NCBI RefSeq assembly: GCF_008000815.1
Contig: NZ_CP042806.1
Location: forward strand, 558,001 to 622,000
DNA length: 64,000 nucleotides
DNA from: Terriglobus albidus
GTDB lineage: Bacteria > Acidobacteriota > Terriglobia > Terriglobales > Acidobacteriaceae
Direction: 5' to 3'
In this document: positions 1 to 64,000 of the stretch, in pieces
How positions within the stretch are numbered: position 1 is the first letter of the stretch
Layout: every line of letters starts with the position of its first letter
Notes under the pieces: generated by a model
What the model was told of the DNA's origin: nothing
Database searches by the model: none
Seen by the model: only the letters and a program-made list of their open reading frames with translations
Made by a program: the position numbers and the translations under genes

Positions 1-257
1 TGCTCCGCGCTCGGAAGATCGAGATGGTTCTGATATTCGTTGGCTAGCTGCAGCCATAGTGCTCCGATCTTTTCTTCAGGAGCGCGCTGCTCTTCGGCAC
101 TCGCAATCTGCTGTTTCAGCGCAATGGAACGGGCCGAGACCCGCTGCGCCTGCACCTTCACCATGAACGACAGAAGCACCGAAACGATGACGAAGGCACA
201 GAAGAAGGGCGAAGGCCGGTCCGTATGGATTGGGTAAGATACGTCGGGCGTCTTCAT
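1..257 (-). CDS. Membrane-anchored protein, N-terminal fragment (runs off window)
   Basis: An open minus-strand frame starts at the ATG complementary to 255-257 and stays open to the window edge, giving about 85 residues. It reads MKTPDVSYPIHTDRPSPFF, then a hydrophobic stretch (about residues 18-32, CAFVIVSVLLSFMV), then a charged helical region (ALKQQIASAEEQRAPEEKIG) and the start of a repeat-like helix (ALWLQLANEYQNHLDLPSAE) that resembles a TPR helix A. I infer a single N-terminal membrane anchor followed by a TPR-type periplasmic or cytoplasmic domain. The gene is divergent from the 410-1321 gene and shares a 150-bp upstream region with it. No function can be assigned because the body lies outside the window. 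Confidence 0.6.
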   Translation of the reverse strand, partial: MKTPDVSYPIHTDRPSPFFCAFVIVSVLLSFMVKVQAQRVSARSIALKQQIASAEEQRAPEEKIGALWLQLANEYQNHLDLPSAE

Positions 258-285
258 GCCCAAACAACGCGCGGAGGCATTGGGT

Positions 286-343
286 GGTTAACAAAATCTC
301 TTCGTCCTTACCTGAAATAACGATCGAAAAAAGTTTGTTAACC
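286..343. promoter_or_regulatory. Long-spaced inverted repeat between divergent genes
   Basis: GGTTAACAAA (286-295) and its exact complement TTTGTTAACC (334-343) are separated by 38 bp. The match extends to 11 bp with the flanking T/A. Each arm contains the palindrome GTTAAC. It sits in the shared control region of the divergent genes at 257 and 410, so a two-site operator for a dimeric or looping regulator is plausible. The regulator is unknown. Confidence 0.4.
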
Positions 344-409
344 AAAGCAGCGCTTTCTCCGTTGTATAGGCGAAGAACATTTCCAGATGACCTTCCAAGG
401 ATGACTGCA

Positions 410-1321
410 ATGGGTCTTAACCGTTCGAAGTTGATGCCGGCAATGACACTCCTGCTGGCAATGACACTCTGCCCTGGCCACGTCTTCTCGCAGCCAAAAG
501 AAACTGGCAAACAGACAGCCCCTGTCGCACCGGCGCCGACAGACAACGATCTCGCCGATAAGCGGGACCAGTTGCTGGCTCTCCTCCGCATGAGCCCCAC
601 GCTGACCCAGGTGCTGACCGCCGACCCGACTCTCCTGGCTGACGACGCCTACATCAACCGGGTAAATCCCGAACTGGCGCGATTCCTGACGCAGCACCCC
701 GAAATCACGAGGAATCCGGAGTTCTATCTCTTCGCGGAGTTCCCGGAGCAGCGCGGCCGGCATACCGAGCCGCTTCGTCGTCGTGGTAACAACAACAACC
801 AGATGAACCTGTTGGAACTGCGGCGTCAGTACATGATGGACATCATGCAGGCCCTCATCTTCGCCGGCGCTATCGGCAGCCTGATGTGGCTGATTCGCAT
901 CCTCCTCGAGAATCGCAGATGGAGCCGCGTTTTCCGCCTGCAGAGTGAGATTCATGGCAAATTGATCGAGCGCTTCGCTACCGCCGACAACCTGATGCAG
1001 TACATGAGCACCGAGTCCGGCAGACGCTTTCTGGAGGCTGCCCCGATTCCCATGGGCATGGAACGTCAGCGAATGTCGGGCGGCCTGGGGCGGGTGATTG
1101 CGTCGCTGCAGATCGGCTTGGTGCTCTCGCTCCTCGGTCTGGGTCTGGTGCTGCTGCGCCATAGCCTGTCGGAGTTCGCCGCTCCGCTGCTGGTGGCAGG
1201 CGTAGTGACCATGATGCCCGGCCTCGCTCTGCTGCTCTCCGCCGCAATTACCTGGCGGGTCAGCTCCCGTTTGGGGCTACTATCAGAGAACCAGAACGAT
1301 GCGCAGCAGGATCGCACCTAA
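410..1321 (+). CDS. Exported/membrane protein of an ECF-sigma operon
   Basis: 303 residues from the ATG at 410, chosen because AAGG lies 9 nt upstream and the protein then opens with a good signal peptide (MGLNRSKLMPAMTLLLAMTL, then CPGHVFSQ). A longer frame from 230 would bury that signal. The middle is hydrophilic and rich in Pro, Asn and Arg. Three hydrophobic segments follow at about residues 145-166, 228-250 and 258-282, so the protein is a membrane protein with a large exported N-terminal part. It lies 30 bp upstream of an ECF sigma gene and its anti-sigma partner and probably shares their transcript, so it may be a sensor or target of that system. I do not recognise the family. Confidence 0.7.
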   Translation: MGLNRSKLMPAMTLLLAMTLCPGHVFSQPKETGKQTAPVAPAPTDNDLADKRDQLLALLRMSPTLTQVLTADPTLLADDAYINRVNPELARFLTQHPEITRNPEFYLFAEFPEQRGRHTEPLRRRGNNNNQMNLLELRRQYMMDIMQALIFAGAIGSLMWLIRILLENRRWSRVFRLQSEIHGKLIERFATADNLMQYMSTESGRRFLEAAPIPMGMERQRMSGGLGRVIASLQIGLVLSLLGLGLVLLRHSLSEFAAPLLVAGVVTMMPGLALLLSAAITWRVSSRLGLLSENQNDAQQDRT

Positions 1322-1351
1322 CGAGGGCGCTGGGCCGCAGGGAGCTTCACG

Positions 1352-1909
1352 ATGAACTGGGAAAACGTCATTCCGGGAATCATGAGTGGTGCCGCGGCTC
1401 AGACGGCAGATCCTGCTATGGACAGCGATCAGTTCGCAGCCTTCTACGAGCGCTCTTCGCGACAGCTTTGGGCCTACCTGGCGCGCACCTCAGGCGATGC
1501 CGCCCTGGCGGACGACCTGATGCAGGAGAGCTATGTACGCTTCCTCTGCGTCAGGCCTCTTGCCGAAGGAGAGATCGCCTCACGCAAATACCTCTTCCGC
1601 ATCGCGAGCAATCTGTTGCGCGATCACTGGCGGCGTCCACGCTCACTCTCTATCGAAGACGCACCGATGGAATGGTTAGCGCAGGATACCTCCGCGCAGA
1701 TGGAGTCACGGCTTTCGCTCGAGCCCGCCATGGCTACACTGCGCCCACGCGACCGCCAACTGCTGTGGCTGGCGCACGCGGAAAACTACTCTCACCGCGA
1801 GATCGCGGAGATTACGGGGCTGGGTGTGACAAGCATCCGTCTGCTACTCTTCCGCGCGCGCCGCCAGATGGCACAGGCATTGGAGAAGAACGGCAGGGGA
1901 ACACTATGA
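1352..1909 (+). CDS. RNA polymerase sigma factor, ECF (sigma-70) family
   Basis: 185 residues. Region 2 is visible (FAAFYERSSRQLWAYLARTS, then GDAALADDLMQESYVRFL, with the DDLMQE core that contacts RNA polymerase and a following KYLFRIASNLLRDHWRR helix). Region 4 is at about residues 125-175 (LRPRDRQLLWLAHAENYSHREIAEI, then TGLGVTSIRLLLFRARRQM, a helix-turn-helix that reads the -35 box). AGGGAG precedes the ATG by 8 nt. The stop overlaps the next start (ATGA), so it is translationally coupled to the putative anti-sigma factor. It directs polymerase to a small regulon in response to an unknown signal. Confidence 0.9.
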   Translation: MNWENVIPGIMSGAAAQTADPAMDSDQFAAFYERSSRQLWAYLARTSGDAALADDLMQESYVRFLCVRPLAEGEIASRKYLFRIASNLLRDHWRRPRSLSIEDAPMEWLAQDTSAQMESRLSLEPAMATLRPRDRQLLWLAHAENYSHREIAEITGLGVTSIRLLLFRARRQMAQALEKNGRGTL

Positions 1910-2415
1910 ATCTGAACGGATGCACTCGTTTGGAAGAAGTACGCCACGCGCTCTCGCAGGGACACTGGCCGCAGGCCTGCGCAGAGCTACAGGCCCATGT
2001 GCAGACCTGCACGCGATGCACCGAAGAAGTACTGGTCACGAAGCATCTCCAAGGCCTGCGCGCGACGGCCATCGCAGTCGCACAGCCGGGCAGCGCCAGC
2101 CTGCTGTGGTGGAAGGCTCAGGCCCGCCGCAGAAGCACTGTGGTGCAACAGATGGAGCGGCCGCTGCTCGCCGGACAGCTTGTTGCGTTGGCCATCGTTC
2201 TCACGATCGTTGCGGGCATCGTGATGTCGCACAGCCGCGGAGTCTGGACCAGCGGTGCGGCAACTACCTCAAACGCCTGGAACTGGTTGCTGGATGCCTG
2301 GGGTCTGCTGCCAGTCCTTGCAGCTGCCGGCGTCGTTGTCCTGCTGGCGGCAGTGGTCCTGTATCTGGTGCTGCCCGTCCGCTATCGCGATCAGCGTCAT
2401 CCGCAGAATGGATGA
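1906..2415 (+). CDS. Putative zinc-finger membrane anti-sigma factor
   Basis: 169 residues, starting at the ATG that overlaps the sigma stop codon. The N-terminal 60 residues resemble a zf-HC2/ZAS anti-sigma domain, with an H-x3-C-x2-C signature in HVQTCTRC preceded by an upstream Cys. Two hydrophobic segments follow (about residues 85-105 and 130-155, ending LYLVLPVRYRDQRHP). By family knowledge such proteins hold the cognate ECF sigma at the membrane and release it on a signal. The overlap with the sigma gene supports the pairing. An upstream extension of this reading frame exists but lies inside the sigma gene and was discarded. Confidence 0.75.
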   Translation: MNLNGCTRLEEVRHALSQGHWPQACAELQAHVQTCTRCTEEVLVTKHLQGLRATAIAVAQPGSASLLWWKAQARRRSTVVQQMERPLLAGQLVALAIVLTIVAGIVMSHSRGVWTSGAATTSNAWNWLLDAWGLLPVLAAAGVVVLLAAVVLYLVLPVRYRDQRHPQNG

Positions 2416-2433
2416 TCCGGCTGAAGCGCCGGC

Positions 2434-3321
2434 TCACCCAGGTTCCTGCCCCTTCGTTGCGTTCAAAGCCGTGGTTGCGAGCGTGCCTCCCAAACCCATG
2501 GTCTCCACTGCGGAGGAAGGTACGATCACCATCGATCCGCGCTCCTTGATCGCTTCATACAGCATATTCATCGCACGCAGATGCAGGGCGACAGGCTTTG
2601 CCTCGTACGCTGCAGCGGCCTGAACGAATTTGTCGGAGATCTCCGTCTCAGCTAGACCCAGAATGATGCGTGCCTGACGCTCTCGTTCTGCTTGTGCCTG
2701 CCTCGACATCGCGTCCTGCAGACTGGCGGGAATCTGCACATCGCGCACTTCCACCGACTGTACAGTAATTCCCCACGGAGTCGTCTTCTCGTCCAGAATC
2801 TTCTGCAGCTCGCGGCCTAGCGTCTCGCGATCAGCCACCAGTTGCGCCAGTTCATGGCGCCCGATCGATTCACGAAGCGCTGTCTGTGCGCTCAACGAGA
2901 TCGCATCGAAGTAGTTCTCCACCTCAAGAATCGCCTTCTCCGCGTTCCAGACCATCCAGAAGACGATCGCGTCCACATTGACGGGTACGGTGTCGCGGGT
3001 CAGGGTGGATTCGGCCGTAACACTGGCAAGACGAATCCTCTGATCTACAAACGGAGTCAGCGTATCGACGATGGGAATGATGATGAAAATTCCTGCTCCC
3101 TGGAGACGGCGGTAGCGGCCGAAACGCAGCAGCGCCACCTTCTCCCATTGCTTTACGACCTTAATGGCGTTAAGGAGGTAAAAACCCACCAGAATTCCCA
3201 GCACCGCCGGGATAGGGTTCTCGGTTACTTTGCTTCCGATCACTCCAACGACGCAACACACTGCAAAAGCCATTAAAGCGACTTGGTTCGCTCCTCTATA
3301 GGTGCTCGTTCTGGCCGTCAT
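2434..3321 (-). CDS. SPFH/Band-7 slipin-type membrane protein
   Basis: 295 residues. Two N-terminal hydrophobic stretches (about residues 13-30 and 37-53) anchor it. A Band-7 domain follows (KVVKQWEKVALLRFGRYRRL, GIFIIIPIVDTLTPFVDQRI, RDTVPVNVDAIVFWMVWN), then the helical region with SRQAQAERERQARI typical of slipins/stomatins. These proteins form oligomeric membrane scaffolds, often partnered with an NfeD-type protease, but none is adjacent here. Its start overlaps the stop of the GntR gene by 4 bp (ATGA), so the two form an operon under the palindromic operator at 3749-3770. The C-terminus (residues 270-295) is low complexity. Confidence 0.88.
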   Translation of the reverse strand: MTARTSTYRGANQVALMAFAVCCVVGVIGSKVTENPIPAVLGILVGFYLLNAIKVVKQWEKVALLRFGRYRRLQGAGIFIIIPIVDTLTPFVDQRIRLASVTAESTLTRDTVPVNVDAIVFWMVWNAEKAILEVENYFDAISLSAQTALRESIGRHELAQLVADRETLGRELQKILDEKTTPWGITVQSVEVRDVQIPASLQDAMSRQAQAERERQARIILGLAETEISDKFVQAAAAYEAKPVALHLRAMNMLYEAIKERGSMVIVPSSAVETMGLGGTLATTALNATKGQEPG

Positions 3322-3740
3322 GATCTCTCCTTCCGAACTCGTTCCTTTGCTGCTCGTAATGCTGCAAGAAGCTCATCGAGGGAAAACCCACCTGCGCCTG
3401 CACGGGCAATGGTTTCCTCTACGATCTGATTCAACTGGCGCTCGCGTTCGGCACCGGCGTTGCGCAGCCGGCCTTCGCCAATGAACGTGCCCGAACCCTG
3501 CTGCGTCTCGATAAGCCCGCTCAACTCAAGCTCTCGATACGCCCGCACGACCGTGTTTGGATTGATCGCCAGATCCACCGCAAGCTGACGCACGGTGGGC
3601 AATTGATCTCCCGCAATCAAAGCGCCTGTAGCCAGCGCGCCGCGTACCTGATCGATCACCTGCCGGTAGACAGGAACACCGCTCACCGCATCGAGTCGAA
3701 AACGGAACGGCGGACGCGGCTTCTCTGACCGGGACTTCAT
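3318..3740 (-). CDS. GntR-family (YtrA-like) transcriptional regulator
   Basis: 140 residues. The winged helix occupies about residues 18-88 (SGVPVYRQVIDQVRGALATG, LPTVRQLAVDLAINPNTVVR, ELELSGLIETQQGSGTFI, the classical GntR DNA-binding block). The short C-terminal tail (about 50 residues) is the size found in the YtrA subfamily, which often controls transporters or membrane proteins in its own operon. It is first in an operon with the slipin gene, and a perfect 22-bp palindrome lies just upstream, so autoregulation is likely. There is no strong Shine-Dalgarno before the ATG at 3738-3740, so the mRNA may be leaderless or nearly so. Confidence 0.9.
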   Translation of the reverse strand: MKSRSEKPRPPFRFRLDAVSGVPVYRQVIDQVRGALATGALIAGDQLPTVRQLAVDLAINPNTVVRAYRELELSGLIETQQGSGTFIGEGRLRNAGAERERQLNQIVEETIARAGAGGFSLDELLAALRAAKERVRKERS

Positions 3741-3748
3741 GGCAACAA

Positions 3749-3770
3749 ATGTACTACTTAACTAGTACAT
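3749..3770. promoter_or_regulatory. Palindromic operator of the GntR-slipin operon
   Basis: ATGTACTA (3749-3756) - CTTAAC - TAGTACAT (3763-3770) is a perfect inverted repeat, 9-30 nt upstream of the GntR start codon. The GTACTA/TAGTAC core is of the type reported for YtrA-subfamily GntR repressors. The position over the promoter or leader fits autorepression. The binding itself is inferred. Confidence 0.7.
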
Positions 3771-3810
3771 GTCAACAATAATTTCGCCCCGGGCGCCCGG
3801 GATTGCCTCC

Positions 3811-5310
3811 TCAATGCAGGGAGACGCACGAAAAGTTCTTCGCGTCATCGATACTGCCGCTGCCCTTGTACTGCGCGACCTGGGGATAAGGACAAAGCGG
3901 GCGGGTACGGTCGACCCTGCCATGGCTCTGATGCGATGCCACGATCTCCGCGGGGGCCTTGCCATGCTCCACCCACTCTTCGAGGACACCGATCTTATCG
4001 AAGCTGTCAGGTCCTTCTCCGCCGGAACAATGCGCCATACCCGGCATCATGTACAACCTGATCCACTCCGGCGCATCTACGGAGCTGCCGGTGGCCTGCA
4101 GTACAGACTTGTAGAACTCAACCGTCGATCCCGGAGCCACCTGCTGATCTGCCCATCCGTGATAGAGAAGCAGCTTGCCATGGTGCCTGGAGAAGGCCGT
4201 TAGATTCGGATCCAGCTCATCGACATCTTTGTTCATTGCGTTCGCCTTCGCCGCATCGCGCTCGAGATCGAAGGTGCGCCAGTCCCAGTTCGGGTTTTGA
4301 TAAACCAGGTAACGAAACTGATCGAGAAACAGATCGGCCGGATCAGGTCCGCCGGCCAGACGCGCCCAGCGAAGCTCCGTCCCGGGCTCCAGGCGCGGGA
4401 AGTACACCTGTCCCTTGGCATCGGTCGCCGGACTGATGATCGTCTGCGCAGTGCGAACCTGCCGCTCCGTCAGGCAGTCTGCCTTGTCGTCTCCTTTGCA
4501 CGCGAGCTTGCTGAAGTCGACCTCGCAGCCCTCAGGGTTCTCGATCAGGCCGTCTTTCACGCCATCCTTCGCATCACAGGCATTAAGCACCGCCTGATGA
4601 ATCATCGGATATTTGCTTGCTGGAATGGCATCGGCAGAATCTTTGAAGGTCTGATTCGCAAGCCACAGAGCCCAGGCATTGCGGCGGACATTTGCCGGGT
4701 CACCGGCAATCATGCCATCAAACTCATCGGGGAAACGCGCTGCCTGCAACAGACCTTCCCGTCCGCCGCCGGAGCATCCGTTCCAGTAGGAGTAGCGGGC
4801 ATCGCGTCCATAGAAGGCCTTGATCAAGGCCTTCGCCTCTACCGTCATCTCGTGCTCAGCACGGTAAGCAAAGTCGACAAATTTTTCTGGATGCCCCATC
4901 AGGAAGCTGCCGCTGCTGCCTGTGTGGCCGTCGTCGGTGGCGCTGGTTGCATACCCGCGGCGCAGTGCCTCCACCATCGCATCATAGGCAATCGATCCGC
5001 CCCATCCGCCGCTGCCGACAGCGAGAAACTTGCCGTTCCATCCACTGACCGGAAGCCAGACCTCAATCCCGATATCCGAATCACTCGTGGGCTTCAGCCT
5101 GGCGGCCACACGGCAAAACGCCGGAAGGCTGGAAAAGCCACCCTTGCCTTCGGGTGTCGTAAATGCTCCTGCCGCAACCGTCTTCGCAGTCGTGATGGAA
5201 ACTGACGAAGAACTCGACTGCTGCAACCGCTCACACGATTGGCCCCACAAACACGTCGTTGCCAGCGCCGACGCGAGCACGGCCGCGGAAAAGATCCACC
5301 GAGTCATCAT
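3811..5310 (-). CDS. Secreted tannase/feruloyl-esterase-family hydrolase
   Basis: 499 residues from the ATG at 5308-5310. A longer frame reaches 5391, but starting at MMTRWIFSAAVLASALATTC gives a proper signal peptide. The nucleophile motif NGCSGGGREG (Ser at about 180, preceded by Cys 179), HGWADQQVAP (candidate Asp) and MAHCSGG (His at about 427, followed by Cys) make up the CS-D-HC arrangement of the tannase/feruloyl esterase alpha/beta hydrolases. In that family a disulfide links the residues beside the catalytic Ser and His. The substrate is probably a plant-derived aromatic ester and the enzyme acts outside the cytoplasm. It is a single gene, convergent with nothing and divergent from the HAF protein. 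Confidence 0.88.
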   Translation of the reverse strand: MMTRWIFSAAVLASALATTCLWGQSCERLQQSSSSSVSITTAKTVAAGAFTTPEGKGGFSSLPAFCRVAARLKPTSDSDIGIEVWLPVSGWNGKFLAVGSGGWGGSIAYDAMVEALRRGYATSATDDGHTGSSGSFLMGHPEKFVDFAYRAEHEMTVEAKALIKAFYGRDARYSYWNGCSGGGREGLLQAARFPDEFDGMIAGDPANVRRNAWALWLANQTFKDSADAIPASKYPMIHQAVLNACDAKDGVKDGLIENPEGCEVDFSKLACKGDDKADCLTERQVRTAQTIISPATDAKGQVYFPRLEPGTELRWARLAGGPDPADLFLDQFRYLVYQNPNWDWRTFDLERDAAKANAMNKDVDELDPNLTAFSRHHGKLLLYHGWADQQVAPGSTVEFYKSVLQATGSSVDAPEWIRLYMMPGMAHCSGGEGPDSFDKIGVLEEWVEHGKAPAEIVASHQSHGRVDRTRPLCPYPQVAQYKGSGSIDDAKNFSCVSLH

Positions 5311-5512
5311 GATGTGTTTTCGCCCGTGCCCACGATACCACTGCTCTGAATCGGCAGGGTTGCTGTCTGCTTTGGGAGCCGGCGGACGCAAAGGGCTGTG
5401 TGACCCGCATCACCGACGCAGGTACTACCTGCGCCTAGTCTTCTTGCGCGATACATCCAGCCATTTCAATTCCGGCACACGGCTTCTATGCCGTCCAGAT
5501 AAGGAGTTAGAA

Positions 5513-6580
5513 ATGCACTCTCTCCATACACCCTTTTCCAAACCAGATACGCTGCGGTTAGCGCTAAGACTTTTCCTCATTTGCGTCGCTTCCGGTCTGC
5601 CGGCGGCTGCACAGTCTGACAACGTAGTCCGCTATGGCGAGCCTCCGATCGTGAAGGATCTGGGCGCACTGCCCCCTATCTTTGACCGTAGCCAGGCATT
5701 TGCCATCAGCACGCGCGGACTTGTAACCGGCTCACTCATTCAAACGGGCCATGAGGAGTCCAATCATGCCTTCCTCGACCGCGATAACAGAATGATCGAC
5801 CTCGGGACGTTACCTACCGGCACGTTCAGCGATGCCTATGGCGTCAATGATCGAGCCCAGGTAGTAGGCAGGGCACTGTATGTCACACCCGGTCTTCCCC
5901 TGGATCGGTTCTTCCATGCGTTTCTGTGGGAGAAAGGCGTCATGCATGACCTGGGCACGCTGGGACAAGCGTCCTCAAGTATCGCCTACGGAATCAATAT
6001 CCGAGGCCAGGTCGTAGGTCAAAGCACACATGCCTTTCTCTATGAAGACGGTGTAATGAAGGACCTTGGCACGCTACCGGGAGGCGATACAAGCATCGCC
6101 TATGCGATCAATGACGCGGGAGAGATCGTCGGCGGCTCCACATTGTCGGATGGTTCGACGCATGCATTTCTCTACCGGCACGGTGTCATGCAGGATCTAG
6201 GTGCCTTAGCCGGAGGGAGAAACAGTATTGCTCGCAGCATCAATAACAGTGGGCAGATTGTTGGCTCGTCAACGGTAGCGGACGGAACCTGGCACGCCTT
6301 CCTTTATGAGGACGGCCATATGGTTGACCTGACGACGTTTCCCGGGGGAGCAGGTTTTTCCGATGCGACGTCGATCAACGATAGGGGCCAGATTGTAGGG
6401 CCGGGCCTTCTGTTTGATGACGGAAAGGTCGTCCCGATCAACCCGTCAACCTCCAACAGCCAGGTGACATTTGCCTTTGCTGCAGCTATCAATAACAGCG
6501 GCGAGATCGCCGGCGTTCTTCTTCCCGCTTTCCACGCTGCCATCCTCGACAGTAATGAGCTGACGGATGATACTCACTGA
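5513..6580 (+). CDS. Secreted HAF-repeat protein
   Basis: 355 residues from the ATG at 5513, with AAGGAG at 5501-5506. The signal peptide is about residues 1-34 (LRLALRLFLICVASGLPAAA). The mature protein is six to seven tandem units of about 40 residues, each with the pattern HAFL-[WY]-x-x-G-V-M-x-D-L-G-T-L followed by AxxIN-x-x-GQ(I/V)VG, for example HAFLYEDGVMKDLGTLPGGD then IAYAINDAGEIVGGS. These are HAF repeats of predicted extracellular proteins, thought to form a beta-propeller-like surface structure. The function is unknown. A much longer open frame upstream (to 5030) overlaps the antisense tannase gene and is not real. Confidence 0.85.
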   Translation: MHSLHTPFSKPDTLRLALRLFLICVASGLPAAAQSDNVVRYGEPPIVKDLGALPPIFDRSQAFAISTRGLVTGSLIQTGHEESNHAFLDRDNRMIDLGTLPTGTFSDAYGVNDRAQVVGRALYVTPGLPLDRFFHAFLWEKGVMHDLGTLGQASSSIAYGINIRGQVVGQSTHAFLYEDGVMKDLGTLPGGDTSIAYAINDAGEIVGGSTLSDGSTHAFLYRHGVMQDLGALAGGRNSIARSINNSGQIVGSSTVADGTWHAFLYEDGHMVDLTTFPGGAGFSDATSINDRGQIVGPGLLFDDGKVVPINPSTSNSQVTFAFAAAINNSGEIAGVLLPAFHAAILDSNELTDDTH

Positions 6581-6633
6581 GCGACGCATCGCGACAGCGT
6601 TGCGAGCGTTCACCCCAACGAACCAAGTTCGCT

Positions 6634-6713
6634 GGGACCCCGAAGGGTGGGGCACCCGGGCAAGAAAAACGAAAAGCAGACTTCTCCGCTACCTCCTGAA
6701 TGACAAACAAAAA
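6634..6713. repeat. Mosaic intergenic repeat (minus orientation)
   Basis: Read on the minus strand, this holds a GGGTGCCCC module and then a TGTCAT...GGAGAAGTCTGCTTTTC module. Related modules recur at 15179, 29850, 33478, 46083, 48935, 54116, 56142 and 61325. It lies in the 333-bp gap between the HAF gene and PadR 1. Otherwise the gap holds only the PadR promoter and no convincing gene. Confidence 0.5.
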
Positions 6714-6860
6714 GTGCTATGTCTTCGAGCGCTGAAGGCGCGTTCTATACCAGCCTGGGCAACGCCCCAGGTCTTGATGCCCACAAGAAGTTAAAGGGCT
6801 GAAGGCCCGATCTAAAGGTCTCAGTCAAGGCGGAGGTTGTCGGTACAACGGACAAGGTAT

Positions 6861-6907
6861 TTGACAAGAAGCAATCGCCGCTCTTACTCTCCTATCTCGC
6901 ATAGGAG
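6861..6907 (+). promoter_or_regulatory. Promoter and inverted repeat for PadR-ADOP pair 1
   Basis: TTGACA (6861-6866), 18 bp, then TACTCT (6885-6890) forms a candidate promoter with the same spacing as that of the second PadR gene. CTCCTAT (6889-6895) - CTCGC - ATAGGAG (6901-6907) is a perfect inverted repeat that covers the +1 region and the AGGAG ribosome-binding site. It could be a PadR operator or an mRNA hairpin masking the ribosome-binding site. Confidence 0.5.
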
Positions 6908-6913
6908 AAGGCG

Positions 6914-7255
6914 ATGGGTGACAAGGTCGACCTGCTGCAGGGCACGCTCGAGATTCTGATCCTGAAGTCTGTTTCCCTGGGAGCCTTACATGGCTACGGA
7001 ATCCTGTTGCGGATTCAACAGATCTCGCAGGGACGCCTGGAAATTCCTCAGGGATCCTTCTACGTCGCGCTCTATCGCCTGGAACACAGGGGGCTGATCA
7101 AGGGAGAGTGGGGCGAATCGGAGAACAATCGCCGCGCAAAGTTCTACAAGCTCACAGCCGCCGGACAGAAACAGTTGAAGAAAGAGACAGAGAAATGGGC
7201 GGAGATGACGAATGTCGTCGACTCCGTTCTGGGCGCCACCGCGGAGGCGTTATGA
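6914..7255 (+). CDS. PadR-family transcriptional regulator 1
   Basis: 113 residues, a complete PadR winged helix: LLQGTLEILILKSVSLGALH, GYGILLRIQQIS, IPQGSFYVALYRLEHRGLIK, then the wing NRRAKFYKLTAAGQKQL. AGGAG lies 7 nt upstream of the ATG. The stop codon overlaps the start of the permease gene (ATGA). In Acidobacteria PadR regulators are very often paired with ADOP permeases like this one. By family behaviour it should repress its own operon and release DNA on binding a small molecule, which is not known here. Confidence 0.92.
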   Translation: MGDKVDLLQGTLEILILKSVSLGALHGYGILLRIQQISQGRLEIPQGSFYVALYRLEHRGLIKGEWGESENNRRAKFYKLTAAGQKQLKKETEKWAEMTNVVDSVLGATAEAL

Positions 7256-9921
7256 GCCTGCTCTCTCCGATTCGATCCTGGTGGCATGCTCTCATCCATC
7301 GAGCGAGGACAAACCACGATGTCGAAGAGGAGCTTCAGTTCCACATCGATATGCGGGCACAGCAGCTCATTGCGTCCGGCCTCACGCCGAAGGAGGCCAC
7401 GCGGCAGGCAAAGATCGAGTTCGGCTTCGTGGATGTGCAGAAGGAAAAATATCGCACAGCCATTGGTCTTCGACCGTTATACGAATTGGGCGCCGATATC
7501 CGCTACAGCTTCCGCTCGCTCTATCGCAATCCCCTGATATCCATTGCAGCGGTAGCATCGCTCGCATTCGGCATCGGCGCTACCTCCGCGATGTTCAACG
7601 TGATTTACTCCACCGTGCTGAACCCATTTCCCTACGCGGACGCTGATCGGATTGTCAATCCTTCGCTCCTCGACAGGAAGCAGCCGCAGGTACCAACGTG
7701 GTTTGCGCTTGAACCCGCGCAGTACGAATCCTTTGTAAAAGCAAAGTCGATCGAGAGCGTGCTCGGGTTCATGCTGGCCGCTCAACCGGAGACAGGTGGC
7801 GCGTTTCCCGAGGACGTCGGAGTTGCCTTCGTAACTCCGAACATGAACTCCTTCCTTGGCGTCCGCGCACTGCTGGGCCGGGGACTGCAGATGTCAGATG
7901 CCGGGCAGAACGTGATCGTGCTCAGCTACAAATACTGGCAACGACGCTTTGGCGGTGACAGAAACGTCATTGGACGCACACTGGAACTCGACCACCAGAA
8001 CCTGACCATCATTGGTGTAATGCCGGCACGGTTTACCTTCACGGAAACGGTTGGGAATGTCGACGCCTACATCCCGTGGACGGCTGCACGTAGCCAGGCT
8101 CTGTTTCCATGGATCAAGCTGAGGTCTGGCGTAACGCCTGAAATGGCAGATGCAGAATTTCAGGGATATGTGAATGCATTCAAGCGGCAGACGCCTACGC
8201 ACTTTCCCGATGACTTTCGCGTTGATGTGCAACCGATTGCAGCCCCGTATATTCATCGGACCGGCCATACACTAGCCCTGCTCTTCGCGTCGGTCGTGTG
8301 TCTGCTTCTGATTGGTTGTGCGAACTGCTCGGTGCTTCTGCTATCGCGCGGTGAAGCGCGGCTGCATGAACTGTCGATCCGCTCAGCTATCGGCGCCGAC
8401 AGGTTTCGCCTGATGCGTCAGTTGCTGGTCGAGTCTCTTACGATCTCCATTGCGGGTGCGGCGCTGGGAACTGCCCTCTCGTTCTGGCTCGCCGAGCTAC
8501 CTCTCAAGCTGATGCCGAACATGTTCCCGCAGGAAGCTTCGATCTCGATCAACTGGCTGGTACTTGGCTTCTCGATCGTTTTAGCGTTACTGACCGGAGT
8601 GTTATTCGGACTTGCGCCGGCATTGCGCTTCTCGCGCCCAGATGTCTCGCAGATGATGCAGGCTCGTGGGCGGACATCCAGCGATACGGGATTCAGATCG
8701 CTGAATGCCTTCATCGCTGTTCAGATCGCACTGACATTCATCCTCTTGGGAGTTGCGGGGGCCGCGGTTACGGGGTTCATGCACATCCGGTCAATGACGC
8801 TAGGATATGATCCGCATAACGTCGGGTTTATCTCAGTTCCACTGAAGCGCGATCCTAACAAGAACCAGCAAGCCTATGCCAACTACGTGGATCAGCTTCG
8901 CGATGCCGTCGCGACAGTGCCAGGAGTCTCCTTTGCAGCTACGGGATCGGGGGCGATTCCGCCCTCACAACCGTTCGATCGTATTGGAAGACCACTCACA
9001 TTTGAACTATTGGGGCAGGAGTCAAAGCTGCCGCAGCACACCCTCGTACACCTGGTAAGCCCGGAGTACTTCGCGACACTCAGGATTCCTCTCTTGCGAG
9101 GACGCATCTGGAACCGGGACGAAAATCGGAATGGAGATTTTGTCGCTGTCGTCAATGAGACCTTCGTACAGCGCTACCTTTCCGAATACGATCCGATTGG
9201 GCAGCAGGTCCGCTCCGATGGCCTGAAAAACGACGGTAGACCGGCGAACATCACCTCCCCCCACAGCGGAGACTGGCGACAAATTGTCGGTGTGGTGGGG
9301 GATGCACGTAACGATGGCCTGGAGCGGCCGGTATTCCCGACGATCTATGTTCCTTACAGTACCTTCATGTGGGACGGCACCTGCTTCTTCTTCCGTGCAG
9401 AAACCGACCCGCAGGGATTCATACGTCAGTTGCGCAGCGCACTGCACGCCGTTAATCCCGATCAACGTATCCGCGGCAATCGGGTTGAAACTCTGGATGA
9501 TGCTCTGCAGCACCAGACCGTGTGGATACAGCAGCACATGTTTTCAGTGCTCTTCAGTGTCTTCGGAGGCCTGGCGCTGTTGCTGTCCCTGTTCGGCATC
9601 ATGAGTACCATTCTGTTTGCGGCAGGGCGGCGTAAAAACGAACTCGGAATCCGCATGGCCCTGGGCGCTCGTAGAAGTCATATCGTGTGGACGGTCTCGC
9701 GTACCACTCTCACAACCATTACGTGTGGAATCGCCGCTGGACTGACCCTGAACCTCGCACTCCGCAAACTGCTGGCGCATTGGATGCCGGCCAATAACCA
9801 TTCGCCGTGGATCCTCACTCCTGTCACTTCTCTTCTATTGGCAGCGTCGGCGATGGCATGCCTGTTGCCGGCAATTCGCGCGGCCTACGCCAATCCACTT
9901 GAAACTCTCCGCGATAACTAG
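7252..9921 (+). CDS. ADOP-type ABC transporter permease (MacB/FtsX fold) 1
   Basis: 889 residues from the ATG overlapping the PadR stop. The N-terminal about 65 residues (HDVEEELQFHIDMRAQQLIA, GLTPKEATRQAKIEFG) are the soluble ADOP-type leader. The first transmembrane helix follows at about residue 95 (SIAAVASLAFGIGATSAMFN), then a MacB-type periplasmic core domain and a three-helix FtsX block (LLFASVVCLLLIGCANCSVL onward). The second half repeats periplasmic core plus FtsX (FSVLFSVFGGLALLLSLFGI, then RRKNELGIRMALGARRSHI). No ABC ATPase is adjacent, which is the orphan permease condition. It is likely a mechanotransmission or export permease in the inner membrane. The substrate is unknown. 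Confidence 0.9.
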   Translation: MSLLSPIRSWWHALIHRARTNHDVEEELQFHIDMRAQQLIASGLTPKEATRQAKIEFGFVDVQKEKYRTAIGLRPLYELGADIRYSFRSLYRNPLISIAAVASLAFGIGATSAMFNVIYSTVLNPFPYADADRIVNPSLLDRKQPQVPTWFALEPAQYESFVKAKSIESVLGFMLAAQPETGGAFPEDVGVAFVTPNMNSFLGVRALLGRGLQMSDAGQNVIVLSYKYWQRRFGGDRNVIGRTLELDHQNLTIIGVMPARFTFTETVGNVDAYIPWTAARSQALFPWIKLRSGVTPEMADAEFQGYVNAFKRQTPTHFPDDFRVDVQPIAAPYIHRTGHTLALLFASVVCLLLIGCANCSVLLLSRGEARLHELSIRSAIGADRFRLMRQLLVESLTISIAGAALGTALSFWLAELPLKLMPNMFPQEASISINWLVLGFSIVLALLTGVLFGLAPALRFSRPDVSQMMQARGRTSSDTGFRSLNAFIAVQIALTFILLGVAGAAVTGFMHIRSMTLGYDPHNVGFISVPLKRDPNKNQQAYANYVDQLRDAVATVPGVSFAATGSGAIPPSQPFDRIGRPLTFELLGQESKLPQHTLVHLVSPEYFATLRIPLLRGRIWNRDENRNGDFVAVVNETFVQRYLSEYDPIGQQVRSDGLKNDGRPANITSPHSGDWRQIVGVVGDARNDGLERPVFPTIYVPYSTFMWDGTCFFFRAETDPQGFIRQLRSALHAVNPDQRIRGNRVETLDDALQHQTVWIQQHMFSVLFSVFGGLALLLSLFGIMSTILFAAGRRKNELGIRMALGARRSHIVWTVSRTTLTTITCGIAAGLTLNLALRKLLAHWMPANNHSPWILTPVTSLLLAASAMACLLPAIRAAYANPLETLRDN

Positions 9922-9964
9922 AGCGTCGTCGTGATCGTGCCATCAATCTTCGCTCGTGGAGCGC

Positions 9965-11116
9965 TCATCCGGTCACATACACAAAGTTCCCGCCGACGCG
10001 CTTCGCGGTATACAGCGCCCGGTCACACTCGATCAGGAGCGTGTCCCCCTCCATCGTCGGCTCACTCAGCGTAGCGACGCCGAAGCTTGCTTTCAGCGTG
10101 ATTGCCTCTTCGGCAAACGGAATACTCCTGGTTTCGATCGCCGCGCGCAGCCGCTCCGCAATCTCATGTGCTCCGTTGCGCGGACAGTTCGGCAGCAGAA
10201 TTACGAACTCATCGCCACCCATCCGCGCGATGGCGTCTGCCTCTCTCAGTCCCTCGCGCAGACATTGCGTCGCGGCCTTCAACGCCTTGTCGCCGGCACG
10301 ATGCCCCAGGGTATCGTTGATTCCCTTGAAATCGTCGAGGTCCATCATCACCACAGACAATGGCTGGCCAGTCTCCCGGCTGCGTGTCACGGCATTCGTC
10401 AAAGCCTCTTCAAAGGCACGACGATTCATCACTCCTGTCAGCGGATCCGTCATCGCCTGCATATGCAGCTCATCGCGCAACGACGTTGCCATCATCCACA
10501 GAAACGCCAGATCGATTGACACGAAGATCGTCGTGTTTAACATCACGGTTGTCGTCTGAATGTCGTCGGCCTTCAGGTACGTTTGCGTGGTTCCCCACAC
10601 CAGCGTCAGCAGAATCCGCAGCAGGTTCAGCGCCGCCGAGAAGAACAGTACCGCGCTCATCGTGATGGCTGGAGCGCGCATGCGTGTATACCAGCCATGC
10701 GCAGCTACCAGACCGGCAAAGACAAACTGGAATCCTGTCGCCAGGCCGATGCCCGCCAGGCGTAGCCGTATATTCGGATATCCATAGGTAAACGTCAGGC
10801 ACAACAGCAGCGAGAGCGCCGCCATGCAGCACTGCCCTCGCCAGTACCACCGCCGTTCCCCAAAGAACGAAGCCAGACAGCGATGCAGAAGCACATATCC
10901 CATGCTGTACAGGAAGTTCGCCAGTACCACTGCCGCCCATACCGGCAGATGCTCGCGGCTTGCAATCAGGATGCCGCCGATCAGATACCCAACATTGCTC
11001 GCCGCGAATGCCAGAAGGCCGCGCATGGCGCGATGCTGACGCAGATTAACCAGAACCAGCAGCGTGCAGAAGCTCAGCAGGCAAACTCGCTCCAGCAGCA
11101 GCGTCCGCATGTCCAT
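9965..11116 (-). CDS. Membrane diguanylate cyclase (GGDEF)
   Basis: 383 residues from the ATG at 11114-11116 (MDMRTLLLERVCLLSF). The 29 codons upstream in the open frame lack membrane character and were left out. Residues 1-215 hold about six to seven hydrophobic helices, probably a membrane sensor module. The C-terminal GGDEF domain begins at MTDPLTGVMNRRAFEEAL. The active site GGDEF is at about residue 300, and RxxD (READ) lies exactly five residues before it, so the product-inhibition site is intact. It should make cyclic di-GMP from two GTP at the membrane. No EAL or HD-GYP partner is nearby. Confidence 0.9.
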   Translation of the reverse strand: MDMRTLLLERVCLLSFCTLLVLVNLRQHRAMRGLLAFAASNVGYLIGGILIASREHLPVWAAVVLANFLYSMGYVLLHRCLASFFGERRWYWRGQCCMAALSLLLCLTFTYGYPNIRLRLAGIGLATGFQFVFAGLVAAHGWYTRMRAPAITMSAVLFFSAALNLLRILLTLVWGTTQTYLKADDIQTTTVMLNTTIFVSIDLAFLWMMATSLRDELHMQAMTDPLTGVMNRRAFEEALTNAVTRSRETGQPLSVVMMDLDDFKGINDTLGHRAGDKALKAATQCLREGLREADAIARMGGDEFVILLPNCPRNGAHEIAERLRAAIETRSIPFAEEAITLKASFGVATLSEPTMEGDTLLIECDRALYTAKRVGGNFVYVTG

Positions 11117-11313
11117 CCTTGTCCGGTCCCCCGCCCCTCTGCCGTGAAAGACACTCTTCCCGCAATCGTCTCCACAACGGAGGTGCGACAGACACGGCAG
11201 CAACGTAAGACAGACCGGGGGAAGGCTTGCGACATACTCTCATTCACACGTCCTGACTGCCAATCTTTTTATTGTTTCGGCGCGACAAAGAAACCATCGT
11301 CCGTTGCTCGTGG

Positions 11314-11347
11314 GAAAGAAAAAGGGGACGGCATCGCGCCGTCCCCT
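11314..11347 (-). terminator. Rho-independent terminator
   Basis: On the minus strand, GGGGACGGCG-CGA-TGCCGTCCCC (11324-11346) is followed by a T-rich run (11315-11323). It lies about 70 bp past the stop of the 11417-12448 gene and ends that transcription unit. Confidence 0.8.
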
Positions 11348-11373
11348 TCTCAGCATGTCCACCACCTGGACCT

Positions 11374-11419
11374 TAGAGCATTTCCCTATTACAGGGCATC
11401 CCGGAAGAGGGGTGCTCTA
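11374..11419. repeat. Short inverted-repeat element at a gene end
   Basis: TAGAGCA (11374-11380) and TGCTCTA (11413-11419) bound a 46-bp unit with an inner CCCT...AGGG hairpin. The stop codon of the minus-strand gene ending at 11417 is part of the right arm. The outer sequence resembles the rnpA leader repeat at 19541-19650 (TTAGAGCAaTTcTCC). Confidence 0.4.
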
Positions 11420-12448
11420 CTGATTGAAATTTGGTTCTTCCTCGTCCTCTGAACCATAGCGGCGCAGCAGGTTCGGCAGATTCTGGCTGAACGCTGCCTT
11501 CGGCATGACCGTGTCGCATCCGGCCTCAGTAGCTTTGGCCTTCAGGTCACCCTGCAGCACCGAGAGGAAGCCAAGGATCGAGACCGTACGCTTGAGCTTG
11601 GTGCGAATCTTCGGCACAAGGGTCAGCGGCTTCACACCCGCGTTGTTCAGGTCGAAGACGATCAACGATGGCTTGGTGCGCTCCTCGCCGGAGAATAACT
11701 GCGCCAAATGCTCGGGGTCGTTCTTGATGAAGCAGACCTTCACGCCCAGCTTGCGCGCGGCTTCGTTGATCTTCGCCGTCAGGAACAGATCTTCGACGAA
11801 GAAGTAGATATGCGTAGGAGCATCTTCGCGGACCACAGCGTTACTGATCGGCGCTCGCAGCTCAGGCGGCAGGCGGTCGACATTGCCACCTTCGAAGTCA
11901 TAGTTACGGCGCTGCTTGCCATGTCCTCCGCCGCGCACGTTGCCGTTCAGCTCCATCGTCGATGGCGGAGCTTCGGCGTAGTTGCCATTCGCCTCGCGAT
12001 AGCTGTGGTCCATCGGTCCCACAAAGCTCCGCGGCCCCTTCTGCTTCTGTTTACGGCGGCCGAATCCGCCACCGTTAACGCTGTTTCCGGGCTCGATCTG
12101 GTTGCCGGGGCTGTAGCCGCCACCGTCCGTACGCTGGCGTTCGCGGCGACGTTGCTTCTTCTTCCAGCGCTTGGCGCTGGCACTGTTCTGTTGTCCCTGC
12201 TGTGGCTGGGTGCCAGCCTGCTGCGGCTTGGGCTGGGGCACAAAGTCGCTGTCTTCCCCGCTCTGGATCACGATCTGACCCTCAGGCGACGCCACCGCAT
12301 CGGTTGGCTTGTTCTTACGGCGGCGGCGGCGGCGACGGCTGCTACGCGATGTGCCCTGACCCGGGGCAGTGGCTTGTCCGTTTTCGGAACTTACAGGTGG
12401 AGGGCCCTGAGGCGCTGTTGCCTCGGGCAGGTTCTGCTCTGAATTCAT
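11417..12448 (-). CDS. Low-complexity protein with receiver-like C-terminal domain
   Basis: 343 residues. Residues 1-200 are disordered: an Arg/Lys cluster (SSRRRRRRRKNKP) at about 36-48, a second basic block (KRWKKKQRRRERQ), and Gly/Asn-rich stretches. About residues 213-330 look like a response-regulator receiver fold (THIYFFVEDLFLTAKINEAA, KPSLIVFDLNNAGVKPLTLV, KRTVSILGFLSVLQGDLKAK, CDTVMPKAAFSQNLP). The conserved Lys (MPKAAF) and a central Asp (VFDLNN) are present, but the acidic pair after beta-1 is not clear. The basic tail suggests nucleic acid or ribosome contact. It is probably cotranscribed with the small Cys-containing frame just upstream. Confidence 0.75.
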   Translation of the reverse strand: MNSEQNLPEATAPQGPPPVSSENGQATAPGQGTSRSSRRRRRRRKNKPTDAVASPEGQIVIQSGEDSDFVPQPKPQQAGTQPQQGQQNSASAKRWKKKQRRRERQRTDGGGYSPGNQIEPGNSVNGGGFGRRKQKQKGPRSFVGPMDHSYREANGNYAEAPPSTMELNGNVRGGGHGKQRRNYDFEGGNVDRLPPELRAPISNAVVREDAPTHIYFFVEDLFLTAKINEAARKLGVKVCFIKNDPEHLAQLFSGEERTKPSLIVFDLNNAGVKPLTLVPKIRTKLKRTVSILGFLSVLQGDLKAKATEAGCDTVMPKAAFSQNLPNLLRRYGSEDEEEPNFNQ

Positions 12449-12464
12449 GCTTCCACTTCCTGGT

Positions 12465-12668
12465 TCACTTACATTTCTTCGGATTGAAAAGCCCTTCGGC
12501 TGCCCTCAGGCGCAGCCACATCGCGGCCGCGTCCAGCGCAACCTTGGCTTCTAAAACCGGAATATCTTTCTCGGAGAAAACAGTCTCAAGTTCTACTCGA
12601 AAGGAACTTCGTCTCGTCTTATCTCTGGCTGCGTTCCGCCGGCAGTTCGTGCAGGCGCTTCCCCACAA
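12465..12668 (-). CDS. Small Cys-containing protein, start uncertain
   Basis: 67 residues if started at the TTG complementary to 12666-12668. The frame ends with VFSEKDIPVLEAKVALDAAA then MWLRLRAAEGLFNPKKCK and stops 16 bp before the next gene. It has protein-like composition and a regular preference for G/C in codon third positions. The frame is open further up to a TAG at 12744-12746. That upstream part also looks coding (GRWTKGFTEHWCAKGLWGSA, CTNCRR) and would give a Cys-x9-Cys-x2-Cys set, yet it contains no ATG or GTG. Either a non-standard start is used or the 5' end is damaged. The function is unknown. Confidence 0.4.
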   Translation of the reverse strand: MWGSACTNCRRNAARDKTRRSSFRVELETVFSEKDIPVLEAKVALDAAAMWLRLRAAEGLFNPKKCK

Positions 12669-13169
12669 CCCTTTGGCACACCAGTGCTCGGTGAAGCCCT
12701 TTGTCCATCTGCCTGTAAGAATTTGGAAACCCGGCGGGCCGTTCTAATCGCTCCCTGAGAGTGAAAGAGTCGATCACGGCCTCAGCCTTCTCAGCCTTCC
12801 GATAGGCAACACCATACTACCCGAGGGCCAGATGCTTGGCAAGTCACTCCCCTTAACAACGAAAGGCTACCGCCCCGGTAGCCTTTCGTAATGGCCATCA
12901 CTGGCCTCCCATAAAGTGGTCCCTAACCAGGAACCAGAACCGATCCGGGGTTCACAAGGCCTCTTTGGGCTGTGATATCTCTCCGGCTCGTTCGGTGCGT
13001 GCGTCTCGCGCATCTGCGAACCACCCTTCCTATAAGCACGACCCATGCCAAACTTGTATTCCTTATTAATTCAACTACTTAGATGGGTGACCAGGAACCG
13101 GTTCTATTTTCTTTGGAATCTCATAGACGCTGGTTCTACGGTTTTCCATAGAACTAGCCTCGGATTGAA
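12669..13169. other. 500-bp gap without a convincing gene
   Basis: The gap holds a 14-bp perfect hairpin (12859-12889) and two ACCAGGAACC stretches (about 12927 and 13090) related to the heptamer family. There is also a minus-strand frame of 59 codons (MGRAYRKGG...) that ends inside the hairpin and is not convincing. A second short frame (about 53 codons, VIDSFTLRERLERPAG) overlaps the 5' part of the small Cys gene. No tRNA or known RNA motif was recognised. Confidence 0.4.
12859..12889. terminator. Perfect hairpin, possible terminator
   Basis: ACGAAAGGCTACCG (12859-12872) pairs exactly with CGGTAGCCTTTCGT (12876-12889). The following sequence is only weakly T-rich on the minus strand (TTGTTAAG) and not on the plus strand, so termination is possible but not certain. 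Confidence 0.45.
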
Positions 13170-13964
13170 CTATCTCTGACACATCGGGCAATAGTGCGTT
13201 CCTCGTCCCGCTACCAGCAGACGCTTGATCGGCGTCTTGCACGTCCGGCAGGGTTCGCCGGTACGAAGATACACCCGGTGCTCCAGCTGGAAGAATCCCC
13301 GCATCCCGTCTGCGTCCACGTAGTCCGACACGGAAGATCCACCAAGCTTGATGGCATGCTGCAGTACTGCCTTTACCGCCTTGTGCAGCCGTTCCAGCTC
13401 TATCCGTGTCAGCCGCCCTGCCTGACGAGTCGGCCGAATGCCGGCGCGGTGCAGGCTTTCGTCGGCATAGATATTCCCCACGCCATGCAGCAGCTTCTGA
13501 TTCAGCAATGCACTTTTGATCGGCGTCTTGCGGCCTTTGAAGAGCCCTACAAACTCGTCCACGTCGATTTTCAATGGCTCTTTCCCTGGCCCGGTGTAGC
13601 CGCGCGTCACACTCATGCGGCCAAACCGCCGCGGATCGATGAAGCGAACCTCACGGCCCGATTTCAGGTGCAGGACGCCATGCGTGTGCGGCGGTAATGG
13701 AACATCGCCGCCATTCACCAGCAGCCTGCCGGTCATTCCCAGATGCACCAGGAACTGCGTTCCTCCGACGAGCTCGAAGACCACCGTCTTACCGATCCGG
13801 TGAACCTGCTCGATCTTCTTTCCCTTCAGAGTCTCCGCAATCTCTTCCGCCGGCGACTTCAGCGGCTCCGGCTTCTCTCCCAGCCACACGCTGATCACCG
13901 TGTCTCCAGAGACACGCTCATGTAGCCCATTGGCAACAGTTTCGACTTCAGGAAGCTCAGGCAC
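13170..13964 (-). CDS. mutM: Formamidopyrimidine-DNA glycosylase (Fpg/MutM)
   Basis: 264 residues. It excises 8-oxoguanine and formamidopyrimidines and nicks the abasic site. The start is placed at the GTG complementary to 13962-13964 so that the protein begins (M)PELPEVETVANGL. Pro2 is the catalytic nucleophile of the family, and upstream ATGs in the same frame would bury it. Glu3 and the Lys of the LHLGMTGRL/GKTVVF region are present. The helix-two-turn-helix segment (NQKLLHGVGNIYADESLHRA) and the C-terminal zinc finger (CRTCKTPIKRLLVAGRGTHY then CPMC) are intact. The length is typical. It is divergent from the MITE-split gene at 14069. Confidence 0.93.
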   Translation of the reverse strand: MPELPEVETVANGLHERVSGDTVISVWLGEKPEPLKSPAEEIAETLKGKKIEQVHRIGKTVVFELVGGTQFLVHLGMTGRLLVNGGDVPLPPHTHGVLHLKSGREVRFIDPRRFGRMSVTRGYTGPGKEPLKIDVDEFVGLFKGRKTPIKSALLNQKLLHGVGNIYADESLHRAGIRPTRQAGRLTRIELERLHKAVKAVLQHAIKLGGSSVSDYVDADGMRGFFQLEHRVYLRTGEPCRTCKTPIKRLLVAGRGTHYCPMCQR

Positions 13965-14068
13965 CCCCTGATTAGACAGCATTTTCCCCTGGCGTGGCAT
14001 CTCACGCTCACTGAACCGGAGAAGACCGGATCTGCCGGCGTCCTCCTGGTTCAAAAGGAGATAAAGCG

Positions 14069-14720
14069 ATGCGCAGACTCGCAACCCTAGGGCGTGTCAT
14101 CCAACTCCTGCCGTCAGCGTTGCGAGCGCAAATTTGTTCAGACGAGGCGGAGGCCGAAGGCTGTGGCGGGTCCACAGTCGAGGCCGACAACGAAGGATGG
14201 GCGAATTTGCGCCGCAACCCGGAGGGCCGGGGCAGATTTTCCCGATCTCTTCGTCACTCCTCGCTCCAGTAGACCAGCTACAGTTCTCTCCTCACTCCTC
14301 GATCTCGTAAAAATCTGCTCCCGGCGCTGACTGGCACGAGTTGGATGACACGCCCTAGTACTTTGCTCGGCGATGCTGGCCCCTGTGGCCGCACCGGCCT
14401 TCTCCCAGCAGTACGACCGCCACGGCCGCTTCTACAACGGAGTACGCCGCAGCTACTCCAACAACGGCTACGACGACCGCTATGACCGCCGCTACTATGA
14501 GCAGCGCAAAGATCACGGCATCGGGCCAGGAAAGGGTGCCCTGATCGGGGGCGCCGGAGGCGCTGCTCTCGGCGCAATCTTCGGCGGCGGTATGAAAGGG
14601 GCGCTCATCGGCGGAGCCGCCGGCGCGGGTGTCGGCGCCCTCGCAGGCAAAGCTGCCCAGGACAAACGCCGCAACGATCGTTCACGCGACTATCGCGATT
14701 ACCGCAACGGCTACCGGTAA
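14069..14720 (+). pseudogene. Glycine-zipper exported protein gene, split by a MITE
   Basis: AAGGAG (14055-14060) precedes ATG 14069, which reads MRRLATL and then runs into the MITE at 14090. Deleting the 268 bp between the duplicated TA dinucleotides restores one frame: MRRLATLVLCSAMLAPVAAP then AFSQQYDRHGRFYNG, a perfect signal peptide. Downstream the gene continues to 14720 with a Tyr/Arg-rich stretch and a glycine zipper (GALIGGAGGAALGAIFGGGM, then KGALIGGAAGAGVGALAGKA), typical of YMGG-like outer envelope proteins. The insert shifts the frame (268 = 3x89+1). Only a start at 14373 (MLAPVAAPAFSQ), without an n-region or ribosome-binding site, could still be used, so the product is probably lost or not exported. 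Confidence 0.8.
14090..14355. mobile_element. MITE copy 1 (TA target, about 30-bp terminal inverted repeats)
   Basis: A 266-bp element bounded by TA duplications (14088-14089 and 14356-14357). The ends GGGCGTGTCATCCAACTC and GAGTTGGATGACACGCCC are exact complements, and the match continues imperfectly to about 30 bp (TGCC...TCAGCG). Two internal inverted repeats (14119-14136 with 14202-14218; 14226-14240 with 14310-14325) and a small hairpin (14161-14177) give a three-armed fold. It has no transposase. The TA target suggests mobilisation by an IS630/Tc1-type transposase. The second copy is at 41547-41813. Confidence 0.85.
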
Positions 14721-14731
14721 GGAGACACACA

Positions 14732-15169
14732 ATGAAGACGACGATGGTGTTGGCAGCAGTCTTGATGGCGATTCCTGTGGCTGCAATGGCCCAGGGAGTC
14801 AGCGGAACGCAACGGATGAATGGTCAGGAGCCAAAACCGTCCGTGACCTCTCAAAACCAGAATATGAGCCATCCCGGTGAATACACCACCGGATTGACCA
14901 ACGAACAGCTCCTCCCCTTGAGCGTGCACGAGGCCTGGGTGCAGAGCGGACGCAACGAGGACCGCTTCTTCGACATGGTCAAACAACTCGCGGAGTTGAG
15001 CGCACAGAAGCGCGGACTCTCTCTACCTGAGAACGAAACCGCAGGTCAGAAAGCGGGTGACTGGATCAAGAAGGAAGCCAGAAAAGATCCAGACCAGTTG
15101 CTCTACGTAGTCGTCGACCGGGCTGTGATGAAGGTGGGAACCAGAAGCTCTCCAGTCGCCAGTCGCTAG
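14732..15169 (+). CDS. Exported protein of unknown function
   Basis: 145 residues. A signal peptide is clear (MKTTMVLAAVLMAIPVAAMA, cleavage after AMAQ). The mature part is polar and helical (HEAWVQSGRNEDRFFDMVKQ, LAELSAQKRGLSLPENETAG, KAGDWIKKEARKDPDQLLYV), with no cysteines and no recognised motif. AAGGAG-like sequence precedes the ATG. It lies 11 bp after the glycine-zipper gene and was probably cotranscribed with it, so the MITE may also have affected its expression. It may be an envelope-associated partner of that protein, which is inference from position only. Confidence 0.75.
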   Translation: MKTTMVLAAVLMAIPVAAMAQGVSGTQRMNGQEPKPSVTSQNQNMSHPGEYTTGLTNEQLLPLSVHEAWVQSGRNEDRFFDMVKQLAELSAQKRGLSLPENETAGQKAGDWIKKEARKDPDQLLYVVVDRAVMKVGTRSSPVASR

Positions 15170-15178
15170 GGTGAGTTT

Positions 15179-15212
15179 TGTCATCCTGAGCACAGCGAAG
15201 GATCTGCTTTTC
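15179..15212. repeat. Dispersed TGTCATCCTGAGC repeat
   Basis: TGTCATCCTGAGCacAGCG then AAGGATCTGCTTTTC. A near copy is at 29850-29886. The remainder of the gap 15170-15644 holds the candidate origin region described separately and no gene. Confidence 0.5.
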
Positions 15213-15302
15213 TTCCACTGCAGCTTCGAGGTAAGGATGCCTTTAAGAACCTTAGTTGAAAGATAAGAGTTATTCCGTAGTCTTAACCGTTTGTCGCGGA
15301 AA

Positions 15303-15583
15303 AGTGGATAACGGGCTGAAGTCGCTTCGTTCCAGTTACTTCGGCCCGTGTCCTGATTTAGAAAACGTGTCCGCGTAAAACGAAAGTTGCGGACGTTTAA
15401 CCCCTTAGTGCCATGGTGACGACCATTAAATCCCCGTTCTCCACACCACCAGACGATCCACAGTGCGAAAGACCAGATGCGTTTAACGGAAATCGCGGTC
15501 CGGCCCGCGTGATTGCTGGGATTCGTTAATGGCCTGTGTTCCACAAGCGCGTAGGAAAAAGCGTATTATCCTCGGTTTCCACA
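15303..15583. other. Cluster of DnaA-box-like sites, weak oriC candidate
   Basis: Sites near the consensus TTATCCACA: AGTGGATAA (15303-15311, 8/9 on the minus strand), TTCTCCACA (15437-15445, 8/9), and weaker GATCCACAG, TGTTCCACA (15537) and GTTTCCACA (15575). A hairpin CGGGCTGAAGT/ACTTCGGCCCG lies at 15313-15349, and inverted GTCCGC/GCGGAC arms lie near 15369-15393. No gene occupies the region, and dnaA is 1.5 kb away. The evidence is suggestive only. Confidence 0.3.
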
Positions 15584-15644
15584 GGTTTTTCCTTAATGAG
15601 GAAACTGAAGCTTAATTGACAAGCGGGACGTCACCTGTTAATCC

Positions 15645-16655
15645 ATGCGATTCCCTTTCCGAGTTCTGGCTGTCGGCCTGTTTGCCGTGTTGCCTGCTGC
15701 CCTGGCGGAGCAAGCCGGTGAGGCAGTCCAGCAGATCAGCGACCAGGCGCGGCAGGCGATCGCCATTTATGGACCAGCGAAACCGTACCTCGATCTTCCG
15801 GTCAAAAAGCTGCAGCACCAGATCGACGATCTTGACGGTTTGAAGATCGATGAAGACCAGACCCAACTCGATGCACTGCTGCAACACGTCAGCGAGACCG
15901 TCTCTGCGCAAATGCCGCGCATCCCCAATCTGGCGGCTCACGAAGATATCGCTCTTGAGGAAGAACGTATCCAGGTTCAGGGCGGCGGCGGCGGCGGCGG
16001 CCGCGGGCGAGGGCCTGTGGTGTCCGTAGCTTCACCTGAGATGGTGCTTAGAGCCGAGCGGCGCTATGAGTTCGTCATCCGGAGAAGGCCCTCCGGCAAC
16101 ATCCAGATCTTCGAAGAATCGCGCAAGGAGCTTGGTACCTCCAAAGATCCCATCATGCCGCCCCAGGCCACCGGTTTCAGCGGTCTTTGGATGTTGTTTG
16201 TTCCCGGTGTGGTCGAAGAACAGCGATTCCGGTATCTCGGCACACAGAAGGTTCACGGCCGGCAGACCGCCGTCGTAGCGTTTACGCAGGTACCAGAACG
16301 CGTGAAGGTTCCCGGTGTGATCCGCGGTATGGACGGCGACGTGCCGATGCTGCAACAGGGCCTTGTCTGGGTCGACGAACAGACATCACGGATTCTCCGC
16401 ATCCGCACTGACCTTCTAACGCCTCTCCCGCAGATCAACACAACCCGCCTTACCTCTACGGTTGAGTACACAGAGGTCCATCTGCCCGGCCTGGACGAGA
16501 AGCTGTGGCTACCCCGCCGCGTGGAGCTCCTGTGGACCATGAACTCCCGCAACGGCGGAGAGATCCACCGCTACTCCAACTACCGCCTCTACAAGGCAAA
16601 CGTGCGGATCATTACTGACACTACAGGCAATCCTTCAGTTGACGATGCTCCGTAA
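15645..16655 (+). CDS. Exported protein of unknown function with a Gly-rich linker
   Basis: 336 residues. The signal peptide is MRFPFRVLAVGLFAVLPAAL (cleavage near ALAEQ). A helical N-terminal part (to about residue 115) ends at a poly-Gly/Arg linker (QGGGGGGGRGRGP, about 113-126). A beta-rich domain follows (RRYEFVIRRRPSGNIQIFEE, RYLGTQKVHGRQTAVVAFTQ, LVWVDEQTSRILRIRTDLLT, STVEYTEVHLPGLDEKLWLP) that resembles the open-barrel lipoprotein-carrier type of fold seen in many acidobacterial exported proteins. No catalytic motif was seen. Its last 35 bp overlap the convergent 16621-17013 gene. Confidence 0.8.
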   Translation: MRFPFRVLAVGLFAVLPAALAEQAGEAVQQISDQARQAIAIYGPAKPYLDLPVKKLQHQIDDLDGLKIDEDQTQLDALLQHVSETVSAQMPRIPNLAAHEDIALEEERIQVQGGGGGGGRGRGPVVSVASPEMVLRAERRYEFVIRRRPSGNIQIFEESRKELGTSKDPIMPPQATGFSGLWMLFVPGVVEEQRFRYLGTQKVHGRQTAVVAFTQVPERVKVPGVIRGMDGDVPMLQQGLVWVDEQTSRILRIRTDLLTPLPQINTTRLTSTVEYTEVHLPGLDEKLWLPRRVELLWTMNSRNGGEIHRYSNYRLYKANVRIITDTTGNPSVDDAP

Positions 16656-17013
16656 AAGCAATCAGTTTGTCCTGGGCTGAGGCGGAATGGCTAGTTACAA
16701 CAAACTGTAGACGTGCTGAGACATCCAGGTAGCTACAGTACAAGACACCAGAAGGAAAGCGTTCCAGAAGCACATAAGACTCAGTGCCATCGAGATTCTC
16801 CGATGTAATGGACAGGGAATGCTGACGCAAGGTCTCCTCGATCTCCTCACGGGACATACCTGTGTGTAACACCGATCGCAACGATGTCATATGCGACGCT
16901 ACAACACGCTCTTCTCTCTGACGCCGAACCGACTCTTCAAAGGCCATATATGCGATAAATGCCACCGCTATGAGCAATAGAAAGACGCCGGTGAATATGA
17001 CGTTCCTTCGCAT
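16621..17013 (-). CDS. Small membrane-anchored protein, unknown function
   Basis: 130 residues. One N-terminal hydrophobic helix (NVIFTGVFLLLIAVAFIAYMAF, about residues 4-25) is followed by a polar coiled-coil-like stretch (EESVRRQREERVVASHMTSL) and a small domain (LHTGMSREEIEETLRQHSLS) of the kind seen in outer-membrane assembly lipoprotein-like folds. It overlaps the 3' end of the convergent exported-protein gene by 35 bp. No family was recognised. Confidence 0.65.
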   Translation of the reverse strand: MRRNVIFTGVFLLLIAVAFIAYMAFEESVRRQREERVVASHMTSLRSVLHTGMSREEIEETLRQHSLSITSENLDGTESYVLLERFPSGVLYCSYLDVSARLQFVVTSHSASAQDKLIAFTEHRQLKDCL

Positions 17014-17066
17014 ACAGCAGAAGCTACGTCGTGACTCGGTCAGATGTTCCCGGATGAACGGTCAAA

Positions 17067-17093
17067 CAAAAAAAAGGCCACCATCCGGTGGCC
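17067..17093 (-). terminator. dnaA terminator
   Basis: On the minus strand, GGCCACC-GGAT-GGTGGCC (17076-17093) is followed directly by eight to nine T residues (17067-17075), 22 bp past the dnaA stop codon. It is a textbook intrinsic terminator. Confidence 0.88.
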
Positions 17094-17114
17094 CTTCTCT
17101 CGTATGGAACGCGC

Positions 17115-18530
17115 TCAGTTCAGCGTCTCCATCAGCTTGTTGATGGTGCGGTTCAGATCCTTATCCGTCCTGCGCTGTTCGTCGATCTTGGCAATCGAGT
17201 GCATCACCGTCGTGTGATGTTTGCCGCCGAACTGGCGGCCGATCTCAGGCAGCGAAGCCTCAGTCATCTGCTTGGCCAGGTACATCGCAATCTGGCGCGG
17301 AACCACGATCTGGCGGGAGTTGTTCTTCTGCTTCAGCTCTGCCACACGCATGCCGAACTGCTCGGCTACCGCGCGCTGAATCGCCTCGATCGTAATCTTC
17401 CGTACCTGCGTATCGATGAACTGCTTCAAGCATTGCTGTGCTGTCGGTAGAGTGATCTCCACGCCATGCAATGAGCACCATGCGATCAGGCGTACGAGCG
17501 CACCTTCCAGCTCACGCACATTGGTGCGCACATTCGACGCAATGAACAGCGCCACATCGGTCGGCAGAGGCGTGTGTTCGCTCTCTGCCTTCTTCTGCAG
17601 AATGGCAACCTTGGTTTCGAGATCGGGCGGCTGAATGTCGGCAATCAACCCCCACTCAAAGCGCGAACGCAGACGGTCTTCAAAGTCAGCCAGCTCTTTG
17701 GGCGGACGGTCCGACGCGATGACGATCTGCTTCATCGACTCATGCAGCGCATTGAAGGTATGGAAGAACTCCTCCTGCGTACGCTCCTTGCCGGCCAGGA
17801 ACTGGATATCGTCGATCAGCAGCACATCGACGTTGCGATACTTGTCGCGGAAGCTGGTCATCTTGTCGTAGCGCACCGAGTTGATCATCTCGTTGGTGAA
17901 CTTCTCACCCGAGACGTAGCTGATGGCCGCATGCGGATTGCGGCGCTTCACCTCGTGGCCAATGGCCTGCATCAGGTGGGTTTTGCCCATACCCACGCCG
18001 CCGTACAGGAAGAGCGGGTTGTACGCCTTCGAAGGACGCTCGGCGACTGCAAGCGCGGCTGCATGAGCGAACTGGTTGCCGCTGCCGATGACGAAACCGT
18101 CGAAGACGTAACGCGGGTTCAGTTGCGCTGCTGTGTTCCAGTCAAAGCGCGACTGCTCCGGAAGGTTGGTACTCTGCCGGGCATTGTTGTTGCGGGCGTT
18201 GGTCAGCGAGCGGTCAGGCTGTGGCGCAAATCCGCCGTCCTCGCGCACCTTGGGGAGCGAGGGGTCTTCCTGCGGTGTCACAAAGAGCACCTTCTCAACC
18301 TCGAGGCCGAGGTTGTCGATTGCCTCCATGATCAGATTTTCGTAACGATCCCCCACATGCTGAAACTCGGTCGAGGGGATACGGACGTACAAGGTCTTGC
18401 CGTTGATATGCGAGAAGCGCGTGGGCTTGAACCAGGTGTCATAGGACTGCCGGTTCACTTTCTTCTGCAACGCTTCAAGGATACGGACCCAGTGATTCAA
18501 AACAACGGTAGCAGTCGGTGCAAAGGACAT
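17115..18530 (-). CDS. dnaA: Chromosomal replication initiator DnaA
   Basis: 471 residues. Domain I is at about residues 10-85 (WVRILEALQKKVNRQSYDTW), with a variable linker to 135. The AAA+ domain carries Walker A (GGVGMGKTH), Walker B (VLLIDDIQFL) and the sensor/arginine-finger region (DRLRSRFEWGLIADIQPPD). The C-terminal duplex-binding domain ends with the DnaA signature GGKHHTTVMHSIAKI. AGGAAAG lies before the ATG, which is followed by MSFAPTATVVLNHW. It binds DnaA boxes as an ATP filament and opens oriC. It is divergent from rpmH across a 436-bp gap, the usual bacterial arrangement. Confidence 0.97.
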   Translation of the reverse strand: MSFAPTATVVLNHWVRILEALQKKVNRQSYDTWFKPTRFSHINGKTLYVRIPSTEFQHVGDRYENLIMEAIDNLGLEVEKVLFVTPQEDPSLPKVREDGGFAPQPDRSLTNARNNNARQSTNLPEQSRFDWNTAAQLNPRYVFDGFVIGSGNQFAHAAALAVAERPSKAYNPLFLYGGVGMGKTHLMQAIGHEVKRRNPHAAISYVSGEKFTNEMINSVRYDKMTSFRDKYRNVDVLLIDDIQFLAGKERTQEEFFHTFNALHESMKQIVIASDRPPKELADFEDRLRSRFEWGLIADIQPPDLETKVAILQKKAESEHTPLPTDVALFIASNVRTNVRELEGALVRLIAWCSLHGVEITLPTAQQCLKQFIDTQVRKITIEAIQRAVAEQFGMRVAELKQKNNSRQIVVPRQIAMYLAKQMTEASLPEIGRQFGGKHHTTVMHSIAKIDEQRRTDKDLNRTINKLMETLN

Positions 18531-18966
18531 GTCTTTCCTATTCGGTCCGAACGGCTGTCTGACACAACGGGATCCCAGGAAGAAGCGAGAAACAGCAAAC
18601 GGTCACCCTTGCCTGCTTGAGGAAATCTCATGCGGGTGAGGGGGAAGAGCGTTTGCTGGAAGCTCTGCGCTGCGCGGCGCGAGAGGTTGTTTCCTTGAGG
18701 GTCCTGCGTGGTGAAAAAGACAGCCGATGAACTGTCGTGTCTCTATCGAACAGTGCCGATAGTAGCATGTTGAACCGGGCCTAATTCAAGCGGCATTCAC
18801 CAATTAATTTTCAGTTGCACCATGCATTGTGAAACTTCTCCCCGGCGCTCAAAAAGTGTGAACGAATCTGAGTCCGAAGGCAGACTTAGCTTGGCCGAAA
18901 GTGGAAATCAGGGTAGAATAAAGAGCTGTTGCAACTTCAAGGATTTGATGTAGGAGAGGCTATCCC
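18531..18966. other. dnaA-rpmH divergent intergenic region
   Basis: 436 bp with the ribosome-binding sites and promoters of both genes. I looked for DnaA boxes (TTWTNCACA and complements) and saw none, so it does not look like a canonical oriC despite its location. The rpmH promoter is listed separately. Confidence 0.5.
18891..18919 (+). promoter_or_regulatory. Candidate rpmH promoter
   Basis: TTGGCC (18891-18896), 17 bp, TAGAAT (18914-18919), placing the start of transcription about 40 nt before the rpmH ATG. The -10 is a 5/6 match and the -35 a 4/6 match to sigma-70. Confidence 0.6.
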
Positions 18967-19122
18967 ATGCCCAAGCGTACCTTTCAACCCAACCGCCGCC
19001 GCCGCTCGAAGGTTCATGGCTTCTTGAGCCGTATGGCCAGCAAGGCCGGACGCGCCGTTCTGAGCCGCCGCCGCGCCAAGGGCCGTCATAAGATCGCCGT
19101 CAGCGCCGGTTTCCGCGACTAG
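18967..19122 (+). CDS. rpmH: 50S ribosomal protein L34
   Basis: 51 residues, [20 protein letters not shown] then [20 protein letters not shown] and [11 protein letters not shown]. The KRTFQPN start and the GRxVLxRRRxKGRxxL-type core are the L34 signature. Its length (usual range 44-51) is at the long end because of the C-terminal [11 protein letters not shown] tail. It is a structural protein of the large ribosomal subunit. It heads the rpmH-[cupin]-rnpA-yidD-yidC-jag series, and the spacing of 18 bp to the cupin gene suggests cotranscription. Confidence 0.97.
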
Positions 19123-19140
19123 TTTTACCCCGTTCTCCCC

Positions 19141-19524
19141 ATGCAGCCCGGCCCCATATCGCTGGAGCAAGCATGCGCGAAGCTGGCCGAACTTTGGTCG
19201 CCGCGTGTCGTAGGCCGGGTTAATGATCAATACGTCAAGGTAGCGAAAGTCCAGGGGGAGTTTCCCTGGCACACGCATGAACGCGAGGACGAGATGTTTC
19301 TCGTCCTCCGCGGACGTCTGCGCATCGGCCGCGAAGCTGCCGACGGCGGACCCGTCTCCGTCGGTCCCGGCGAGTTCTTCGTGGTTCCTCGTGGCCTTCG
19401 CCATAACACCGCCGCCGAAGAAGAGACCTGGATCGTACTCATCGAGACCGTCACCACCGAACACGCCGGTGACGAGAAGACCGATCTGGCCCGCAGCCTG
19501 GAAGAACAGCTCCGTCCTCTCTGA
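19141..19524 (+). CDS. Cupin-domain protein inserted between rpmH and rnpA
   Basis: 127 residues, a single cupin barrel. Motif 1 is FPWHTHEREDEMFLVLRGRL (two His plus Glu as metal ligands) and motif 2 is GPGEFFVVPRGLRHNTAAEE (third His). Small cupins of this type bind a divalent metal and serve as isomerases, dioxygenases or sugar/ligand-binding proteins. The substrate is unknown. Its position is odd because rpmH and rnpA are adjacent in most bacteria. The gene runs in the same direction, 18 bp after rpmH, so it is likely expressed with the ribosomal protein. Confidence 0.88.
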   Translation: MQPGPISLEQACAKLAELWSPRVVGRVNDQYVKVAKVQGEFPWHTHEREDEMFLVLRGRLRIGREAADGGPVSVGPGEFFVVPRGLRHNTAAEEETWIVLIETVTTEHAGDEKTDLARSLEEQLRPL

Positions 19525-19540
19525 GGAACCGAACGCCTAA

Positions 19541-19650
19541 AGCAATTCTTCTAATGGTGTTGAGTGGAGTCCTGGGTGCTTGCGCCGTTTTCCTTCAAAG
19601 AAAACGGCATTCGCAGATTTATCCAGAGCTACAGTATTAGGAGAATTGCT
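19541..19650 (+). promoter_or_regulatory. Long stem masking the rnpA ribosome-binding site
   Basis: AGCAATTCTTCTAAT (19541-19555) pairs with ATTAGGAGAATTGCT (19636-19650) over 15 bp with one G-U pair. The second arm contains the AGGAG (19639-19643) for rnpA ATG 19654. Inside the loop is a second hairpin, GCCGTTTTC (19584-19592) with GAAAACGGC (19600-19608). As RNA this could limit rnpA translation. It may also be a copy of a mobile short repeat (compare 11374-11419). Confidence 0.5.
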
Positions 19651-19653
19651 CTA

Positions 19654-20010
19654 ATGTACGCCGATCTCCGTCTCCGCAAACACGCCGACTTTCAGAGCGT
19701 GTATGGCCGCAGCCGCAAGCAACACGCGCGGCAAATGGCCTACTTCTTCGCCCCCCGCGAGGATGAGGGTACAGGTCCGCGCGTCGGACTCACCGTCGGC
19801 AAAGTGATGGGCAAGGCTCACGACCGCAACCGCATCAAACGCCGGCTCCGTGCCGCCATACGAGCCAATGCTGCCCTGCTCACCTCGCCGGTTGACGTCA
19901 TCCTGCATCCCCGGCGCAGCGTACTCGAGGTGGAGTTCGAGAAGCTGAAGGCCGATGTCGCCGACGTCTTCCGTGCCGTTCAGCGTTCAGCCTCCAGGGC
20001 CCGGTCATGA
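19654..20010 (+). CDS. rnpA: Ribonuclease P protein component
   Basis: 118 residues from ATG 19654 ([20 protein letters not shown]), chosen because AGGAG lies 10 nt upstream. A longer frame to 19564 runs through the leader hairpin. The RNR signature is present as [18 protein letters not shown], and FxxVY and the V-x-L-x-V-GKV (GLTVGKVMG) strand fit the fold. It is the protein cofactor that helps the RNase P RNA cleave tRNA 5' leaders. The stop overlaps yidD (ATGA). The RNase P RNA gene is not in the window. Confidence 0.94.
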
Positions 20011-20246
20011 GCTGGCTGCTCCGCGGTCTGTTCACCGTCTACCGCTGGACGCTCTCTCCTCTGCTGCACAGCTTCGGCCTCGGAAACTGCAAATATCAGC
20101 CGACCTGCTCTGAGTACGCGGAGGTCGCCCTTTATCGCCATGGTGTCTTCAAAGGCACTGCCCTCGCCCTCTGGCGGATTCTCCGCTGCAATCCCTTCAG
20201 TAAAGGCGGCCTGGACCCGGTTCCCGAGACAAAGCATCCCAGGTAA
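20007..20246 (+). CDS. yidD: Membrane protein insertion efficiency factor YidD
   Basis: 79 residues, with the family core [20 protein letters not shown] (Cys pair and S-x-Y-A) and [24 protein letters not shown]. The N-terminal amphipathic helix ([20 protein letters not shown]) associates with the inner membrane, where YidD assists YidC. It overlaps rnpA by 4 bp and lies upstream of yidC, the conserved order. Confidence 0.95.
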
Positions 20247-20407
20247 AAGCAGTTGCTGCCTCATGAATGGTGCGTTTCGTAGTGTGTATTCAGGCACCGT
20301 TTGCAAGCAAACAATTCCCTTCCCCAATACAATGGAAATGAGCGATTTTGCGCCTAAAATCACGCGCCCGCTCGCAGGATCTACTCAGGAAGAGAGTCGA
20401 AGTCTCC

Positions 20408-22144
20408 TTGGCAGAAATCAAGAATCCCAATCAGCAGGCAAACGCTGGCAGTTCCACCACAATGCTGGTGATGATGGTGGTCTTTCTCGGTGTGTTCTTT
20501 GGCCTTCGCTACTTCGGCCCAAAGAAGCAGCCTACGCCGGCCACCCCCGCGCAGCAGCAACAGGCCCAGCAGCACCAGGAGGCCTTGCAGCAGGCGACTA
20601 CTACGGCCGTAGCGAACCCCACCGCCGCATCGGTTGCCGCTGAAGGTGAGCAGACGACGACGATCGAGAACGCCGTCTACCGCATCACCTTCACCAATCG
20701 TGGAGCCCAGGTCACCCACTGGATCCTCAAGGACTACAAGGACTCCCATGGAGCGCCTCTGGATCTGGTCCACAAGACCGTAGCCGCGAAGTACGGTTAT
20801 CCGCTCTCACTCTACTCGTATGACACCAGCGCGATGGCGAAGGTGAACAGCGGTCTCTACGTCGCTTCTGCCACCGGCAATCTCACTGCTCCGGCGACGC
20901 TGACGTTTACCTACGCTACCGGCGGTCTGGAAGTGAAGAAGACCTTCACCTTCGATAACAGCTACGTTCTCGGTTCACGCATTGAAGTGAAGCAGAACGG
21001 AGCTCCGGTCCGCGCTTTGCTTACCTGGCCGGGCGCCCTTGGCGATCAGGAAAACACCTCGCACCACACTTATGATCAGGTGGATACCTCGCAGAACGGC
21101 AGCGAGACCCACTTGGCTGCCAAGAAGGTGAGCGGAGGAAACACGCTGAACGGTCCGTTCGACTGGGCTGGAATCAGCGATCCATACTTCGCCGCGATCT
21201 TCCTTCCCGAGAATCCCGCAACCGCCACCATCGTTACGCTGAGCCACCCGATCGATGTCTCCAAGGACGGCGACGGGAAAAACCTGATATCGATCCCGGC
21301 TCTTGGCGTCGCAGCAGGCGACATCAGTGGTTTCTCATCCGTGCGTCTCTTCGCCGGACCGAAGGCCGTCAGTGTGCTGAAGAACGTCAAGGCTGCCGAC
21401 GGTAAGACGACGCTTGAGCCGCTGCTGGACTTCGGCTTCTTCGGGGTGATCGGTAAGTATCTCTTCCTCGCCCTGCAGGCCGTGCATAAGTACGTTCCCA
21501 ACTGGGGCTGGTCGATCATTGTTCTCACGGTGATCATCAACCTGATTCTTCTGCCGCTGCGCTACAAGACCATGCAGTCGGCGCTGAAGATGCAGCGCAT
21601 CCAGCCGCAGATGGACGCCATCAAGGCCAGGTACGCCAAGTACAAGGTCACTGATCCTAAGCGTGGAGAGATGAATGCGGAGATCATGGAGCTGCAGAAG
21701 CGCGAGGGCGTGAATGTCTTCGGCGGCTGCCTGCCTACACTGATCCAGCTTCCCTTGCTCTTTGCCTTCCTGGGTATGCTTCCCAAGGTCGTTGAGCTTC
21801 GCGGAGCGCACTGGTACTGGCTGCACGACCTCACTGCAGCCGATCCGTATCACATCCTGCCCATCATCATGATCGTCTCGCAGTTCCTGATGCAGTTCTA
21901 TACGCCCTCACCCGGCATGGATCCTGCACAACAGAAGATGATGGCCTTCATGATGCCGGCCTTCTCCGGCTACATTACCTGGAACTATGCCTCCGGCCTG
22001 GCCCTCTACTGGTCAATCGGTAACCTCATCGGAATCATTCAGCAGCAGGTGATGAACCGCACCAGCCTTGGCCGCGAGATGAAAGAGCTGGCCGCCAAGC
22101 GTGCGCGCCGTCGCCAGCCGGCAACCATTCAGGGCCGTCGCTAG
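20408..22144 (+). CDS. yidC: Membrane protein insertase YidC
   Basis: 578 residues from the TTG at 20408, giving MAEIKNPNQQANAGSSTTML, the start I consider most likely. The in-frame ATG at 20348 would add 20 basic residues. TM1 is at about residues 20-36 (VMMVVFLGVFFGLRYF). The large periplasmic beta-sandwich domain fills about 80-340. The conserved five-helix insertase core starts near 360 (LFLALQAVHKYVPNWGWSII, then LTVIINLILLPLRYKTMQSA) with a coiled coil (KMQRIQPQMDAIKARYAKY) and ends in a basic tail (KRARRRQP). It inserts and folds inner-membrane proteins alone or with SecYEG. Confidence 0.95.
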   Translation: MAEIKNPNQQANAGSSTTMLVMMVVFLGVFFGLRYFGPKKQPTPATPAQQQQAQQHQEALQQATTTAVANPTAASVAAEGEQTTTIENAVYRITFTNRGAQVTHWILKDYKDSHGAPLDLVHKTVAAKYGYPLSLYSYDTSAMAKVNSGLYVASATGNLTAPATLTFTYATGGLEVKKTFTFDNSYVLGSRIEVKQNGAPVRALLTWPGALGDQENTSHHTYDQVDTSQNGSETHLAAKKVSGGNTLNGPFDWAGISDPYFAAIFLPENPATATIVTLSHPIDVSKDGDGKNLISIPALGVAAGDISGFSSVRLFAGPKAVSVLKNVKAADGKTTLEPLLDFGFFGVIGKYLFLALQAVHKYVPNWGWSIIVLTVIINLILLPLRYKTMQSALKMQRIQPQMDAIKARYAKYKVTDPKRGEMNAEIMELQKREGVNVFGGCLPTLIQLPLLFAFLGMLPKVVELRGAHWYWLHDLTAADPYHILPIIMIVSQFLMQFYTPSPGMDPAQQKMMAFMMPAFSGYITWNYASGLALYWSIGNLIGIIQQQVMNRTSLGREMKELAAKRARRRQPATIQGRR

Positions 22145-22168
22145 AGCGGCCGCTCGAGGAACAGAACC

Positions 22169-22783
22169 ATGGAAGATCTTTCCCAGGCTGCAAAGAAGGT
22201 AGCTGCGTTTGTGCAGACGCTGACCACCACCGGTGGCATGCGTCTGAAGTACCGCATCACTGCCGGCGCCGGAGCCTCTGATCCGGACGGCCTCGAACGG
22301 CGCGACATCTATGTCGAGCTTGCCGGCCCCGACGCGGCCCAGTTGACCGAGCGCAATGGCGAGGGACTGCGCGCTCTCGAACATGTCGCAGCGAAGATCC
22401 TGCGTCTTGAGCCCGAAGAGCACGACCGCATCTCCTTCGACGCCAATGGCTTCAAGGCGGAGCGGGCACGTGATCTGCGCGAGAGCGCGGAAGACGCAGC
22501 CGAACGCGTTCGCGAGAGCAACCGCCCCTACAGCTTCCCTCCCATGAGCAGCCGCGAACGCCGCATGCTGCACATGGCGCTCAGCGAACACACCGACCTG
22601 CGCACGGAGTCCAGCGGCGAAGGCCGCGACCGCTTCGTCGTTCTCTATCCGGCCGACTACCAGGGCACCGTCCGCGCTCCACGCCGCGATGACCGTGGCG
22701 GCTATGGTCGCGGCCGCGGTGGACGTGGCGGCAATGGTGGACGCAGTGGTGGCGGACGTGGCGGTTACGGCCGCCGCTACTAA
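22169..22783 (+). CDS. jag: Jag/KhpB-type KH-R3H RNA-binding protein
   Basis: 204 residues. A KH-like domain is at about residues 25-100 (YVELAGPDAAQLTERNGEGL then RALEHVAAKILRL). The R3H domain is at about 120-165 (YSFPPMSSRERRMLHMALSE then HTDLRTESSGEGRDRFVVLY). The last 35 residues are an RG/GGR repeat tail (RGGYGRGRGGRGGNGGRSGG), an RNA-binding style found in some acidobacterial and other homologues. It follows yidC by 24 bp, the conserved neighbour, and binds RNA in cell-envelope-related regulation in other bacteria. The N-terminal Jag_N domain is absent or very short. Confidence 0.88.
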   Translation: MEDLSQAAKKVAAFVQTLTTTGGMRLKYRITAGAGASDPDGLERRDIYVELAGPDAAQLTERNGEGLRALEHVAAKILRLEPEEHDRISFDANGFKAERARDLRESAEDAAERVRESNRPYSFPPMSSRERRMLHMALSEHTDLRTESSGEGRDRFVVLYPADYQGTVRAPRRDDRGGYGRGRGGRGGNGGRSGGGRGGYGRRY

Positions 22784-22803
22784 ACAACACACACGTATCA
22801 ACC

Positions 22804-22833
22804 CGACAGGCGGCCATCAAGGGCCGCCTGTCG
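22804..22833 (+). terminator. Terminator hairpin after jag
   Basis: CGACAGGCGGCC (22804-22815) pairs exactly with GGCCGCCTGTCG (22822-22833), 20 bp past the jag stop. The following sequence is not clearly T-rich, so the structure is clear but the mechanism is not. Confidence 0.6.
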
Positions 22834-23012
22834 CGTTGATGGATAAAACCTCATATGCCGCTGACCCCGATATGCGATACCTGCGTGGGGATGGGTTGAG
22901 CACGCTTACGGCCCACCTGAAAACGATGGACGGCATCTATCTACAGCAGTGACCGGTGCTCAACCGGAGTGGGACAACATCTCACCTCTGTTCGAGGGGA
23001 GACATCTCTTTT

Positions 23013-24059
23013 ATGGCTGTGCGGGACCATCCCGACATACCCGCCGTCAGTAGGCGGCGTTTTCTCAAGCAGACATTTGCTTTCAGCGCCCTTGCGGCAG
23101 TTACCAGCCCACTGCTGAGATGCGGTTCCGGCTCGCACACGGAAGACCAGCATCCGGGCAATGATGCCGAGGCCGCGGATTTCCTTGTTATCGGCGATTG
23201 GGGAACCGGCGATGACAATCAGGCCCTGGTCGCCACTGCCATGCAGCGCTACGTCACACAGCAGAACATCACCACGGGCGCCATGCTGATGATTGGCGAC
23301 AATTTTTATACGCCGATGGACGATGGCGCGAACGACAGACGCTGGCAAACCCAGTTTGAACAGATGTACCCTGCCGGAGTCTTCAACTGTCCCGCGTATG
23401 CCATACCGGGAAATCACGACTATGAATACCTGCCCATCCCCAAGTATCCGGCCGAGTTGGAATATGCCCAAAAGGCAGGCACTCGCTGGACGATGCCGTC
23501 ACAGTGGTATCGCGCTACCTTCCCAACGGCCAAGCCGCTCGTGACCTTCCTTGCCCTGGACAGCAATATGCCATTTGGCAACGACGTTACCCGTAAGGGT
23601 ACGTTCTATTGCATGACTGAACAGCAACGTCTTGACCAGCTAGCCTGGCTCAAAGATGAGCTGGCGAAGCCGCTCACCACACCCTTTCTGGTGGCCTTTG
23701 GACATCACCCGATCTATTCCAACGGCATGTACGGCGATTCACCGATACTGATGCAGGATTGGGATCCGCTGCTCCGCTCCTTCGGTGTGCATGTCTATCT
23801 ATGTGGACACGATCACGACCTGCAGCACCTGGAGTTTGCCGGACACCCCACATCCTTCGTTCTCTCCGGTGGTGGCGGCGCTCCGTTATATCGCATCCTG
23901 ACCGATGAATCGGTGCGCGGCCCCTACGCTGTACAGATCAACGGCTTCAGCCATGTGACGGTCACACCGTCCTTGATGACGCTTCGACACGTCGATCTGA
24001 ACGGGAATGTCGTCCATGCATTTACGAAGACCACCGATCACAAGGTCACGATTCTTTGA
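23013..24059 (+). CDS. Tat-exported calcineurin-like phosphoesterase
   Basis: 348 residues from ATG 23013 (GAGGGGAG upstream). It opens with a twin-arginine signal (SRRRFLKQTFAFSALAAVTS) and a lipobox-like LLRCGSG near residue 36, so it is probably a Tat-exported lipoprotein. The metallophosphatase motifs are complete: IGDWGTGDD, IGDNFY, GNHDYE, GHHPIY and GHDHDLQH. The sequence GDWG...GDNFY with a Tyr beside the second motif is typical of tartrate-resistant (purple) acid phosphatases with a binuclear iron/metal site. It should hydrolyse phosphomonoesters outside the cytoplasm. It stands alone, in a gap after jag. Confidence 0.88.
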   Translation: MAVRDHPDIPAVSRRRFLKQTFAFSALAAVTSPLLRCGSGSHTEDQHPGNDAEAADFLVIGDWGTGDDNQALVATAMQRYVTQQNITTGAMLMIGDNFYTPMDDGANDRRWQTQFEQMYPAGVFNCPAYAIPGNHDYEYLPIPKYPAELEYAQKAGTRWTMPSQWYRATFPTAKPLVTFLALDSNMPFGNDVTRKGTFYCMTEQQRLDQLAWLKDELAKPLTTPFLVAFGHHPIYSNGMYGDSPILMQDWDPLLRSFGVHVYLCGHDHDLQHLEFAGHPTSFVLSGGGGAPLYRILTDESVRGPYAVQINGFSHVTVTPSLMTLRHVDLNGNVVHAFTKTTDHKVTIL

Positions 24060-24076
24060 CTGATGATCCATCCGAA

Positions 24077-24787
24077 TCAGCGATTCGCCCAAGACGTGAG
24101 CGTTTGCGTTTCACGCCATTCAAGCCCACATGGCAACTCCACGGCCGCGTAATCAAGGTGAATCACGCGCCTATGATGCGGTGAGGTCGACGGGGATGAT
24201 GCATGTAGTAGCAATGGCCGCATCAACAGTGCACTTCCTTGCGGAGCTTCGCAGATAACAGGAGGCTGCATTGTTAGCTTCTCTGTCTCCGCTGTACTGA
24301 GTTTGCCGCTGCGATGCGAGCCAGGAATCACCTTTAATGCTCCATTGCTTGCCGGGCAAGGATCAAGGTGCAGCCGCACGGAGATCATCTGTTCCAGAAT
24401 CTCCGCGGGTGGTTGGACGTGCAGCACGTCTGTCTTTAAAGACCACGGCCCATACCCCTCACACTCAATCCGTTCGCGTACCGCAATAGTGACATCCTGA
24501 TGCCACGGCACCTTCCAGTTCGCATCTGGTGTCTTATCAAAAAGAATCGCTCGCACAACTGCAAAACGATTGCCCAAAACAGGCGCCACAAGCGCACGCA
24601 TAGCCTCAGATTCAGCCAGTGTTCGAACCTCGGGAATAACGTCCATCAGGTTGCGTACACCACCGCGCAATGCCTCTGGCATGGCTTCCGTGGAGACCGC
24701 GTCGATCAACGCTTCCACCTGAAACGGCAAGAGCACGTCTTCGACAATCGCGAAGCCGTGCTCTCGAATCTGTTCGGCGATCTGCAT
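24077..24787 (-). CDS. Phytanoyl-CoA dioxygenase (PhyH) family oxygenase
   Basis: 236 residues. The Fe(II)/2-oxoglutarate facial triad is visible as WHQD (VPWHQDVTIAV, His and Asp) and a distal His in LLLHASSPSTSPHHRRVIHL. The Arg for 2-oxoglutarate follows in HHRRVIHLDY. Motifs FAIVEDVLLPFQVEALIDAV (N-terminal) and NGALKVIPGSHRSGKLS are common to the PhyH family. The substrate is unknown. Its start codon overlaps the thrS stop (TAATG), so it is translated from the same message as thrS, an unusual pairing. Confidence 0.88.
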   Translation of the reverse strand: MQIAEQIREHGFAIVEDVLLPFQVEALIDAVSTEAMPEALRGGVRNLMDVIPEVRTLAESEAMRALVAPVLGNRFAVVRAILFDKTPDANWKVPWHQDVTIAVRERIECEGYGPWSLKTDVLHVQPPAEILEQMISVRLHLDPCPASNGALKVIPGSHRSGKLSTAETEKLTMQPPVICEAPQGSALLMRPLLLHASSPSTSPHHRRVIHLDYAAVELPCGLEWRETQTLTSWANR

Positions 24788-26817
24788 TACAGTGTCGGCG
24801 ACTTCGACTCCAGCAGCCCCTGTGTACGCGTAATGAACTCAGCCAGCGACACGCTGCCCTGGTCGCCCACGCCGCGGGTACGCACGCTTACCGCCTCACT
24901 GGCTGCTTCCTTATCGCCCATCACCAGCACGAACGGAATCTTCTGCAGCGTGAAGTCGCGGATCTTCGCATTCATCTTCTCGTTGCGCAGGTCCAGCTCC
25001 ACTCGCAGGCCGGCAGCCTCAAGCTTTTGCTTCACCTGCTCGGCGTACGCGTGGTGCTTTTCGCTGATCGGTACCAGGCCAATCTGCACCGGCGACAGCC
25101 ACAGTGGGAATGCGCCGGCATAGTGCTCGATCAGCACGCCGAAGAAACGCTCCACGCTTCCAAACAGAGCGCGGTGCACCATCACCGGCTGATGGCGCTC
25201 GCCATCCTCACCGACATACTCCAGCTCAAAGCGGCGCGGCAGGTTGAAGTCGAACTGCACCGTCGAGAGCTGCCATAGACGGCCCAGTACATCGACGAGC
25301 TTCACATCGATCTTCGGTCCATAAAAGGCGGCCTCTCCCGGGAAGGTCTCGAAGCTCAACCCGCGGCCTACCAGTACTTCCTGCAGCGCTCCCTCGGCGT
25401 GTGCCCAGTCATCCGCGGTTCCGAAAAATTCGCCCGGCTTATTGGGATCGCGAGTCGACAGCTCCACGCGATACTCCGAGAAGCCGAAGGTCTTCAGTAC
25501 CGACTCCGCAAAATCAAGGCACGCCTCAATCTCGCCCTTGACCTGGTCCGGTGTGCAGAAGATATGCGCATCGTCCTGCGTAAAGCCGCGCACGCGCAGC
25601 AGGCCATGCATGGTGCCGCTGCGCTCGAAGCGATACACATTGCCCAGCTCCGCATAACGGGCCGGCAGATCGCGATAGCTCTTCGGGGTGGATTTGTAGA
25701 TCAGGATGTGGCCCGGGCAGTTCATCGGCTTGACGCGATACTCCGCGTCATCCAGCTCCATCGGCGGGAACATGTCCTTCGAGTACACACCATCGTGGCC
25801 CGAGATCTTCCAGAGCTCACGCTTCATGATGTGCGGCGTAAACACCAGGTTGTAGCCGCGGCGAAGACATTCCTCGCGCATCCAGTCTTCCATCGTCTTA
25901 CGGATGATGCCGCCCTTCGGATGCCAGAAGATCAGGCCCGATCCGGCGACCTCCTGAATGGAGTACAGGTCGAGCTGCTTGCCCAGCACACGATGATCGC
26001 GCGCCTTGATCTCCTCCAGGTGCTTGAAGTGCGCTTCAAGGTCCTTCTTGTTGTAGAAGGCCGTGCCATAGACGCGCTGCAACTGCGGATTCTTCTCATC
26101 GCCCAGCCAGTACGCTCCGGCCAGGTTCGTGACCTTGAACGCCTTCACCCGGCCAGTCGAGGGCACGTGCGGCCCACGGCAGAAGTCGACGAAGCTCCCG
26201 TTCTTGTACAGCGAAACCTGCTCGCCATCTTTGGTGAACTTCTCCACGAAGTGCTGCTTCATGAAGTCGCCGTTCGCCTTGAACTCTCTGAGCGCCTGTT
26301 CGCGTGGCTCGTACTCGCGCACAAACTTCTCATCGCGCGTCACTACCTCGGCCATGCGCTGCTCGATCTTCTCCAGGTCTTCCGGAGTGAACGGCTTTTC
26401 GCGATAGAAGTCGTAGAAGAAGCCGGCGTCGGTGGCCGGGCCATGACCCAGCTTGGTCTCCGGAAACAGCTCCAGCACCGCGGTCGCCATCACGTGTGCG
26501 GCCGAATGGCGGACGACCTTCAGCGCCTCCGGTGCATCTTCCTTCAGCAGCCACAGGGCGACATCCTCGTTCAGGGGAGCGGAGAGATCCACCAACCGCT
26601 CGCCGCTCTCATGTGCGGCATACATGGCATCTTCGCTGCCTGTTTCGGTGGCCGTGCTCTCCGTAGTGGCCGTCGTCAGCGGGCGAATCTTTGCCACGAC
26701 TACTGCGGCGGCAAGGCGCGGAGAGATGCCGTTGGCGACATCAAGCGGTGTGGTGCCCTTGGGCACCTCGCGCACGGAACCATCAGGAAGCTGGATGCGG
26801 ATATTCTCAGGACTCAC
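24787..26817 (-). CDS. thrS: Threonyl-tRNA synthetase
   Basis: 676 residues from a GTG start (complement of 26815-26817). The TGS domain (IRIQLPDGSVREVPKGTTPL) is followed by the editing domain with HSAAHVMATAVLELFP and a GHGPATDAGFFYDF motif. The class II catalytic core has motif 2 (YRFERSGTMHGLLRVRGFTQ then DDAHIFC) and motif 3 (FGSVERFFGVLIEHYAGAFP), with the zinc-binding Cys in MNCPGH. The C-terminal anticodon-binding domain starts at WLSPVQIGLVPISEKHHAYA. A Thr/Glu-rich stretch (TTATTESTATETGSED) at about 49-64 looks like a local insertion. It charges tRNA-Thr and overlaps PhyH by one base. Confidence 0.96.
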   Translation of the reverse strand: MSPENIRIQLPDGSVREVPKGTTPLDVANGISPRLAAAVVVAKIRPLTTATTESTATETGSEDAMYAAHESGERLVDLSAPLNEDVALWLLKEDAPEALKVVRHSAAHVMATAVLELFPETKLGHGPATDAGFFYDFYREKPFTPEDLEKIEQRMAEVVTRDEKFVREYEPREQALREFKANGDFMKQHFVEKFTKDGEQVSLYKNGSFVDFCRGPHVPSTGRVKAFKVTNLAGAYWLGDEKNPQLQRVYGTAFYNKKDLEAHFKHLEEIKARDHRVLGKQLDLYSIQEVAGSGLIFWHPKGGIIRKTMEDWMREECLRRGYNLVFTPHIMKRELWKISGHDGVYSKDMFPPMELDDAEYRVKPMNCPGHILIYKSTPKSYRDLPARYAELGNVYRFERSGTMHGLLRVRGFTQDDAHIFCTPDQVKGEIEACLDFAESVLKTFGFSEYRVELSTRDPNKPGEFFGTADDWAHAEGALQEVLVGRGLSFETFPGEAAFYGPKIDVKLVDVLGRLWQLSTVQFDFNLPRRFELEYVGEDGERHQPVMVHRALFGSVERFFGVLIEHYAGAFPLWLSPVQIGLVPISEKHHAYAEQVKQKLEAAGLRVELDLRNEKMNAKIRDFTLQKIPFVLVMGDKEAASEAVSVRTRGVGDQGSVSLAEFITRTQGLLESKSPTL

Positions 26818-27486
26818 GTTTAACAGGATATTGGTTCGGCTCCCATAGCGTCGAGATTTGGGCGCCAGAACGCGTCTGCCTCAAAAATTTCAGTTGCAGC
26901 CACTCTGGCCCCGGGTGTATTGTCAGGTCACTTCGCAGGACATACCCGCCCAGAGTAGACGGGCCGAGTTCCGACTGCCGGGGACGGGTTTGAAACCATC
27001 TTGCGAAGATTGCGTCTTTTGCACTAGAGCCGGAATACCGGCGCGAAGGACGAGAGAAACACGCCGACGAGCGCTCTGCAGTTAGGCCTTACCCTCCCGG
27101 GTGGTACGCGCGATGCTCTAAGGGCCGGTGATGCATTGCGGCTTTTATGTACGAGAGCCGACGTTTGCAGCACCATTTGGGGCATACCCGTTACCAATGG
27201 CACTTGCAGTACGGCAGAAACCGCTTCCAGCGGATCGAGTAATGCGATAAGAATTTCAGACAATTAATTAACCGTTTGGAGGCAACAAAAAAGCGGGAGT
27301 TGGCGTTTTATATAGTCATACAAGCGCGGTTAGACCACCCGCGGCCCAAACTCTCCCCCAAACGATGTACCGCCGAACGCGCAAGTGGCATGGAGCAAGG
27401 CCATCTCACGGCGTACATTCAACGTTGTTAATCAGATCAGATCGAAGGAACGAAACGTCGTTCAAGGATTTTTAAGGAGCGGACCA
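26818..27486. other. 670-bp gap upstream of thrS
   Basis: Divergent intergenic region between thrS (minus) and the small protein at 27487 (plus). It has a few AT-rich patches (AATTAATTAA at about 27264, TATATAGT at about 27311) that could be promoters. It has no convincing gene, and no tRNA-like or recognised riboswitch structure. A T-box-like 14-mer is on the wrong strand for thrS (see rejected list). Confidence 0.5.
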
Positions 27487-27762
27487 ATGCAGGTACTTTG
27501 CAAAGCATCCACGATGGCAAGCGATATTCAGTGCAGCGTGTGCGGACAGAACTTCCAGGTCTTCTGGGAGCGCACCAATCCGACTGAGCGGGAGGCTGCC
27601 CGCGAGGAGATTCTCGCCGCTTTGAAGGCGCAGCACACCACGGATCGCGGGACGGATGCTCATCGTGCGTGTTTCAACCTGCCGGAATGGAATGGCTCGC
27701 CGAAGTACTCCGGTGCTGCCCTGTTGGGCAACGCCCCGGCAACCACCTTCCAGGCTGCGTAG
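27487..27762 (+). CDS. Small protein with a CxxC motif, unknown function
   Basis: 91 residues from ATG 27487, with AAGGAG 7 nt upstream. It contains DIQCSVCGQNFQVFWERTNP with a CxxC pair and a later HRAC (DAHRACFNLPEWNGSP), which could complete a zinc knuckle. Length and composition suggest a small cytoplasmic protein, perhaps a zinc-ribbon domain. It is flanked by an intrinsic terminator at 27790. I do not recognise the family. Confidence 0.65.
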   Translation: MQVLCKASTMASDIQCSVCGQNFQVFWERTNPTEREAAREEILAALKAQHTTDRGTDAHRACFNLPEWNGSPKYSGAALLGNAPATTFQAA

Positions 27763-27789
27763 CTGTCACCGCTTCTCCCAGGAAGTGGC

Positions 27790-27824
27790 GGGCGGAAACT
27801 TTGTGTTTTCGCCCGTTTTCTCTT
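27790..27824 (+). terminator. Intrinsic terminator of the CxxC gene
   Basis: GGGCGGAAAC (27790-27799) pairs with GTTTTCGCCC (27805-27814), one G-T pair, followed by GTTTTCTCTTT. It is 28 bp past the stop codon. Confidence 0.8.
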
Positions 27825-27832
27825 TAACAAGA

Positions 27833-27858
27833 GGACCCCACGCCCAAGGCGTGGGGTC
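27833..27858 (-). terminator. Terminator hairpin of the M28 peptidase gene
   Basis: GGACCCCACGCC-CAA-GGCGTGGGGTCT (27833-27858) is a near-perfect 11-12 bp stem between convergent genes. On the minus strand it is followed by CTCTTGTTAAAG, and on the plus strand by TCTCGTCTT. It may act in both directions. Confidence 0.65.
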
Positions 27859-27876
27859 TTCTCGTCTTGCCAGGAT

Positions 27877-29649
27877 CTACTTCTTCTCAACGGCGTTCGG
27901 GAAGAGCCCCGGAATCGGCGCATCCTTCTGCTTATTCAGCTCCGGATGCGGGAAGCCCTTACGCGGCAGCATCGCCTCGCGCTCGCTGGTGTTATAGAGG
28001 AAGATCGCCTCAATGATCGCAGCCTGTTCCAGATCAGCCTGATGCAGCCGCTCGTAGGTGTCCATGTTGGAGTGGTGCGTGCGGGTGTCGTAGTCCATCG
28101 GGTCCTGGATGAACTGGAAGCCCGGCAGGCCCACGCCATCGAATGACAGATGATCTGTTCCGCCCGTGTTGCGGTAGCTGATGGTCGAGATGCCCAGGTC
28201 CTTCAGCGGAGCGATCCACTGCGCAAAGACGCTGCCGATGGCATAGTTTTCCTGCGTGTAGACGCCGCGCAGTTTGCCCGTGCCATTATCGACGTTGAAG
28301 TAGCCGTCCAGCGTCTCCCACTCCTTGGTGGTCTTGATCGCAGGCTGTTGCTCCGTACGCGACTGGGGTCCTCCGCCACCCGCGCCGCAGGCCGGTGCAG
28401 GACTATCCGGTCCGCCGAAGTGCGTGCGCACATAGCCGCGCGAGCCGCACAGACCCTGCTCCTCACCCGTCCACAGAGCGATCCGGATAGTGCGCTTCGG
28501 CTTGTAGCCGATCGCCTTCAGGATACGGACAGCCTCCATGGCGACAACCGATCCGGCAGCGTTATCCGTCGCGCCGGTAGCGCTTATCCAGCTATCCAGG
28601 TGTCCGCCCACCATGACGACCTGATCCTTCAGCTTCGCATCGGTACCGGGAATCTCGGCGACCGTGTTGAAGCCGTGTTCGTGATCGCCGGTGAACTTTG
28701 CCTCGATATTCACCTCGAGCTCGACGGGCACATTCGCCGCCAGCAGACGCGACAAACGGCCATAGTTCTCAATGGTCATTACGCCATTGGGAATCTTCAC
28801 GGCGTTGGCCGCCGTCTGGGCCCCACGCACCAGGTTGGCTCCGTTGTCGTCAAAGATGATGCCGGTGCCGCCGCCCAGGTTTCCATCACGGCTGGGCGTA
28901 ATAATCGCAACGACACCCTCGTCCGTCATCATCTTCAGCGCTTCGGCGCGCACGCGGGCGCGCTCAGCCAGCGCAGCGGGATTGAACGCCGGACCGCCTG
29001 CACGGGGCGCCGGATAGCTCTCCATCTCCTTCAGCTCTTCGTCGGTGTAGCGGCGGAAGAGGGGCTTATCCAGGTCAGGCACGGCTCGCGGAGCTCCGAA
29101 GAGCACGATCTTGCCGGCCAGCTTACCCCTGTACTTCTCGATGTCCTTTGTTTCCTGAATATCGACCAGGACGGCGTCACAGCTCACCGGGCCCTTGGTT
29201 GCCGGCGACCAGGGAGCGGCCTGGATCCAGAGCGGCTCGGGATCGGGTGAGATCATTCGCGCCCAGCTATTGATCTGCTGCCAGCCCATGCCGAACTCGC
29301 CCCAGTCTTCCAGGTGCGCATTTTCCAGGCCGATCTTGGTAAGGGTCTCCTTGGTCCACTCATTGGCCTTGGCCATGTTGGGCGAACCGGTCAGGCGGGG
29401 GCCAATGCCGTCCACCAGAGCCGATGCGAACTGCATCACACGCCCGTGCTGCATACCCTCCTCGCGGATACGCATGTAGGCATCGAGATCGATCTTCTCA
29501 ACGGTGGGCTGCTCCGCCTCCCAGGCTTTCGCGGTGGCGGCGGCAGGCGCCGCCACGGGCTTCTTGTCCGCCGCGACAGACGGCAGCGCAAAAACGCTGA
29601 GAGCGGCCACAGGCACGCCCCAGCGCACAACAGAACGTACAAAATGCAT
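27877..29649 (-). CDS. Exported M28-family zinc peptidase
   Basis: 590 residues with a signal peptide (MHFVRSVVRWGVPVAALSVF then ALPSVAA). A PA (protease-associated) insertion is at about 145-305. The peptidase core shows the M28 zinc ligands: GGHLDSW (His, Asp), DNAAG (Asp), GEEQGLCGSRGY (catalytic Glu and Glu ligand) and a distal His (FIQDPMDYDTRTHHSNMDTY). It is likely an aminopeptidase or carboxypeptidase acting in the periplasm or outside the cell. The length and domain order match the large bacterial M28 peptidases. It is monocistronic, ending at the shared hairpin. Confidence 0.9.
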   Translation of the reverse strand: MHFVRSVVRWGVPVAALSVFALPSVAADKKPVAAPAAATAKAWEAEQPTVEKIDLDAYMRIREEGMQHGRVMQFASALVDGIGPRLTGSPNMAKANEWTKETLTKIGLENAHLEDWGEFGMGWQQINSWARMISPDPEPLWIQAAPWSPATKGPVSCDAVLVDIQETKDIEKYRGKLAGKIVLFGAPRAVPDLDKPLFRRYTDEELKEMESYPAPRAGGPAFNPAALAERARVRAEALKMMTDEGVVAIITPSRDGNLGGGTGIIFDDNGANLVRGAQTAANAVKIPNGVMTIENYGRLSRLLAANVPVELEVNIEAKFTGDHEHGFNTVAEIPGTDAKLKDQVVMVGGHLDSWISATGATDNAAGSVVAMEAVRILKAIGYKPKRTIRIALWTGEEQGLCGSRGYVRTHFGGPDSPAPACGAGGGGPQSRTEQQPAIKTTKEWETLDGYFNVDNGTGKLRGVYTQENYAIGSVFAQWIAPLKDLGISTISYRNTGGTDHLSFDGVGLPGFQFIQDPMDYDTRTHHSNMDTYERLHQADLEQAAIIEAIFLYNTSEREAMLPRKGFPHPELNKQKDAPIPGLFPNAVEKK

Positions 29650-29849
29650 TACTCAACCTCCAGGAAAGAACGCCAGATGCAGGGGATGTGATGTTGTGTT
29701 CGGATGCTAACAGGACGGACCACTGCCGAAAAGTGTTTCAACAAAACGTTTGTCTTATCGGTCGTCCAAGGATCCGGATGTCTCGACTCTCGCGGTCAAC
29801 ACCAAACGGGGTGCCGCGGACCTGCGGAGCAGATGTGGGCACATCAACC

Positions 29850-29886
29850 TGTCATCCTGAGCGAAGCGAAGGACCCGCTTTTTCCG
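29850..29886. repeat. Dispersed TGTCATCCTGAGC repeat
   Basis: TGTCATCCTGAGCGAAGCG then AAGGACCCGCTTTTTCC, similar to 15179-15212. The surrounding gap (29650-29988) has no gene. A small GGGACGGC-TTCA-GCCGTCCC hairpin is at about 29939-29957. Confidence 0.5.
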
Positions 29887-30063
29887 CTGCACAAAGTGCA
29901 GCCAGTTCGCACCAAAGGTGCGAATGCCTTGCTTAAGGGGACGGCTTCAGCCGTCCCAATCACGGGTACTAAAAGAAAGCGGCTTCAGATGGGATGAGAC
30001 GGCTGGCCTCGCGAAGCAGCTAAGCTGTTCGCACGCACTCGGGGTGCTCAAGGAGACCAGCCG

Positions 30064-31152
30064 ATGAAGAAGGTTAGCAAAGCGCAGTGGTTAAAGGAAA
30101 TGGGGAGTGACAGGCCAGCGCTGACGGTAGGGCTTGATTTAGGGGACCGTTACAGCCACTACTGTCTGTTGAACGCAGCGAAGGAAGTGATGGAGGAAGG
30201 TCGTATCCAGAGTACGGAGGCGGCGTTCCGACGTCATTTCGAGGGCGAGGAGCGGCAGCGAATAGCACTGGAGTGCGGCACGCACTCTCCGTGGGTAAGC
30301 CGTTTGCTCAAGTCTTTAGGTCATCAGGTGATCGTGGCCAATGCGCGCAAGATCGCGGCGATCAGCTCGAGTGAATCGAAGAACGATCGCAACGATGCCG
30401 AGCAGCTGGCTCGCTTCGCGGCGTCTGATCCTAAGTTGCTGGCGCCGCTGCTTCACCGCAGCATGGAGCGGCAGCAGGACCTGAACCTGATCCAGGCGCG
30501 GGCTACGCTAGTACGTGCGCGGACGATGCTGGTCAACGCGTTGCGTGGCCTGGTCAAAAGCGCCGGTGGCCGTCTGCCGGCCTGTTCCACCGAGTCGTTT
30601 CCTGTGCGGGTGCGGGCATCGATTCCGTCTGTGCTGACGACGGTAGCGGTTCCGTTGTTGGAGCAGATCGCGACGTTGAACCGTCAGATCGACAGTATGG
30701 AAGAACAGATCGAAAAGCTGGGTACCAGGTATCCGGAGATCGGTGTGCTGCGTACGGTTCCAGGCGTGGGTCCTGTGGTGGCGGCCACGTATGTACTCAC
30801 GCTGGACCGGCCCAATATAGCAAGCAACCGTTCCGCAGGTGCGTGGCTCGGTCTGCGACCCGGACAAAGTCAGTCGGGGGACTCGGATCCGGAGTTAGGC
30901 ATCTCCAAGACCGGCAACCGATATTTACGAAGTCTGCTGGTGCAGTCGGCGCAATACATCCTGGGTCGCTTCGGTCCTGACTCAGCCTTGCGTCGCTGGG
31001 GCCTCAAGCTGGCATCCAGTGGAGGCAAGAGAGCAAAAAAGCGAGCTATCGTGGCGGTGGCCCGTAAACTGGCGGTCCTGTTGCACAGCATGTGGCGCAG
31101 CGGACAGAGCTTCCAACACTTCCCTCAACCTGCAATGGCCACCGTAGCCTGA
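30064..31152 (+). CDS. IS110/IS1111-type DEDD transposase
   Basis: 362 residues. The N-terminal RuvC-like DEDD domain (GLDLGDRYSHYCLL with the first Asp, IALECGTHSPWVSRLL with Glu, SESKNDRNDAEQLARF with the paired Asp residues) occupies about 20-120. A coiled-coil linker follows, then the C-terminal Transposase_20 domain (LRTVPGVGPVVAATYVLTLD, AGAWLGLRPGQSQSGDSDPE, GISKTGNRYLRSLLVQSAQY) with the candidate catalytic Ser. AAGGAG precedes the ATG. The frame is intact, so the element may be active. In this family the recombinase is guided by an RNA made from the element's own non-coding end. Confidence 0.93.
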   Translation: MKKVSKAQWLKEMGSDRPALTVGLDLGDRYSHYCLLNAAKEVMEEGRIQSTEAAFRRHFEGEERQRIALECGTHSPWVSRLLKSLGHQVIVANARKIAAISSSESKNDRNDAEQLARFAASDPKLLAPLLHRSMERQQDLNLIQARATLVRARTMLVNALRGLVKSAGGRLPACSTESFPVRVRASIPSVLTTVAVPLLEQIATLNRQIDSMEEQIEKLGTRYPEIGVLRTVPGVGPVVAATYVLTLDRPNIASNRSAGAWLGLRPGQSQSGDSDPELGISKTGNRYLRSLLVQSAQYILGRFGPDSALRRWGLKLASSGGKRAKKRAIVAVARKLAVLLHSMWRSGQSFQHFPQPAMATVA

Positions 31153-31396
31153 ACCGCGGATCGGCCAAAGCAGAACAATCTCGTGTCCGGGTGACTGCGC
31201 TCAGCGGCTGGGCCATACAGGTCGTGCTTCAGATAGCAGCCCCAATTCATCACCATCGGGTCCCAACAGGCACCGAGTCCCTTAGCGGCTCACTGCGAGT
31301 GCGGATAGAAGCCCCGAGATGAATCCAAAACACAACCGCAACTGCAAATACAAAAACTCTATGAAGGAAAAAACTTGACCCATACAGCCGTCTCAT
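31153..31396 (+). ncRNA. Candidate guide (bridge/seek) RNA of the IS1111-type element
   Basis: The 3' non-coding end of the IS, where IS1111-type elements encode their guide RNA. It contains GCTTCAGAT (31226-31234), identical to the left junction at 29982-29990, and ATAGAAGCC (31305-31313), identical to the right junction at 31395-31403. CCATACAG (31213-31220) is repeated at the right end (31380-31387). These are the kinds of matches expected for target- and donor-binding loops. Expression and folding are not shown. Confidence 0.55.
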
Positions 31397-31480
31397 AGAA
31401 GCCGCTGAGGGATCGGCTGGCGACGGCAAAATCCTTGCCCCGCCCACACCCTACATCTTCAACTTTCAACGTTTAACTAG

Positions 31481-31777
31481 CTATTTCCGGATGATCCGCT
31501 TCACCCAAAGTGTGCCCAGGAAGCTGCCAACCACCACCAGCGCGACCGCACCGGCGGGGATCCCGATCTTCATATACGCCACGGTGTAGTCCACCGCTTT
31601 GTGCGAAAAGGCACCGTAGAACAGCAGGCTGAAGATGCCCACGAAGGTCGCCGCGAAGAAGACCAGAAAACCGGAGGCCAGCGTCATCAACAGGCTGGCA
31701 AACCAGCCCAGATCGCCGAACGGAACGCCGAAAATCCGGCCGTGAGAACTCCCTGGGATTTGCTGTGCCTGCGTCAT
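31481..31777 (-). CDS. Small two-helix membrane protein
   Basis: 98 residues from the second of two adjacent ATGs (31775-31777), which has AAAGGAG at a 5-nt spacing. Two hydrophobic segments (LGWFASLLMTLASGFLVFFA with AATFVGIFSLLFYGAF, and KIGIPAGAVALVVVGSFLGT) and a basic C-terminus (LWVKRIIRK) are visible. The function is unknown. Its start is only 25 bp from the divergent 31803 gene, so each promoter must lie partly inside the other gene or the messages are leaderless. Confidence 0.7.
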   Translation of the reverse strand: MTQAQQIPGSSHGRIFGVPFGDLGWFASLLMTLASGFLVFFAATFVGIFSLLFYGAFSHKAVDYTVAYMKIGIPAGAVALVVVGSFLGTLWVKRIIRK

Positions 31778-31802
31778 CATTGCTCCTTTAGAATAAACCG
31801 TG

Positions 31803-32564
31803 ATGTCGGAACGTGTGCAGTCGCAACTGATTACAGCCTCGCAGGTGGCACGGGAGGCCCCCGTGCGCCAGGGAAGCAACGGCGTCTGTTACGCGGTTTA
31901 TGGAGAAGCCAAGCTCGCCGGCGCCGATCTGGAACAGATCATCAATACCGTTCCCGCCGCCATGGCTGACGCGCTGAAGCGCAAGGCGTATTATTTCGTT
32001 CCCCTTGCCATCGCCGAGATGCGGGGCGATCTCGCCACCCGCGCCAATACGCCCGAAGACATCCTTATCTCGTCGGACTTCACCACCGAGCTCGGCGATC
32101 GCGCCAGTTGCCACCGCAACGTAGATTTCGGCACCTCCGAAGGCGTCTTCATCTCGGCGCGCCTGATGCATGACCGCTTCGCCCTGGCCTTCGAATTTTT
32201 CATCAATGTTGGCCATGCCTTCGTGGACCAGGCAGGTGTACCCGAAAGCTTTTCAGAGCTTGTCTGGAAGCAGGCCCAGGCCGATGTCCGCGGTGAGACC
32301 AGCCAGGACGCCTACGACAGCCGCAAGCAGGCCCGTACCAATAATGACGAAAAAGCCCGGAGTGACTTCGCGGCGCTGGCCTTCGCCGACGCCATCGCCA
32401 TCTATCTGCTCTCGCTGGCGATCGACTTCGACTACGCCGAGCTCCGCGAGCGTGAGTACCCGCTACTGGCTCCTACAGCGCTGGCCGAGCGTCTGAAGCT
32501 CGTCGCCCAGCTCTTCCCGCCCAACTCTGGCTACGAGTTCGCCATCAAGTACCGCCGCCGTTAG
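31803..32564 (+). CDS. Cytoplasmic protein of unknown function
   Basis: 253 residues from ATG 31803 (a GTG at 31800 is also in frame). It has no signal peptide or membrane helix. It is soluble and alpha-rich (ADLEQIINTVPAAMADALKR, KQARTNNDEKARSDFAALAF, ELREREYPLLAPTALAERLK). I do not recognise the family. The next gene starts 4 bp after its stop and ruvA follows, so it is part of a 31803-32569-ruvA unit. The upstream TAGAAT (31788-31793) could be a -10 element of a leaderless transcript. Confidence 0.75.
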   Translation: MSERVQSQLITASQVAREAPVRQGSNGVCYAVYGEAKLAGADLEQIINTVPAAMADALKRKAYYFVPLAIAEMRGDLATRANTPEDILISSDFTTELGDRASCHRNVDFGTSEGVFISARLMHDRFALAFEFFINVGHAFVDQAGVPESFSELVWKQAQADVRGETSQDAYDSRKQARTNNDEKARSDFAALAFADAIAIYLLSLAIDFDYAELREREYPLLAPTALAERLKLVAQLFPPNSGYEFAIKYRRR

Positions 32565-32568
32565 AACG

Positions 32569-32841
32569 ATGCGCACGAAGATCATCATTGGGGTCTTCGG
32601 CTTCCTCGGCCTCTTCGCCGGCGCCTTCAGCCTCTGGACCGCGGGCAACAGCATCCGCTACGGCATTCCTCTCGGCGGCTTCTGGACCCTGGTGACCACC
32701 ATCATCTGTCCACCGGTCCATTGGCTCCGTTACGCAACCGGTCTCTGGCCTTTGCTGCTCCTGGCCAACATCGCTCTCTACTCTGTTCTCGGTCTCGTGA
32801 TCGGACAGCTTCTGCCGTCAGGTAGAACAACCAGCAACTAG
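32569..32841 (+). CDS. Small membrane protein upstream of ruvA
   Basis: 90 residues with three hydrophobic segments (IIIGVFGFLGLFAGAFSLWT, GGFWTLVTTIICPPVHWLRY, GLWPLLLLANIALYSVLGLV). The function is unknown. It begins 4 bp after the preceding stop and ends (RTTSN*) inside the degenerate heptamer repeat that runs up to the ruvA ATG. Confidence 0.75.
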   Translation: MRTKIIIGVFGFLGLFAGAFSLWTAGNSIRYGIPLGGFWTLVTTIICPPVHWLRYATGLWPLLLLANIALYSVLGLVIGQLLPSGRTTSN

Positions 32842-32864
32842 CCAACCAGGAACTAGCAACCACC
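32829..32864. repeat. Degenerate AACYRGS heptamer array before ruvA
   Basis: AACCAGC, AACTAGC, (C), AACCAGG, AACTAGC, AACCACC end directly at the ruvA ATG (32865). The TAG stop of the preceding gene is part of the second unit, and any Shine-Dalgarno for ruvA would have to be the AGG in the third unit. Confidence 0.65.
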
Positions 32865-33461
32865 ATGATTGCTCACCTTCGCGGAACACTCCTCGCCAAA
32901 CATCCCAACCAGGTCATCGTCGAGGCCGCGGGTGTGGGCTACGACGTGACTATCTCGATTGAGACCTTCACCCATCTTCCTGAAGAGGGCCGCGAGGTGA
33001 AGCTGCACATCCATACCCACGTGCGCGAGGATGCCATCTCCCTCTTCGGCTTTGTCGAACGCGATGAAAAGAAGCTCTTCGAGAAGTTGATCACCGTCAG
33101 CGGCATCGGCCCCAAGCTGGCCGTTACTGTCCTTTCCGGCCTTCCCTCGCAGCGTCTTGTCACTGCCATTCGCGCGCAGGACCACGCCACACTGACCAGG
33201 GTTCCCGGCATCGGCAAAAAGACTGCCGAACGCGTCGTGCTGGAACTAAAGGACAAGCTGGAAGAGTTCGCCTTGCCCACATCGCAGGCCTCCGCCCTGC
33301 CCGCAGGTGCAGCAACCGAAGACGTGCTCTCCGCCCTCACCAACCTCGGCTACCAGAAACCGGCAGCCGAAAAGGCCATGGAAGCCGCACTGAAGAAAGA
33401 ACCGAACATCGCCGACGACTTCGAACAACTCTTCCGCGCCACCCTCGCCGCCATCCGCTAA
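32865..33461 (+). CDS. ruvA: Holliday junction DNA helicase subunit RuvA
   Basis: 198 residues. Domain I OB-fold: MIAHLRGTLLAKHPNQVIVE, AAGVGYDVTISIETF, HIHTHVREDAISLFGFVERD. Domain II carries two helix-hairpin-helix motifs (LITVSGIGPKLAVTVLSGLP and LTRVPGIGKKTAERVVLELK). Domain III at the C-terminus (DVLSALTNLGYQKPAAEKAM) contacts RuvB. It forms a tetramer on Holliday junctions and recruits RuvB for branch migration. No ruvB or ruvC is next to it. The translation start lies at the end of a heptamer repeat, which may affect its expression. Confidence 0.95.
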   Translation: MIAHLRGTLLAKHPNQVIVEAAGVGYDVTISIETFTHLPEEGREVKLHIHTHVREDAISLFGFVERDEKKLFEKLITVSGIGPKLAVTVLSGLPSQRLVTAIRAQDHATLTRVPGIGKKTAERVVLELKDKLEEFALPTSQASALPAGAATEDVLSALTNLGYQKPAAEKAMEAALKKEPNIADDFEQLFRATLAAIR

Positions 33462-33477
33462 GGCAACCACCAACTCT

Positions 33478-33590
33478 GGGTGCCCCGGGTCCCGGGGTCC
33501 CCAACGACCCGAGCTCGTTGGGGTGGATGTCCCGCTTTTGGGACCTGGGGCGAACTATTCGCGCCACGCGCGAACCGTCTTTTATCTGTC
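33478..33590. repeat. Mosaic intergenic repeat
   Basis: Module GGGTGCCCCGGGTCCCGGGG, a CCCCAACGA/TCGTTGGGG hairpin, GATGTCCCGCTTTTGGGAC, and a TTCGCGCCACGCGCGAA hairpin with a short T run. The 318-bp gap 33462-33779 holds this and otherwise only the start region of the next gene. Confidence 0.5.
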
Positions 33591-33779
33591 ATCCCGCAGG
33601 TGTGAGAGCGATCTCATATGTTGCGCTGGCCACCGCAACCATCTCCACACGCCGGGCCAAGCCAGAAACGCCAACGATGGATGGAGGCGTGGAGCTGGGA
33701 GCGATCTTCTCTTCGCCTGTATTGGTCCATCGACCCGGACCTGCAAGCTATGTATCGCCGTAAGATCGTAGAGGGAACT

Positions 33780-35528
33780 ATGCGAATGAACCGCAGTGGC
33801 GTCACACGGTGCGAAGAGTCGGCAGTTTCCACACTGGTTGCGCGGGCTGGCTTTGCACCCTCTGTCGCACTATTTCTTGTAGAGCTTGTTTGGATTCCAG
33901 CCATGACTATCTCTATTCTGCTGCTCTCTGCGATCCATTCATGGCTCCCTCTTGCCGCTCTAAGCTCGTTTGTATTGTTGGGATTGCTCTACATTGTTTT
34001 GTTTCGTGGCTTATCGCGTAAGCAGCATGTTCTGCTCGTCGGCATACTCCTGGCTTCAGCCTTCGTGGCTGCCACGGTTACATTGTTTTTTGACGACACG
34101 AGTTATGATGGTCGCGCGTATCACACAGAGGCGATCCTGGCATTGCTGCGGGGCGTCAATCCTCTTTACGGCCATATTCCGGGATCGGTGTGGGCAAACC
34201 ACTATCCAAAAGCGACTTGGTACTTTGCCTCGCTTGTAATTTATGTGTTTCGTAACTACCAGCTTGGAAAGGTTTACACCGTAATTCTGATGTTGGCCTG
34301 CATGGCCTACTCAGGCGACTTCTTCCGCAAGCGTGGAGTGGGCAGCGTAAACTCGCTCCTCTTAGCGACCGTCACCGCGTTGAGTCCCATCGCCCTTCCT
34401 CAGATGATGACGTTCTATGTTGATGGAGCGTTGGGTTTACTGATCGTTATTACCATCCTCGCGGCAATTAACATCATCTATGCTCCTACTCCCGTTGATT
34501 ATGCCCTTTTTGCGACAGCCTCCTCGTTGGCCATCGCTATAAAATTCACGGGGCTCGCGTATGCGGTAGTGCTGTGTTGCGGGCTGTTGGCGATTGAGCT
34601 TTCGCTTTGGTTAATTTTCAGGCGTGGACCAAACGCATTTCGCGCGAGCGGCATGGCGGTTCTGGCTGCAGTCTCCATCGGAGTACTGGTATTGGGGTAC
34701 GACCCGTATGTCACGAATATGAAGCAGGGGCTCCATCCCCTTTATCCGCTGGCTGGACCAAACAAGCGGGACATTATGGCGCGGCAACGGCCAGTGGTAT
34801 TTGCAGAGTATCCGGATGCGCGTTTGCATGAATTTGCGTATTCCTTCTTCGCGCAGTCGCAAGCAATCCAAAATCGGACTGAGTCCAGTCATCTTAAGAT
34901 CCCTTTTACGGTCAGCAAGCGTGAACTTATGAGCTTTATCAATCCTGACGCGATGCTGGCAGGATGGGGCGTTTTCTTTAGCGGCATCACCCTGGTTAGC
35001 CTTATCCTGTTCCTCCGCGTCAAAGGCTGGCGTGAGATCCCTGCTGTTCTGGCACTTGGGTTCGTGGCTGCAACGGCCGTCATTAATCCGGAATTCTGGT
35101 GGGCGCGCTTTGCGCCTCAGATCGCAGTGGTCCCGGCGCTATTGTTAATGCCGGTATTTCGTACATCTTCTTCGCGGATGCTTGCAGCTGCACGACTGGT
35201 TGTGGCGCTCTTCTTTCTTAATAATCTGATCTGCGGTGCTGTCCTGGCAGGCGCGTCTTATGCCAAGTCGAAGAAGCTCAACGGAGAGTTAGCACAGCTT
35301 GCTCAGGCGAGCGGAAAGGGGGAATACTGGGCCTATAACATGCCGGGTAATAAGGTTCATTATGATCAGTTCTCAGGCAGAAAAGGTATTGTGATATGCC
35401 CCCAGATTGATGCTCCCAGAGCGCTTTTGCCAAGCGATGGATTCCCGCTTAGCACGAATATTGTGCGCCCCGAGGCGCACGTTCTTCTGGTACGTGGGAA
35501 GTGCTCTTCGGGCCCGCCCCTACAGTAG
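33780..35528 (+). CDS. Polytopic membrane protein, glycosyltransferase-like (GT-C)
   Basis: 582 residues from ATG 33780 (TAGAGGGA just upstream). The open frame extends to 33618 but that part reads as repeat DNA. About 11-13 hydrophobic segments are spread over residues 25-520, with the acidic loop DDTSYDGRAYHTEAILALL (about 100-118) after the second or third helix. This is the arrangement of GT-C mannosyl/arabinosyl-type transferases, which use an Asp/Glu in the first exported loop and lipid-linked sugars. The C-terminus (about residues 520-582) is soluble. Third codon positions look less GC-rich than in neighbours, so the gene may have been acquired. The family assignment is tentative. Confidence 0.65.
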   Translation: MRMNRSGVTRCEESAVSTLVARAGFAPSVALFLVELVWIPAMTISILLLSAIHSWLPLAALSSFVLLGLLYIVLFRGLSRKQHVLLVGILLASAFVAATVTLFFDDTSYDGRAYHTEAILALLRGVNPLYGHIPGSVWANHYPKATWYFASLVIYVFRNYQLGKVYTVILMLACMAYSGDFFRKRGVGSVNSLLLATVTALSPIALPQMMTFYVDGALGLLIVITILAAINIIYAPTPVDYALFATASSLAIAIKFTGLAYAVVLCCGLLAIELSLWLIFRRGPNAFRASGMAVLAAVSIGVLVLGYDPYVTNMKQGLHPLYPLAGPNKRDIMARQRPVVFAEYPDARLHEFAYSFFAQSQAIQNRTESSHLKIPFTVSKRELMSFINPDAMLAGWGVFFSGITLVSLILFLRVKGWREIPAVLALGFVAATAVINPEFWWARFAPQIAVVPALLLMPVFRTSSSRMLAAARLVVALFFLNNLICGAVLAGASYAKSKKLNGELAQLAQASGKGEYWAYNMPGNKVHYDQFSGRKGIVICPQIDAPRALLPSDGFPLSTNIVRPEAHVLLVRGKCSSGPPLQ

Positions 35529-35754
35529 ACATTTCTCTCTATACCTCTGTGGAATGCGGTAGAGCTGGAAGGTAATTGCGTCTGCTGCAAAGGATAACCG
35601 GGAACGGATCGATTGTGATCCGGTCGCGAGTCGACGCAAACACTGCAACGAGGAGAGCTGACTTCTCGCGGTGCCGTCGAAATCTGGCAGAAGCCTCCAT
35701 GCGCGGCCTGCAGGCCCCACGGCTCGCGTTTCATGAAACACCACAGGCGCTCTC

Positions 35755-35784
35755 TTGACAGACCGACAGTCGAATGTCTACCAT
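35755..35784 (+). promoter_or_regulatory. Candidate promoter of PadR-ADOP pair 2
   Basis: TTGACA (35755-35760), 18 bp, TACCAT (35779-35784), the same box spacing as at the first PadR gene (6861-6890). GTCGAATG occurs twice (35769-35776 and 35800-35807), the second copy covering the PadR start codon. Confidence 0.5.
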
Positions 35785-35803
35785 CGCGCTCATCGAGGGT
35801 CGA

Positions 35804-36169
35804 ATGACTTCCACCAAAGACCAGGTGAAACAACGCAGCGCAGTTCTACAGGGAACACTGGATATGCTGATCCTCCGGACCCTGCTCTATGGCCCCGCCC
35901 ATGGGCACCAGATCGGAAAGCACATCCAGCGAACAACTAACGACTTCCTGCAGATGCAGCATGGTTCGCTCTATCCGGCTCTGCACCGCCTGGAGAAACG
36001 AGGCTGGGTCACTTCGAAATGGGAGACGGCTCCTGATCGCAACCGGGAGTTCAAGTACTACCGGTTGACCGAAAAAGGCAGGAAACAGCTCCTGGTCGAA
36101 GAATCGCAGTGGAAGCAGATGATGGAAGCCGTTGCCCGCGTGATGTGGCCCACCGGCGAGGAGAGCTGA
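35804..36169 (+). CDS. PadR-family transcriptional regulator 2
   Basis: 121 residues from ATG 35804 (GAGGGTCG upstream). An ATG at 35774 in the same frame is less well placed. Winged helix: VLQGTLDMLILRTLLYGPAH, GHQIGKHIQRTT, MQHGSLYPALHRLEKRGWVT, then REFKYYRLTEKGRKQL. It matches PadR 1 in layout but not closely in sequence. It ends one base before the ADOP gene. It is likely a repressor of its operon with an unknown ligand. Confidence 0.92.
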   Translation: MTSTKDQVKQRSAVLQGTLDMLILRTLLYGPAHGHQIGKHIQRTTNDFLQMQHGSLYPALHRLEKRGWVTSKWETAPDRNREFKYYRLTEKGRKQLLVEESQWKQMMEAVARVMWPTGEES

Positions 36170-36170
36170 G

Positions 36171-38810
36171 ATGCGATGGTGGCAGATCAGGAAACGGAAT
36201 GACGACCTGGAGCGTGAGCTGCTCTGTGACCTGGAACTCGAAGAAGAAGAGCAAAGGGAACGCGGAGTGCCACCAGAGGAAGCGGCCAGGGCTGCCCGCC
36301 GTGCTTTAGGCAACGTCGCGCTGATTCGCGAACGGACGCATGAAGCCTGGGGCTTAGCGCCCATCGAACGCTTCTGGCAGGATCTTCTCTATGCTCTTCG
36401 CTCGGTGCTGCGGGCGCCGCTGCTTTTCTCTGTCGCCGTCCTTGCCTTGGGCCTTGGCATCGGGCTCAACGCGGGGGTCTTCACGCTGTTGAACTCGATC
36501 TTTCTGCAGCCGCCGACCTTCAAAGACCCGCGCAGCTTTGTTCAGATTTATCCGCGCTACACGGGATGGTCTACGCGCGAGGATCAGTATTCCTCGTTTA
36601 CGACCGAAGATTATGACGCCATTCGCAGCCGTTCGAGGGTGTTTGAGGACGTTGCCGCATGGCAGGCTTCTTCTGTAGTGCTCGAAGAAGCGAACAAGCC
36701 AAATGCAGCACAGACAGTTACCTGCAACTACTTCCGCATCTTCGGTGTCGATCGCCCGCTCATCGGGCGATTTTTCGTCTCCGAAGATTGCAGCCGTGGC
36801 TTTGCTGCGCAGGTGGCAGTGCTTACCGAAGCGACCTGGGCGACCGACTTCGGCAGCGACCCGCACATCATCGGAAAGACAATGCACCTGAATGGGTCAG
36901 CCTTCCAGGTTATCGGCGTCGTTTCCTCGGATGCGGCTAACTTCCTGCCTGGCGGTATTTTCGTCCCCTACACGATGGAGCCGCTGCTTGATCGGGGCAG
37001 AGATCTGTTCAACAGCGCTGACGTACCGTGGCTCGGCGTGGCAGGCCGGTTGCGCCCAGGGTTCTCGCGAGCGGATGCGCGGGCCGAGCTGTCGACCATC
37101 ATGAGCCAGCAGGATCGTGCCTATGTGAAGCGCCATAACTCCACCTTTAATCGCAAAACGAATCTCGCCCTGACGAACGGATCGTTTATAGAAAATCCGG
37201 CCGTTCGCGATCGTGTGGTTGCGATGATGGCGTTGATTCTGGGGCCGCTTACACTCATCCTGCTGCTGGCATGCTGCAACGTGACCATGCTCTTTCTTTC
37301 GCGCACGGTCACACGCCGCGGTGAGATCGCAACGCGTCTGGCGCTCGGAGCCAGCCGGGGACAACTCGCCCGTATGTTGCTGGCGGAGAGCCTGCTTACG
37401 GCTATCATCGGCGGGGCTCTCAGCATCCTGCTCGTTTACCGGGTGCCGCTGCTGGTCATGAATGCCATCGGCGCCAGGCAGTCCAGATTCGTCCTGCTCA
37501 TTCATCCCGACTGGCGCGTGTTCGGTTATCTTGCCGTTCTCGTCGTAGCGGCAACCATCATCTCTTCGCTCATGCCGATTCGCGCCGCATGGAAGCTGGA
37601 CCTGCTGACTGCATTGAAGGGACGGGAGAGCGCTGCCACCGTGCGTTCGAAAACCACGAGTGGACTGATCGTCGTACAGGTCGCCTTTGGATTTGTGCTT
37701 GTGTGCGTGGCGGTGCTGTTCGGTCGTCTGCCCAGCCTGGTCACCGGCACGGACGCAGGCTTCGATACCCACCACACGATGGCCGTGCCACTCGCAGTGG
37801 ATACATCTGCCGCGAATCATGCCGGCGCGCTCACTTTTTACAGCACGCTCGAATCGCGAATCGTTGCTATCCCCGGCGTGCAATCGGTGGCCTATGCCAG
37901 TCTTGGACCCTTCCGCCCGGTTCCTCCGCAGGAGATTCGCCTTCCCGGTCAGACTGTAGGACAGGGCAAACCCGTCTCGGTCGACGATATCTCGAGCAAC
38001 TTCTTTTCAACCTTCGGCATTCCTCTGTTGAGAGGCCGTTCCTTCAACTCCGCCGATCCAACCTCGCCCGATTCAGATTCGGTCGCAATTGTCTCTCAGG
38101 CCTTCGCAAAGGAGTTCTGGCCGGCGGGCGATCCCCTGGGCCAGTCGATCGTTACCCCCAATAACCGCCGCCTCATTGTCGTTGGAATTGCAGCGGATAC
38201 AAAGTCCGAGAGCTTCGGTGTTACTGATGGCCCAAGACTTTATACGCTCCGCGATGCTTCCGCATTGGGCGGCAACCTGTATGTGCATTTTTACGGTGAC
38301 CCGAAGCCTATTGAGAACGCGATAAGAGATACGGTGAAGGCTCTCGATCGCACACAGATCATTGCCCCGGAGACTATCTGGGAATCCCTCGAAGCCAACG
38401 CTGTGCAGATGACTTCGCTGGCCGGGATCATTCTCTTCATGGCTTCCGTGGGGTTACTCATGGCGGTCGTGGGCGTCTACGGAGTTCTTTCGTTTGCCGT
38501 CAACCATCGCTCCCGTGAGTTCGGAATCAAAATGGTGCTCGGTGCAAGTCGCCAGACGATCTTCCGCTCAGTAACGCTCCAGGCTATTCGCAATACCATC
38601 GTCGGGCTTCTCTGCGGAGCCGCAATCGCACAACCCGCGATGAGCACACTCGCCCGATTTTTGTCGGGGCCCTTTCCTCTACGTGGTCTCATCACGTTCG
38701 CCTTAGGAGTATCTGCGGCTCTGCTTATGGCGGTCTCGCTGGTGGCTACCTGGCTGCCGGCATTGCGCGCCACGCGATCTGATCCAATGCAGGCATTGCG
38801 TGCTGAATGA
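36171..38810 (+). CDS. ADOP-type ABC transporter permease (MacB/FtsX fold) 2
   Basis: 879 residues. An acidic N-terminal leader (RELLCDLELEEEEQRERGVP, PEEAARAARRALGNV) precedes the first transmembrane helix at about residue 80 (LFSVAVLALGLGIGLNAGVF). A MacB-type periplasmic domain with the FxxxG...VGRF-like motif follows, then the FtsX helices (MMALILGPLTLILLLACCNV, then TRRGEIATRLALGASRGQLA). The second repeat ends with LAGIILFMASVGLLMAVVGV and RSREFGIKMVLGASRQTIFR. The carboxyl end ATWLPALRATRSDPMQALRA is characteristic. No ATPase gene adjoins. It is 1 bp after PadR 2. Confidence 0.9.
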   Translation: MRWWQIRKRNDDLERELLCDLELEEEEQRERGVPPEEAARAARRALGNVALIRERTHEAWGLAPIERFWQDLLYALRSVLRAPLLFSVAVLALGLGIGLNAGVFTLLNSIFLQPPTFKDPRSFVQIYPRYTGWSTREDQYSSFTTEDYDAIRSRSRVFEDVAAWQASSVVLEEANKPNAAQTVTCNYFRIFGVDRPLIGRFFVSEDCSRGFAAQVAVLTEATWATDFGSDPHIIGKTMHLNGSAFQVIGVVSSDAANFLPGGIFVPYTMEPLLDRGRDLFNSADVPWLGVAGRLRPGFSRADARAELSTIMSQQDRAYVKRHNSTFNRKTNLALTNGSFIENPAVRDRVVAMMALILGPLTLILLLACCNVTMLFLSRTVTRRGEIATRLALGASRGQLARMLLAESLLTAIIGGALSILLVYRVPLLVMNAIGARQSRFVLLIHPDWRVFGYLAVLVVAATIISSLMPIRAAWKLDLLTALKGRESAATVRSKTTSGLIVVQVAFGFVLVCVAVLFGRLPSLVTGTDAGFDTHHTMAVPLAVDTSAANHAGALTFYSTLESRIVAIPGVQSVAYASLGPFRPVPPQEIRLPGQTVGQGKPVSVDDISSNFFSTFGIPLLRGRSFNSADPTSPDSDSVAIVSQAFAKEFWPAGDPLGQSIVTPNNRRLIVVGIAADTKSESFGVTDGPRLYTLRDASALGGNLYVHFYGDPKPIENAIRDTVKALDRTQIIAPETIWESLEANAVQMTSLAGIILFMASVGLLMAVVGVYGVLSFAVNHRSREFGIKMVLGASRQTIFRSVTLQAIRNTIVGLLCGAAIAQPAMSTLARFLSGPFPLRGLITFALGVSAALLMAVSLVATWLPALRATRSDPMQALRAE

Positions 38811-38855
38811 GCTGAAGATGGAAAAGTCTATCGAAGTCGCGCTGGGGAAAACGCT

Positions 38856-39908
38856 CTAGTACTCGACTCCGGCCGTCACGGACCCAATGGATAACTTCCG
38901 TAGCAGTTTGAAATCGTCAAGAATCTTGCCAGTCCCCAGAACGACGCAGCACAGCGGGTCATCGGCAATCGAGACAGGAAGTCCCGTTTCTTCGCGGATG
39001 CGCCTATCCAGCCCCTTCAAGAGCGCGCCACCGCCGGTGAGCACGATGCCTCGGTCGCTGATGTCAGCTGAGATCTCGGGCGGTATGCGCTCTAGCCCCA
39101 CACGAATGGCGTCCATGAGCATCGATACCCATTCACTCAATGCCTCGCGGACTTCGCTGTCATTCAGAATGATGGTCTGGGGTACCCCTTCAATCAGGTG
39201 ACGGCCCTTGATTTCAATCGTCAGCGACTTCTCGAGTGGGAACGCACTCCCTATTTCAATCTTGATCCGCTCGGCGGTGAGTTCGCCAATCAGCAAGTTA
39301 TATTTTCGCTTCACGTAAGCCATGATGACTTCGTCCATTTGGTTTCCTGCCATACGCCAGGAACGGGCGTAGACGATGCCACTCAGAGAGGTCACTGCAA
39401 TATCCGTGGTGCCTCCCCCAATATCGACAATCATGCTTCCTGTGGGTTCACTGACGGGAAGTCCCGCACCAATCGCAGCCACCATGGCCTGGTCCACCAG
39501 ATAGACCTCGCTGGTTTTCGCACGGTAAGCTGCGTCCATGACCGCGCGTCGTTCCACCTGCGTGATCTCCGCGGGTACACCAATCACAATGCGTGTATGT
39601 AGCGACATTCGGCGATTGTGCGCTTGCCGGATAAAGTAATTCAACATCTTCTCGGTCACTTTGAAATCGGCGATGACCCCCTCTTTCAACGGCCGAATTG
39701 CAACGATGTGCTCCGGTGTACGGCCCAGCATTTCCTTGGCCTCTCTTCCCACCGCTTCCACCTCACCGGTGTTCTTATCAATGGCTACGATAGACGGCTC
39801 GTTCACCACGATACCCTCGCCACGAACATAAACGAGTGTGTTGGAGGTTCCCAGATCGATGGCCAAGTCGCTTGAGAAATGGCTAAAGAGCCGCCTTAGG
39901 TTCCACAC
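38856..39908 (-). CDS. mreB: Rod-shape-determining protein MreB
   Basis: 350 residues from a GTG start (complement of 39906-39908). It has the actin fold: phosphate 1 (LAIDLGTSNTLVYVRGEGIV), the IGVPAEITQVERRAV segment, phosphate 2 (MIVDIGGGTTDIAVTSLSGI), the adenosine loop (GIVLTGGGALLKGLDRRIRE) and the ATP-contacting ERIKIEIGSAF. The N-terminal helix MWNLRRLFSHFSSD, basic and amphipathic, suits membrane binding. It is a cytoskeletal filament that directs lateral wall synthesis. No mreC or mreD is in the window, and upstream of the GTG the frame reads KPSAKRKTTWDQLLENP without a start, so the 5' end is slightly uncertain. Confidence 0.93.
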   Translation of the reverse strand: MWNLRRLFSHFSSDLAIDLGTSNTLVYVRGEGIVVNEPSIVAIDKNTGEVEAVGREAKEMLGRTPEHIVAIRPLKEGVIADFKVTEKMLNYFIRQAHNRRMSLHTRIVIGVPAEITQVERRAVMDAAYRAKTSEVYLVDQAMVAAIGAGLPVSEPTGSMIVDIGGGTTDIAVTSLSGIVYARSWRMAGNQMDEVIMAYVKRKYNLLIGELTAERIKIEIGSAFPLEKSLTIEIKGRHLIEGVPQTIILNDSEVREALSEWVSMLMDAIRVGLERIPPEISADISDRGIVLTGGGALLKGLDRRIREETGLPVSIADDPLCCVVLGTGKILDDFKLLRKLSIGSVTAGVEY

Positions 39909-40174
39909 GGGATTCTCAAGAAGCTGATCCCAAGTCGTCTTTCGCTTGGCGCTTGGCTTGTTTGAGTTTCAGCGATTGGATCTTTGACTCCATATTCCCC
40001 CTAGCTCGTAGGTGGAGGATTGTGATGCAGTTCCAAATCATTTGCAATACAAATCAGACCCACCGCGCTCGATTTCCCATTACGGAATCTCAGAGGGCCA
40101 TATTACTGCCTCAGTGCCCGCTCGTTCATCGGGTATCGAAGTCACCCGATTTGAGAACTCCAGCGACCGTTGCT

Positions 40175-41557
40175 TTAACTGGGTATCGCCGTCATTCCTT
40201 CGCGGTGTTGCGGCATGACGATCTCAATCTGCAGGCCGTGCGGTGAGATGTTCTCGGCACGTATCGTTCCGCCGTGAATCCGGACCACGCGTTCGGCGAT
40301 CGCCAGACCGAGCCCTGCCCCGCCGGATTGCCTGTCACGGGCGTCTTTCACCCGATAGAACGGCTCGAAGATACGGACCAATTCGGCTTCCGGAACTCCC
40401 GGCCCATGGTCGCGGACCGTCAGCTGCATAAATGATCCATCGCATGTGAGGGATACCTCGACAGACGTGCCAGGCTCGGAGTAGCGGATTGCATTACGGA
40501 CGACATTCTCGACTGCGCTCTGCAACAGCTCCGTGTTGCCATGCAGGAAACATGGCTGCTCAGCGACGATTCGGACACCGCCGGATAGTTCGCGTGATTC
40601 GAACTCGGCATTGCGGACCACCTGCGAGACAAGTGCAGTGACATCGACCTCAGTCATCCGAACCTGGGGTGCCGACATATCCAGCTTCGCAATTGTCAGC
40701 AGCCGGCCGATCATTTCGTCGAGGATGCCCAGATCTTCTTCCATGTGATCGAAGGCAGGGTCACTGCCTTTTCTTTCGCGGCCAAGGTCAAGTGCGACAT
40801 TCAGGCGCGCCAGTGGTGAGCGCAGCTCATGTGACACATCCGAGATAAGCTGACGCTGCCGTGAGATCAGCTCTTCGATTCGAGCCGCCATGGAATTGAA
40901 GTCGCGTACCAGGTCTCCAAGCTCGTCTTTCCTGCGGCCTATCGTGGATGTGGCGCGAGTACTCAGATTGCCGCTTGCGAGCTGTTGCGATGCCTCGCGT
41001 AGCCGGAGAATCGGAGTCGTCAGATATCGAGTCAGCAGATAGCAGATAAAGCCCGAGACTAAAAGAGCGACTCCCCATTGCAGTACAGCCGCTCCCCGAT
41101 GAATACCGAGAGCCGCCCGGGGACCCGCAGGAAGTTCGGTCGCAAAGATGTAGTCACGGCCGCTAGGTCCTTTTACCGCCAGCGCAACCCGGGTGATGCC
41201 GTACTTCATATTGAAATCGGAGGTCTTCAACGCGGAAACGCGCGTCGTCATCTGATGGAAGGACTCGCAATCGTTTCCCGCGATTGCGTTGCCGTTTGTG
41301 TCAGCGAGACATGCCTTTAGATGTGTCTCCTGCGCGATCCGGTCGATGTACGCCGACGCAGAAGGTGTGCCGCCCTGCTCGTGCATCGCTGCGGCAATCA
41401 TTCCGGAGTACTGCGCCGTATCTGTTAAGGTGGCATGCCACTGTGAAGGAACACCGCGTGGCTCAACAATGAACGTGATGACCACCGCGATGGCGGTGGC
41501 AATGACGGTTAGCCAGAAACACAGAAAGATTTTGAGAAAAAGGTTAGGGTGTGTCAT
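40175..41557 (-). CDS. Cpx-type sensor histidine kinase, start codon supplied by a MITE
   Basis: 460 residues. TM1 (about 8-30), a periplasmic domain of about 125 residues, TM2 (about 157-177), HAMP (178-231), HisKA with SHELRSPLARLN (His 243), then the ATPase domain (N box NVVRNAIRYS, G1 DHGPGVPEAELVRIF, G2 GAGLGLAIAERVV). It autophosphorylates and passes phosphate to the regulator at 41823. The start MTHPNLFLKIF uses ATG 41555-41557, which lies inside the terminal repeat of MITE copy 2. The native start was ATG 41818-41820 (MPNLFLKIF), one codon before the insertion. AGGAG lies 4 nt before the new ATG. Confidence 0.9.
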   Translation of the reverse strand: MTHPNLFLKIFLCFWLTVIATAIAVVITFIVEPRGVPSQWHATLTDTAQYSGMIAAAMHEQGGTPSASAYIDRIAQETHLKACLADTNGNAIAGNDCESFHQMTTRVSALKTSDFNMKYGITRVALAVKGPSGRDYIFATELPAGPRAALGIHRGAAVLQWGVALLVSGFICYLLTRYLTTPILRLREASQQLASGNLSTRATSTIGRRKDELGDLVRDFNSMAARIEELISRQRQLISDVSHELRSPLARLNVALDLGRERKGSDPAFDHMEEDLGILDEMIGRLLTIAKLDMSAPQVRMTEVDVTALVSQVVRNAEFESRELSGGVRIVAEQPCFLHGNTELLQSAVENVVRNAIRYSEPGTSVEVSLTCDGSFMQLTVRDHGPGVPEAELVRIFEPFYRVKDARDRQSGGAGLGLAIAERVVRIHGGTIRAENISPHGLQIEIVMPQHREGMTAIPS

Positions 41558-41813
41558 CAAACTCCTGCCGTCAGCGTTGCGAGCGCAAATTGGTCCAGAC
41601 GAGGCGGAGGCTGAAGGCTGTGGCGGGTCCACAGTCGAGGCCGACAACGAAGTATGGGCGAATTTGCGCTCGCAACCCGGAGGGCCGGGGCAGATTTTCC
41701 CGATCTCTTCGTCACTCGTCGTTCCAGTAGGCCAGCTACAGTTCGCTCCTCACTCCTCGATCTCGTAAAAATCTGCTCCCGGCGCTGACTGGCACGAATT
41801 TGATGACACACCC
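41547..41813. mobile_element. MITE copy 2, between response regulator and kinase
   Basis: 267 bp flanked by TA (41545-41546 and 41814-41815). It is the same element as 14090-14355, with terminal repeats GGGTGTGTCATCAAACTC and GAATTTGATGACACACCC (one mismatch). Several end positions differ from copy 1 in compensating pairs on the two arms. The left end read outward carries AGGAGTTTGATG, in frame with the kinase. Confidence 0.88.
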
Positions 41814-41822
41814 TAGGCATGG

Positions 41823-42518
41823 TCAACCTTCTTTTGCCTCTCCGCGCGATACAAAGAGGTAGCCGCTACCTCTGACAGCCTTGATCCGCTGGTTGTTCTG
41901 CGCCGCCCCGAGCTTTTTACGAAGGTTGCTGACATGGACATCGATGACGCGATCGAAGGGGCCGAGTTTCCTGCCGAGTACAGCTTCTGTGAGCTGGTCC
42001 CGAGAGAGGATCTGGCCTGCGCCGCGAACGAATACCTCAAGCAACGTGAACTCTACACTGGTCAGATTGAGAGGCAGGTCATCCAGCCATGCTTCACGGA
42101 TTGCTGGGTCCAGACGGATATCTCCTACAACCAATGGACCCGATGGCGTTGGAGTTCTCGCGGTTCGGCGCAGGATTGCGCGAATGCGGGCGATAAGTTC
42201 CCGTGGGTTAAAAGGTTTGGGGACATAGTCGTCCGCACCGATCTCCAGCCCCTGTATCCGATCGGAGTCTTCACCGCGCGCGGTGAGCAGCAGTACCGGA
42301 ACAGTCGACAACTTTCGCAGCCGGCGCAGTACATCAAGACCGCCCATGCCGGGCAGCATGACGTCAAGAACGACGAGTGCGTGTTCCTTCGCAAGAGCTC
42401 GCTCCAGGCCGCGCGGTCCGTCATGGACACTTTCGATCGTGAAGCCTTCCGTGCCTAAACGCTCGGCCAGAAGGCTGCACAATTGAACGTCATCATCGAC
42501 GATGAGAACTCGATCCAT
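41823..42518 (-). CDS. OmpR/CpxR-type response regulator
   Basis: 231 residues. The receiver domain has the acidic pocket (VLIVDDDVQ), phosphoacceptor Asp 52 (LVVLDVMLPGMGG), Thr (VLLLTARG) and Lys (YVPKPFNP). The C-terminal winged helix (LNLTSVEFTLLEVFVRGAGQ, VLGRKLGPFDRVIDVHVSNL, RIKAVRGSGYLF) is of the OmpR/PhoB type. Before the MITE insertion the kinase ATG was 2 bp past its stop (TGACCATG), so the two were tightly coupled. Now the kinase start is about 265 bp away. The divergent 42698 and 43196 genes may be its targets. Confidence 0.93.
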   Translation of the reverse strand: MDRVLIVDDDVQLCSLLAERLGTEGFTIESVHDGPRGLERALAKEHALVVLDVMLPGMGGLDVLRRLRKLSTVPVLLLTARGEDSDRIQGLEIGADDYVPKPFNPRELIARIRAILRRTARTPTPSGPLVVGDIRLDPAIREAWLDDLPLNLTSVEFTLLEVFVRGAGQILSRDQLTEAVLGRKLGPFDRVIDVHVSNLRKKLGAAQNNQRIKAVRGSGYLFVSRGEAKEG

Positions 42519-42697
42519 TCTCCAACGCCAACTGCCTCCAGCTTGATGCTAGACCATAACATCGCAGCCCCCGGCCTGTCTTTACACAACTTTACTTTGC
42601 TTTACCAACCTTTATCGCACTGACCTCGACCTGTTGCTGAAATCGAATTGCGGCAAGGAAAGCACATCACACTCTCGCCGCTGAATCGAGGAAACCG

Positions 42698-43120
42698 ATG
42701 AAGCGTCTCGTATCTATCGCGTGTCAGTCGCTGCTTGCGCTGTTGCTTGGCAGCGTCGCAACAACCACCCTGGAAGCACAGTATGATCCCGGAGTCACGG
42801 TCCGCATTCCGTTCGCATTCACCGCCGGCGGTCAAAACATGGAAGCCGGAGTCTATGTCATCGAACAAAGCTCCGAAAGGTACGTGTTGTCATTTGTGGA
42901 TGTGAAGACCGGACAGCGCAGGCTGCTGGCAATGAATCCCGGACGACAACAGACCGGCGAACAGCATGGACAACTCATCTTTCTCGACTGCGGCGGCCGC
43001 AGTGTTCTAAGTGAAGTGCACATTCCGGGAAGCGACATGTCCAGTAAGCTTCGTGACCTCATGCATTCTGACGCGAAGAGCTGTTCTGCCAGTACTAGAA
43101 CATCGATCGCGATGCGTTGA
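42698..43120 (+). CDS. Exported protein of a family common in Acidobacteria
   Basis: 140 residues with a signal peptide (MKRLVSIACQSLLALLLGSV, TTTLEA). The mature part reads VTVRIPFAFTAGGQNMEAGV then YVIEQSSERYVLSFVDVKTG, a pattern I associate with small acidobacterial exported proteins of unknown function. One Cys pair is possible (LDCGG and SCSAS). It is divergent from the response regulator across about 180 bp and near a CpxP-like gene, which suggests control by that two-component system. Confidence 0.75.
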   Translation: MKRLVSIACQSLLALLLGSVATTTLEAQYDPGVTVRIPFAFTAGGQNMEAGVYVIEQSSERYVLSFVDVKTGQRRLLAMNPGRQQTGEQHGQLIFLDCGGRSVLSEVHIPGSDMSSKLRDLMHSDAKSCSASTRTSIAMR

Positions 43121-43195
43121 TTGAATATCGACGAATTGCCGCATGGGAGCCGTCATGACGGCATTTGAAATTGAAACCAAAAAGGAGTGTTTCGT

Positions 43196-43687
43196 ATGAA
43201 ACGGATTGTTGTTTGGTCGGGCTTGGTATTCCTGGTCTTGCTGGCGATCTTCGGCATTGCACGTGCCGATGGTTGGAGGCATCACGGATGGGGCGGAAGA
43301 GCGTGGGGTATGTATGGACCTGTGGGCTATATCAATCATGAGCTGCATTTGAGTGATGCCCAGAGGGCCCAGATTCACACCCTCTGGCAATCGGAGCGGC
43401 CGACCGTTTCGTCATTGATCAAAGAGCTGGTCTCAGAGGGCAAGGAGATGGACACAGCGACAACACGGGGTGCGGACGATAGTCAGATCAGGGAGATCGC
43501 CTCTCGTCAGGGGGCGACCATCACGAAGCTCCTGATAGAAAAGCAGCATTTCAAAGCCAGCGTATATTCGCAGGTTCTTACCCAGGAACAACGCGCCCGC
43601 GCGGCAGAACTTGAAAAAGAGTGGAGCTCGCATCTGGATCGTTTTGCCGACAGGATAGGCAGCAAAGACGACACGTTGCATTGGTAG
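43196..43687 (+). CDS. Spy/CpxP-like periplasmic protein
   Basis: 163 residues from ATG 43196, with AAAGGAG 8 nt upstream. A membrane or signal segment (VVWSGLVFLVLLAIFGIARA) is followed by a His/Gly/Trp-rich stretch (GWRHHGWGGRAWGMYGP) that could bind metal. Two LTxxQ-type motifs follow (LSDAQRAQIHTLWQS and LTQEQRARAAELEKEW) around a charged helix, the layout of Spy/CpxP chaperone-like envelope-stress proteins. With the two-component pair upstream on the other strand it makes a Cpx-like stress cluster. Confidence 0.82.
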   Translation: MKRIVVWSGLVFLVLLAIFGIARADGWRHHGWGGRAWGMYGPVGYINHELHLSDAQRAQIHTLWQSERPTVSSLIKELVSEGKEMDTATTRGADDSQIREIASRQGATITKLLIEKQHFKASVYSQVLTQEQRARAAELEKEWSSHLDRFADRIGSKDDTLHW

Positions 43688-43698
43688 ATGACCGGCTT

Positions 43699-45027
43699 TT
43701 ATTTGCCGATACAGAAACTGGAGAAGATGAGGTTAAGTACATCATCTGCTGTCGTTGCACCGGTCAGCTCATCCAGCCCGCGCAGGGCACCGTAGATATC
43801 CAGCAACACCATCTCATGCGGAATCCCTGCGCCGGCAGCGGTGATTGCAGCATCCAGGCCATCAATCGCCTGTTGCACCGCTTGCTGCTGCCGCAGGTTG
43901 GTCAGCATCGCAGTCTCGCTGGTCACTGCGCCGGTCTTCAGCTTCGCCAGTAACAGATCGCGCAGGTCTCCAATGCCCTCGCCGGTCAGGGCTGAGACCT
44001 CAATTCCCTCGCCCGCCGTCGCAGCAACGTCGATCTTGTTCCACACCACGACGGCCTCACGCTGCCGCAGCTCTTCCATCCAGGCACGTTCTTCATCATT
44101 GATCGTCTGCGTGGCGTCGAGCACCAGCAGCACCAGGTCGGCATCGGCCATCGCCTCGCGTGTTTTGCGAATGCCGATGCTCTCGGCCTCGTCGCTGCTC
44201 TCGCGAATGCCTGCCGTGTCTACCAGCTCCACCGGAATGCCTCCCAGCGAGACACGTTCTGTCACCAGATCGCGCGTCGTTCCCGCCGCTGCCGTCACAA
44301 TCGCGCGCTCGCGCTCAACCAGGCGATTGAAGAGCGAACTTTTGCCTGCATTGGGCCGGCCCACAATCGCCATCGTCACGCCTTCGCGCACCAGGTGTCC
44401 CCGCGCATAGCTTGCAGCCAGCTCAGCCAGAGGCGCGCGTACTTCCTTCAGCGTGTCAAGGATTGCCTGCTGTGGCATTACGTCTACATCGTCTTCGGCG
44501 AAGTCGATGCCCGCCTCCAGGGCGGCAATCAGTTTCACCAGCGCATCCTTCACCGGACGCACCCGTTCGGCCAACGCCCCGCCAAGCTGCTGTGCGGCGA
44601 CACGCGCCTGGTGCAGTGTTTGCGCCTCGATCAGGTCACGCACCGCTTCGGCCTGCGTAAGGTCCAGACGTCCTGACAGAAATGCTCGTTCGGTAAACTC
44701 TCCCGGCCGCGCCAGCCGCGCGCCGGCGTCAATCGCTCTGCGCAGGATCATCTCCAGCACCACCGGAGATCCATGCGCGGCAATCTCCACCACATCGTCG
44801 CTGGTGTACGAGTGAGGCGCCGCGAAATACGTCGTTACGACCTCATCGAGTTTGCTGCCATCTTCGTCCAGCAGATCGCCAAAGCGGGCGCGTCCTGCCT
44901 CCATTGGCGCGCGCAGATGCAACATCGGTTCGGCGATGCTGCGTGCTGCGGGCCCGCTGATGCGTACGACGCCAATGCCGCCGCGTCCCGGCGGTGTGGC
45001 GATGGCGACAATCGTCTCCTGTTCCAC
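43699..45027 (-). CDS. mnmE: tRNA uridine 5-carboxymethylaminomethyl modification GTPase MnmE
   Basis: 442 residues. The N-terminal tetrahydrofolate-binding domain starts METIVAIATPPGRGGIGVVR-like (MEQETIVAIATPPGRGG). The inserted G domain has P-loop GRPNAGKSSLFNRL, DTAGIRES and NKID motifs. It ends with the invariant C-terminal Cys-[IL]-GK (FCIGK). With MnmG it modifies the wobble uridine of several tRNAs. It lies away from the yidC-jag group (about 21 kb), whereas in many bacteria it follows jag directly. Its last codons are 12 bp from the CpxP-like gene, tail to tail. Confidence 0.96.
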   Translation of the reverse strand: MEQETIVAIATPPGRGGIGVVRISGPAARSIAEPMLHLRAPMEAGRARFGDLLDEDGSKLDEVVTTYFAAPHSYTSDDVVEIAAHGSPVVLEMILRRAIDAGARLARPGEFTERAFLSGRLDLTQAEAVRDLIEAQTLHQARVAAQQLGGALAERVRPVKDALVKLIAALEAGIDFAEDDVDVMPQQAILDTLKEVRAPLAELAASYARGHLVREGVTMAIVGRPNAGKSSLFNRLVERERAIVTAAAGTTRDLVTERVSLGGIPVELVDTAGIRESSDEAESIGIRKTREAMADADLVLLVLDATQTINDEERAWMEELRQREAVVVWNKIDVAATAGEGIEVSALTGEGIGDLRDLLLAKLKTGAVTSETAMLTNLRQQQAVQQAIDGLDAAITAAGAGIPHEMVLLDIYGALRGLDELTGATTADDVLNLIFSSFCIGK

Positions 45028-45033
45028 AAAACC

Positions 45034-45981
45034 CTACTTGTTCGGTTGTGCTGCGTTTACCGTGCCGCTGATGTCGGGGGCACGGCCCGCACGCAGCCCT
45101 GCAACGATCTGCTGCAGAAAGTCGTTGGCTGCGCCAGGATTATTGGGCAGGAACAGCGTATTCGTTCCACTGCGCAGGCCTATATCTTTCAGCGTGTCGA
45201 AGTACTGCGTCACCAGTACCAGCGCCATGACATCTTCGGCGGTCGTCCCCGGCACCGCTTCGCGGAAGTGTTCGATGGAGCTGCGCAAACCGTCGATAAT
45301 GGCTTGCCGCTCGGCTGCGATGCCCTGCCCCTGCAGGGCTTTCGATTGTGCCTCAGCCTCGGCCTGCTTCACCTTCAGCACCTTCTCCGCCTCGCCGCGA
45401 GCCTGTGCCGCCACCTGGGCACGCTGTGCGGCGTTGATGTCGTTCATCGCCGTCTTTACCTTCACATCCGGAATGATGTCGGTGACCAGCGCCGTCAGGA
45501 TGTTAAACCCGAAGTCCTTCATGATGGCGTCCAGCTCTCCCTTCACGGCCACGGAGATTCCGCTCTGTTGCTCGAAGGTCTCGTCCAGCGTCAGCTTGGG
45601 AACGTGTCCGAGGATGGAGTTGAAGACAAACGACTCGATCTGCTTCTGCGGCTTGCTCAGCTTGTAGAAGGCGTCGAAGAGACGCTCTTCCAGCACCTGG
45701 TACTGCACGCTTACCGGAATCTGTACAAAGACGTTATCGCGCGTCTTGGTCTCGACAGAGAACTGCGCCTGCTGCACCTGCAGGTCCACGAAGAAGACCC
45801 GCTCGGCATACGGAATCAGGAGATGCAGGCCGGGCTTGGTAATGCGATGAAACTTACCAAAGCGCTCCACCACGCCTGCGGTATAGGTGCGAACCGTGTA
45901 GAGCGTTTTGAGAATCGTGACCAGCAACACAATGCCGATCACAAAGGCGATAAAAAGCAGAAGGGTGGCAGCAGTGTCCAT
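45034..45981 (-). CDS. SPFH/Band-7 family protein (stomatin-like)
   Basis: 315 residues. An N-terminal membrane helix (TLLLFIAFVIGIVLLVTILK) is followed by the Band-7 domain (RTYTAGVVERFGKFHRITKP, GLHLLIPYAERVFFVDLQVQ, TKTRDNVFVQIPVSVQYQVL) and a long Ala/Glu/Gln coiled coil (AQRAQVAAQARGEAEKVLKV then KQAEAEAQSK). It resembles bacterial QmcA/HIR-type scaffold proteins. The usual NfeD partner is absent. It sits 6 bp upstream of mnmE in the same direction, so they may be cotranscribed. It is the second SPFH protein in the window. Confidence 0.88.
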   Translation of the reverse strand: MDTAATLLLFIAFVIGIVLLVTILKTLYTVRTYTAGVVERFGKFHRITKPGLHLLIPYAERVFFVDLQVQQAQFSVETKTRDNVFVQIPVSVQYQVLEERLFDAFYKLSKPQKQIESFVFNSILGHVPKLTLDETFEQQSGISVAVKGELDAIMKDFGFNILTALVTDIIPDVKVKTAMNDINAAQRAQVAAQARGEAEKVLKVKQAEAEAQSKALQGQGIAAERQAIIDGLRSSIEHFREAVPGTTAEDVMALVLVTQYFDTLKDIGLRSGTNTLFLPNNPGAANDFLQQIVAGLRAGRAPDISGTVNAAQPNK

Positions 45982-46082
45982 AGAAGAACCTCAGCGGTCT
46001 TGAGAATACCTCAGACGGAATTCCAGAGTGCATACCAATGCTCAGGGCGTTCCGGATGTCGACTGAAGCTGGGTCATCTTTT

Positions 46083-46120
46083 TGTCATTTCGTAGCGCAG
46101 CGGAGAAATCTGCTTCTCTA
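46083..46120. repeat. Dispersed TGTCATTTCG...GAGAAATCTGC repeat
   Basis: TGTCATTTCGTAGCGCAGCG then GAGAAATCTGCTTCTCTA. Close copies are at 54180-54218 and 61394-61437, and a degenerate one in the reverse orientation is at 6671-6713. Confidence 0.55.
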
Positions 46121-46143
46121 CCGATAGTTTTCGGATAGAGATC

Positions 46144-46623
46144 CTACTTCCCGCCGCAGGCCGCTACCGTCGTCGGTCCACCATTGTTGATGGTGATGAC
46201 ATGGAACGGAAGCAATCGCACGAACTCCGCATCGGCCAGCTTCACCTTCGGTGTCCCCTTCGGAGCGCGTTTGTCCCACCAGATGCGGCCGTCCGCGATC
46301 ATGTACCCCTGCCAGTTGTGGAAGAGGTCCTTGTCCTCGGACTTCAGAATGGCACATCGCGTCGCCGGATCGAAGATCTCATCAAAGTGTTCGAGTAATC
46401 CCTGCCGCGAGACCAGCTTCGACTTGCCCTTCACGGTAGCGCGCACCGGATAGTCCAGCATCAGGGCAACCGCCACCTTGTCGTTCTTTTCCAGGGCCGC
46501 CCGGAACTCGTGCAGAAACGCAATCGAGTCGCGGCAATCGTCGGCGCCGATCTGCCGGCACACATCCTGCGCCCAGGCACAGGCAGAGAGAAGACAGGCA
46601 ATCAAACCAACCAGGGCACGCAT
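46144..46623 (-). CDS. Exported protein, SnoaL/NTF2-like size, unknown function
   Basis: 159 residues from ATG 46621-46623 (MRALVGLIACLLSACAWAQD), a good signal peptide. The longer frame to 46677 includes repeat DNA. The mature part includes RDSIAFLHEFRAALEKNDKV, AVALMLDYPVRATVKGKSKL, SRQGLLEHFDEIFDPATRC and a C-terminal LLPFHVITINNGGPTTVAAC. The pattern of helix then sheets with a central Trp-rich strand fits an NTF2-like fold, which is only a structural guess. Four Cys in the mature part suggest disulfides. Confidence 0.72.
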   Translation of the reverse strand: MRALVGLIACLLSACAWAQDVCRQIGADDCRDSIAFLHEFRAALEKNDKVAVALMLDYPVRATVKGKSKLVSRQGLLEHFDEIFDPATRCAILKSEDKDLFHNWQGYMIADGRIWWDKRAPKGTPKVKLADAEFVRLLPFHVITINNGGPTTVAACGGK

Positions 46624-46675
46624 GCCAATATTCTTACTCCGCCAACTCGAAAGATTCCAACAGGTTCTAAAACCC

Positions 46676-46703
46676 AACTAGCAACCAGGAACCAGCAACT
46701 AGG
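46676..46703. repeat. AACYRGS heptamer array (4 units) at the trxC stop
   Basis: AACTAGC, AACCAGG, AACCAGC, AACTAGG. The last unit supplies the TAG stop of trxC (complement of 46699-46701). Confidence 0.7.
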
Positions 46704-47133
46704 AATTTGCCTTTGCCGCCCTGATCCACTGCATCATCTGTTCCGCCGGCACCACGCCAGCCTGCTGCGCTACCACCCGTCCGTTGCGGAAGACGATAAA
46801 GTTCGGAATCCCGCGCACCTGGTATCGCGCGCTCAACTGTGGATTAGCCTCGGTATCCACCTTCAGCACCACCGCCTCTCCCGCCATGGCGCTGGCCACC
46901 TCGGCGACGTACGGGGCTGCCATGCGGCAGGGACCGCACCAGTCTGCCCAGAAGTCCACCAGTATGGGCACCGGGGACTGCTGCACGATCTCATCGAACT
47001 CCGCCGCATCCACGCTGATCGGCTTCGAAACCGGCGGCAGCGGAGCCTTGCACTTGCCACACCGGCCGATGTCCGCCAGATGTTTCGACGGAATCCGGTT
47101 CTTCTGCCCGCAATGGTGGCACGTGTGAATCAT
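46699..47133 (-). CDS. trxC: Thioredoxin 2 (zinc-ribbon thioredoxin)
   Basis: 144 residues. An N-terminal zinc ribbon (HTCHHCGQKNRIP ... RCGKCKAPLP, two CxxC pairs) precedes a thioredoxin fold with active site WADWCGPCRMAAP and the cis-Pro in GIPNFIVF. This is the TrxC architecture (thioredoxin 2), a cytoplasmic disulfide reductase linked to oxidative stress. The gene ends within the heptamer repeat. It is divergent from the 47202 oxidoreductase. Confidence 0.94.
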   Translation of the reverse strand: MIHTCHHCGQKNRIPSKHLADIGRCGKCKAPLPPVSKPISVDAAEFDEIVQQSPVPILVDFWADWCGPCRMAAPYVAEVASAMAGEAVVLKVDTEANPQLSARYQVRGIPNFIVFRNGRVVAQQAGVVPAEQMMQWIRAAKANS

Positions 47134-47201
47134 GATCTAACCTCGATCTATAAATCAGATGCTTCAGACCCCTTATCGGCATCTGAGTCTCAAAGGATAC
47201 G

Positions 47202-48203
47202 ATGCGAGCCATTGGATATACCCAGCCCGGACCTCCCGACGTTCTGCAGGACATCACCCTCCCGGATCCCGTCGCCGCCGCCCGCGACCTTCTGGTTGAG
47301 GTCAAAGCCATCTCCGTCAACCCAGTCGATATGAAGGTCCGGCAGAGCGCCGGCCCTGTCGACGGTCAGCCCTATCGCGTCCTCGGCTACGACGCCGCCG
47401 GTGTCGTGAAGGCGGTCGGCCCCGAGGTCAAAGGTTTCCGTGCCGGCGACGAGGTCTTCTACGCCGGCACGCTGCTGCGTCAGGGCACCAATGCCCAGCT
47501 CCACCTCGTGGACGAGCGCATCGTGGCGCACAAGCCGAAGTCGCTGGACTTTGACCACGCCGCCGCCCTTCCACTTACCGCCATTACCGCCTGGGAGCTG
47601 CTCTTCGACCGCCTTGGCGCCGTTCCCGGAGGCAAGGACGACACACGGTTACTCCTGATCGTCGGCGCCGCCGGTGGAGTGGGCTCCATCCTGGTCCAGC
47701 TCGCCCGTCAGTTGACCGGGCTGCACATCATCGGCACTGCCTCACGCCCCGAGACGAAGGCCTGGGTTCAGGAGCTGGGAGCGCACCAAGTCATCGACCA
47801 CTCTCAGCCGCTGCCGCCGCAGCTCAACGGCCGCCAGCCCGACCTCATCGCCAGCCTTACCAATACGCAGGATCACTTCCCACAACTCGCCGAGATCCTC
47901 GCGCCGCAAGGTCATCTGGGGCTTATCGACGATCCCGCATCGATCGACGTCAAGCTGCTCAAGCGCAAAGCTGCCTCCCTGCACTGGGAGTACATGTTCG
48001 CCCGCTCCATGTTCCAGACCGCTGACATCGAGCAGCAGGGCGAGCTTCTCAAGCAGGTTGCCACTATGGTCGACTCCGGCGCCATCCGCACCACCGCCGG
48101 CGAGAACCTCGGCATCATCAACGCTGCTAACCTGCGCTCTGCGCACGAACGCATCGCTACCGGCAAGGTGCGCGGTAAGCTGGTGCTCAGTGGATGGGAG
48201 TAA
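47202..48203 (+). CDS. Zinc-type alcohol dehydrogenase-like oxidoreductase (MDR)
   Basis: 333 residues of the medium-chain dehydrogenase/reductase superfamily. N-terminal GroES-like domain (DLLVEVKAISVNPVDMKVRQ, LGYDAAGVVKAVGPEVKGF) and Rossmann domain with GAAGGVGSILVQLARQLTG. The Cys ligands of the structural zinc are not evident, so it is likely a zinc-independent quinone oxidoreductase-like member using NADPH. The substrate is unknown. The DUF2461 gene starts 15 bp after its stop. Confidence 0.9.
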   Translation: MRAIGYTQPGPPDVLQDITLPDPVAAARDLLVEVKAISVNPVDMKVRQSAGPVDGQPYRVLGYDAAGVVKAVGPEVKGFRAGDEVFYAGTLLRQGTNAQLHLVDERIVAHKPKSLDFDHAAALPLTAITAWELLFDRLGAVPGGKDDTRLLLIVGAAGGVGSILVQLARQLTGLHIIGTASRPETKAWVQELGAHQVIDHSQPLPPQLNGRQPDLIASLTNTQDHFPQLAEILAPQGHLGLIDDPASIDVKLLKRKAASLHWEYMFARSMFQTADIEQQGELLKQVATMVDSGAIRTTAGENLGIINAANLRSAHERIATGKVRGKLVLSGWE

Positions 48204-48218
48204 CGCTCACCGTACGCC

Positions 48219-48917
48219 ATGGCAACACACTTTACCCCTGCAGCCCTGAAGTTCCTGCGTGACCTCAAGCGCAATAACGACCGTGACTGGTTCCAACCGC
48301 GTAAAGAGATCTTCGAGCGCGAGCTGAAGACTCCCATGCTGACGCTGATCTCGGAGATCACGCATGCCATGGAAGACTTTGCTCCCGATCACGTGCGTCC
48401 TCCGCAAAAGATCCTCTTCCGCATCTATCGCGACACCCGCTTTTCCAACGACAAGCGCCCCTACAAGGAGCACATCGGTGCATGGTGGGTGCGCACGGGC
48501 CTCGAGAAGACCTCAGGAGCCGGCTTCTACTTCCATCTCTCCGGCAAAGAGCTGCTGATCGCCGCCGGCTGCTATATGCCGCAGCCTGAGCAACTGCTCG
48601 CTGTCCGCCGCTACCTGCTCGACCATCACGCGGAGATGCGCAAACTCTACACGGCGAAGCCGCTGGTGAAACTGTTTCCGCACGATGAGGCGACCTCCCT
48701 CACGCGTCCACCGAAAGGCTTTCCAGCCGATCACCCGGCGATCGATCTCATCCGCAACAAGCAGTGGGGCCGCTCCGTCACGCTGCCAGTGGATACAGCG
48801 CTCACACCGGCAATTGGCAAAGAGATCGTCAAGCGCTTCAAAGCCATCGCACCTCTGGTCACACTGATCAACACACCCCTGCTACCCCAGAAGCGCAAAC
48901 CACTCTTCGGCCTCTAA
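48219..48917 (+). CDS. DUF2461-family protein
   Basis: 232 residues. The family core is clear: FTPAALKFLRDLKRNNDRDW then FQPRKEIFERELKTP at the N-terminus, and FRIYRDTRFSNDKRPYKEHI followed by GAGFYFHLSGKELLIAAGCY and MPQPEQLLAVRRYL. The length is typical (about 220-230). The function of this widespread family is unknown, and the protein is cytoplasmic. It is 15 bp downstream of the oxidoreductase, so an operon is likely. Confidence 0.9.
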   Translation: MATHFTPAALKFLRDLKRNNDRDWFQPRKEIFERELKTPMLTLISEITHAMEDFAPDHVRPPQKILFRIYRDTRFSNDKRPYKEHIGAWWVRTGLEKTSGAGFYFHLSGKELLIAAGCYMPQPEQLLAVRRYLLDHHAEMRKLYTAKPLVKLFPHDEATSLTRPPKGFPADHPAIDLIRNKQWGRSVTLPVDTALTPAIGKEIVKRFKAIAPLVTLINTPLLPQKRKPLFGL

Positions 48918-48934
48918 CGCATAAAGAACGCCGG

Positions 48935-48974
48935 GTGCCCCAAGTCCCCTCCGGGACCTGGGTATCCCGCTGCG
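48935..48974. repeat. GGGTGCCCC mosaic repeat module
   Basis: GGGTGCCCCAAGTCCC...GGGACCTGGGTATCCC forms a hairpin. It is followed by the CTCAACTTTTA...TTTGTCTTTC block (about 48999-49047) and the 17x heptamer array. The same order occurs at 56142-56403. Confidence 0.55.
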
Positions 48975-49047
48975 CGCGACCGCAGTAGGCAAAGGGTGGC
49001 GCCTCAACTTTTAGCTTGCAAGGCGCTTCCACTTCGATTTGTCTTTC

Positions 49048-49166
49048 ACTGGCAACTGGCAACTGGCAACTGGCAACTGGCAACTGGCAACTGGCAACTG
49101 GCAACTGGCAACTGGCAACTGGCAACTGGCAACTGGCAACTGGCAACTGGCAACTGGCAACTGGCA
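49048..49166. repeat. Perfect 17-copy heptamer tandem array (ACTGGCA)
   Basis: Exactly 17 copies of ACTGGCA (119 bp) without a substitution, starting after TTTGTCTTTC. Because 7 is not a multiple of 3, each strand reads as a repeating heptapeptide (LATGNWQ or QLPVASC) in all three frames without a stop. These frames are not genes. The array ends 4 bp from the stop codon of the cytochrome gene (49170). Confidence 0.95.
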
Positions 49167-49169
49167 ACT

Positions 49170-49934
49170 TCACCTCAATGAGGCCAAAAACGCCACAATA
49201 TCCGCCCTCTCCTGACTCTTGGGCACACTGAAATCCATATTGTTTCCTGGCACGAGTTCATCCGGATCGCACAGCCACCGTTCCAGCCCCGCGCTGTCCC
49301 AGGCAACATGCCTCTCGCGCAACGCAGACGAATACGAGAACCCCGAGGCACTCCCTGCCTGCCGTCCAAAGACACCCCGCAACCGCGGTCCTTCTCGATT
49401 ACTGTCCAGCGCATGACATCCGGTGCATCGCCGTTCGAACAGAGCCTTGCCGCGCACCGCGTCGCCTGGACCGCTGCCACCCGCATCCGCCGGAAGCAGG
49501 CTGGTAAGTGCGGCTATCTCATCCTTCGTCAGCGCCGCCCCGGGATGCAGCCAGCGATACTGCATCGGTGGCATCGATCCTCGCTTCGCCTGTTGCGCAA
49601 TCTCCTGCTTCAGCACCTCCTGCCGGTCGGCAGAGAGCCGCTGCCACTGAGAGAGATCGAGGTGACGCCGCCCTTCCGCGACGTCACGCTCAATCAGCCA
49701 GCTTCCCGGAGCAAACCGCGTATAGGCGGGCCATACGGTTGTCTCCGAGTGACAGTCGGCGCACTTGGTTACAAGCACCGCACGCGCCTGTGCCGGCAGG
49801 CCCGCCCCTTGCAGCAATGTGCTGCGGTCTGAGGGAGGGGCCGTATGCAGATCACCCCAGGGATGCCAGCTTCCTGCCGCGATCGAGACCGCGCTGCACA
49901 GCAGCACGCCCACGGCAAGCCTCATCGCGTTCAT
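49170..49934 (-). CDS. Exported dihaem cytochrome c-like protein
   Basis: 254 residues with a signal peptide (MNAMRLAVGVLLCSAVSIAA). Two haem-attachment motifs are present: CADCH in the first half (LVTKCADCHSETTVWPAYTR, a haem-binding domain of the DUF/Haem_bd type) and CTGCH in the C-terminal cytochrome c domain (FERRCTGCHALDSNREGPRL). The C-terminal Met axial ligand is in NNMDFSVPKSQERADIVAFL. It is an electron-transfer protein outside the cytoplasm. Its start overlaps the phosphoesterase gene by 4 bp, so both proteins are made from one message. Confidence 0.9.
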   Translation of the reverse strand: MNAMRLAVGVLLCSAVSIAAGSWHPWGDLHTAPPSDRSTLLQGAGLPAQARAVLVTKCADCHSETTVWPAYTRFAPGSWLIERDVAEGRRHLDLSQWQRLSADRQEVLKQEIAQQAKRGSMPPMQYRWLHPGAALTKDEIAALTSLLPADAGGSGPGDAVRGKALFERRCTGCHALDSNREGPRLRGVFGRQAGSASGFSYSSALRERHVAWDSAGLERWLCDPDELVPGNNMDFSVPKSQERADIVAFLASLR

Positions 49935-50893
49935 ACCTGCTCCGCCAGCGCGTGATCCACGACCGCCAGATGGTTCTGCCCACGCGCGACCTTGACATGC
50001 GTCACACCAAGAGCAGAGCGGAGCTTACCCGCGGGCACCACCATCGGTCCCGGATTCATCGCCGCTCCCGGCGCGGGCTGCGGAAAGGCTGTCGCGCGCG
50101 CCGTATGGAAGGTCACGTTTCCTTCCACCTTCTGCACGACCTGATGGATATGCCCGTTCAGCACCGTCACCGATCCGAAGCGCTTCAACAAGGCGAGTGC
50201 CTGCTCCCCATCCTTCGTGCCCCAGCCCCACTGCTCGTACACCATCCACAGCGGGATATGCGCGAAGACTACGATCGGGGTCGACGCACTCAAACCACTC
50301 AGCTCAGCCTTCATCCATGCAAGCTGCTCGGCGCCGAGGTTGCCCATCGCATCGACCTGAACGCAGTTGTTCAGCCCGAGGAAGCGCACGCCTTTGTGGT
50401 CAAAGCTGTACCAGCCGGTGCCGTGCGTCCCTTTGCCGAAGCGCTGCTTGTACTGTTCGCCGTCGTCGATGAAGTCATGCTCTCCGGGAACGTAGAAGAC
50501 GTCTTTTCCGAAACCCTTCACGATCTGCGCTGCAGTGTCGAACTCCGCCGGCTTTGAGTTCTGCGTGATGTCGCCGGTGTGCAACAGAAACTCCGGTACG
50601 GCTCCGCCCGGCATCTTTGCCCGCTCAATCGCTGTTTGCAATGTTCCTGTGACATCCGGATTCGCTCCCTTGTTGAAGCCGATATGCGAATCGCTGATCT
50701 GCACGAACGAGAAGCCCTCGTGCCCTGTCACCCGTTGTTTTGTTCCTTGTGCCAGCAGCTTTGCCGTAGGTACGCCTCCGGCCATCGTCCACAGCAGTCC
50801 GGTGCCGGCCCAAGCCATGCACTCCAGAAACTGGCGGCGGTCGATCCCGTCTCCGGCTCCCTTGTTCTCATCCTGCGTTTTGTTCTCTGCCAT
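49931..50893 (-). CDS. Tat-exported calcineurin-like phosphoesterase
   Basis: 320 residues from ATG 50891-50893, which has GGAGGGA upstream. The Tat signal is DRRQFLECMAWAGTGLLWTM. The metallophosphatase motifs are QISDSHIGFN, HTGDITQ, VPGEHDF (GNHD variant: Glu in place of Asn), FAHIPLW and NGHIHQV. The GNHD-to-GEHD change is at a metal ligand position and appears in some exported members. It probably cleaves phosphoesters near the outer side of the membrane. Together with the cytochrome and the divergent sigma/anti-sigma pair it recalls acidobacterial clusters of exported redox and phosphatase genes. Confidence 0.86.
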   Translation of the reverse strand: MAENKTQDENKGAGDGIDRRQFLECMAWAGTGLLWTMAGGVPTAKLLAQGTKQRVTGHEGFSFVQISDSHIGFNKGANPDVTGTLQTAIERAKMPGGAVPEFLLHTGDITQNSKPAEFDTAAQIVKGFGKDVFYVPGEHDFIDDGEQYKQRFGKGTHGTGWYSFDHKGVRFLGLNNCVQVDAMGNLGAEQLAWMKAELSGLSASTPIVVFAHIPLWMVYEQWGWGTKDGEQALALLKRFGSVTVLNGHIHQVVQKVEGNVTFHTARATAFPQPAPGAAMNPGPMVVPAGKLRSALGVTHVKVARGQNHLAVVDHALAEQV

Positions 50894-51105
50894 TGCTCTT
50901 CCCTCCATGGCAGAGAACCGCGCAGAGATCGGATTATTCCGCGAAAAACGCGATGGAATAAAAAAGCTGTTCGCCGGTTAAACAGTCGATGGCCTTCGCA
51001 ACCTTCCTTCGCCGCGGGTCCCCTCCGCCTGTCTTCGGAGCAGGCGGGGGTGGGTCGGCGGGCGTGAATTCGTCGGCGAGCGCGGGCTCGTCTAAGATCA
51101 TCGCC

Positions 51106-51642
51106 ATGGACTTCGGCAGACGCTCGCGTGCGGGATTTGAAGATCTCGCTCTGCCGCAGCTTGCCGCTCTCTACAACCACGCCCGCTGGCTCTGCCGCGA
51201 TGAGGCCGAAGCGGAAGACCTTGTGCAGGAGACGCTATCCAAGGCTTTGCGCGCCTTCGACAGCTTTCAACCGGGAACCAACTTCAAAGCATGGATCTTT
51301 CGCATCCAGCGCAATGCATTCCTGAACTCGCGTACGGCCATTGCAGAGTCACGCACGGTATTTCTTGAAGACCAGGAAGAGGCCTTCGACCCGCCAAGCC
51401 TGGGCCTTACACCGGAACAGGAGCTTATCCGGCTCGATAACATCGCACTGGTACAGGATGCCTTAGCGCAGCTCTCGCCTCCGCTGCGTGAAGTGTTACT
51501 GCTCTGCGACCTGGAAGAGCTCTCGTACAAGGAGATCGCCGGCATTCTCGATATTCCTACCGGCACCGTTATGTCGCGCCTCTCCCGCGCTCGGCAGGCG
51601 CTCCGTGAACTTTTGCAGCCGCGATTTGGAGGCTCCCGATGA
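51106..51642 (+). CDS. RNA polymerase sigma factor, ECF (sigma-70) family 2
   Basis: 178 residues from ATG 51106 (MDFGRRSRAGFEDLA). An upstream extension is low-complexity. Region 2 (LYNHARWLCRDEAEAEDLVQ then ETLSKALRAFDSFQ) and region 4 (LSPPLREVLLLCDLEELSYK, EIAGILDIPTGTVMSRLSRA) are complete. It has the form of an RpoE-like ECF sigma. It overlaps its anti-sigma gene by 4 bp (ATGA). The divergent exported redox/phosphatase genes are candidate targets. Confidence 0.92.
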   Translation: MDFGRRSRAGFEDLALPQLAALYNHARWLCRDEAEAEDLVQETLSKALRAFDSFQPGTNFKAWIFRIQRNAFLNSRTAIAESRTVFLEDQEEAFDPPSLGLTPEQELIRLDNIALVQDALAQLSPPLREVLLLCDLEELSYKEIAGILDIPTGTVMSRLSRARQALRELLQPRFGGSR

Positions 51643-52391
51643 GCGCCGGTCATCTCACTCCCGCTACCATCGCTGCGTTTGCCGATCATGAGCTTGCGGC
51701 CCAGGAGATTGCCGCCGCGCAGGAGCATCTTGCTGCGTGCCACGCCTGCGCGCTCGCTGTTCTCTCCGCCACACAACTCAAGGCCGCAACGGCGCGCGCG
51801 GCGCAACGTTACACGCTCTCGCCGGAGATGCGAGCCCGCCTCGTAGCTACGACGCGCGGACGCACATCATCTGCCCGCACGGTTCCCATGCGGATGTATA
51901 CCTGGGCCGCGCTCGCCGCGCTGATCCTGCTTGCCGTCTCGGTGCTCCAGTGGCGCGGGCTTCGCTCCACTGCATCGCCCACGGTCGCCGAACTGTTTGA
52001 CCAACACCTGGCTGTCCTGCCGGAGACTTCTACCCCACAGGTCCTATCTTCAGACAGGCACACCGTGAAACCCTGGTTCCAGGGCAAGCTGCCTTACTCC
52101 TTCAATCTTCCGGAGCCTGCAGACCTACCTGCGGAGACCGTGCTGCAAGGCGCCGACCTTACCTACATCGGCGGCAAACCCGCGGCACAGCTTCTTTTTC
52201 TAGTGCGGAAGCACCATGTCTCCGTCTTCGTCACGCAACGCGATGCTATTGTGCTGCCTCCTTCGCAGGATCGTAACGGCTTTCACCTTGTATCGGTCCA
52301 GGCGGGAGCCCTTACGCTCACTGCTGTCAGTGATACCGCTGAGGCTGAGCTGAGGGCAGTGCTCACCGTACTTGGTCACGCACAATCGTAG
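51639..52391 (+). CDS. Membrane anti-sigma factor
   Basis: 250 residues. An N-terminal zf-HC2-like domain (TIAAFADHELAAQEIAAAQE, H-x3-C-x2-C in HLAACHAC) is followed by one transmembrane helix at about 86-106 (YTWAALAALILLAVSVLQWR) and an extracytoplasmic domain (LPETSTPQVLSSDRHTVKPW, LTYIGGKPAAQLLFLVRKHH). It should hold the sigma factor at the membrane. The 3' end overlaps the convergent MarR gene by 29 bp. Confidence 0.85.
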   Translation: MSAGHLTPATIAAFADHELAAQEIAAAQEHLAACHACALAVLSATQLKAATARAAQRYTLSPEMRARLVATTRGRTSSARTVPMRMYTWAALAALILLAVSVLQWRGLRSTASPTVAELFDQHLAVLPETSTPQVLSSDRHTVKPWFQGKLPYSFNLPEPADLPAETVLQGADLTYIGGKPAAQLLFLVRKHHVSVFVTQRDAIVLPPSQDRNGFHLVSVQAGALTLTAVSDTAEAELRAVLTVLGHAQS

Positions 52392-52809
52392 TCAGCAAGC
52401 GGGCCGCCTCTGCAAGCAACTCTCGCTGTTGAGCCGTCAGTGCGTCAATCTGACGGGTCAGCGGCTGCACCCTGCGATTCCTGCTCTCCAGCAGCAGTTT
52501 CTTTCCGGCGGTCGTCGCGGAGAGCGAGATACCACGTCCGTCATTCGCGTTCTGTTGTTTCCGTACAAGTCCCTGTGCTTCCAGTGCATGCACGATGCGT
52601 GTCATGGTGGGCGGCTTCACCTTCTCCGCCCTGGCGAGATCCCGCAGGCAGACGGGACCTCCGAAGACGATCACTGAAAGCGCCGACAGACGGGGAGCGC
52701 TCAGCCCGCTGCTGTCATCTTCATTTCGCAGCCGGCGGAGCAGATGAATCGCTGCCGAATGGAGCTCCTGGGCAGTCTCCCGGGAAGTTCGCTGAGAATC
52801 TTTTGCCAT
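52363..52809 (-). CDS. MarR-family transcriptional regulator
   Basis: 148 residues. Winged helix-turn-helix: SAPRLSALSVIVFGGPVCLR, DLARAEKVKPPTMTRIVHAL, EAQGLVRKQQNANDGRGISL. Dimerisation helices are at both ends (ETAQELHSAAIHLLRRLRNE and DALTAQQRELLAEAARLLTT). It is divergent from the VOC gene, with a short palindrome (52835-52847) between them, so it probably represses itself and the VOC gene until an organic ligand binds. Confidence 0.9.
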   Translation of the reverse strand: MAKDSQRTSRETAQELHSAAIHLLRRLRNEDDSSGLSAPRLSALSVIVFGGPVCLRDLARAEKVKPPTMTRIVHALEAQGLVRKQQNANDGRGISLSATTAGKKLLLESRNRRVQPLTRQIDALTAQQRELLAEAARLLTTIVRDQVR

Positions 52810-52834
52810 GGAAGCTCCTGGATGTGATATATCG

Positions 52835-52847
52835 TTAGCTCGGCTAA
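52835..52847. promoter_or_regulatory. Candidate MarR operator
   Basis: TTAGC-TCG-GCTAA, a 5-bp palindrome in the 62-bp gap between the divergent MarR and VOC genes, within an AT-rich stretch (GATATATCG...TAATTATCTATC). Confidence 0.45.
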
Positions 52848-52871
52848 TTATCTATCCTCGGAGCGAATTCC

Positions 52872-53267
52872 ATGACGGTAACGGCAGAAAGTTCTTCGCA
52901 GCTTCACCTCAACGACATCGCGCAGGTCGCTCTCACTGTCCAGGATCTGCCCCGCGCTCTTACCTTCTACCGCGACGTGCTCGGGATGCAGTTCCTCTTT
53001 GAGGCGGGCAATATGGCCTTCTTTCAATGTGGTTCGGTCCGCCTGATGATTGGCGCCTCAGACAAGCCTGCCGGCGGCGGAACGACCGTCTACTTCCGGG
53101 TCGCGGATATCCAGGCCGTCGCCGCGTTTCTGAAGGGACAGGGCATTGCACTCGTACAGGAGCCTCACCTCGTCGCCCGCATGAAGAGTCACGATCTCTG
53201 GCTGGCATTTGTGAACGATCCTGACGGAAATACGCTTGGTGTCATGAGCGAAGTTGCACGGGATTAG
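52872..53267 (+). CDS. VOC (glyoxalase/bleomycin-resistance fold) protein
   Basis: 131 residues: two beta-alpha-beta-beta-beta modules (AQVALTVQDLPRALTFYRDV, NMAFFQCGSVRLMIGASDKP and TTVYFRVADIQAVAAFLKGQ, LWLAFVNDPDGNTLGVMSEV). The metal-ligand positions of the first module (QVAL) are not the usual His/Glu, so it may be a metal-independent binding protein or resistance protein. It is regulated by the divergent MarR gene, as inferred from position. Confidence 0.88.
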   Translation: MTVTAESSSQLHLNDIAQVALTVQDLPRALTFYRDVLGMQFLFEAGNMAFFQCGSVRLMIGASDKPAGGGTTVYFRVADIQAVAAFLKGQGIALVQEPHLVARMKSHDLWLAFVNDPDGNTLGVMSEVARD

Positions 53268-53570
53268 GTTTCTTCCGCGGAAATGTCAGCTTGCTTCGGC
53301 GCCGTTTGAGAACGCATTTTTCGTCAAAATCGCTGTTTTTGGGCCCTTTGGTACCTAAAAAGCGACAAAAACCGAGAAAACACGGAAAAAACCTGTGGAA
53401 ACTGAAGTTTGGGCCTTGACTTTCGTTCGCCAAAGCCTCAGTGTGAGTTGCGGTAGGTTCTTTCCACCCGCGTAAACACTGGCGATTTAGCGATTGCCAA
53501 AAGGTGCGTGGGACCGGGTAAGCATCCTGACAACCAGAATTCTGTAGAACGCACTAAGGAGATACACACA
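53268..53570. other. Intergenic region upstream of the HU gene
   Basis: 303 bp, AT-richer than its surroundings in places (AAAAAGCGACAAAAACCGAG, ACGGAAAAAACCTG), holding the HU promoter. TTGACT at about 53416 is a possible -35 box, but I cannot place a convincing -10. No gene was seen. Confidence 0.4.
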
Positions 53571-53867
53571 ATGGCAAAGGGACTGACCAAGACCGCCCTC
53601 ATCCGCACGCTGGCCGAAAAGCTTGAGTTGACGAACAAGCAGGTTGGCGCTTTCTTTGACCTCCTGTCCGAGACCGCGGTCAAGGAGACCAAGAAGAACG
53701 GCGAGTTCACGATTCCCGGAATCGGCAAGCTTGTAAAGGCTGAGCGCAAGGCTCGCCTGGGCCGCAACCCCCAGACCGGCGAGACCATCAAGATCAAGGC
53801 CAAGACCGTGGTTAAGTTCCGCGTCGCTAAGGCCGCTAAGGACGTTATCGCTCCGTCCAAGAAGTAG
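53571..53867 (+). CDS. hup: HU-family DNA-binding protein
   Basis: 98 residues from ATG 53571, with AAGGAG 9 nt upstream. MAKGLTKTALIRTLAEKLEL, VGAFFDLLSETAVKETKKNG, EFTIPGIGKLVKAERKARLG, RNPQTGETIKIKAKTVVKFR is the HU/IHF fold, with the beta-arm motif RxGRNPxTGExI carrying the intercalating Pro. It is an architectural nucleoid protein that bends DNA. A strong terminator follows at 54018. Confidence 0.95.
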   Translation: MAKGLTKTALIRTLAEKLELTNKQVGAFFDLLSETAVKETKKNGEFTIPGIGKLVKAERKARLGRNPQTGETIKIKAKTVVKFRVAKAAKDVIAPSKK

Positions 53868-54017
53868 TTTTGGCAACTCGCCCTTCGGCTGGCAGTCCAA
53901 TTTCTTGCAGCCGACGTGCAGGCCACGACTGGGAACGCGGGCCAACGTTCTTCGCGGAGAGGAGAACGCCGCGCAAACGGGCGGGAGAGCACCGGAGGCG
54001 GGACCTAACAGAAACAC

Positions 54018-54052
54018 AAAGGCCGGGACGAAAGTCCTGGCCTTTGGCTTTT
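54018..54052 (+). terminator. Terminator of the HU gene
   Basis: AAAGGCCGGGAC (54018-54029) pairs with GTCCTGGCCTTT (54034-54045), one G-T pair, GAAA loop, followed by GGCTTTT. It lies 150 bp past the stop codon. Confidence 0.75.
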
Positions 54053-54055
54053 AAA

Positions 54056-54083
54056 GGCAGTTGCTGCTTCCTGGTTGCTAGTT
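54056..54083. repeat. Heptamer array (4 units, reverse orientation)
   Basis: Reverse complement of AACTAGC, AACCAGG, AAGCAGC, AACTGCC, right after the HU terminator. Confidence 0.6.
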
Positions 54084-54115
54084 TTGCATCGACGAGTTTG
54101 GTTGCCCATACTCTG

Positions 54116-54218
54116 GGTGCCCCATCCATCGCATCGCGATGGGTGGGAATTCGAGCGGAGCTCGAGCCTTCTTTTTGTTTGTCATTTCGGAGCGTAAGCG
54201 GAGAAATCTGCTTCTCTA
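54116..54218. repeat. Mosaic repeat: GGGTGCCCC module plus TGTCATTTCG module
   Basis: GGGTGCCCCATCCATCGCAT-CGCGATGGGTGGG forms a hairpin at 54116-54149, then TGTCATTTCGGAGCGTAAGCG then GAGAAATCTGCTTCTCTA at 54180-54218. Confidence 0.55.
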
Positions 54219-54245
54219 CTAATGCTTCCTCCCCGCCTTCGATAC

Positions 54246-54280
54246 AACTAGCAACCAGCAACTAGGAACTAGCAACTTGT
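54246..54280. repeat. Heptamer array (5 units) at the LysR stop
   Basis: AACTAGC, AACCAGC, AACTAGG, AACTAGC, AACTTGT. The third unit supplies the TAG stop of the LysR gene (complement of 54262-54264), so the array extends into its last codons. Confidence 0.7.
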
Positions 54281-55167
54281 TCCACAAATTCCAAAAACGC
54301 CCTCGTCCTCTGCGGCAGATGCTTTCTCGATGGATACAGAGCAAACAACGGGAACCTCTCCTCTGGCCAATCCGGAAACAGCTCTACCAGCCGTCCCGAG
54401 CGCAGATGCTTCTCCATCCCAAGCTCCAGCACCTGCGCGATTCCATATCCCGAAAGACACGCCGCATGCATGGTCACCACGTCATTCACTATCAGGCGCC
54501 CGCGTGTCTCGATACTGATCTGTCGCCGTCCTCGTTGGAAGATCCATTCAAACGGTTGTCCGCTCTCCGGATCGCGATAGTCGATCAGCACATGTCCTTC
54601 GCGCAGGTCTTCCGGGCTATTCGGCTGTCCGTAACGTTTCAGGTATGCCGGAGAGGCCACCGTCAGAACACGTGTCTCCAGCAGCCTGCGGGCAATCATG
54701 CTCGACTCCGGAGGATCGCCGAAGCGGATTGCGAGATCGTATCCCTCACCCGCCAGATCTTTTGCCCGAGCGCCGGTATCCAGCTCCAGTGTCAGCCGCG
54801 GATAGCGCTCCAGAAACTCCCGCAGCCGCGGACCCAGCAGTAGCTGCGTAAACAGAGCGTCAGCATTGACCCGCAATCTTCCAGAGATCTCCGTGCCATC
54901 ACTCTGGATGGATGCGGCGGCTTCTTCCAGGCCCGCTAACAGCGGAAGAATTTGCTCGTGCAGACGACGGCCTTCTGCTGTGAGGGTTACCGACCGGCTG
55001 GTGCGCTCCAGCAAACGGACCCCGACCCGCTGCTCCAGGCGCGAGATCGCACGGCTCACGCCCGACTGCGAGATGCCCAATACTTTTCCCGCTGCAGCGA
55101 AGCTCCCGCTACGCACTACCGCAGCCAGTACACCCATCCCGTTCAATGTTCGTTCATCGAAGTTCAT
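54262..55167 (-). CDS. LysR-family transcriptional regulator
   Basis: 301 residues from the second in-frame ATG (55165-55167, MNFDERTLNGMGVLAAVVRS). Starting one ATG earlier would put coding sequence over the operator palindrome. The helix-turn-helix is at about residues 15-60 (SGSFAAAGKVLGISQSGVSR then AISRLEQRVGVRLLERTSR). The C-terminal substrate-binding domain starts near residue 90. It is divergent from an NmrA-like gene, which it most likely controls. The last codons lie in a heptamer repeat, so the C-terminus (EQVASS) is repeat-encoded at its edge. Confidence 0.9.
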   Translation of the reverse strand: MNFDERTLNGMGVLAAVVRSGSFAAAGKVLGISQSGVSRAISRLEQRVGVRLLERTSRSVTLTAEGRRLHEQILPLLAGLEEAAASIQSDGTEISGRLRVNADALFTQLLLGPRLREFLERYPRLTLELDTGARAKDLAGEGYDLAIRFGDPPESSMIARRLLETRVLTVASPAYLKRYGQPNSPEDLREGHVLIDYRDPESGQPFEWIFQRGRRQISIETRGRLIVNDVVTMHAACLSGYGIAQVLELGMEKHLRSGRLVELFPDWPEERFPLFALYPSRKHLPQRTRAFLEFVEQVASS

Positions 55168-55174
55168 CGGATGC

Positions 55175-55198
55175 ATGACAGTATGTCATGACTGTCAT
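55175..55198. promoter_or_regulatory. Candidate LysR operator
   Basis: ATGACAGT (55175-55182) - 8 bp - ACTGTCAT (55191-55198) is a perfect inverted repeat. The inner CATGAC/GTCATG arms overlap it. It is just upstream of the LysR start and about 70 bp before the NmrA-like gene, the usual place for a LysR site. Confidence 0.6.
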
Positions 55199-55269
55199 GT
55201 GCTGATGTCAGGATCATTCCCAGGCACAGCTACGTCCTATCTGCAGATCGCATACAGGAGGAGGCAACA

Positions 55270-56127
55270 ATGATTTCAGTCATGGGAGTGACAGGACAGG
55301 TAGGCGGAGCGATCGCCCGCAAGCTAATAGCCGAAGGAAAAAAAGTACGCGTGGTGGTTCGCAGCACTGACAAAGGTGAAATTTGGAAACGGGCCAGCGC
55401 AGAGGTAGCCGTTGCATCCACAGACGACACTGCGGCACTTACGCGTGCATTCGCTAATACCGAAGCTGTCTTTGTAATGCTTCCACCAGTCTTCGATCCG
55501 GCGCCTGGATATCCCGAGTCCGCCGCGGCCACTACATCTATCCGTAATGCTTTAGAGGCTGCGAAGCCCGGCAGAGTCATCGCCCTCTCGACCATTGGCG
55601 GCCAGGTCGATCGTGACAATCTTCTCATCCAGCTTCACCATTGGGAACAAGCGTTGCGTACTCTCGGTCTTCCCATCGTCTTCCTGCGTCCCACCTGGTT
55701 CATCGAGAACACACAGTGGCTTCTTGCCGCCGCCCGCGAAAAAGGCGTCTTCGCCTCACATCTGCAGCCTCTCGACAAGCCTGTACCCATGGTCGCTGTC
55801 GATGACATCGCGACCACTGCGTCTGATCTGCTTACCGGGAAGGACCGCACAACCGGCATCGTGGAGCTCACCGGTCCCCAAGACGTAACGCCCATCGAGA
55901 TTGCATCGACACTTGGTCACTTCTTCAGCCGCGAAGTCCGCGCTCAAGCCATCCCGCGCGAGACATGGGAGACAGAGTTCCGCGCCGCCGGTATGCAACA
56001 TCCCGAACCTCGTATGCGCATGCTCGACGGCTTCAACGAAGGCTGGATCCGCTTCGAAGGCGCACCCCGCCGCGGCACTACCACTCTCGAAACCGCCCTG
56101 CGCCAGCTCATTCTGCAGAAAGCCTGA
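55270..56127 (+). CDS. NmrA-like NAD(P)-binding protein (atypical SDR)
   Basis: 285 residues. A Rossmann start ISVMGVTGQVGGAIARKLIA (GxxGxxG) with a following basic residue pair suited to NADP (RVVVRSTDKGE). It lacks the SDR YxxxK, like NmrA/QOR2-type family members that sense redox state or reduce quinones. Further motifs: AVFVMLPPVFDPAPGYPESA, IALSTIGGQVDRDNLLIQLH, IVFLRPTWFIENTQWLLAAA. AGGAGG precedes the ATG. It is divergent from the LysR gene. Confidence 0.88.
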   Translation: MISVMGVTGQVGGAIARKLIAEGKKVRVVVRSTDKGEIWKRASAEVAVASTDDTAALTRAFANTEAVFVMLPPVFDPAPGYPESAAATTSIRNALEAAKPGRVIALSTIGGQVDRDNLLIQLHHWEQALRTLGLPIVFLRPTWFIENTQWLLAAAREKGVFASHLQPLDKPVPMVAVDDIATTASDLLTGKDRTTGIVELTGPQDVTPIEIASTLGHFFSREVRAQAIPRETWETEFRAAGMQHPEPRMRMLDGFNEGWIRFEGAPRRGTTTLETALRQLILQKA

Positions 56128-56141
56128 ACCAGCAATATCTC

Positions 56142-56262
56142 GTTGCCCCATTCTTTCGCTCAGCGAAAGGGTGGGGTATCGCGCTTCGCGCGATAGCATT
56201 TATCGCCGCCCGTAACGCCTCAACTTTTAACTTGCAACCCGCTTCGACCTCAATTTGTCTTT
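56142..56262. repeat. Mosaic repeat: hairpin module plus CTCAACTTTTA block
   Basis: GTTGCCCCATTCTTTCGCTC-AGCGAAAGGGTGGGGTA hairpin, GCGCTTCGCGCGATAGC, then CTCAACTTTTAACTTGCAA and TTTGTCTTTC. Same order and similar sequence as at 48935-49047. It leads directly into the 20x heptamer array. Confidence 0.6.
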
Positions 56263-56263
56263 C

Positions 56264-56403
56264 ACTGGCAACTGGCAACTGGCAACTGGCAACTGGCAAC
56301 TGGCAACTGGCAACTGGCAACTGGCAACTGGCAACTGGCAACTGGCAACTGGCAACTGGCAACTGGCAACTGGCAACTGGCAACTGGCAACTGGCAACTG
56401 GCA
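56264..56403. repeat. Perfect 20-copy heptamer tandem array (ACTGGCA)
   Basis: Exactly 20 copies of ACTGGCA (140 bp), without a substitution, ending 49 bp before the ATG of the 987-residue gene. All six frames are open through it, so long open frames that start inside or cross it are artefacts. A change of copy number shifts spacing to the gene by 7 bp per unit. Confidence 0.95.
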
Positions 56404-56452
56404 AAACTGTCGCCCCGCAAACATAACCCGGGTTACAGTGGTACCACCCCCG

Positions 56453-59416
56453 ATGATTCGTCCCATTGCAACTCTCGCTCTCTCTGCCTTTGCCTGCACA
56501 CTTGCGGCGCAACAGCCGACGGCGAGCTCCGTCGACGTCCTCATCAAGCCCGGCCATACCTTCGGAAGAGCCGTAGCGCGCATCGATGGCAAGCCCAAAC
56601 CGCAGCTCGTCACCCGGCGGGCCACGCATGCCTGGCTGGCCGAACAGGCGCACTCGGTCATCGTCGTCGCACCGCCGGAGAAGGGGCATCTGCAGCAGCA
56701 GCTCCGCATCTTCGATCTCGATTCCGGGGAACGCCACACTCTCGGTGACCTTCCCCTTGATGGACCCGAGTTCCTCGAAGTGCAGAACGGCGACGATCCC
56801 CCTGTCTTCCTGCTCAAAGGCAGCCAGAACGGTCAACCTGTGGTCTACCTCGCGGACACCACAGCGATTCACACGCGCCTGGTTGGCGCGACACGTCCCA
56901 CCCTCACCAGCGATACCCTTCGCTACACTCCCGCAGGTGGTAGCACTGCCAAAGAGATTCCACGGCGCACCGCTCTCGGCGAAGATCTCTTCCACCGCAT
57001 CTTTCTGACGGGTGGCGAGACGCTGCAGCTTCTTCCTGACGGACGCGCCGTAGTGGTCCGCAACGGCAAGCCGGAGTCAGCCACATGGCTCACGGACGGC
57101 GAAGCTCTCTTTGTTCACTCTGGTTCGCGCACAGACACCATCCTGCGTTCTTCGCTCCGGCAACAGAACGGTGTCCCCGCCGAGACGCGACTCACACTTC
57201 GCCTGCTGCAGCCTTTGAACTCGCGCACAGACAAGGCTGGAAAGCCGGTGGAGGCCGCTCTCATTCTTCCCGCTGTCGTCGACGGCCGCATTTATCTTCC
57301 GCAGAACACCCACTTGACCGGACATATCGTGAAGGTTAGTGGTGTGCACTATGGCTTCGGTCATGAGTCTGCCGCCGTCACCCTTCACTTCGAGCAGGCG
57401 CAGGTTCCCAACGGCCCTACACTTCCAGTCGATGTGCGTGTCGTGCAGGTTGAGAACGCCCGCGAGACCGTGGATGCTGCTGGAACCATCAAAGGTCAGC
57501 GCGCTACCGCCACTCTTGGCCACTCTGCCGAGGGCCAGATCACCGGCCTCGCGCAGGTCGATCCAATCGCTTACGTTGCGCTCACCGCCGACTCCATCGC
57601 TGTGCTCGGCTTTGCCGAGAGTGAGATTCTCTACTCCGCCGGCACCGAGATGATCGGCGCGCTCAACCTGCCACTGGTTACCGCGACGACGTATCCGCGC
57701 ACGACGGCACGCGAGGTCACCTCTCTTCAGGCGGAGCTCCCACCTTTCCTCCAGACGCTTCCCTTCCGCACGACGACTCAGGTAGGCGATCATCCTTCGG
57801 ATCTCACCAGCATCGTCTTTCTCGGATCCCCCGATGCTCTCAAACGCGCCTTCGCCGCCTCCGGCTGGGTTACAACCGACTCACTTACCGCCGCCTCGAC
57901 GTTCTCCACACTGCGTAGCATCAGCGGCACCCAGACCTACAACGAAGCTCCTATGTCGACGCTCCTGCTCGATTATCAGGAGCCCATCACCACGCTGACC
58001 AAGACCACTAACACCTTCAACGCGCGTCATCACCTGCGTGTCTTCTCCACCGGCAAGACCTTCGATGGGAAGACCGTGCTTACGGCTTCGACAACGCAGG
58101 ACACGGGCATCGCCTTCTCGCGAAAGAAGCGCACCTTCATTCACGTCATCGATCAGTACATCGACAATGAGCGCGACAAGGTGGTCAATGACCTGATCTT
58201 CACCCGCTGCGTGGATGCTTTCCAGATGGTGCCTAGGCCCTGGGTTCCGCGCGATGCCTATAACTCCACCGGCGATCGCCTGCGCACCGACGGCGATGTT
58301 GCCGTGCTTCGCCTGAACGATTGCAACGCACCGGTCATCACCACACCGACACCCGCTTCGCGGCCCAACAAGTTCGAGCGCAGTGTGCGCAACACCATGC
58401 TCACGCTACGCAGCCAGCTCTACCGCAGCAATCTCATCTACCAGGGCATCGACTACAGCCGCAAAGGGTTCACTCTCTTCTCGGAGCACGATGCTCCCGC
58501 GAACCTCGGAAACTGGTATCGCACCGAAGCCTCTGACGCCGGCGATGAAGAGAGCTCCGACAACATTGGTCGTCCGCAGAGCCATCCGGCAAAGCAGGTG
58601 ATGGAGCGCGATACCTCGCTCGCCCGCAACCGTTGGGCTCCGCCGAAGTACGAGATCGCATTGCACGGAGGCTACACTCGCTTCCGGCATGAGGCGCTTG
58701 AAGCCGATATCGTTCTGCTGGTTCCCGGCAAAGACACTGATCCGCTCTACATTGCAGGCCTCGCCGATGAGGTTGGTGATGGCTGGACGGCCGGCTTTTC
58801 CGTCACGGTGAACACCTGGAAATGGGTCTCGAACGAGTTCAGCTACTTCCGTCAGCAGGGCAAATACCGTCTCGGCGCCTTCGCGATCACCATCCCCGCG
58901 GGAGACACACCAATCAGTGATTCGGACTTCAACCAGGCCACTGCAACCGTCGGCCTGACAACGCGCCAGTTCGAGTACAACTCGCTTGTGCACTTCCGTC
59001 CGCCGAGCTCACGCTGGCGTCCTTATGTTGCCGCCGGCCCTGTGCTGCAGTTGATTGCTCTGGCGGATGCTCCGCTGAAGCGTCCCTCGTCGTATTACAC
59101 GCTCGGGCTCAAGAACCTCGGACTCTTCAAAGCCGCCTACGACTTCGGCAATACGCCTCCACTCGACGGTGGAGGCATCTTCCAACCCGGACTCCAGTAC
59201 GGCGCCGGCATCAAATACCGCGTGACACCTCGCTTCACCATGCGCATGGACTGGCGCGAGACCTGGTCCCGCAACCCGCGCATCATCCGCGACTCCTACG
59301 AAAGCTTTCTTCCCGATACCCTTCCGGATAGCTACGAAGTCCTCGTCCTCAACGGCCCACCCGACAGCATGTTTTTCCAACAACGCGCCACCATGGGCTT
59401 CGCCTTCACGTTCTAA
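56453..59416 (+). CDS. Exported 987-residue protein with LssY_C-like domain
   Basis: 987 residues from ATG 56453 (MIRPIATLALSAFACTLAAQ, signal peptide). The upstream open frame only reads through the heptamer array. The N-terminal third is a beta-rich domain (SSVDVLIKPGHTFGRAVARI, HSVIVVAPPEKGHLQQQLRI). The middle (about residues 480-620) resembles LssY_C: AASGWVTTDSLTAASTFSTL, HHLRVFSTGKTFDGKTVLTA, HVIDQYIDNERDKVVNDLIF. The C-terminal 220 residues alternate like an outer-membrane beta-barrel (EFSYFRQQGKYRLGAFAITI, FEYNSLVHFRPPSSRWRPYV, RFTMRMDWRETWSRN) and end in MGFAFTF with a terminal Phe. It is probably an outer-membrane protein of unknown role. Confidence 0.78.
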   Translation: MIRPIATLALSAFACTLAAQQPTASSVDVLIKPGHTFGRAVARIDGKPKPQLVTRRATHAWLAEQAHSVIVVAPPEKGHLQQQLRIFDLDSGERHTLGDLPLDGPEFLEVQNGDDPPVFLLKGSQNGQPVVYLADTTAIHTRLVGATRPTLTSDTLRYTPAGGSTAKEIPRRTALGEDLFHRIFLTGGETLQLLPDGRAVVVRNGKPESATWLTDGEALFVHSGSRTDTILRSSLRQQNGVPAETRLTLRLLQPLNSRTDKAGKPVEAALILPAVVDGRIYLPQNTHLTGHIVKVSGVHYGFGHESAAVTLHFEQAQVPNGPTLPVDVRVVQVENARETVDAAGTIKGQRATATLGHSAEGQITGLAQVDPIAYVALTADSIAVLGFAESEILYSAGTEMIGALNLPLVTATTYPRTTAREVTSLQAELPPFLQTLPFRTTTQVGDHPSDLTSIVFLGSPDALKRAFAASGWVTTDSLTAASTFSTLRSISGTQTYNEAPMSTLLLDYQEPITTLTKTTNTFNARHHLRVFSTGKTFDGKTVLTASTTQDTGIAFSRKKRTFIHVIDQYIDNERDKVVNDLIFTRCVDAFQMVPRPWVPRDAYNSTGDRLRTDGDVAVLRLNDCNAPVITTPTPASRPNKFERSVRNTMLTLRSQLYRSNLIYQGIDYSRKGFTLFSEHDAPANLGNWYRTEASDAGDEESSDNIGRPQSHPAKQVMERDTSLARNRWAPPKYEIALHGGYTRFRHEALEADIVLLVPGKDTDPLYIAGLADEVGDGWTAGFSVTVNTWKWVSNEFSYFRQQGKYRLGAFAITIPAGDTPISDSDFNQATATVGLTTRQFEYNSLVHFRPPSSRWRPYVAAGPVLQLIALADAPLKRPSSYYTLGLKNLGLFKAAYDFGNTPPLDGGGIFQPGLQYGAGIKYRVTPRFTMRMDWRETWSRNPRIIRDSYESFLPDTLPDSYEVLVLNGPPDSMFFQQRATMGFAFTF

Positions 59417-59445
59417 GCGGTCGGTGCTCGAGAAGCCACCTCTTA

Positions 59446-59477
59446 TTCAATCCTTCAATGATCCAATCATTCAATTA
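59446..59477. repeat. Octamer array (4 units, TTCAATNN) at the SDR stop
   Basis: TTCAATCC, TTCAATGA, TCCAATCA, TTCAATTA in tandem. The complement of 59471-59473 (TCA) in the last unit is the TGA stop of the SDR gene. Confidence 0.6.
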
Positions 59478-60268
59478 GTTGGTGCCATGATCTTCTTCGC
59501 AATCCTCGCGACCAACTTCCTCGGCGCAAACCGAACCCCAAAGACCATCCACCAGTTCATCCGTCCGGCGATCACGACTCTCTCTCCGCGCATCATGCCG
59601 GTATAGCCGATCTCAGCGACCTCTTTAGCGGACATGGCACCGCTGCGGAAGGCGATTGTCTTTGTCATACCCGCCGCCTCCGCGAACTCCGTCTTTGTTG
59701 TCCCCGGGCATAACGTCGTGACCGTAACGCCGGTCCCCACCAGCTCCTCCGCCAGAGCCTCACTGAAACTCGTCACAAATGCTTTCGTGGCTGCATACAC
59801 GGTCGCGAATGGAGTCGGCGTAAATCCTACGACTGAACTGACATTCAGAATGCGTCCATGCCCACGCGCCATCATGCAGGGTGCGATCATCCGCGTCAGC
59901 TCCATCAGCGCCACGATATTGACCTGCACGATCGCATGCAGTCGCTCGACTGGCACTTGTGTTACCGGTCCGTGGTGGCTGAAGCCGGCATTGTTCACCA
60001 GTACATCAATCTCTGCTTCACGCGCCGTGAGCTCTGCTTTGATCTGCGCGGCCGCTCCCGGCCGCGCGAGATCGATCGCCAGCACCTGTGTCGTGGCGCC
60101 ATGCTTCTGTGCCAGCATCTCCGCCAGTTGCTTGAGCCGCTCTTCCCGGCGGGCTACCAGCACCAGGTCGTAGCGATTCGCGGCCAGCACCTGTGCCAGC
60201 TCCCATCCAATGCCGCTGCTCGCACCGGTAACCAGCGCCAACGGCCTCTTTTGTTCGCTTGAAGACAT
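59471..60268 (-). CDS. Short-chain dehydrogenase/reductase
   Basis: 265 residues, classical SDR: GASSGIGWELAQVL (cofactor Gly-rich loop), VLVNNAGFSHHGPV (NNAG), NVSSVVGFTPTPFATVYAAT with the catalytic Ser and YxxxK (YAATK). Arg residues after beta-2 (VARREERLKQL) favour NADP. The substrate is unknown. It is related to the DltE/YqjQ-type group. The stop codon lies in the octamer repeat. It starts 9 bp downstream of the TRIC-like gene (same strand), so the pair form an operon. Confidence 0.92.
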   Translation of the reverse strand: MSSSEQKRPLALVTGASSGIGWELAQVLAANRYDLVLVARREERLKQLAEMLAQKHGATTQVLAIDLARPGAAAQIKAELTAREAEIDVLVNNAGFSHHGPVTQVPVERLHAIVQVNIVALMELTRMIAPCMMARGHGRILNVSSVVGFTPTPFATVYAATKAFVTSFSEALAEELVGTGVTVTTLCPGTTKTEFAEAAGMTKTIAFRSGAMSAKEVAEIGYTGMMRGERVVIAGRMNWWMVFGVRFAPRKLVARIAKKIMAPTN

Positions 60269-60277
60269 CGCTCTCCC

Positions 60278-60922
60278 TCACGCTCCGATCTTCGGCAGGC
60301 TCCATCCCTGCCACACGCTCAGCATGCGCAGAACGAAGCAGGATATGCCGCCGGCCAGTGCCGCCAGGCTGGGATGCAATCGCAGCGCCCGCACCGAAAT
60401 CACCATCACCGCTGCACCCAGCAGCGCCGCCGAGGCGTAGATATCCGTCCGAAGTATCCCCGGGATTGTGTTCAGAAAGATGTCGCGGATCGTTCCCCCG
60501 CCACAGCCGGTAATTGTGCCCAGCAACACCGCCATCATTGGATGCATGCCGAACTCCAGCGCCTTGGTAGCTCCGGCGATGGCAAACAACGACAGCCCGG
60601 CGGCATCCAAAGCAGTGATCAGTACCGAGCTGGCCTGCTGCGCCACTGTTCCATGAAAGACAAATGCCAGCATGCCGCCGGTAATAGCGATGGCTCCATA
60701 TCGCCAGTCTTTGATCGATGCGGGTGGTGTAGCTCCGATCAGCAGGTCGCGGACGATGCCGCCACCAACAGCAGTGGTAAAGGCAAGCACCAAAATGCCG
60801 AAAAGGTCCATAGCACCGCGAATACCCGCCAAGGCGCCCTCCATGGCAAACAGGAGCGTGCCGGCGAAGTCAGCGGTCAACAATACGAGGTCAAGGCCGC
60901 GCCGTAGTTTGGGTGTGTCCAT
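60278..60922 (-). CDS. TRIC-like/UPF0126 trimeric cation channel family protein
   Basis: 214 residues from ATG 60920-60922 (MDTPKLRRGLDL), preferred over an ATG at 61018 because GGGGGAAGAG lies just upstream. Seven hydrophobic helices are arranged as two three-helix repeats. Each repeat has a glycine kink followed by an RD pair (TAVGGGIVRDLLIG and TGCGGGTIRDIFLN), the hallmark of the family. Prokaryotic members are homotrimeric K+/Na+-type channels in the inner membrane. The downstream SDR is probably cotranscribed. Confidence 0.9.
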   Translation of the reverse strand: MDTPKLRRGLDLVLLTADFAGTLLFAMEGALAGIRGAMDLFGILVLAFTTAVGGGIVRDLLIGATPPASIKDWRYGAIAITGGMLAFVFHGTVAQQASSVLITALDAAGLSLFAIAGATKALEFGMHPMMAVLLGTITGCGGGTIRDIFLNTIPGILRTDIYASAALLGAAVMVISVRALRLHPSLAALAGGISCFVLRMLSVWQGWSLPKIGA

Positions 60923-61019
60923 CTCTTCCCCCAAAGGTAACGGTACCTTGGGCACGTACACGCGTAAATTGCTATCAAGTTCCCCTGAGGGGGGCCGATG
61001 AGCGGATTGAGCCATCATT

Positions 61020-61280
61020 ATGACTACTCTCGCCTTCGCCTATTTCGCTGTGAATACGCTGCTCGCTCTGGGCATGCACGCCACCACGATGCGCTCCACG
61101 CTGGAGCGCCCACGCGTTCTTGAGTTTCTGGCTTTCTTCGTCTTCTTTCTCATTGCCGGTCTGCCGCTGATGCTCGGCGCCATCGTGATCGGCGCAATCA
61201 GCTACAAGCGCGCCGGCCGCCGCCCGTCCATGCCGTCGATGCGCTCCACCGGCGTTCCGCAGCTCCGCATCGTCCGCTAA
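61020..61280 (+). CDS. Small three-helix membrane protein
   Basis: 86 residues, no match recognised. Hydrophobic segments (LAFAYFAVNTLLALGMHATT, VLEFLAFFVFFLIAGLPLML, and GAIVIGAISYK) and a basic tail (RAGRRPSMPSMRSTG) are visible. Its start is 97 bp from the divergent TRIC-like gene. There is a mosaic repeat after it. Confidence 0.65.
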   Translation: MTTLAFAYFAVNTLLALGMHATTMRSTLERPRVLEFLAFFVFFLIAGLPLMLGAIVIGAISYKRAGRRPSMPSMRSTGVPQLRIVR

Positions 61281-61324
61281 GCTCTCGCGGTTGAGGGCAG
61301 AAGCCGGGAGCTGGAATGATCTTC

Positions 61325-61437
61325 GTTGCCCCATTCTTTCGTCTCGACGAAAGAATGGGGCAACGCGCTTTGCGGGACCGTCTTTTTTATTTGGTCATTT
61401 CGTAGCGACCGGCGGGAGCGGAGAAATCTGCTTCTCA
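61325..61437. repeat. Mosaic repeat: perfect 18-bp hairpin plus TGTCATTTCG-type module
   Basis: GTTGCCCCATTCTTTCGT (61325-61342) pairs exactly with ACGAAAGAATGGGGCAAC (61347-61364), with a CTCG loop. It is followed by GCGGGACCGTCTTTTTTATT (terminator-like) and GTCATTTCGTAGCG...GCGG then GAGAAATCTGCTTCTCAG (61394-61437). The hairpin could end transcription of the 61020 gene. Confidence 0.65.
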
Positions 61438-61537
61438 GTATTTTTCCGGCCAGGTAGCCTTCAAGAGGTATCCCACCCATTGTGTTGCAGTGGCTGGGGC
61501 ACCCAGTTCTGTGGTTAATTTCGCTGGTACGCGCCAA

Positions 61538-62260
61538 CTACTTGGTGAACGCACGTGCCACCAACGCTGCGCCCCACGAGATGATGATGCCGCGCAGAAT
61601 CAGCCATGCATCCCATTGCCAGCCCAGCAGAAGGAAGCTGGCTGCAACCCCAAGGAAATAGATCTCGCCCAGAATTGCCTGCCCCCATGCGGGCTTTGCT
61701 CCCCCTGCGGGAACGCGCGCCTGCAGGCTGGGAAATAGCCGCGGCACGGCCGCCTTGTAGGTCAGATACGCTGGGCCACGCTGTTCTTCCAGGAACGCCT
61801 CTTCCCGCAGAATCAAGCGGAGCTGGACGGCGGTAATCAACACCACCGCGAACAATGCCGCCAGCGGCTGCATCAGCACGGCAACCCCGAGGGTATGCAG
61901 AATGGAGCCCAGATATAACGGATTGCGCGTATAGCGATACGGACCATCGGCGATGACACGTTCGCCGTGCATGCCTGAGTCCTCGACGACTCCAACACCG
62001 AGATAGGCCGTACCCCAGATCCGGAGCCAGGCCCCCGCGCAGGCCAGAAGCGCAGCCAACACCAGCACCGTCTCGGTAGCCGTGGCGAATCCGAGGCCTG
62101 TGCCCTTCATCAGGCCACCGGAGAGCTCGACCCACACCGACTGGCGGCCGACATTCATCCAACCCTTATTCCATGGCGCGGTAAAGCCAAGTATGAAGAT
62201 GACGGCGTGAATCAGATACCGCAGGCGATACTCAAGCGCGGTCGCGCGCAGCCACTTCAT
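61538..62260 (-). CDS. Isoprenylcysteine carboxyl methyltransferase-like membrane protein
   Basis: 240 residues with five to six membrane segments. The family signature GPYRYTRNPLYLGSILHTLG (Rossmann-less SAM pocket, NP) and an acidic pair later (LREEAFLEEQRGPAYLTYKA) mark the ICMT/phospholipid methyltransferase fold. It probably methylates a lipid or small substrate in the membrane. Its start overlaps the parB stop by 4 bp, so translation is coupled to the chromosome partition genes. Confidence 0.88.
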   Translation of the reverse strand: MKWLRATALEYRLRYLIHAVIFILGFTAPWNKGWMNVGRQSVWVELSGGLMKGTGLGFATATETVLVLAALLACAGAWLRIWGTAYLGVGVVEDSGMHGERVIADGPYRYTRNPLYLGSILHTLGVAVLMQPLAALFAVVLITAVQLRLILREEAFLEEQRGPAYLTYKAAVPRLFPSLQARVPAGGAKPAWGQAILGEIYFLGVAASFLLLGWQWDAWLILRGIIISWGAALVARAFTK

Positions 62261-63168
62261 GCCAAGGCCTCGAGCAGACGATCGAAGTCGTCGACATTGG
62301 CGTACTCGATGACGACCCTGCCCTTGCCATTCTTGTCCTCGATCCGTACCTTCAAGCCAAGCGTCCGCTGCAGCTTGGTCTGGGCTTCCTTCACATTGGG
62401 ATCGATCGGCGGCTCTTCCACTGTCTCGACCTTGCCCAGCTTGCGCTCCGGATTGAGCTGGTTTTGGACGAACGTCTCAGTCGCACGGACGGACATGCCC
62501 ATCTGTACAACCTTAAGTGCTGCCTTTTCAATAAGTTGGGAGTCTTCGAGGGCTAGCAGCGAACGCGCATGCCCGAAGCTGATCTCTCCGACTTCTACGC
62601 GGGCCTGGACCGATTCCGGTAACTTCAACAAACGAAGGAAGTTAGCGACGCTCGCCCGATCTTTGCCGGTGCGCTTGGCCATCTGTTCCTGGGTCAGACC
62701 GAACTCGCTTGACAGCCTCTGATAGGCCTTGGCCTGTTCCATCGGATTCAGATCGGCGCGCTGCAGGTTCTCGACGATGGTGATCTCCATCGCCTGCTCG
62801 TTCGAGACCTCTTTGATGATGGCGGGAACGGTGGTCTTACCTGCGCGTTGCGAAGCCAGCCAGCGGCGTTCACCGGCGATGAGCTGAAATTTGCCGCCAG
62901 GCAGCGAACGTACCAGGATCGGCTGGGCCACGCCCAGCTCCGCAATCGACGCACTCAGCTCCGCCAGCGCCGTCTCATCGAACCGGGTGCGCGTCTGATA
63001 GGGGTTGCGCTCGATCGCCTCGACCGGAATCTCTTTCGGTTTGCCCTCGATGACGGTGACAGAGGGGGCAGGGGGCGGTGGGGCGACGGGTTCAGCAGCC
63101 GGCTTCTTGGAGGGAAGCAGGGCTTCCAGACCTTTCCCCAGTGCGGCGCGTTTGGCTCCAGTGCTCAT
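62257..63168 (-). CDS. parB: Chromosome partitioning protein ParB
   Basis: 303 residues. The N-terminal CTP-binding/ParB core (IERNPYQTRTRFDETALAEL, QPILVRSLPGGKFQLIAGER, RWLASQRAGKTTVPAIIKEV with the GERR motif) is followed by the helix-turn-helix (LTQEQMAKRTGKDRASVANF) and a C-terminal dimerisation region (QTKLQRTLGLKVRIEDKNGK). It binds parS and spreads as a CTP-dependent clamp. No parS-like site was noticed in the window, though the search was by eye. A parA-like gene is just upstream. Confidence 0.95.
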   Translation of the reverse strand: MSTGAKRAALGKGLEALLPSKKPAAEPVAPPPPAPSVTVIEGKPKEIPVEAIERNPYQTRTRFDETALAELSASIAELGVAQPILVRSLPGGKFQLIAGERRWLASQRAGKTTVPAIIKEVSNEQAMEITIVENLQRADLNPMEQAKAYQRLSSEFGLTQEQMAKRTGKDRASVANFLRLLKLPESVQARVEVGEISFGHARSLLALEDSQLIEKAALKVVQMGMSVRATETFVQNQLNPERKLGKVETVEEPPIDPNVKEAQTKLQRTLGLKVRIEDKNGKGRVVIEYANVDDFDRLLEALA

Positions 63169-63272
63169 GGTTGAACGACTCCTGAGATGAGAAAACAGAG
63201 ATCAGAGAAAAAACTTCATCGGCCGGCCTTCGGCTCATTGTGCAAGCACTATCCGGCCCATCCTGCAAATTA

Positions 63273-64000
63273 CTACTTGTTGTAGGGCCAGAATTTGAAC
63301 TCCTGCCCCGTCTTCGCTGCCTTGGCGCGTTCTTTCGCTTTCGGGCTTTCGATCTTGTTGCGCTTCAATAGCTCCAGGGCCAGGTCGCGGTAGGCATCGG
63401 ACCCACGTGACCGCGGGTCGTAGACCATCACCGGCTTTCCGTGGCTGGGAGCCTCCGCCAGACGTACATTGCGGGGGATGGTGGTCTTCAACAGCTTGTC
63501 CCCAAAGAACTCCTGCAGATTGGCCGTGACCTGCTGTGCCAGGTTGGTGCGCTCGTCGTACATGGTCATCAGCACACCTTCCAGCGCCAGGCCGTGATTG
63601 AAGGCCTGGGAGACCCGGTCCAGCGTGCTCATCAGCTCGCTGATGCCTTCCAGGGCGAAGTATTCGGCCTGCATCGGTACGAGCAGGCCATCGGAGGCGA
63701 CCAGGGCATTCAGGGTCAGCAGATCCAGGGCTGGCGGACAGTCCAGCAGGATAAAGGGAAAACGCTCCCGCAGCGGCTCCAGGGCATCCCTAAGCCGGAA
63801 CTCCCGGCGATCCTGTTGAATGAGTTCGATGGTGGCGCCGATCAGGTTCTTGCTCGAAGGGATCAGCTTCAAGGTGCCAATCTCGGTCGTGAGCATGGCG
63901 GCGTCCGGCGTCACGGCGGTCATTAGCACGTCGTAGGTGGACGCTCGCTCGTCATCTCGTCCGAAACCGAGGCCGCCGGTGGAGTTTGCCTGAGGATCGA
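63273..64000 (-). CDS. parA: Chromosome partitioning ATPase ParA (partial, runs off window)
   Basis: About 242 codons from the window edge to the stop at 63273. The frame is open to base 64000 and reads DPQANSTGGLGFGRDDERAS, the nucleotide-binding switch of Walker-type ParA/MinD ATPases. The P-loop and start are outside the window. Other motifs: FPFILLDCPPALDLLTLNAL (Walker B) and VPMQAEYFALEGISELMSTL. It pairs with parB 104 bp downstream for chromosome segregation, a group usually near oriC. Confidence 0.93.
   Translation of the reverse strand, partial: DPQANSTGGLGFGRDDERASTYDVLMTAVTPDAAMLTTEIGTLKLIPSSKNLIGATIELIQQDRREFRLRDALEPLRERFPFILLDCPPALDLLTLNALVASDGLLVPMQAEYFALEGISELMSTLDRVSQAFNHGLALEGVLMTMYDERTNLAQQVTANLQEFFGDKLLKTTIPRNVRLAEAPSHGKPVMVYDPRSRGSDAYRDLALELLKRNKIESPKAKERAKAAKTGQEFKFWPYNK

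What the first reader, a model, noticed from the sequence alone, without database searches (positions are those of the whole stretch)
41545..41820. A MITE replaced the start codon of a sensor kinase with its own ribosome-binding site and ATG
Seen in sequence: without the insert the two-component junction reads TGACC-ATG-CC|TA|ACCTTTTTC, so the kinase began MPNLFLKIF 2 bp after the regulator stop. The MITE at 41547-41813 split codon 2. Its outer end reads AGGAG-TTTG-ATG-ACACACCC-TAACC, which supplies a Shine-Dalgarno and an ATG in the kinase frame and yields MTHPNLFLKIF. The insertion is thus rescued by the element itself, but coupling to the regulator (2 bp) is lost and about 265 bp of folded RNA now separates them. 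Inference: the terminal repeat may act as a mobile translation-start module, and the kinase/regulator ratio may have changed.
Basis: partly seen in the sequence, partly recalled or inferred. Interest (0 to 1): 0.82.

Follow-up and report, generated by a model that had tools for sequence, protein, structure and literature searches.

The report
Transposon end became kinase start codon
In a soil acidobacterium a small transposon landed inside the first codons of a stress-sensor gene, and the gene now appears to begin at a start signal carried in the transposon's own end, one that its RNA fold would hide unless a ribosome reads through the insert.

Summary
A 267-bp MITE (41547-41813, TA on both sides) sits between a CpxR-like regulator and a CpxA-like kinase. 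A sister genome (G015) has the predicted empty site, TTGACC-ATG-CCTAGCC (MPSLFLKIF). The MITE end supplies AGGAG-TTTG-ATG in the kinase frame (MTHPNLFLKIF), and branch counts show no loss of constraint.

Two corrections. (1) Coupling need not be lost. The old ATG now opens an 87-codon frame across the MITE that ends in TGATG, overlapping the new ATG. In the full transcript the new ribosome site is buried in the terminal-repeat stem (38 kcal/mol to open, against 10-13 for three starts without an element), so I favour a ribosome relay: read-through, then reinitiation. (2) A general 'mobile start module' is not shown statistically: of 140 ends in four genomes, coding-like frames follow in 18/12/10 of the three phases (p = 0.08). 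Single further cases exist: a PMT_2-family gene in G012, and possibly murJ in three species.

Outgroups suggest its extra ACACGC is an insertion matching the MITE end, possibly a scar. Precedent: MITEAba12, whose repeat gives neighbours MQQS. Nothing here was tested by experiment.

The parts
41823..42518 (-). Response regulator gene, OmpR/CpxR type, first gene of the pair
   Evidence: Pfam Response_reg and Trans_reg_C; best NCBIfam model CpxR, below its cut-off
41818..41820 (-). Ancestral kinase start ATG, 2 bp after the regulator stop; now the start of the relay ORF
   Evidence: homologous to the start in empty-site genome G015
41547..41813 (.). MITE, 267 bp, terminal inverted repeats GGGTGTGTCATC...GATGACACACCC
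41814..41815 (.). TA flank on the regulator side (target-site duplication)
   Evidence: single TA in empty site of G015
41545..41546 (.). TA flank on the kinase side (target-site duplication)
41557..41820 (-). Relay ORF: 87 codons from the old kinase ATG across the MITE, stop TGA overlapping the new ATG (TGATG)
41562..41566 (-). Shine-Dalgarno AGGAG in the MITE right end, 4 nt before the new ATG
   Evidence: anti-SD pairing -6.9 kcal/mol
41555..41557 (-). New kinase start codon ATG inside the MITE terminal repeat
40175..41557 (-). Sensor histidine kinase, 460 aa, CpxA-like, starting MTHPNLFLKIF
   Evidence: Pfam HAMP, HisKA, HATPase_c; best NCBIfam model CpxA, below its cut-off

Best explanation
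A MITE with TA flanks inserted into codon 2 of a CpxA-like kinase in this Terriglobus lineage. The kinase is now translated from the ATG inside the element's right terminal repeat, which puts Met-Thr-His in front of the old residue 2. In the full-length operon mRNA this ATG and its AGGAG are buried in the stem formed by the two terminal repeats. Ribosomes that leave the regulator and start at the old kinase ATG read 87 codons through the MITE, melt the stem, stop at the TGA that overlaps the new ATG (TGATG), and reinitiate there. So coupling to the regulator is kept as a two-step relay, probably at a lower kinase:regulator ratio. Shown from sequence: insertion, empty site, SD and ATG, relay frame, predicted fold, kept constraint. 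Inferred: use of the new ATG (about 85 %) and the relay as main route (about 55-60 %).
For: Empty site in G015; AGGAG-TTTG-ATG in frame, anti-SD -6.9 kcal/mol. The other in-frame starts inside the MITE are TTG at -90, GTG at -75 and TTG at -3; the first two have no SD visible by eye. The relay ORF of 87 codons ends 2 nt before the new ATG. Opening the new site costs 38.2 kcal/mol in the full transcript, 10.7-11.8 when the left arm is absent; starts without an element cost 9.7 (G015 kinase), 12.3 (G008 kinase) and 13.3 (G000 PMT_2 gene). With a ribosome over the left arm or over the end of the relay ORF the cost falls to 17.5-17.8. Kinase constraint unchanged in branch counts; pairwise dN/dS G000-G015 0.16. 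Similar arrangement in the PMT_2-family gene of G012.
Against: The relay frame is open in 11 of 37 family copies, so its presence here can be chance. With a ribosome in the middle of the relay ORF the site stays closed (34.0-38.2 kcal/mol). An SD 4 nt before ATG is shorter than the usual optimum (recalled). In-frame ends are not in significant excess. G008 starts MTRPNLF with no element. The structure is predicted for isolated RNA only. Pairwise dN/dS of G000-G015 (0.160) is above that of G015-G008 (0.096), although branch counts show no difference. No expression data.
Confidence: 0.6

Rival explanations
1. Independent initiation, the first reader's view: the AGGAG and ATG of the MITE end recruit ribosomes directly, without any relay, for example on transcripts that begin inside the element or before the stem closes.
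For: Decent SD; without the left arm the opening cost falls to 10.7-11.8 kcal/mol, as for starts without an element. Right ends have stronger SDs than left ends: 23 against 8 of 37 copies at or below -6 kcal/mol, random 15-mers 21 %.
Against: In the full transcript opening costs 38.2 kcal/mol. The consensus promoter scan of 41400-42000 found a single site; it is on this strand but starts at the new ATG, so downstream of the ribosome site.
Confidence: 0.27
2. The kinase is silenced: the insertion cut its translation and the gene is on its way to decay.
For: Buried ribosome site; pairwise dN/dS G000-G015 0.160 against 0.096 for G015-G008.
Against: Frame of 460 codons intact with HAMP, HisKA and HATPase_c; N and S changes on the G000 branch 9/21 against 9/31 on G015 (p = 0.58). 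A very recent insertion would leave no trace, so this cannot be excluded.
Confidence: 0.1
3. The kinase starts farther upstream inside the MITE (TTG at -90 or GTG at -75), giving a protein with an extra 25-30 residues.
For: The kinase frame is open for 64 codons upstream.
Against: No SD-like sequence before either codon (by eye); in most orthologues printed the likely start leaves only about three to seven residues before LFLKIF (starts read by eye).
Confidence: 0.03

Closest known systems
MITEAba12 of Acinetobacter (PMC6382973, passages read)
   Same: A MITE whose terminal repeat, read outward, supplies the start codon and first four residues (MQQS) of neighbouring genes on one plasmid and two chromosomes; the authors also point to start codons at its ends.
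   Different: 113 bp with outward promoters and weak folding (-24 to -27 kcal/mol); in the passages read no SD in the repeat, no empty site for the fused genes and no relay ORF is described.
Rickettsia palindromic elements and in-frame MITE fusions (review PMC10969869, passages read)
   Same: Small repeats that become part of host proteins.
   Different: They insert inside reading frames and are read through; here the host start is replaced.
BOX elements of pneumococcus (PMC3049150, passages read)
   Same: Repeat-encoded start codons whose ORFs run out of the element.
   Different: Those ORFs lacked good SD candidates and matched only hypothetical genes; here a conserved kinase with an SD.
IS630 / Tc1-mariner type MITEs (recalled)
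   Same: TA on both sides of this copy, inverted ends.
   Different: No transposase with these ends was found among the IS630-family hits of four genomes; 20 of 31 non-redundant sites lack TA on at least one side.

Membership tests
MITE (miniature inverted-repeat transposable element) | Short, no transposase gene, terminal inverted repeats | tested here: met
   267 bp, too short for a transposase; ends GGGTGTGTCATC / GATGACACACCC. Frames listed; no family search was run on the element's own frames.
MITE (miniature inverted-repeat transposable element) | Many dispersed copies and polymorphic presence between relatives | tested here: met
   Ten near full-length copies in G000; 6 of 61 genomes incl. 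self have a match, two of them (G026, G030) only partial; empty site in G015
MITE (miniature inverted-repeat transposable element) | Target-site duplication | tested here: inconclusive
   TA/TA here with a single TA in the empty site; across 31 non-redundant sites only 11 have TA on both sides
IS630 / Tc1-mariner related element | TA target, CTAG preference (recalled) | tested here: inconclusive
   CTAG in 4 of the 11 TA/TA sites
IS630 / Tc1-mariner related element | Autonomous partner with the same ends | tested here: not met
   28 matches of the IS630 transposase model in four genomes, three of them drafts; none has TAGGGYGTGTCATC within 2 mismatches in its locus of up to 1500 flanking bases a side. 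Other transposase families were not searched.
Element-donated translation start, as in MITEAba12 | Start codon in the terminal repeat in frame with a conserved host gene | tested here: met
Element-donated translation start, as in MITEAba12 | Outward promoter in the element | tested here: not met
   No consensus sigma-70 site upstream of the new start inside the element; other promoter types not covered
Termination-reinitiation coupled gene pair | Stop codon overlapping the next start | tested here: met
   TGATG at 41559-41555
Termination-reinitiation coupled gene pair | Downstream translation depends on upstream translation | not testable with these tools
   needs a reporter

The most novel reading that the evidence does not exclude
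The right end of this MITE family is a self-gated portable translation start. Its SD and ATG are locked in the terminal-repeat stem and released only by a ribosome crossing the element, or after the left arm is lost or captured. Hosts have kept it repeatedly: the kinase in G000; a PMT_2-family gene in G012 (and, with the old start also usable, G015), where the host's old start resembles the repeat and could capture the left arm, and opening costs only about 7 kcal/mol; a solo end of up to about 46 bp at murJ in three species; and a 6-bp scar at the kinase of Terriglobus albidus.
Probability: 0.3. Interest if true: 0.72.

Novelty: new variant of a known kind. Interest (0 to 1): 0.52.

Why it matters
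Mobile elements are known to bring promoters; bringing a complete ribosome site and start codon is little documented. If the relay is real, a MITE can turn simple overlap coupling of a sensor and its regulator into a tunable two-step coupling without breaking either protein, and it leaves a traceable tag (MTHP or MTRP) by which such events can be found in genomes. It also warns annotators that the N-terminus and expression ratio of a two-component pair can change by insertion.

Tried and rejected
Tried and rejected: (1) loss of coupling, because of the TGATG relay frame. (2) A statistical claim that ends prefer the in-frame phase: 18/12/10 coding-like frames of 140 ends, orthologous duplicates included (binomial p = 0.08 against one third, 0.18 against phase 1 alone); collapsed by eye to 14 of 35 loci, p = 0.25. 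The third phase is handicapped because a TA flank often makes a stop there. (3) Relaxed selection on the kinase: pairwise dN/dS hinted at it, direct branch counts did not. (4) An autonomous IS630-type parent: none found. (5) Known RNA family: no Rfam match at gathering score in 41300-42100. (6) Internal promoter: the only consensus site on this strand starts at the new ATG. (7) The 2.5-kb pair of ends at G000 4120087-4122579 as a transposon: it encloses ordinary-looking genes, LysR- and MFS-like by eye. (8) murJ as a clean start replacement: an ATG farther upstream is in frame with the remnant in all three species, and opening the MITE ATG of murJ in G000 costs 19.1 kcal/mol, so either codon may be used. 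(9) The PMT_2-family gene in G015: its old ATG is in frame through the shortened element, so only in G012 is the old start cut off.

Errors corrected: I printed the kinase relay out of register; searches give the right reading. In one search minus-strand loci were printed on the wrong strand; one search prints those of its list correctly.

Full report
What is there. On the minus strand the window carries a response regulator (41823-42518) followed by a sensor kinase (Pfam Response_reg and Trans_reg_C; HAMP, HisKA, HATPase_c). The best NCBIfam models are CpxR and CpxA, both below their cut-offs. A gene for a small LTXXQ-family protein, the kind of CpxP and Spy (recalled), lies divergently at 43187-43687. 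Between regulator and kinase sits a 267-bp element with inverted ends and TA on each side. It folds far better than its shuffles (z -9.2, 0 of 200). Ten near full-length copies, this one included, lie in this 6.4-Mb genome.

Relatives. Of 61 genomes searched (self included), 6 have a match: self, three in the same genus (G008, G012, G015), and partial matches in G026 and G030. The 14-base end, with up to one mismatch, occurs 34 times in G000, 29 in G008, 29 in G015 and 49 in G012; the 15 other genus members have 0 to 4, which is no more than the reversed control, 0 to 3 in all 19 genomes. The 22-base SD-plus-start end, with up to two mismatches, is in 10 of 396 family genomes; outside the genus the listed rows lack AGGAG, except one in G268.

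Empty site. In most of the orthologues printed, the likely start leaves about three to seven residues before LFLKIF (32 loci, 18; starts read by eye, some unclear). In several outgroups the kinase starts farther upstream with an ATGA overlap, so the pre-insertion start in this lineage may have been the ATG or the TTG overlapping the regulator stop.

The case against, G008. Its kinase has no element, yet starts ...GTGACC-ATG-ACACGC-CCTAACC (MTRPNLF). Outgroup L165 (68 % identical) has CTGACC-ATG-CCCAGT, and L109, L164 and L167 also have an ATG directly before that position, without the six bases. So ACACGC looks inserted in G008, and it is identical to the CGCCC variant of the MITE end. The simplest reading is a scar: an element at the same TA that lost everything up to its own ATG. 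Alternatives remain: a length-matched alignment to L110 and L111 would make the G008 length ancestral, the automatic alignment places a 21-base gap there rather than one of six, and six bases can agree by chance. G000 and G008 also share TAACC where G015 has TAGCC, although the kinase as a whole groups G000 with G015 (DNA identity 0.896 against 0.827 and 0.820). I put the scar at about 70 %.

Mechanism. The MITE end gives AGGAG-TTTG-ATG-ACACACCC-TAACC, in frame with the kinase; anti-SD energy -6.9 kcal/mol, like the old start's -6.8. In the full RNA the site is paired except for one base of the SD. Opening -12 to +15 costs 38.2 kcal/mol in the whole transcript, 10.7 to 11.8 if the transcript begins 20 to 120 nt upstream of the new ATG, and 9.7, 12.3 and 13.3 at three starts without an element. 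Folded alone, each of 37 copies hides its right-end start (mean unpaired at most 0.24; one copy, 895268, could not be oriented). But the old ATG now reads MPRVCHQIR...LTAGV, 87 codons, and its TGA overlaps the new ATG as TGATG. A ribosome placed over the left arm (30 nt in) or near the end of this frame (245 nt in) reduces the cost to 17.5-17.8; at five positions between, it stays at 34.0-38.2. Hence the relay model. The relay frame is open in 11 of 37 copies, so it is not by itself evidence of selection.

Is the kinase alive? Counting changes with G008 as outgroup gives 9 nonsynonymous and 21 synonymous on the G000 branch, 9 and 31 on G015 (p = 0.58); the regulator gives 3/19 and 1/17. Pairwise dN/dS is 0.160 for G000-G015, 0.135 for G000-G008 and 0.096 for G015-G008. 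There is no clear sign of decay, but a recent insertion would show none.

Is it general? Of 140 ends with at most one mismatch in four genomes, a coding-like frame follows in the ATG phase 18 times, in the other phases 12 and 10 times (p = 0.08, and 0.25 after collapsing orthologues by eye). This is no significant excess. Of 14 in-frame ORFs scanned (13 of the 14 collapsed loci, the kinase being, plus one weaker ORF), 11 have a Pfam domain: MurJ, PMT_2, ATP-dependent DNA ligase, DUF4432, alcohol dehydrogenase, ABC ATPase, dienelactone hydrolase, lumazine-binding, outer membrane efflux protein, sigma-70 factor, cupin; three have none. In several of them a native-looking start lies downstream, so the MITE start is at best an extra one (by eye).

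Two cases stand out. In G012 a PMT_2-family gene has the element between its old start and the rest; the old frame stops after 29 residues inside the element, and the gene starts MTHPKRRVLFW at the MITE ATG, where G000 and G008 have no element and read MTNPRRRVLFW and MTNPRGRVLFW. In G015 the same insertion is shortened and in frame with the old start. The host's old start there resembles the repeat; the MITE start opens for 6.8 (G012) and 7.4 kcal/mol (G015). I infer that the old start can pair with the left arm instead; the minimum-energy fold of G012 still pairs the two repeats. At murJ, G000, G012 and G015 share a solo right end (46 bp at 93 % in G000) ending GGCAGGAGTTTGATGACACGCCCTA, identical in all three over these 25 bases, while G008 and G017 lack it and appear to start MQ.... 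An ATG farther upstream is also in frame, and the MITE ATG there costs 19.1 kcal/mol to open in G000, so murJ is only a possible case.

Family membership. It is a MITE by size, ends, copies and polymorphism. TA duplication fits here, but of 31 non-redundant sites only 11 have TA on both sides, 4 of them in CTAG, and no IS630-type transposase with these ends was found. So IS630 kinship is a lead only.

What is known. MITEAba12 already gives neighbours a start and four residues from its repeat (PMC6382973, passages). MITE and RPE in-frame fusions are reviewed in PMC10969869 (passages); BOX-encoded starts without good SDs in PMC3049150 (passages); for Coxiella a passage, cut at its beginning, appears to say that no QMITE affects the 5' end of genes of known function (PMC5896051). 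Searches listed no title or abstract that describes this Terriglobus element or a MITE with an SD-plus-start hidden in its stem and a relay ORF. The lists of 46, 50, 51, 54 and 67 were capped (25 of 168, 15 of 60, 15 of 53, 10 of 42, 12 of 39), and only open-licence papers are held. I therefore call it a new variant of a known kind.

Noticed in passing
window 14088-14357: A second copy of the same MITE family lies in the window, just upstream of a formamidopyrimidine-DNA glycosylase-like gene (by eye, 13170-14084 minus); its ATG is not in that gene's frame.
   Followed up: partly
L302 and L303 upstream of the gene; L304 and L305 near position 1490-1515 in gene orientation: The native start of the PMT_2-family gene (TTTGATGACAAACCC in G000 and G008) nearly matches the MITE end that inserted there in G012 and G015; chance, or targeting by similarity, is open. 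The empty site has no TA at that place.
   Followed up: partly
L250 around 3272 (G008:C18:145272): The regulator of G008 has a different tail and runs into the first kinase codons (stop TAA), 241 aa instead of 231.
   Followed up: partly
G000:C1:1653827-1654752 and 6034641-6035566 (L321, L324, L327, L329): Two IS630-family transposase loci each match as two overlapping pieces, the N-terminal piece with one internal TGA; no MITE-like end lies near them.
   Followed up: no
filled sites listed, counted: The inner base of the flanking dinucleotide is A on the left and T on the right in 37 of 38 listed elements, while the outer base varies; 20 of 31 non-redundant sites lack TA on at least one side. 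A plain TA duplication does not explain this, though the search pattern itself favours TA.
   Followed up: partly
window 40175-43687: CpxAR-like pair with a divergent LTXXQ-family gene, suggesting an envelope-stress system in an acidobacterium.
   Followed up: no
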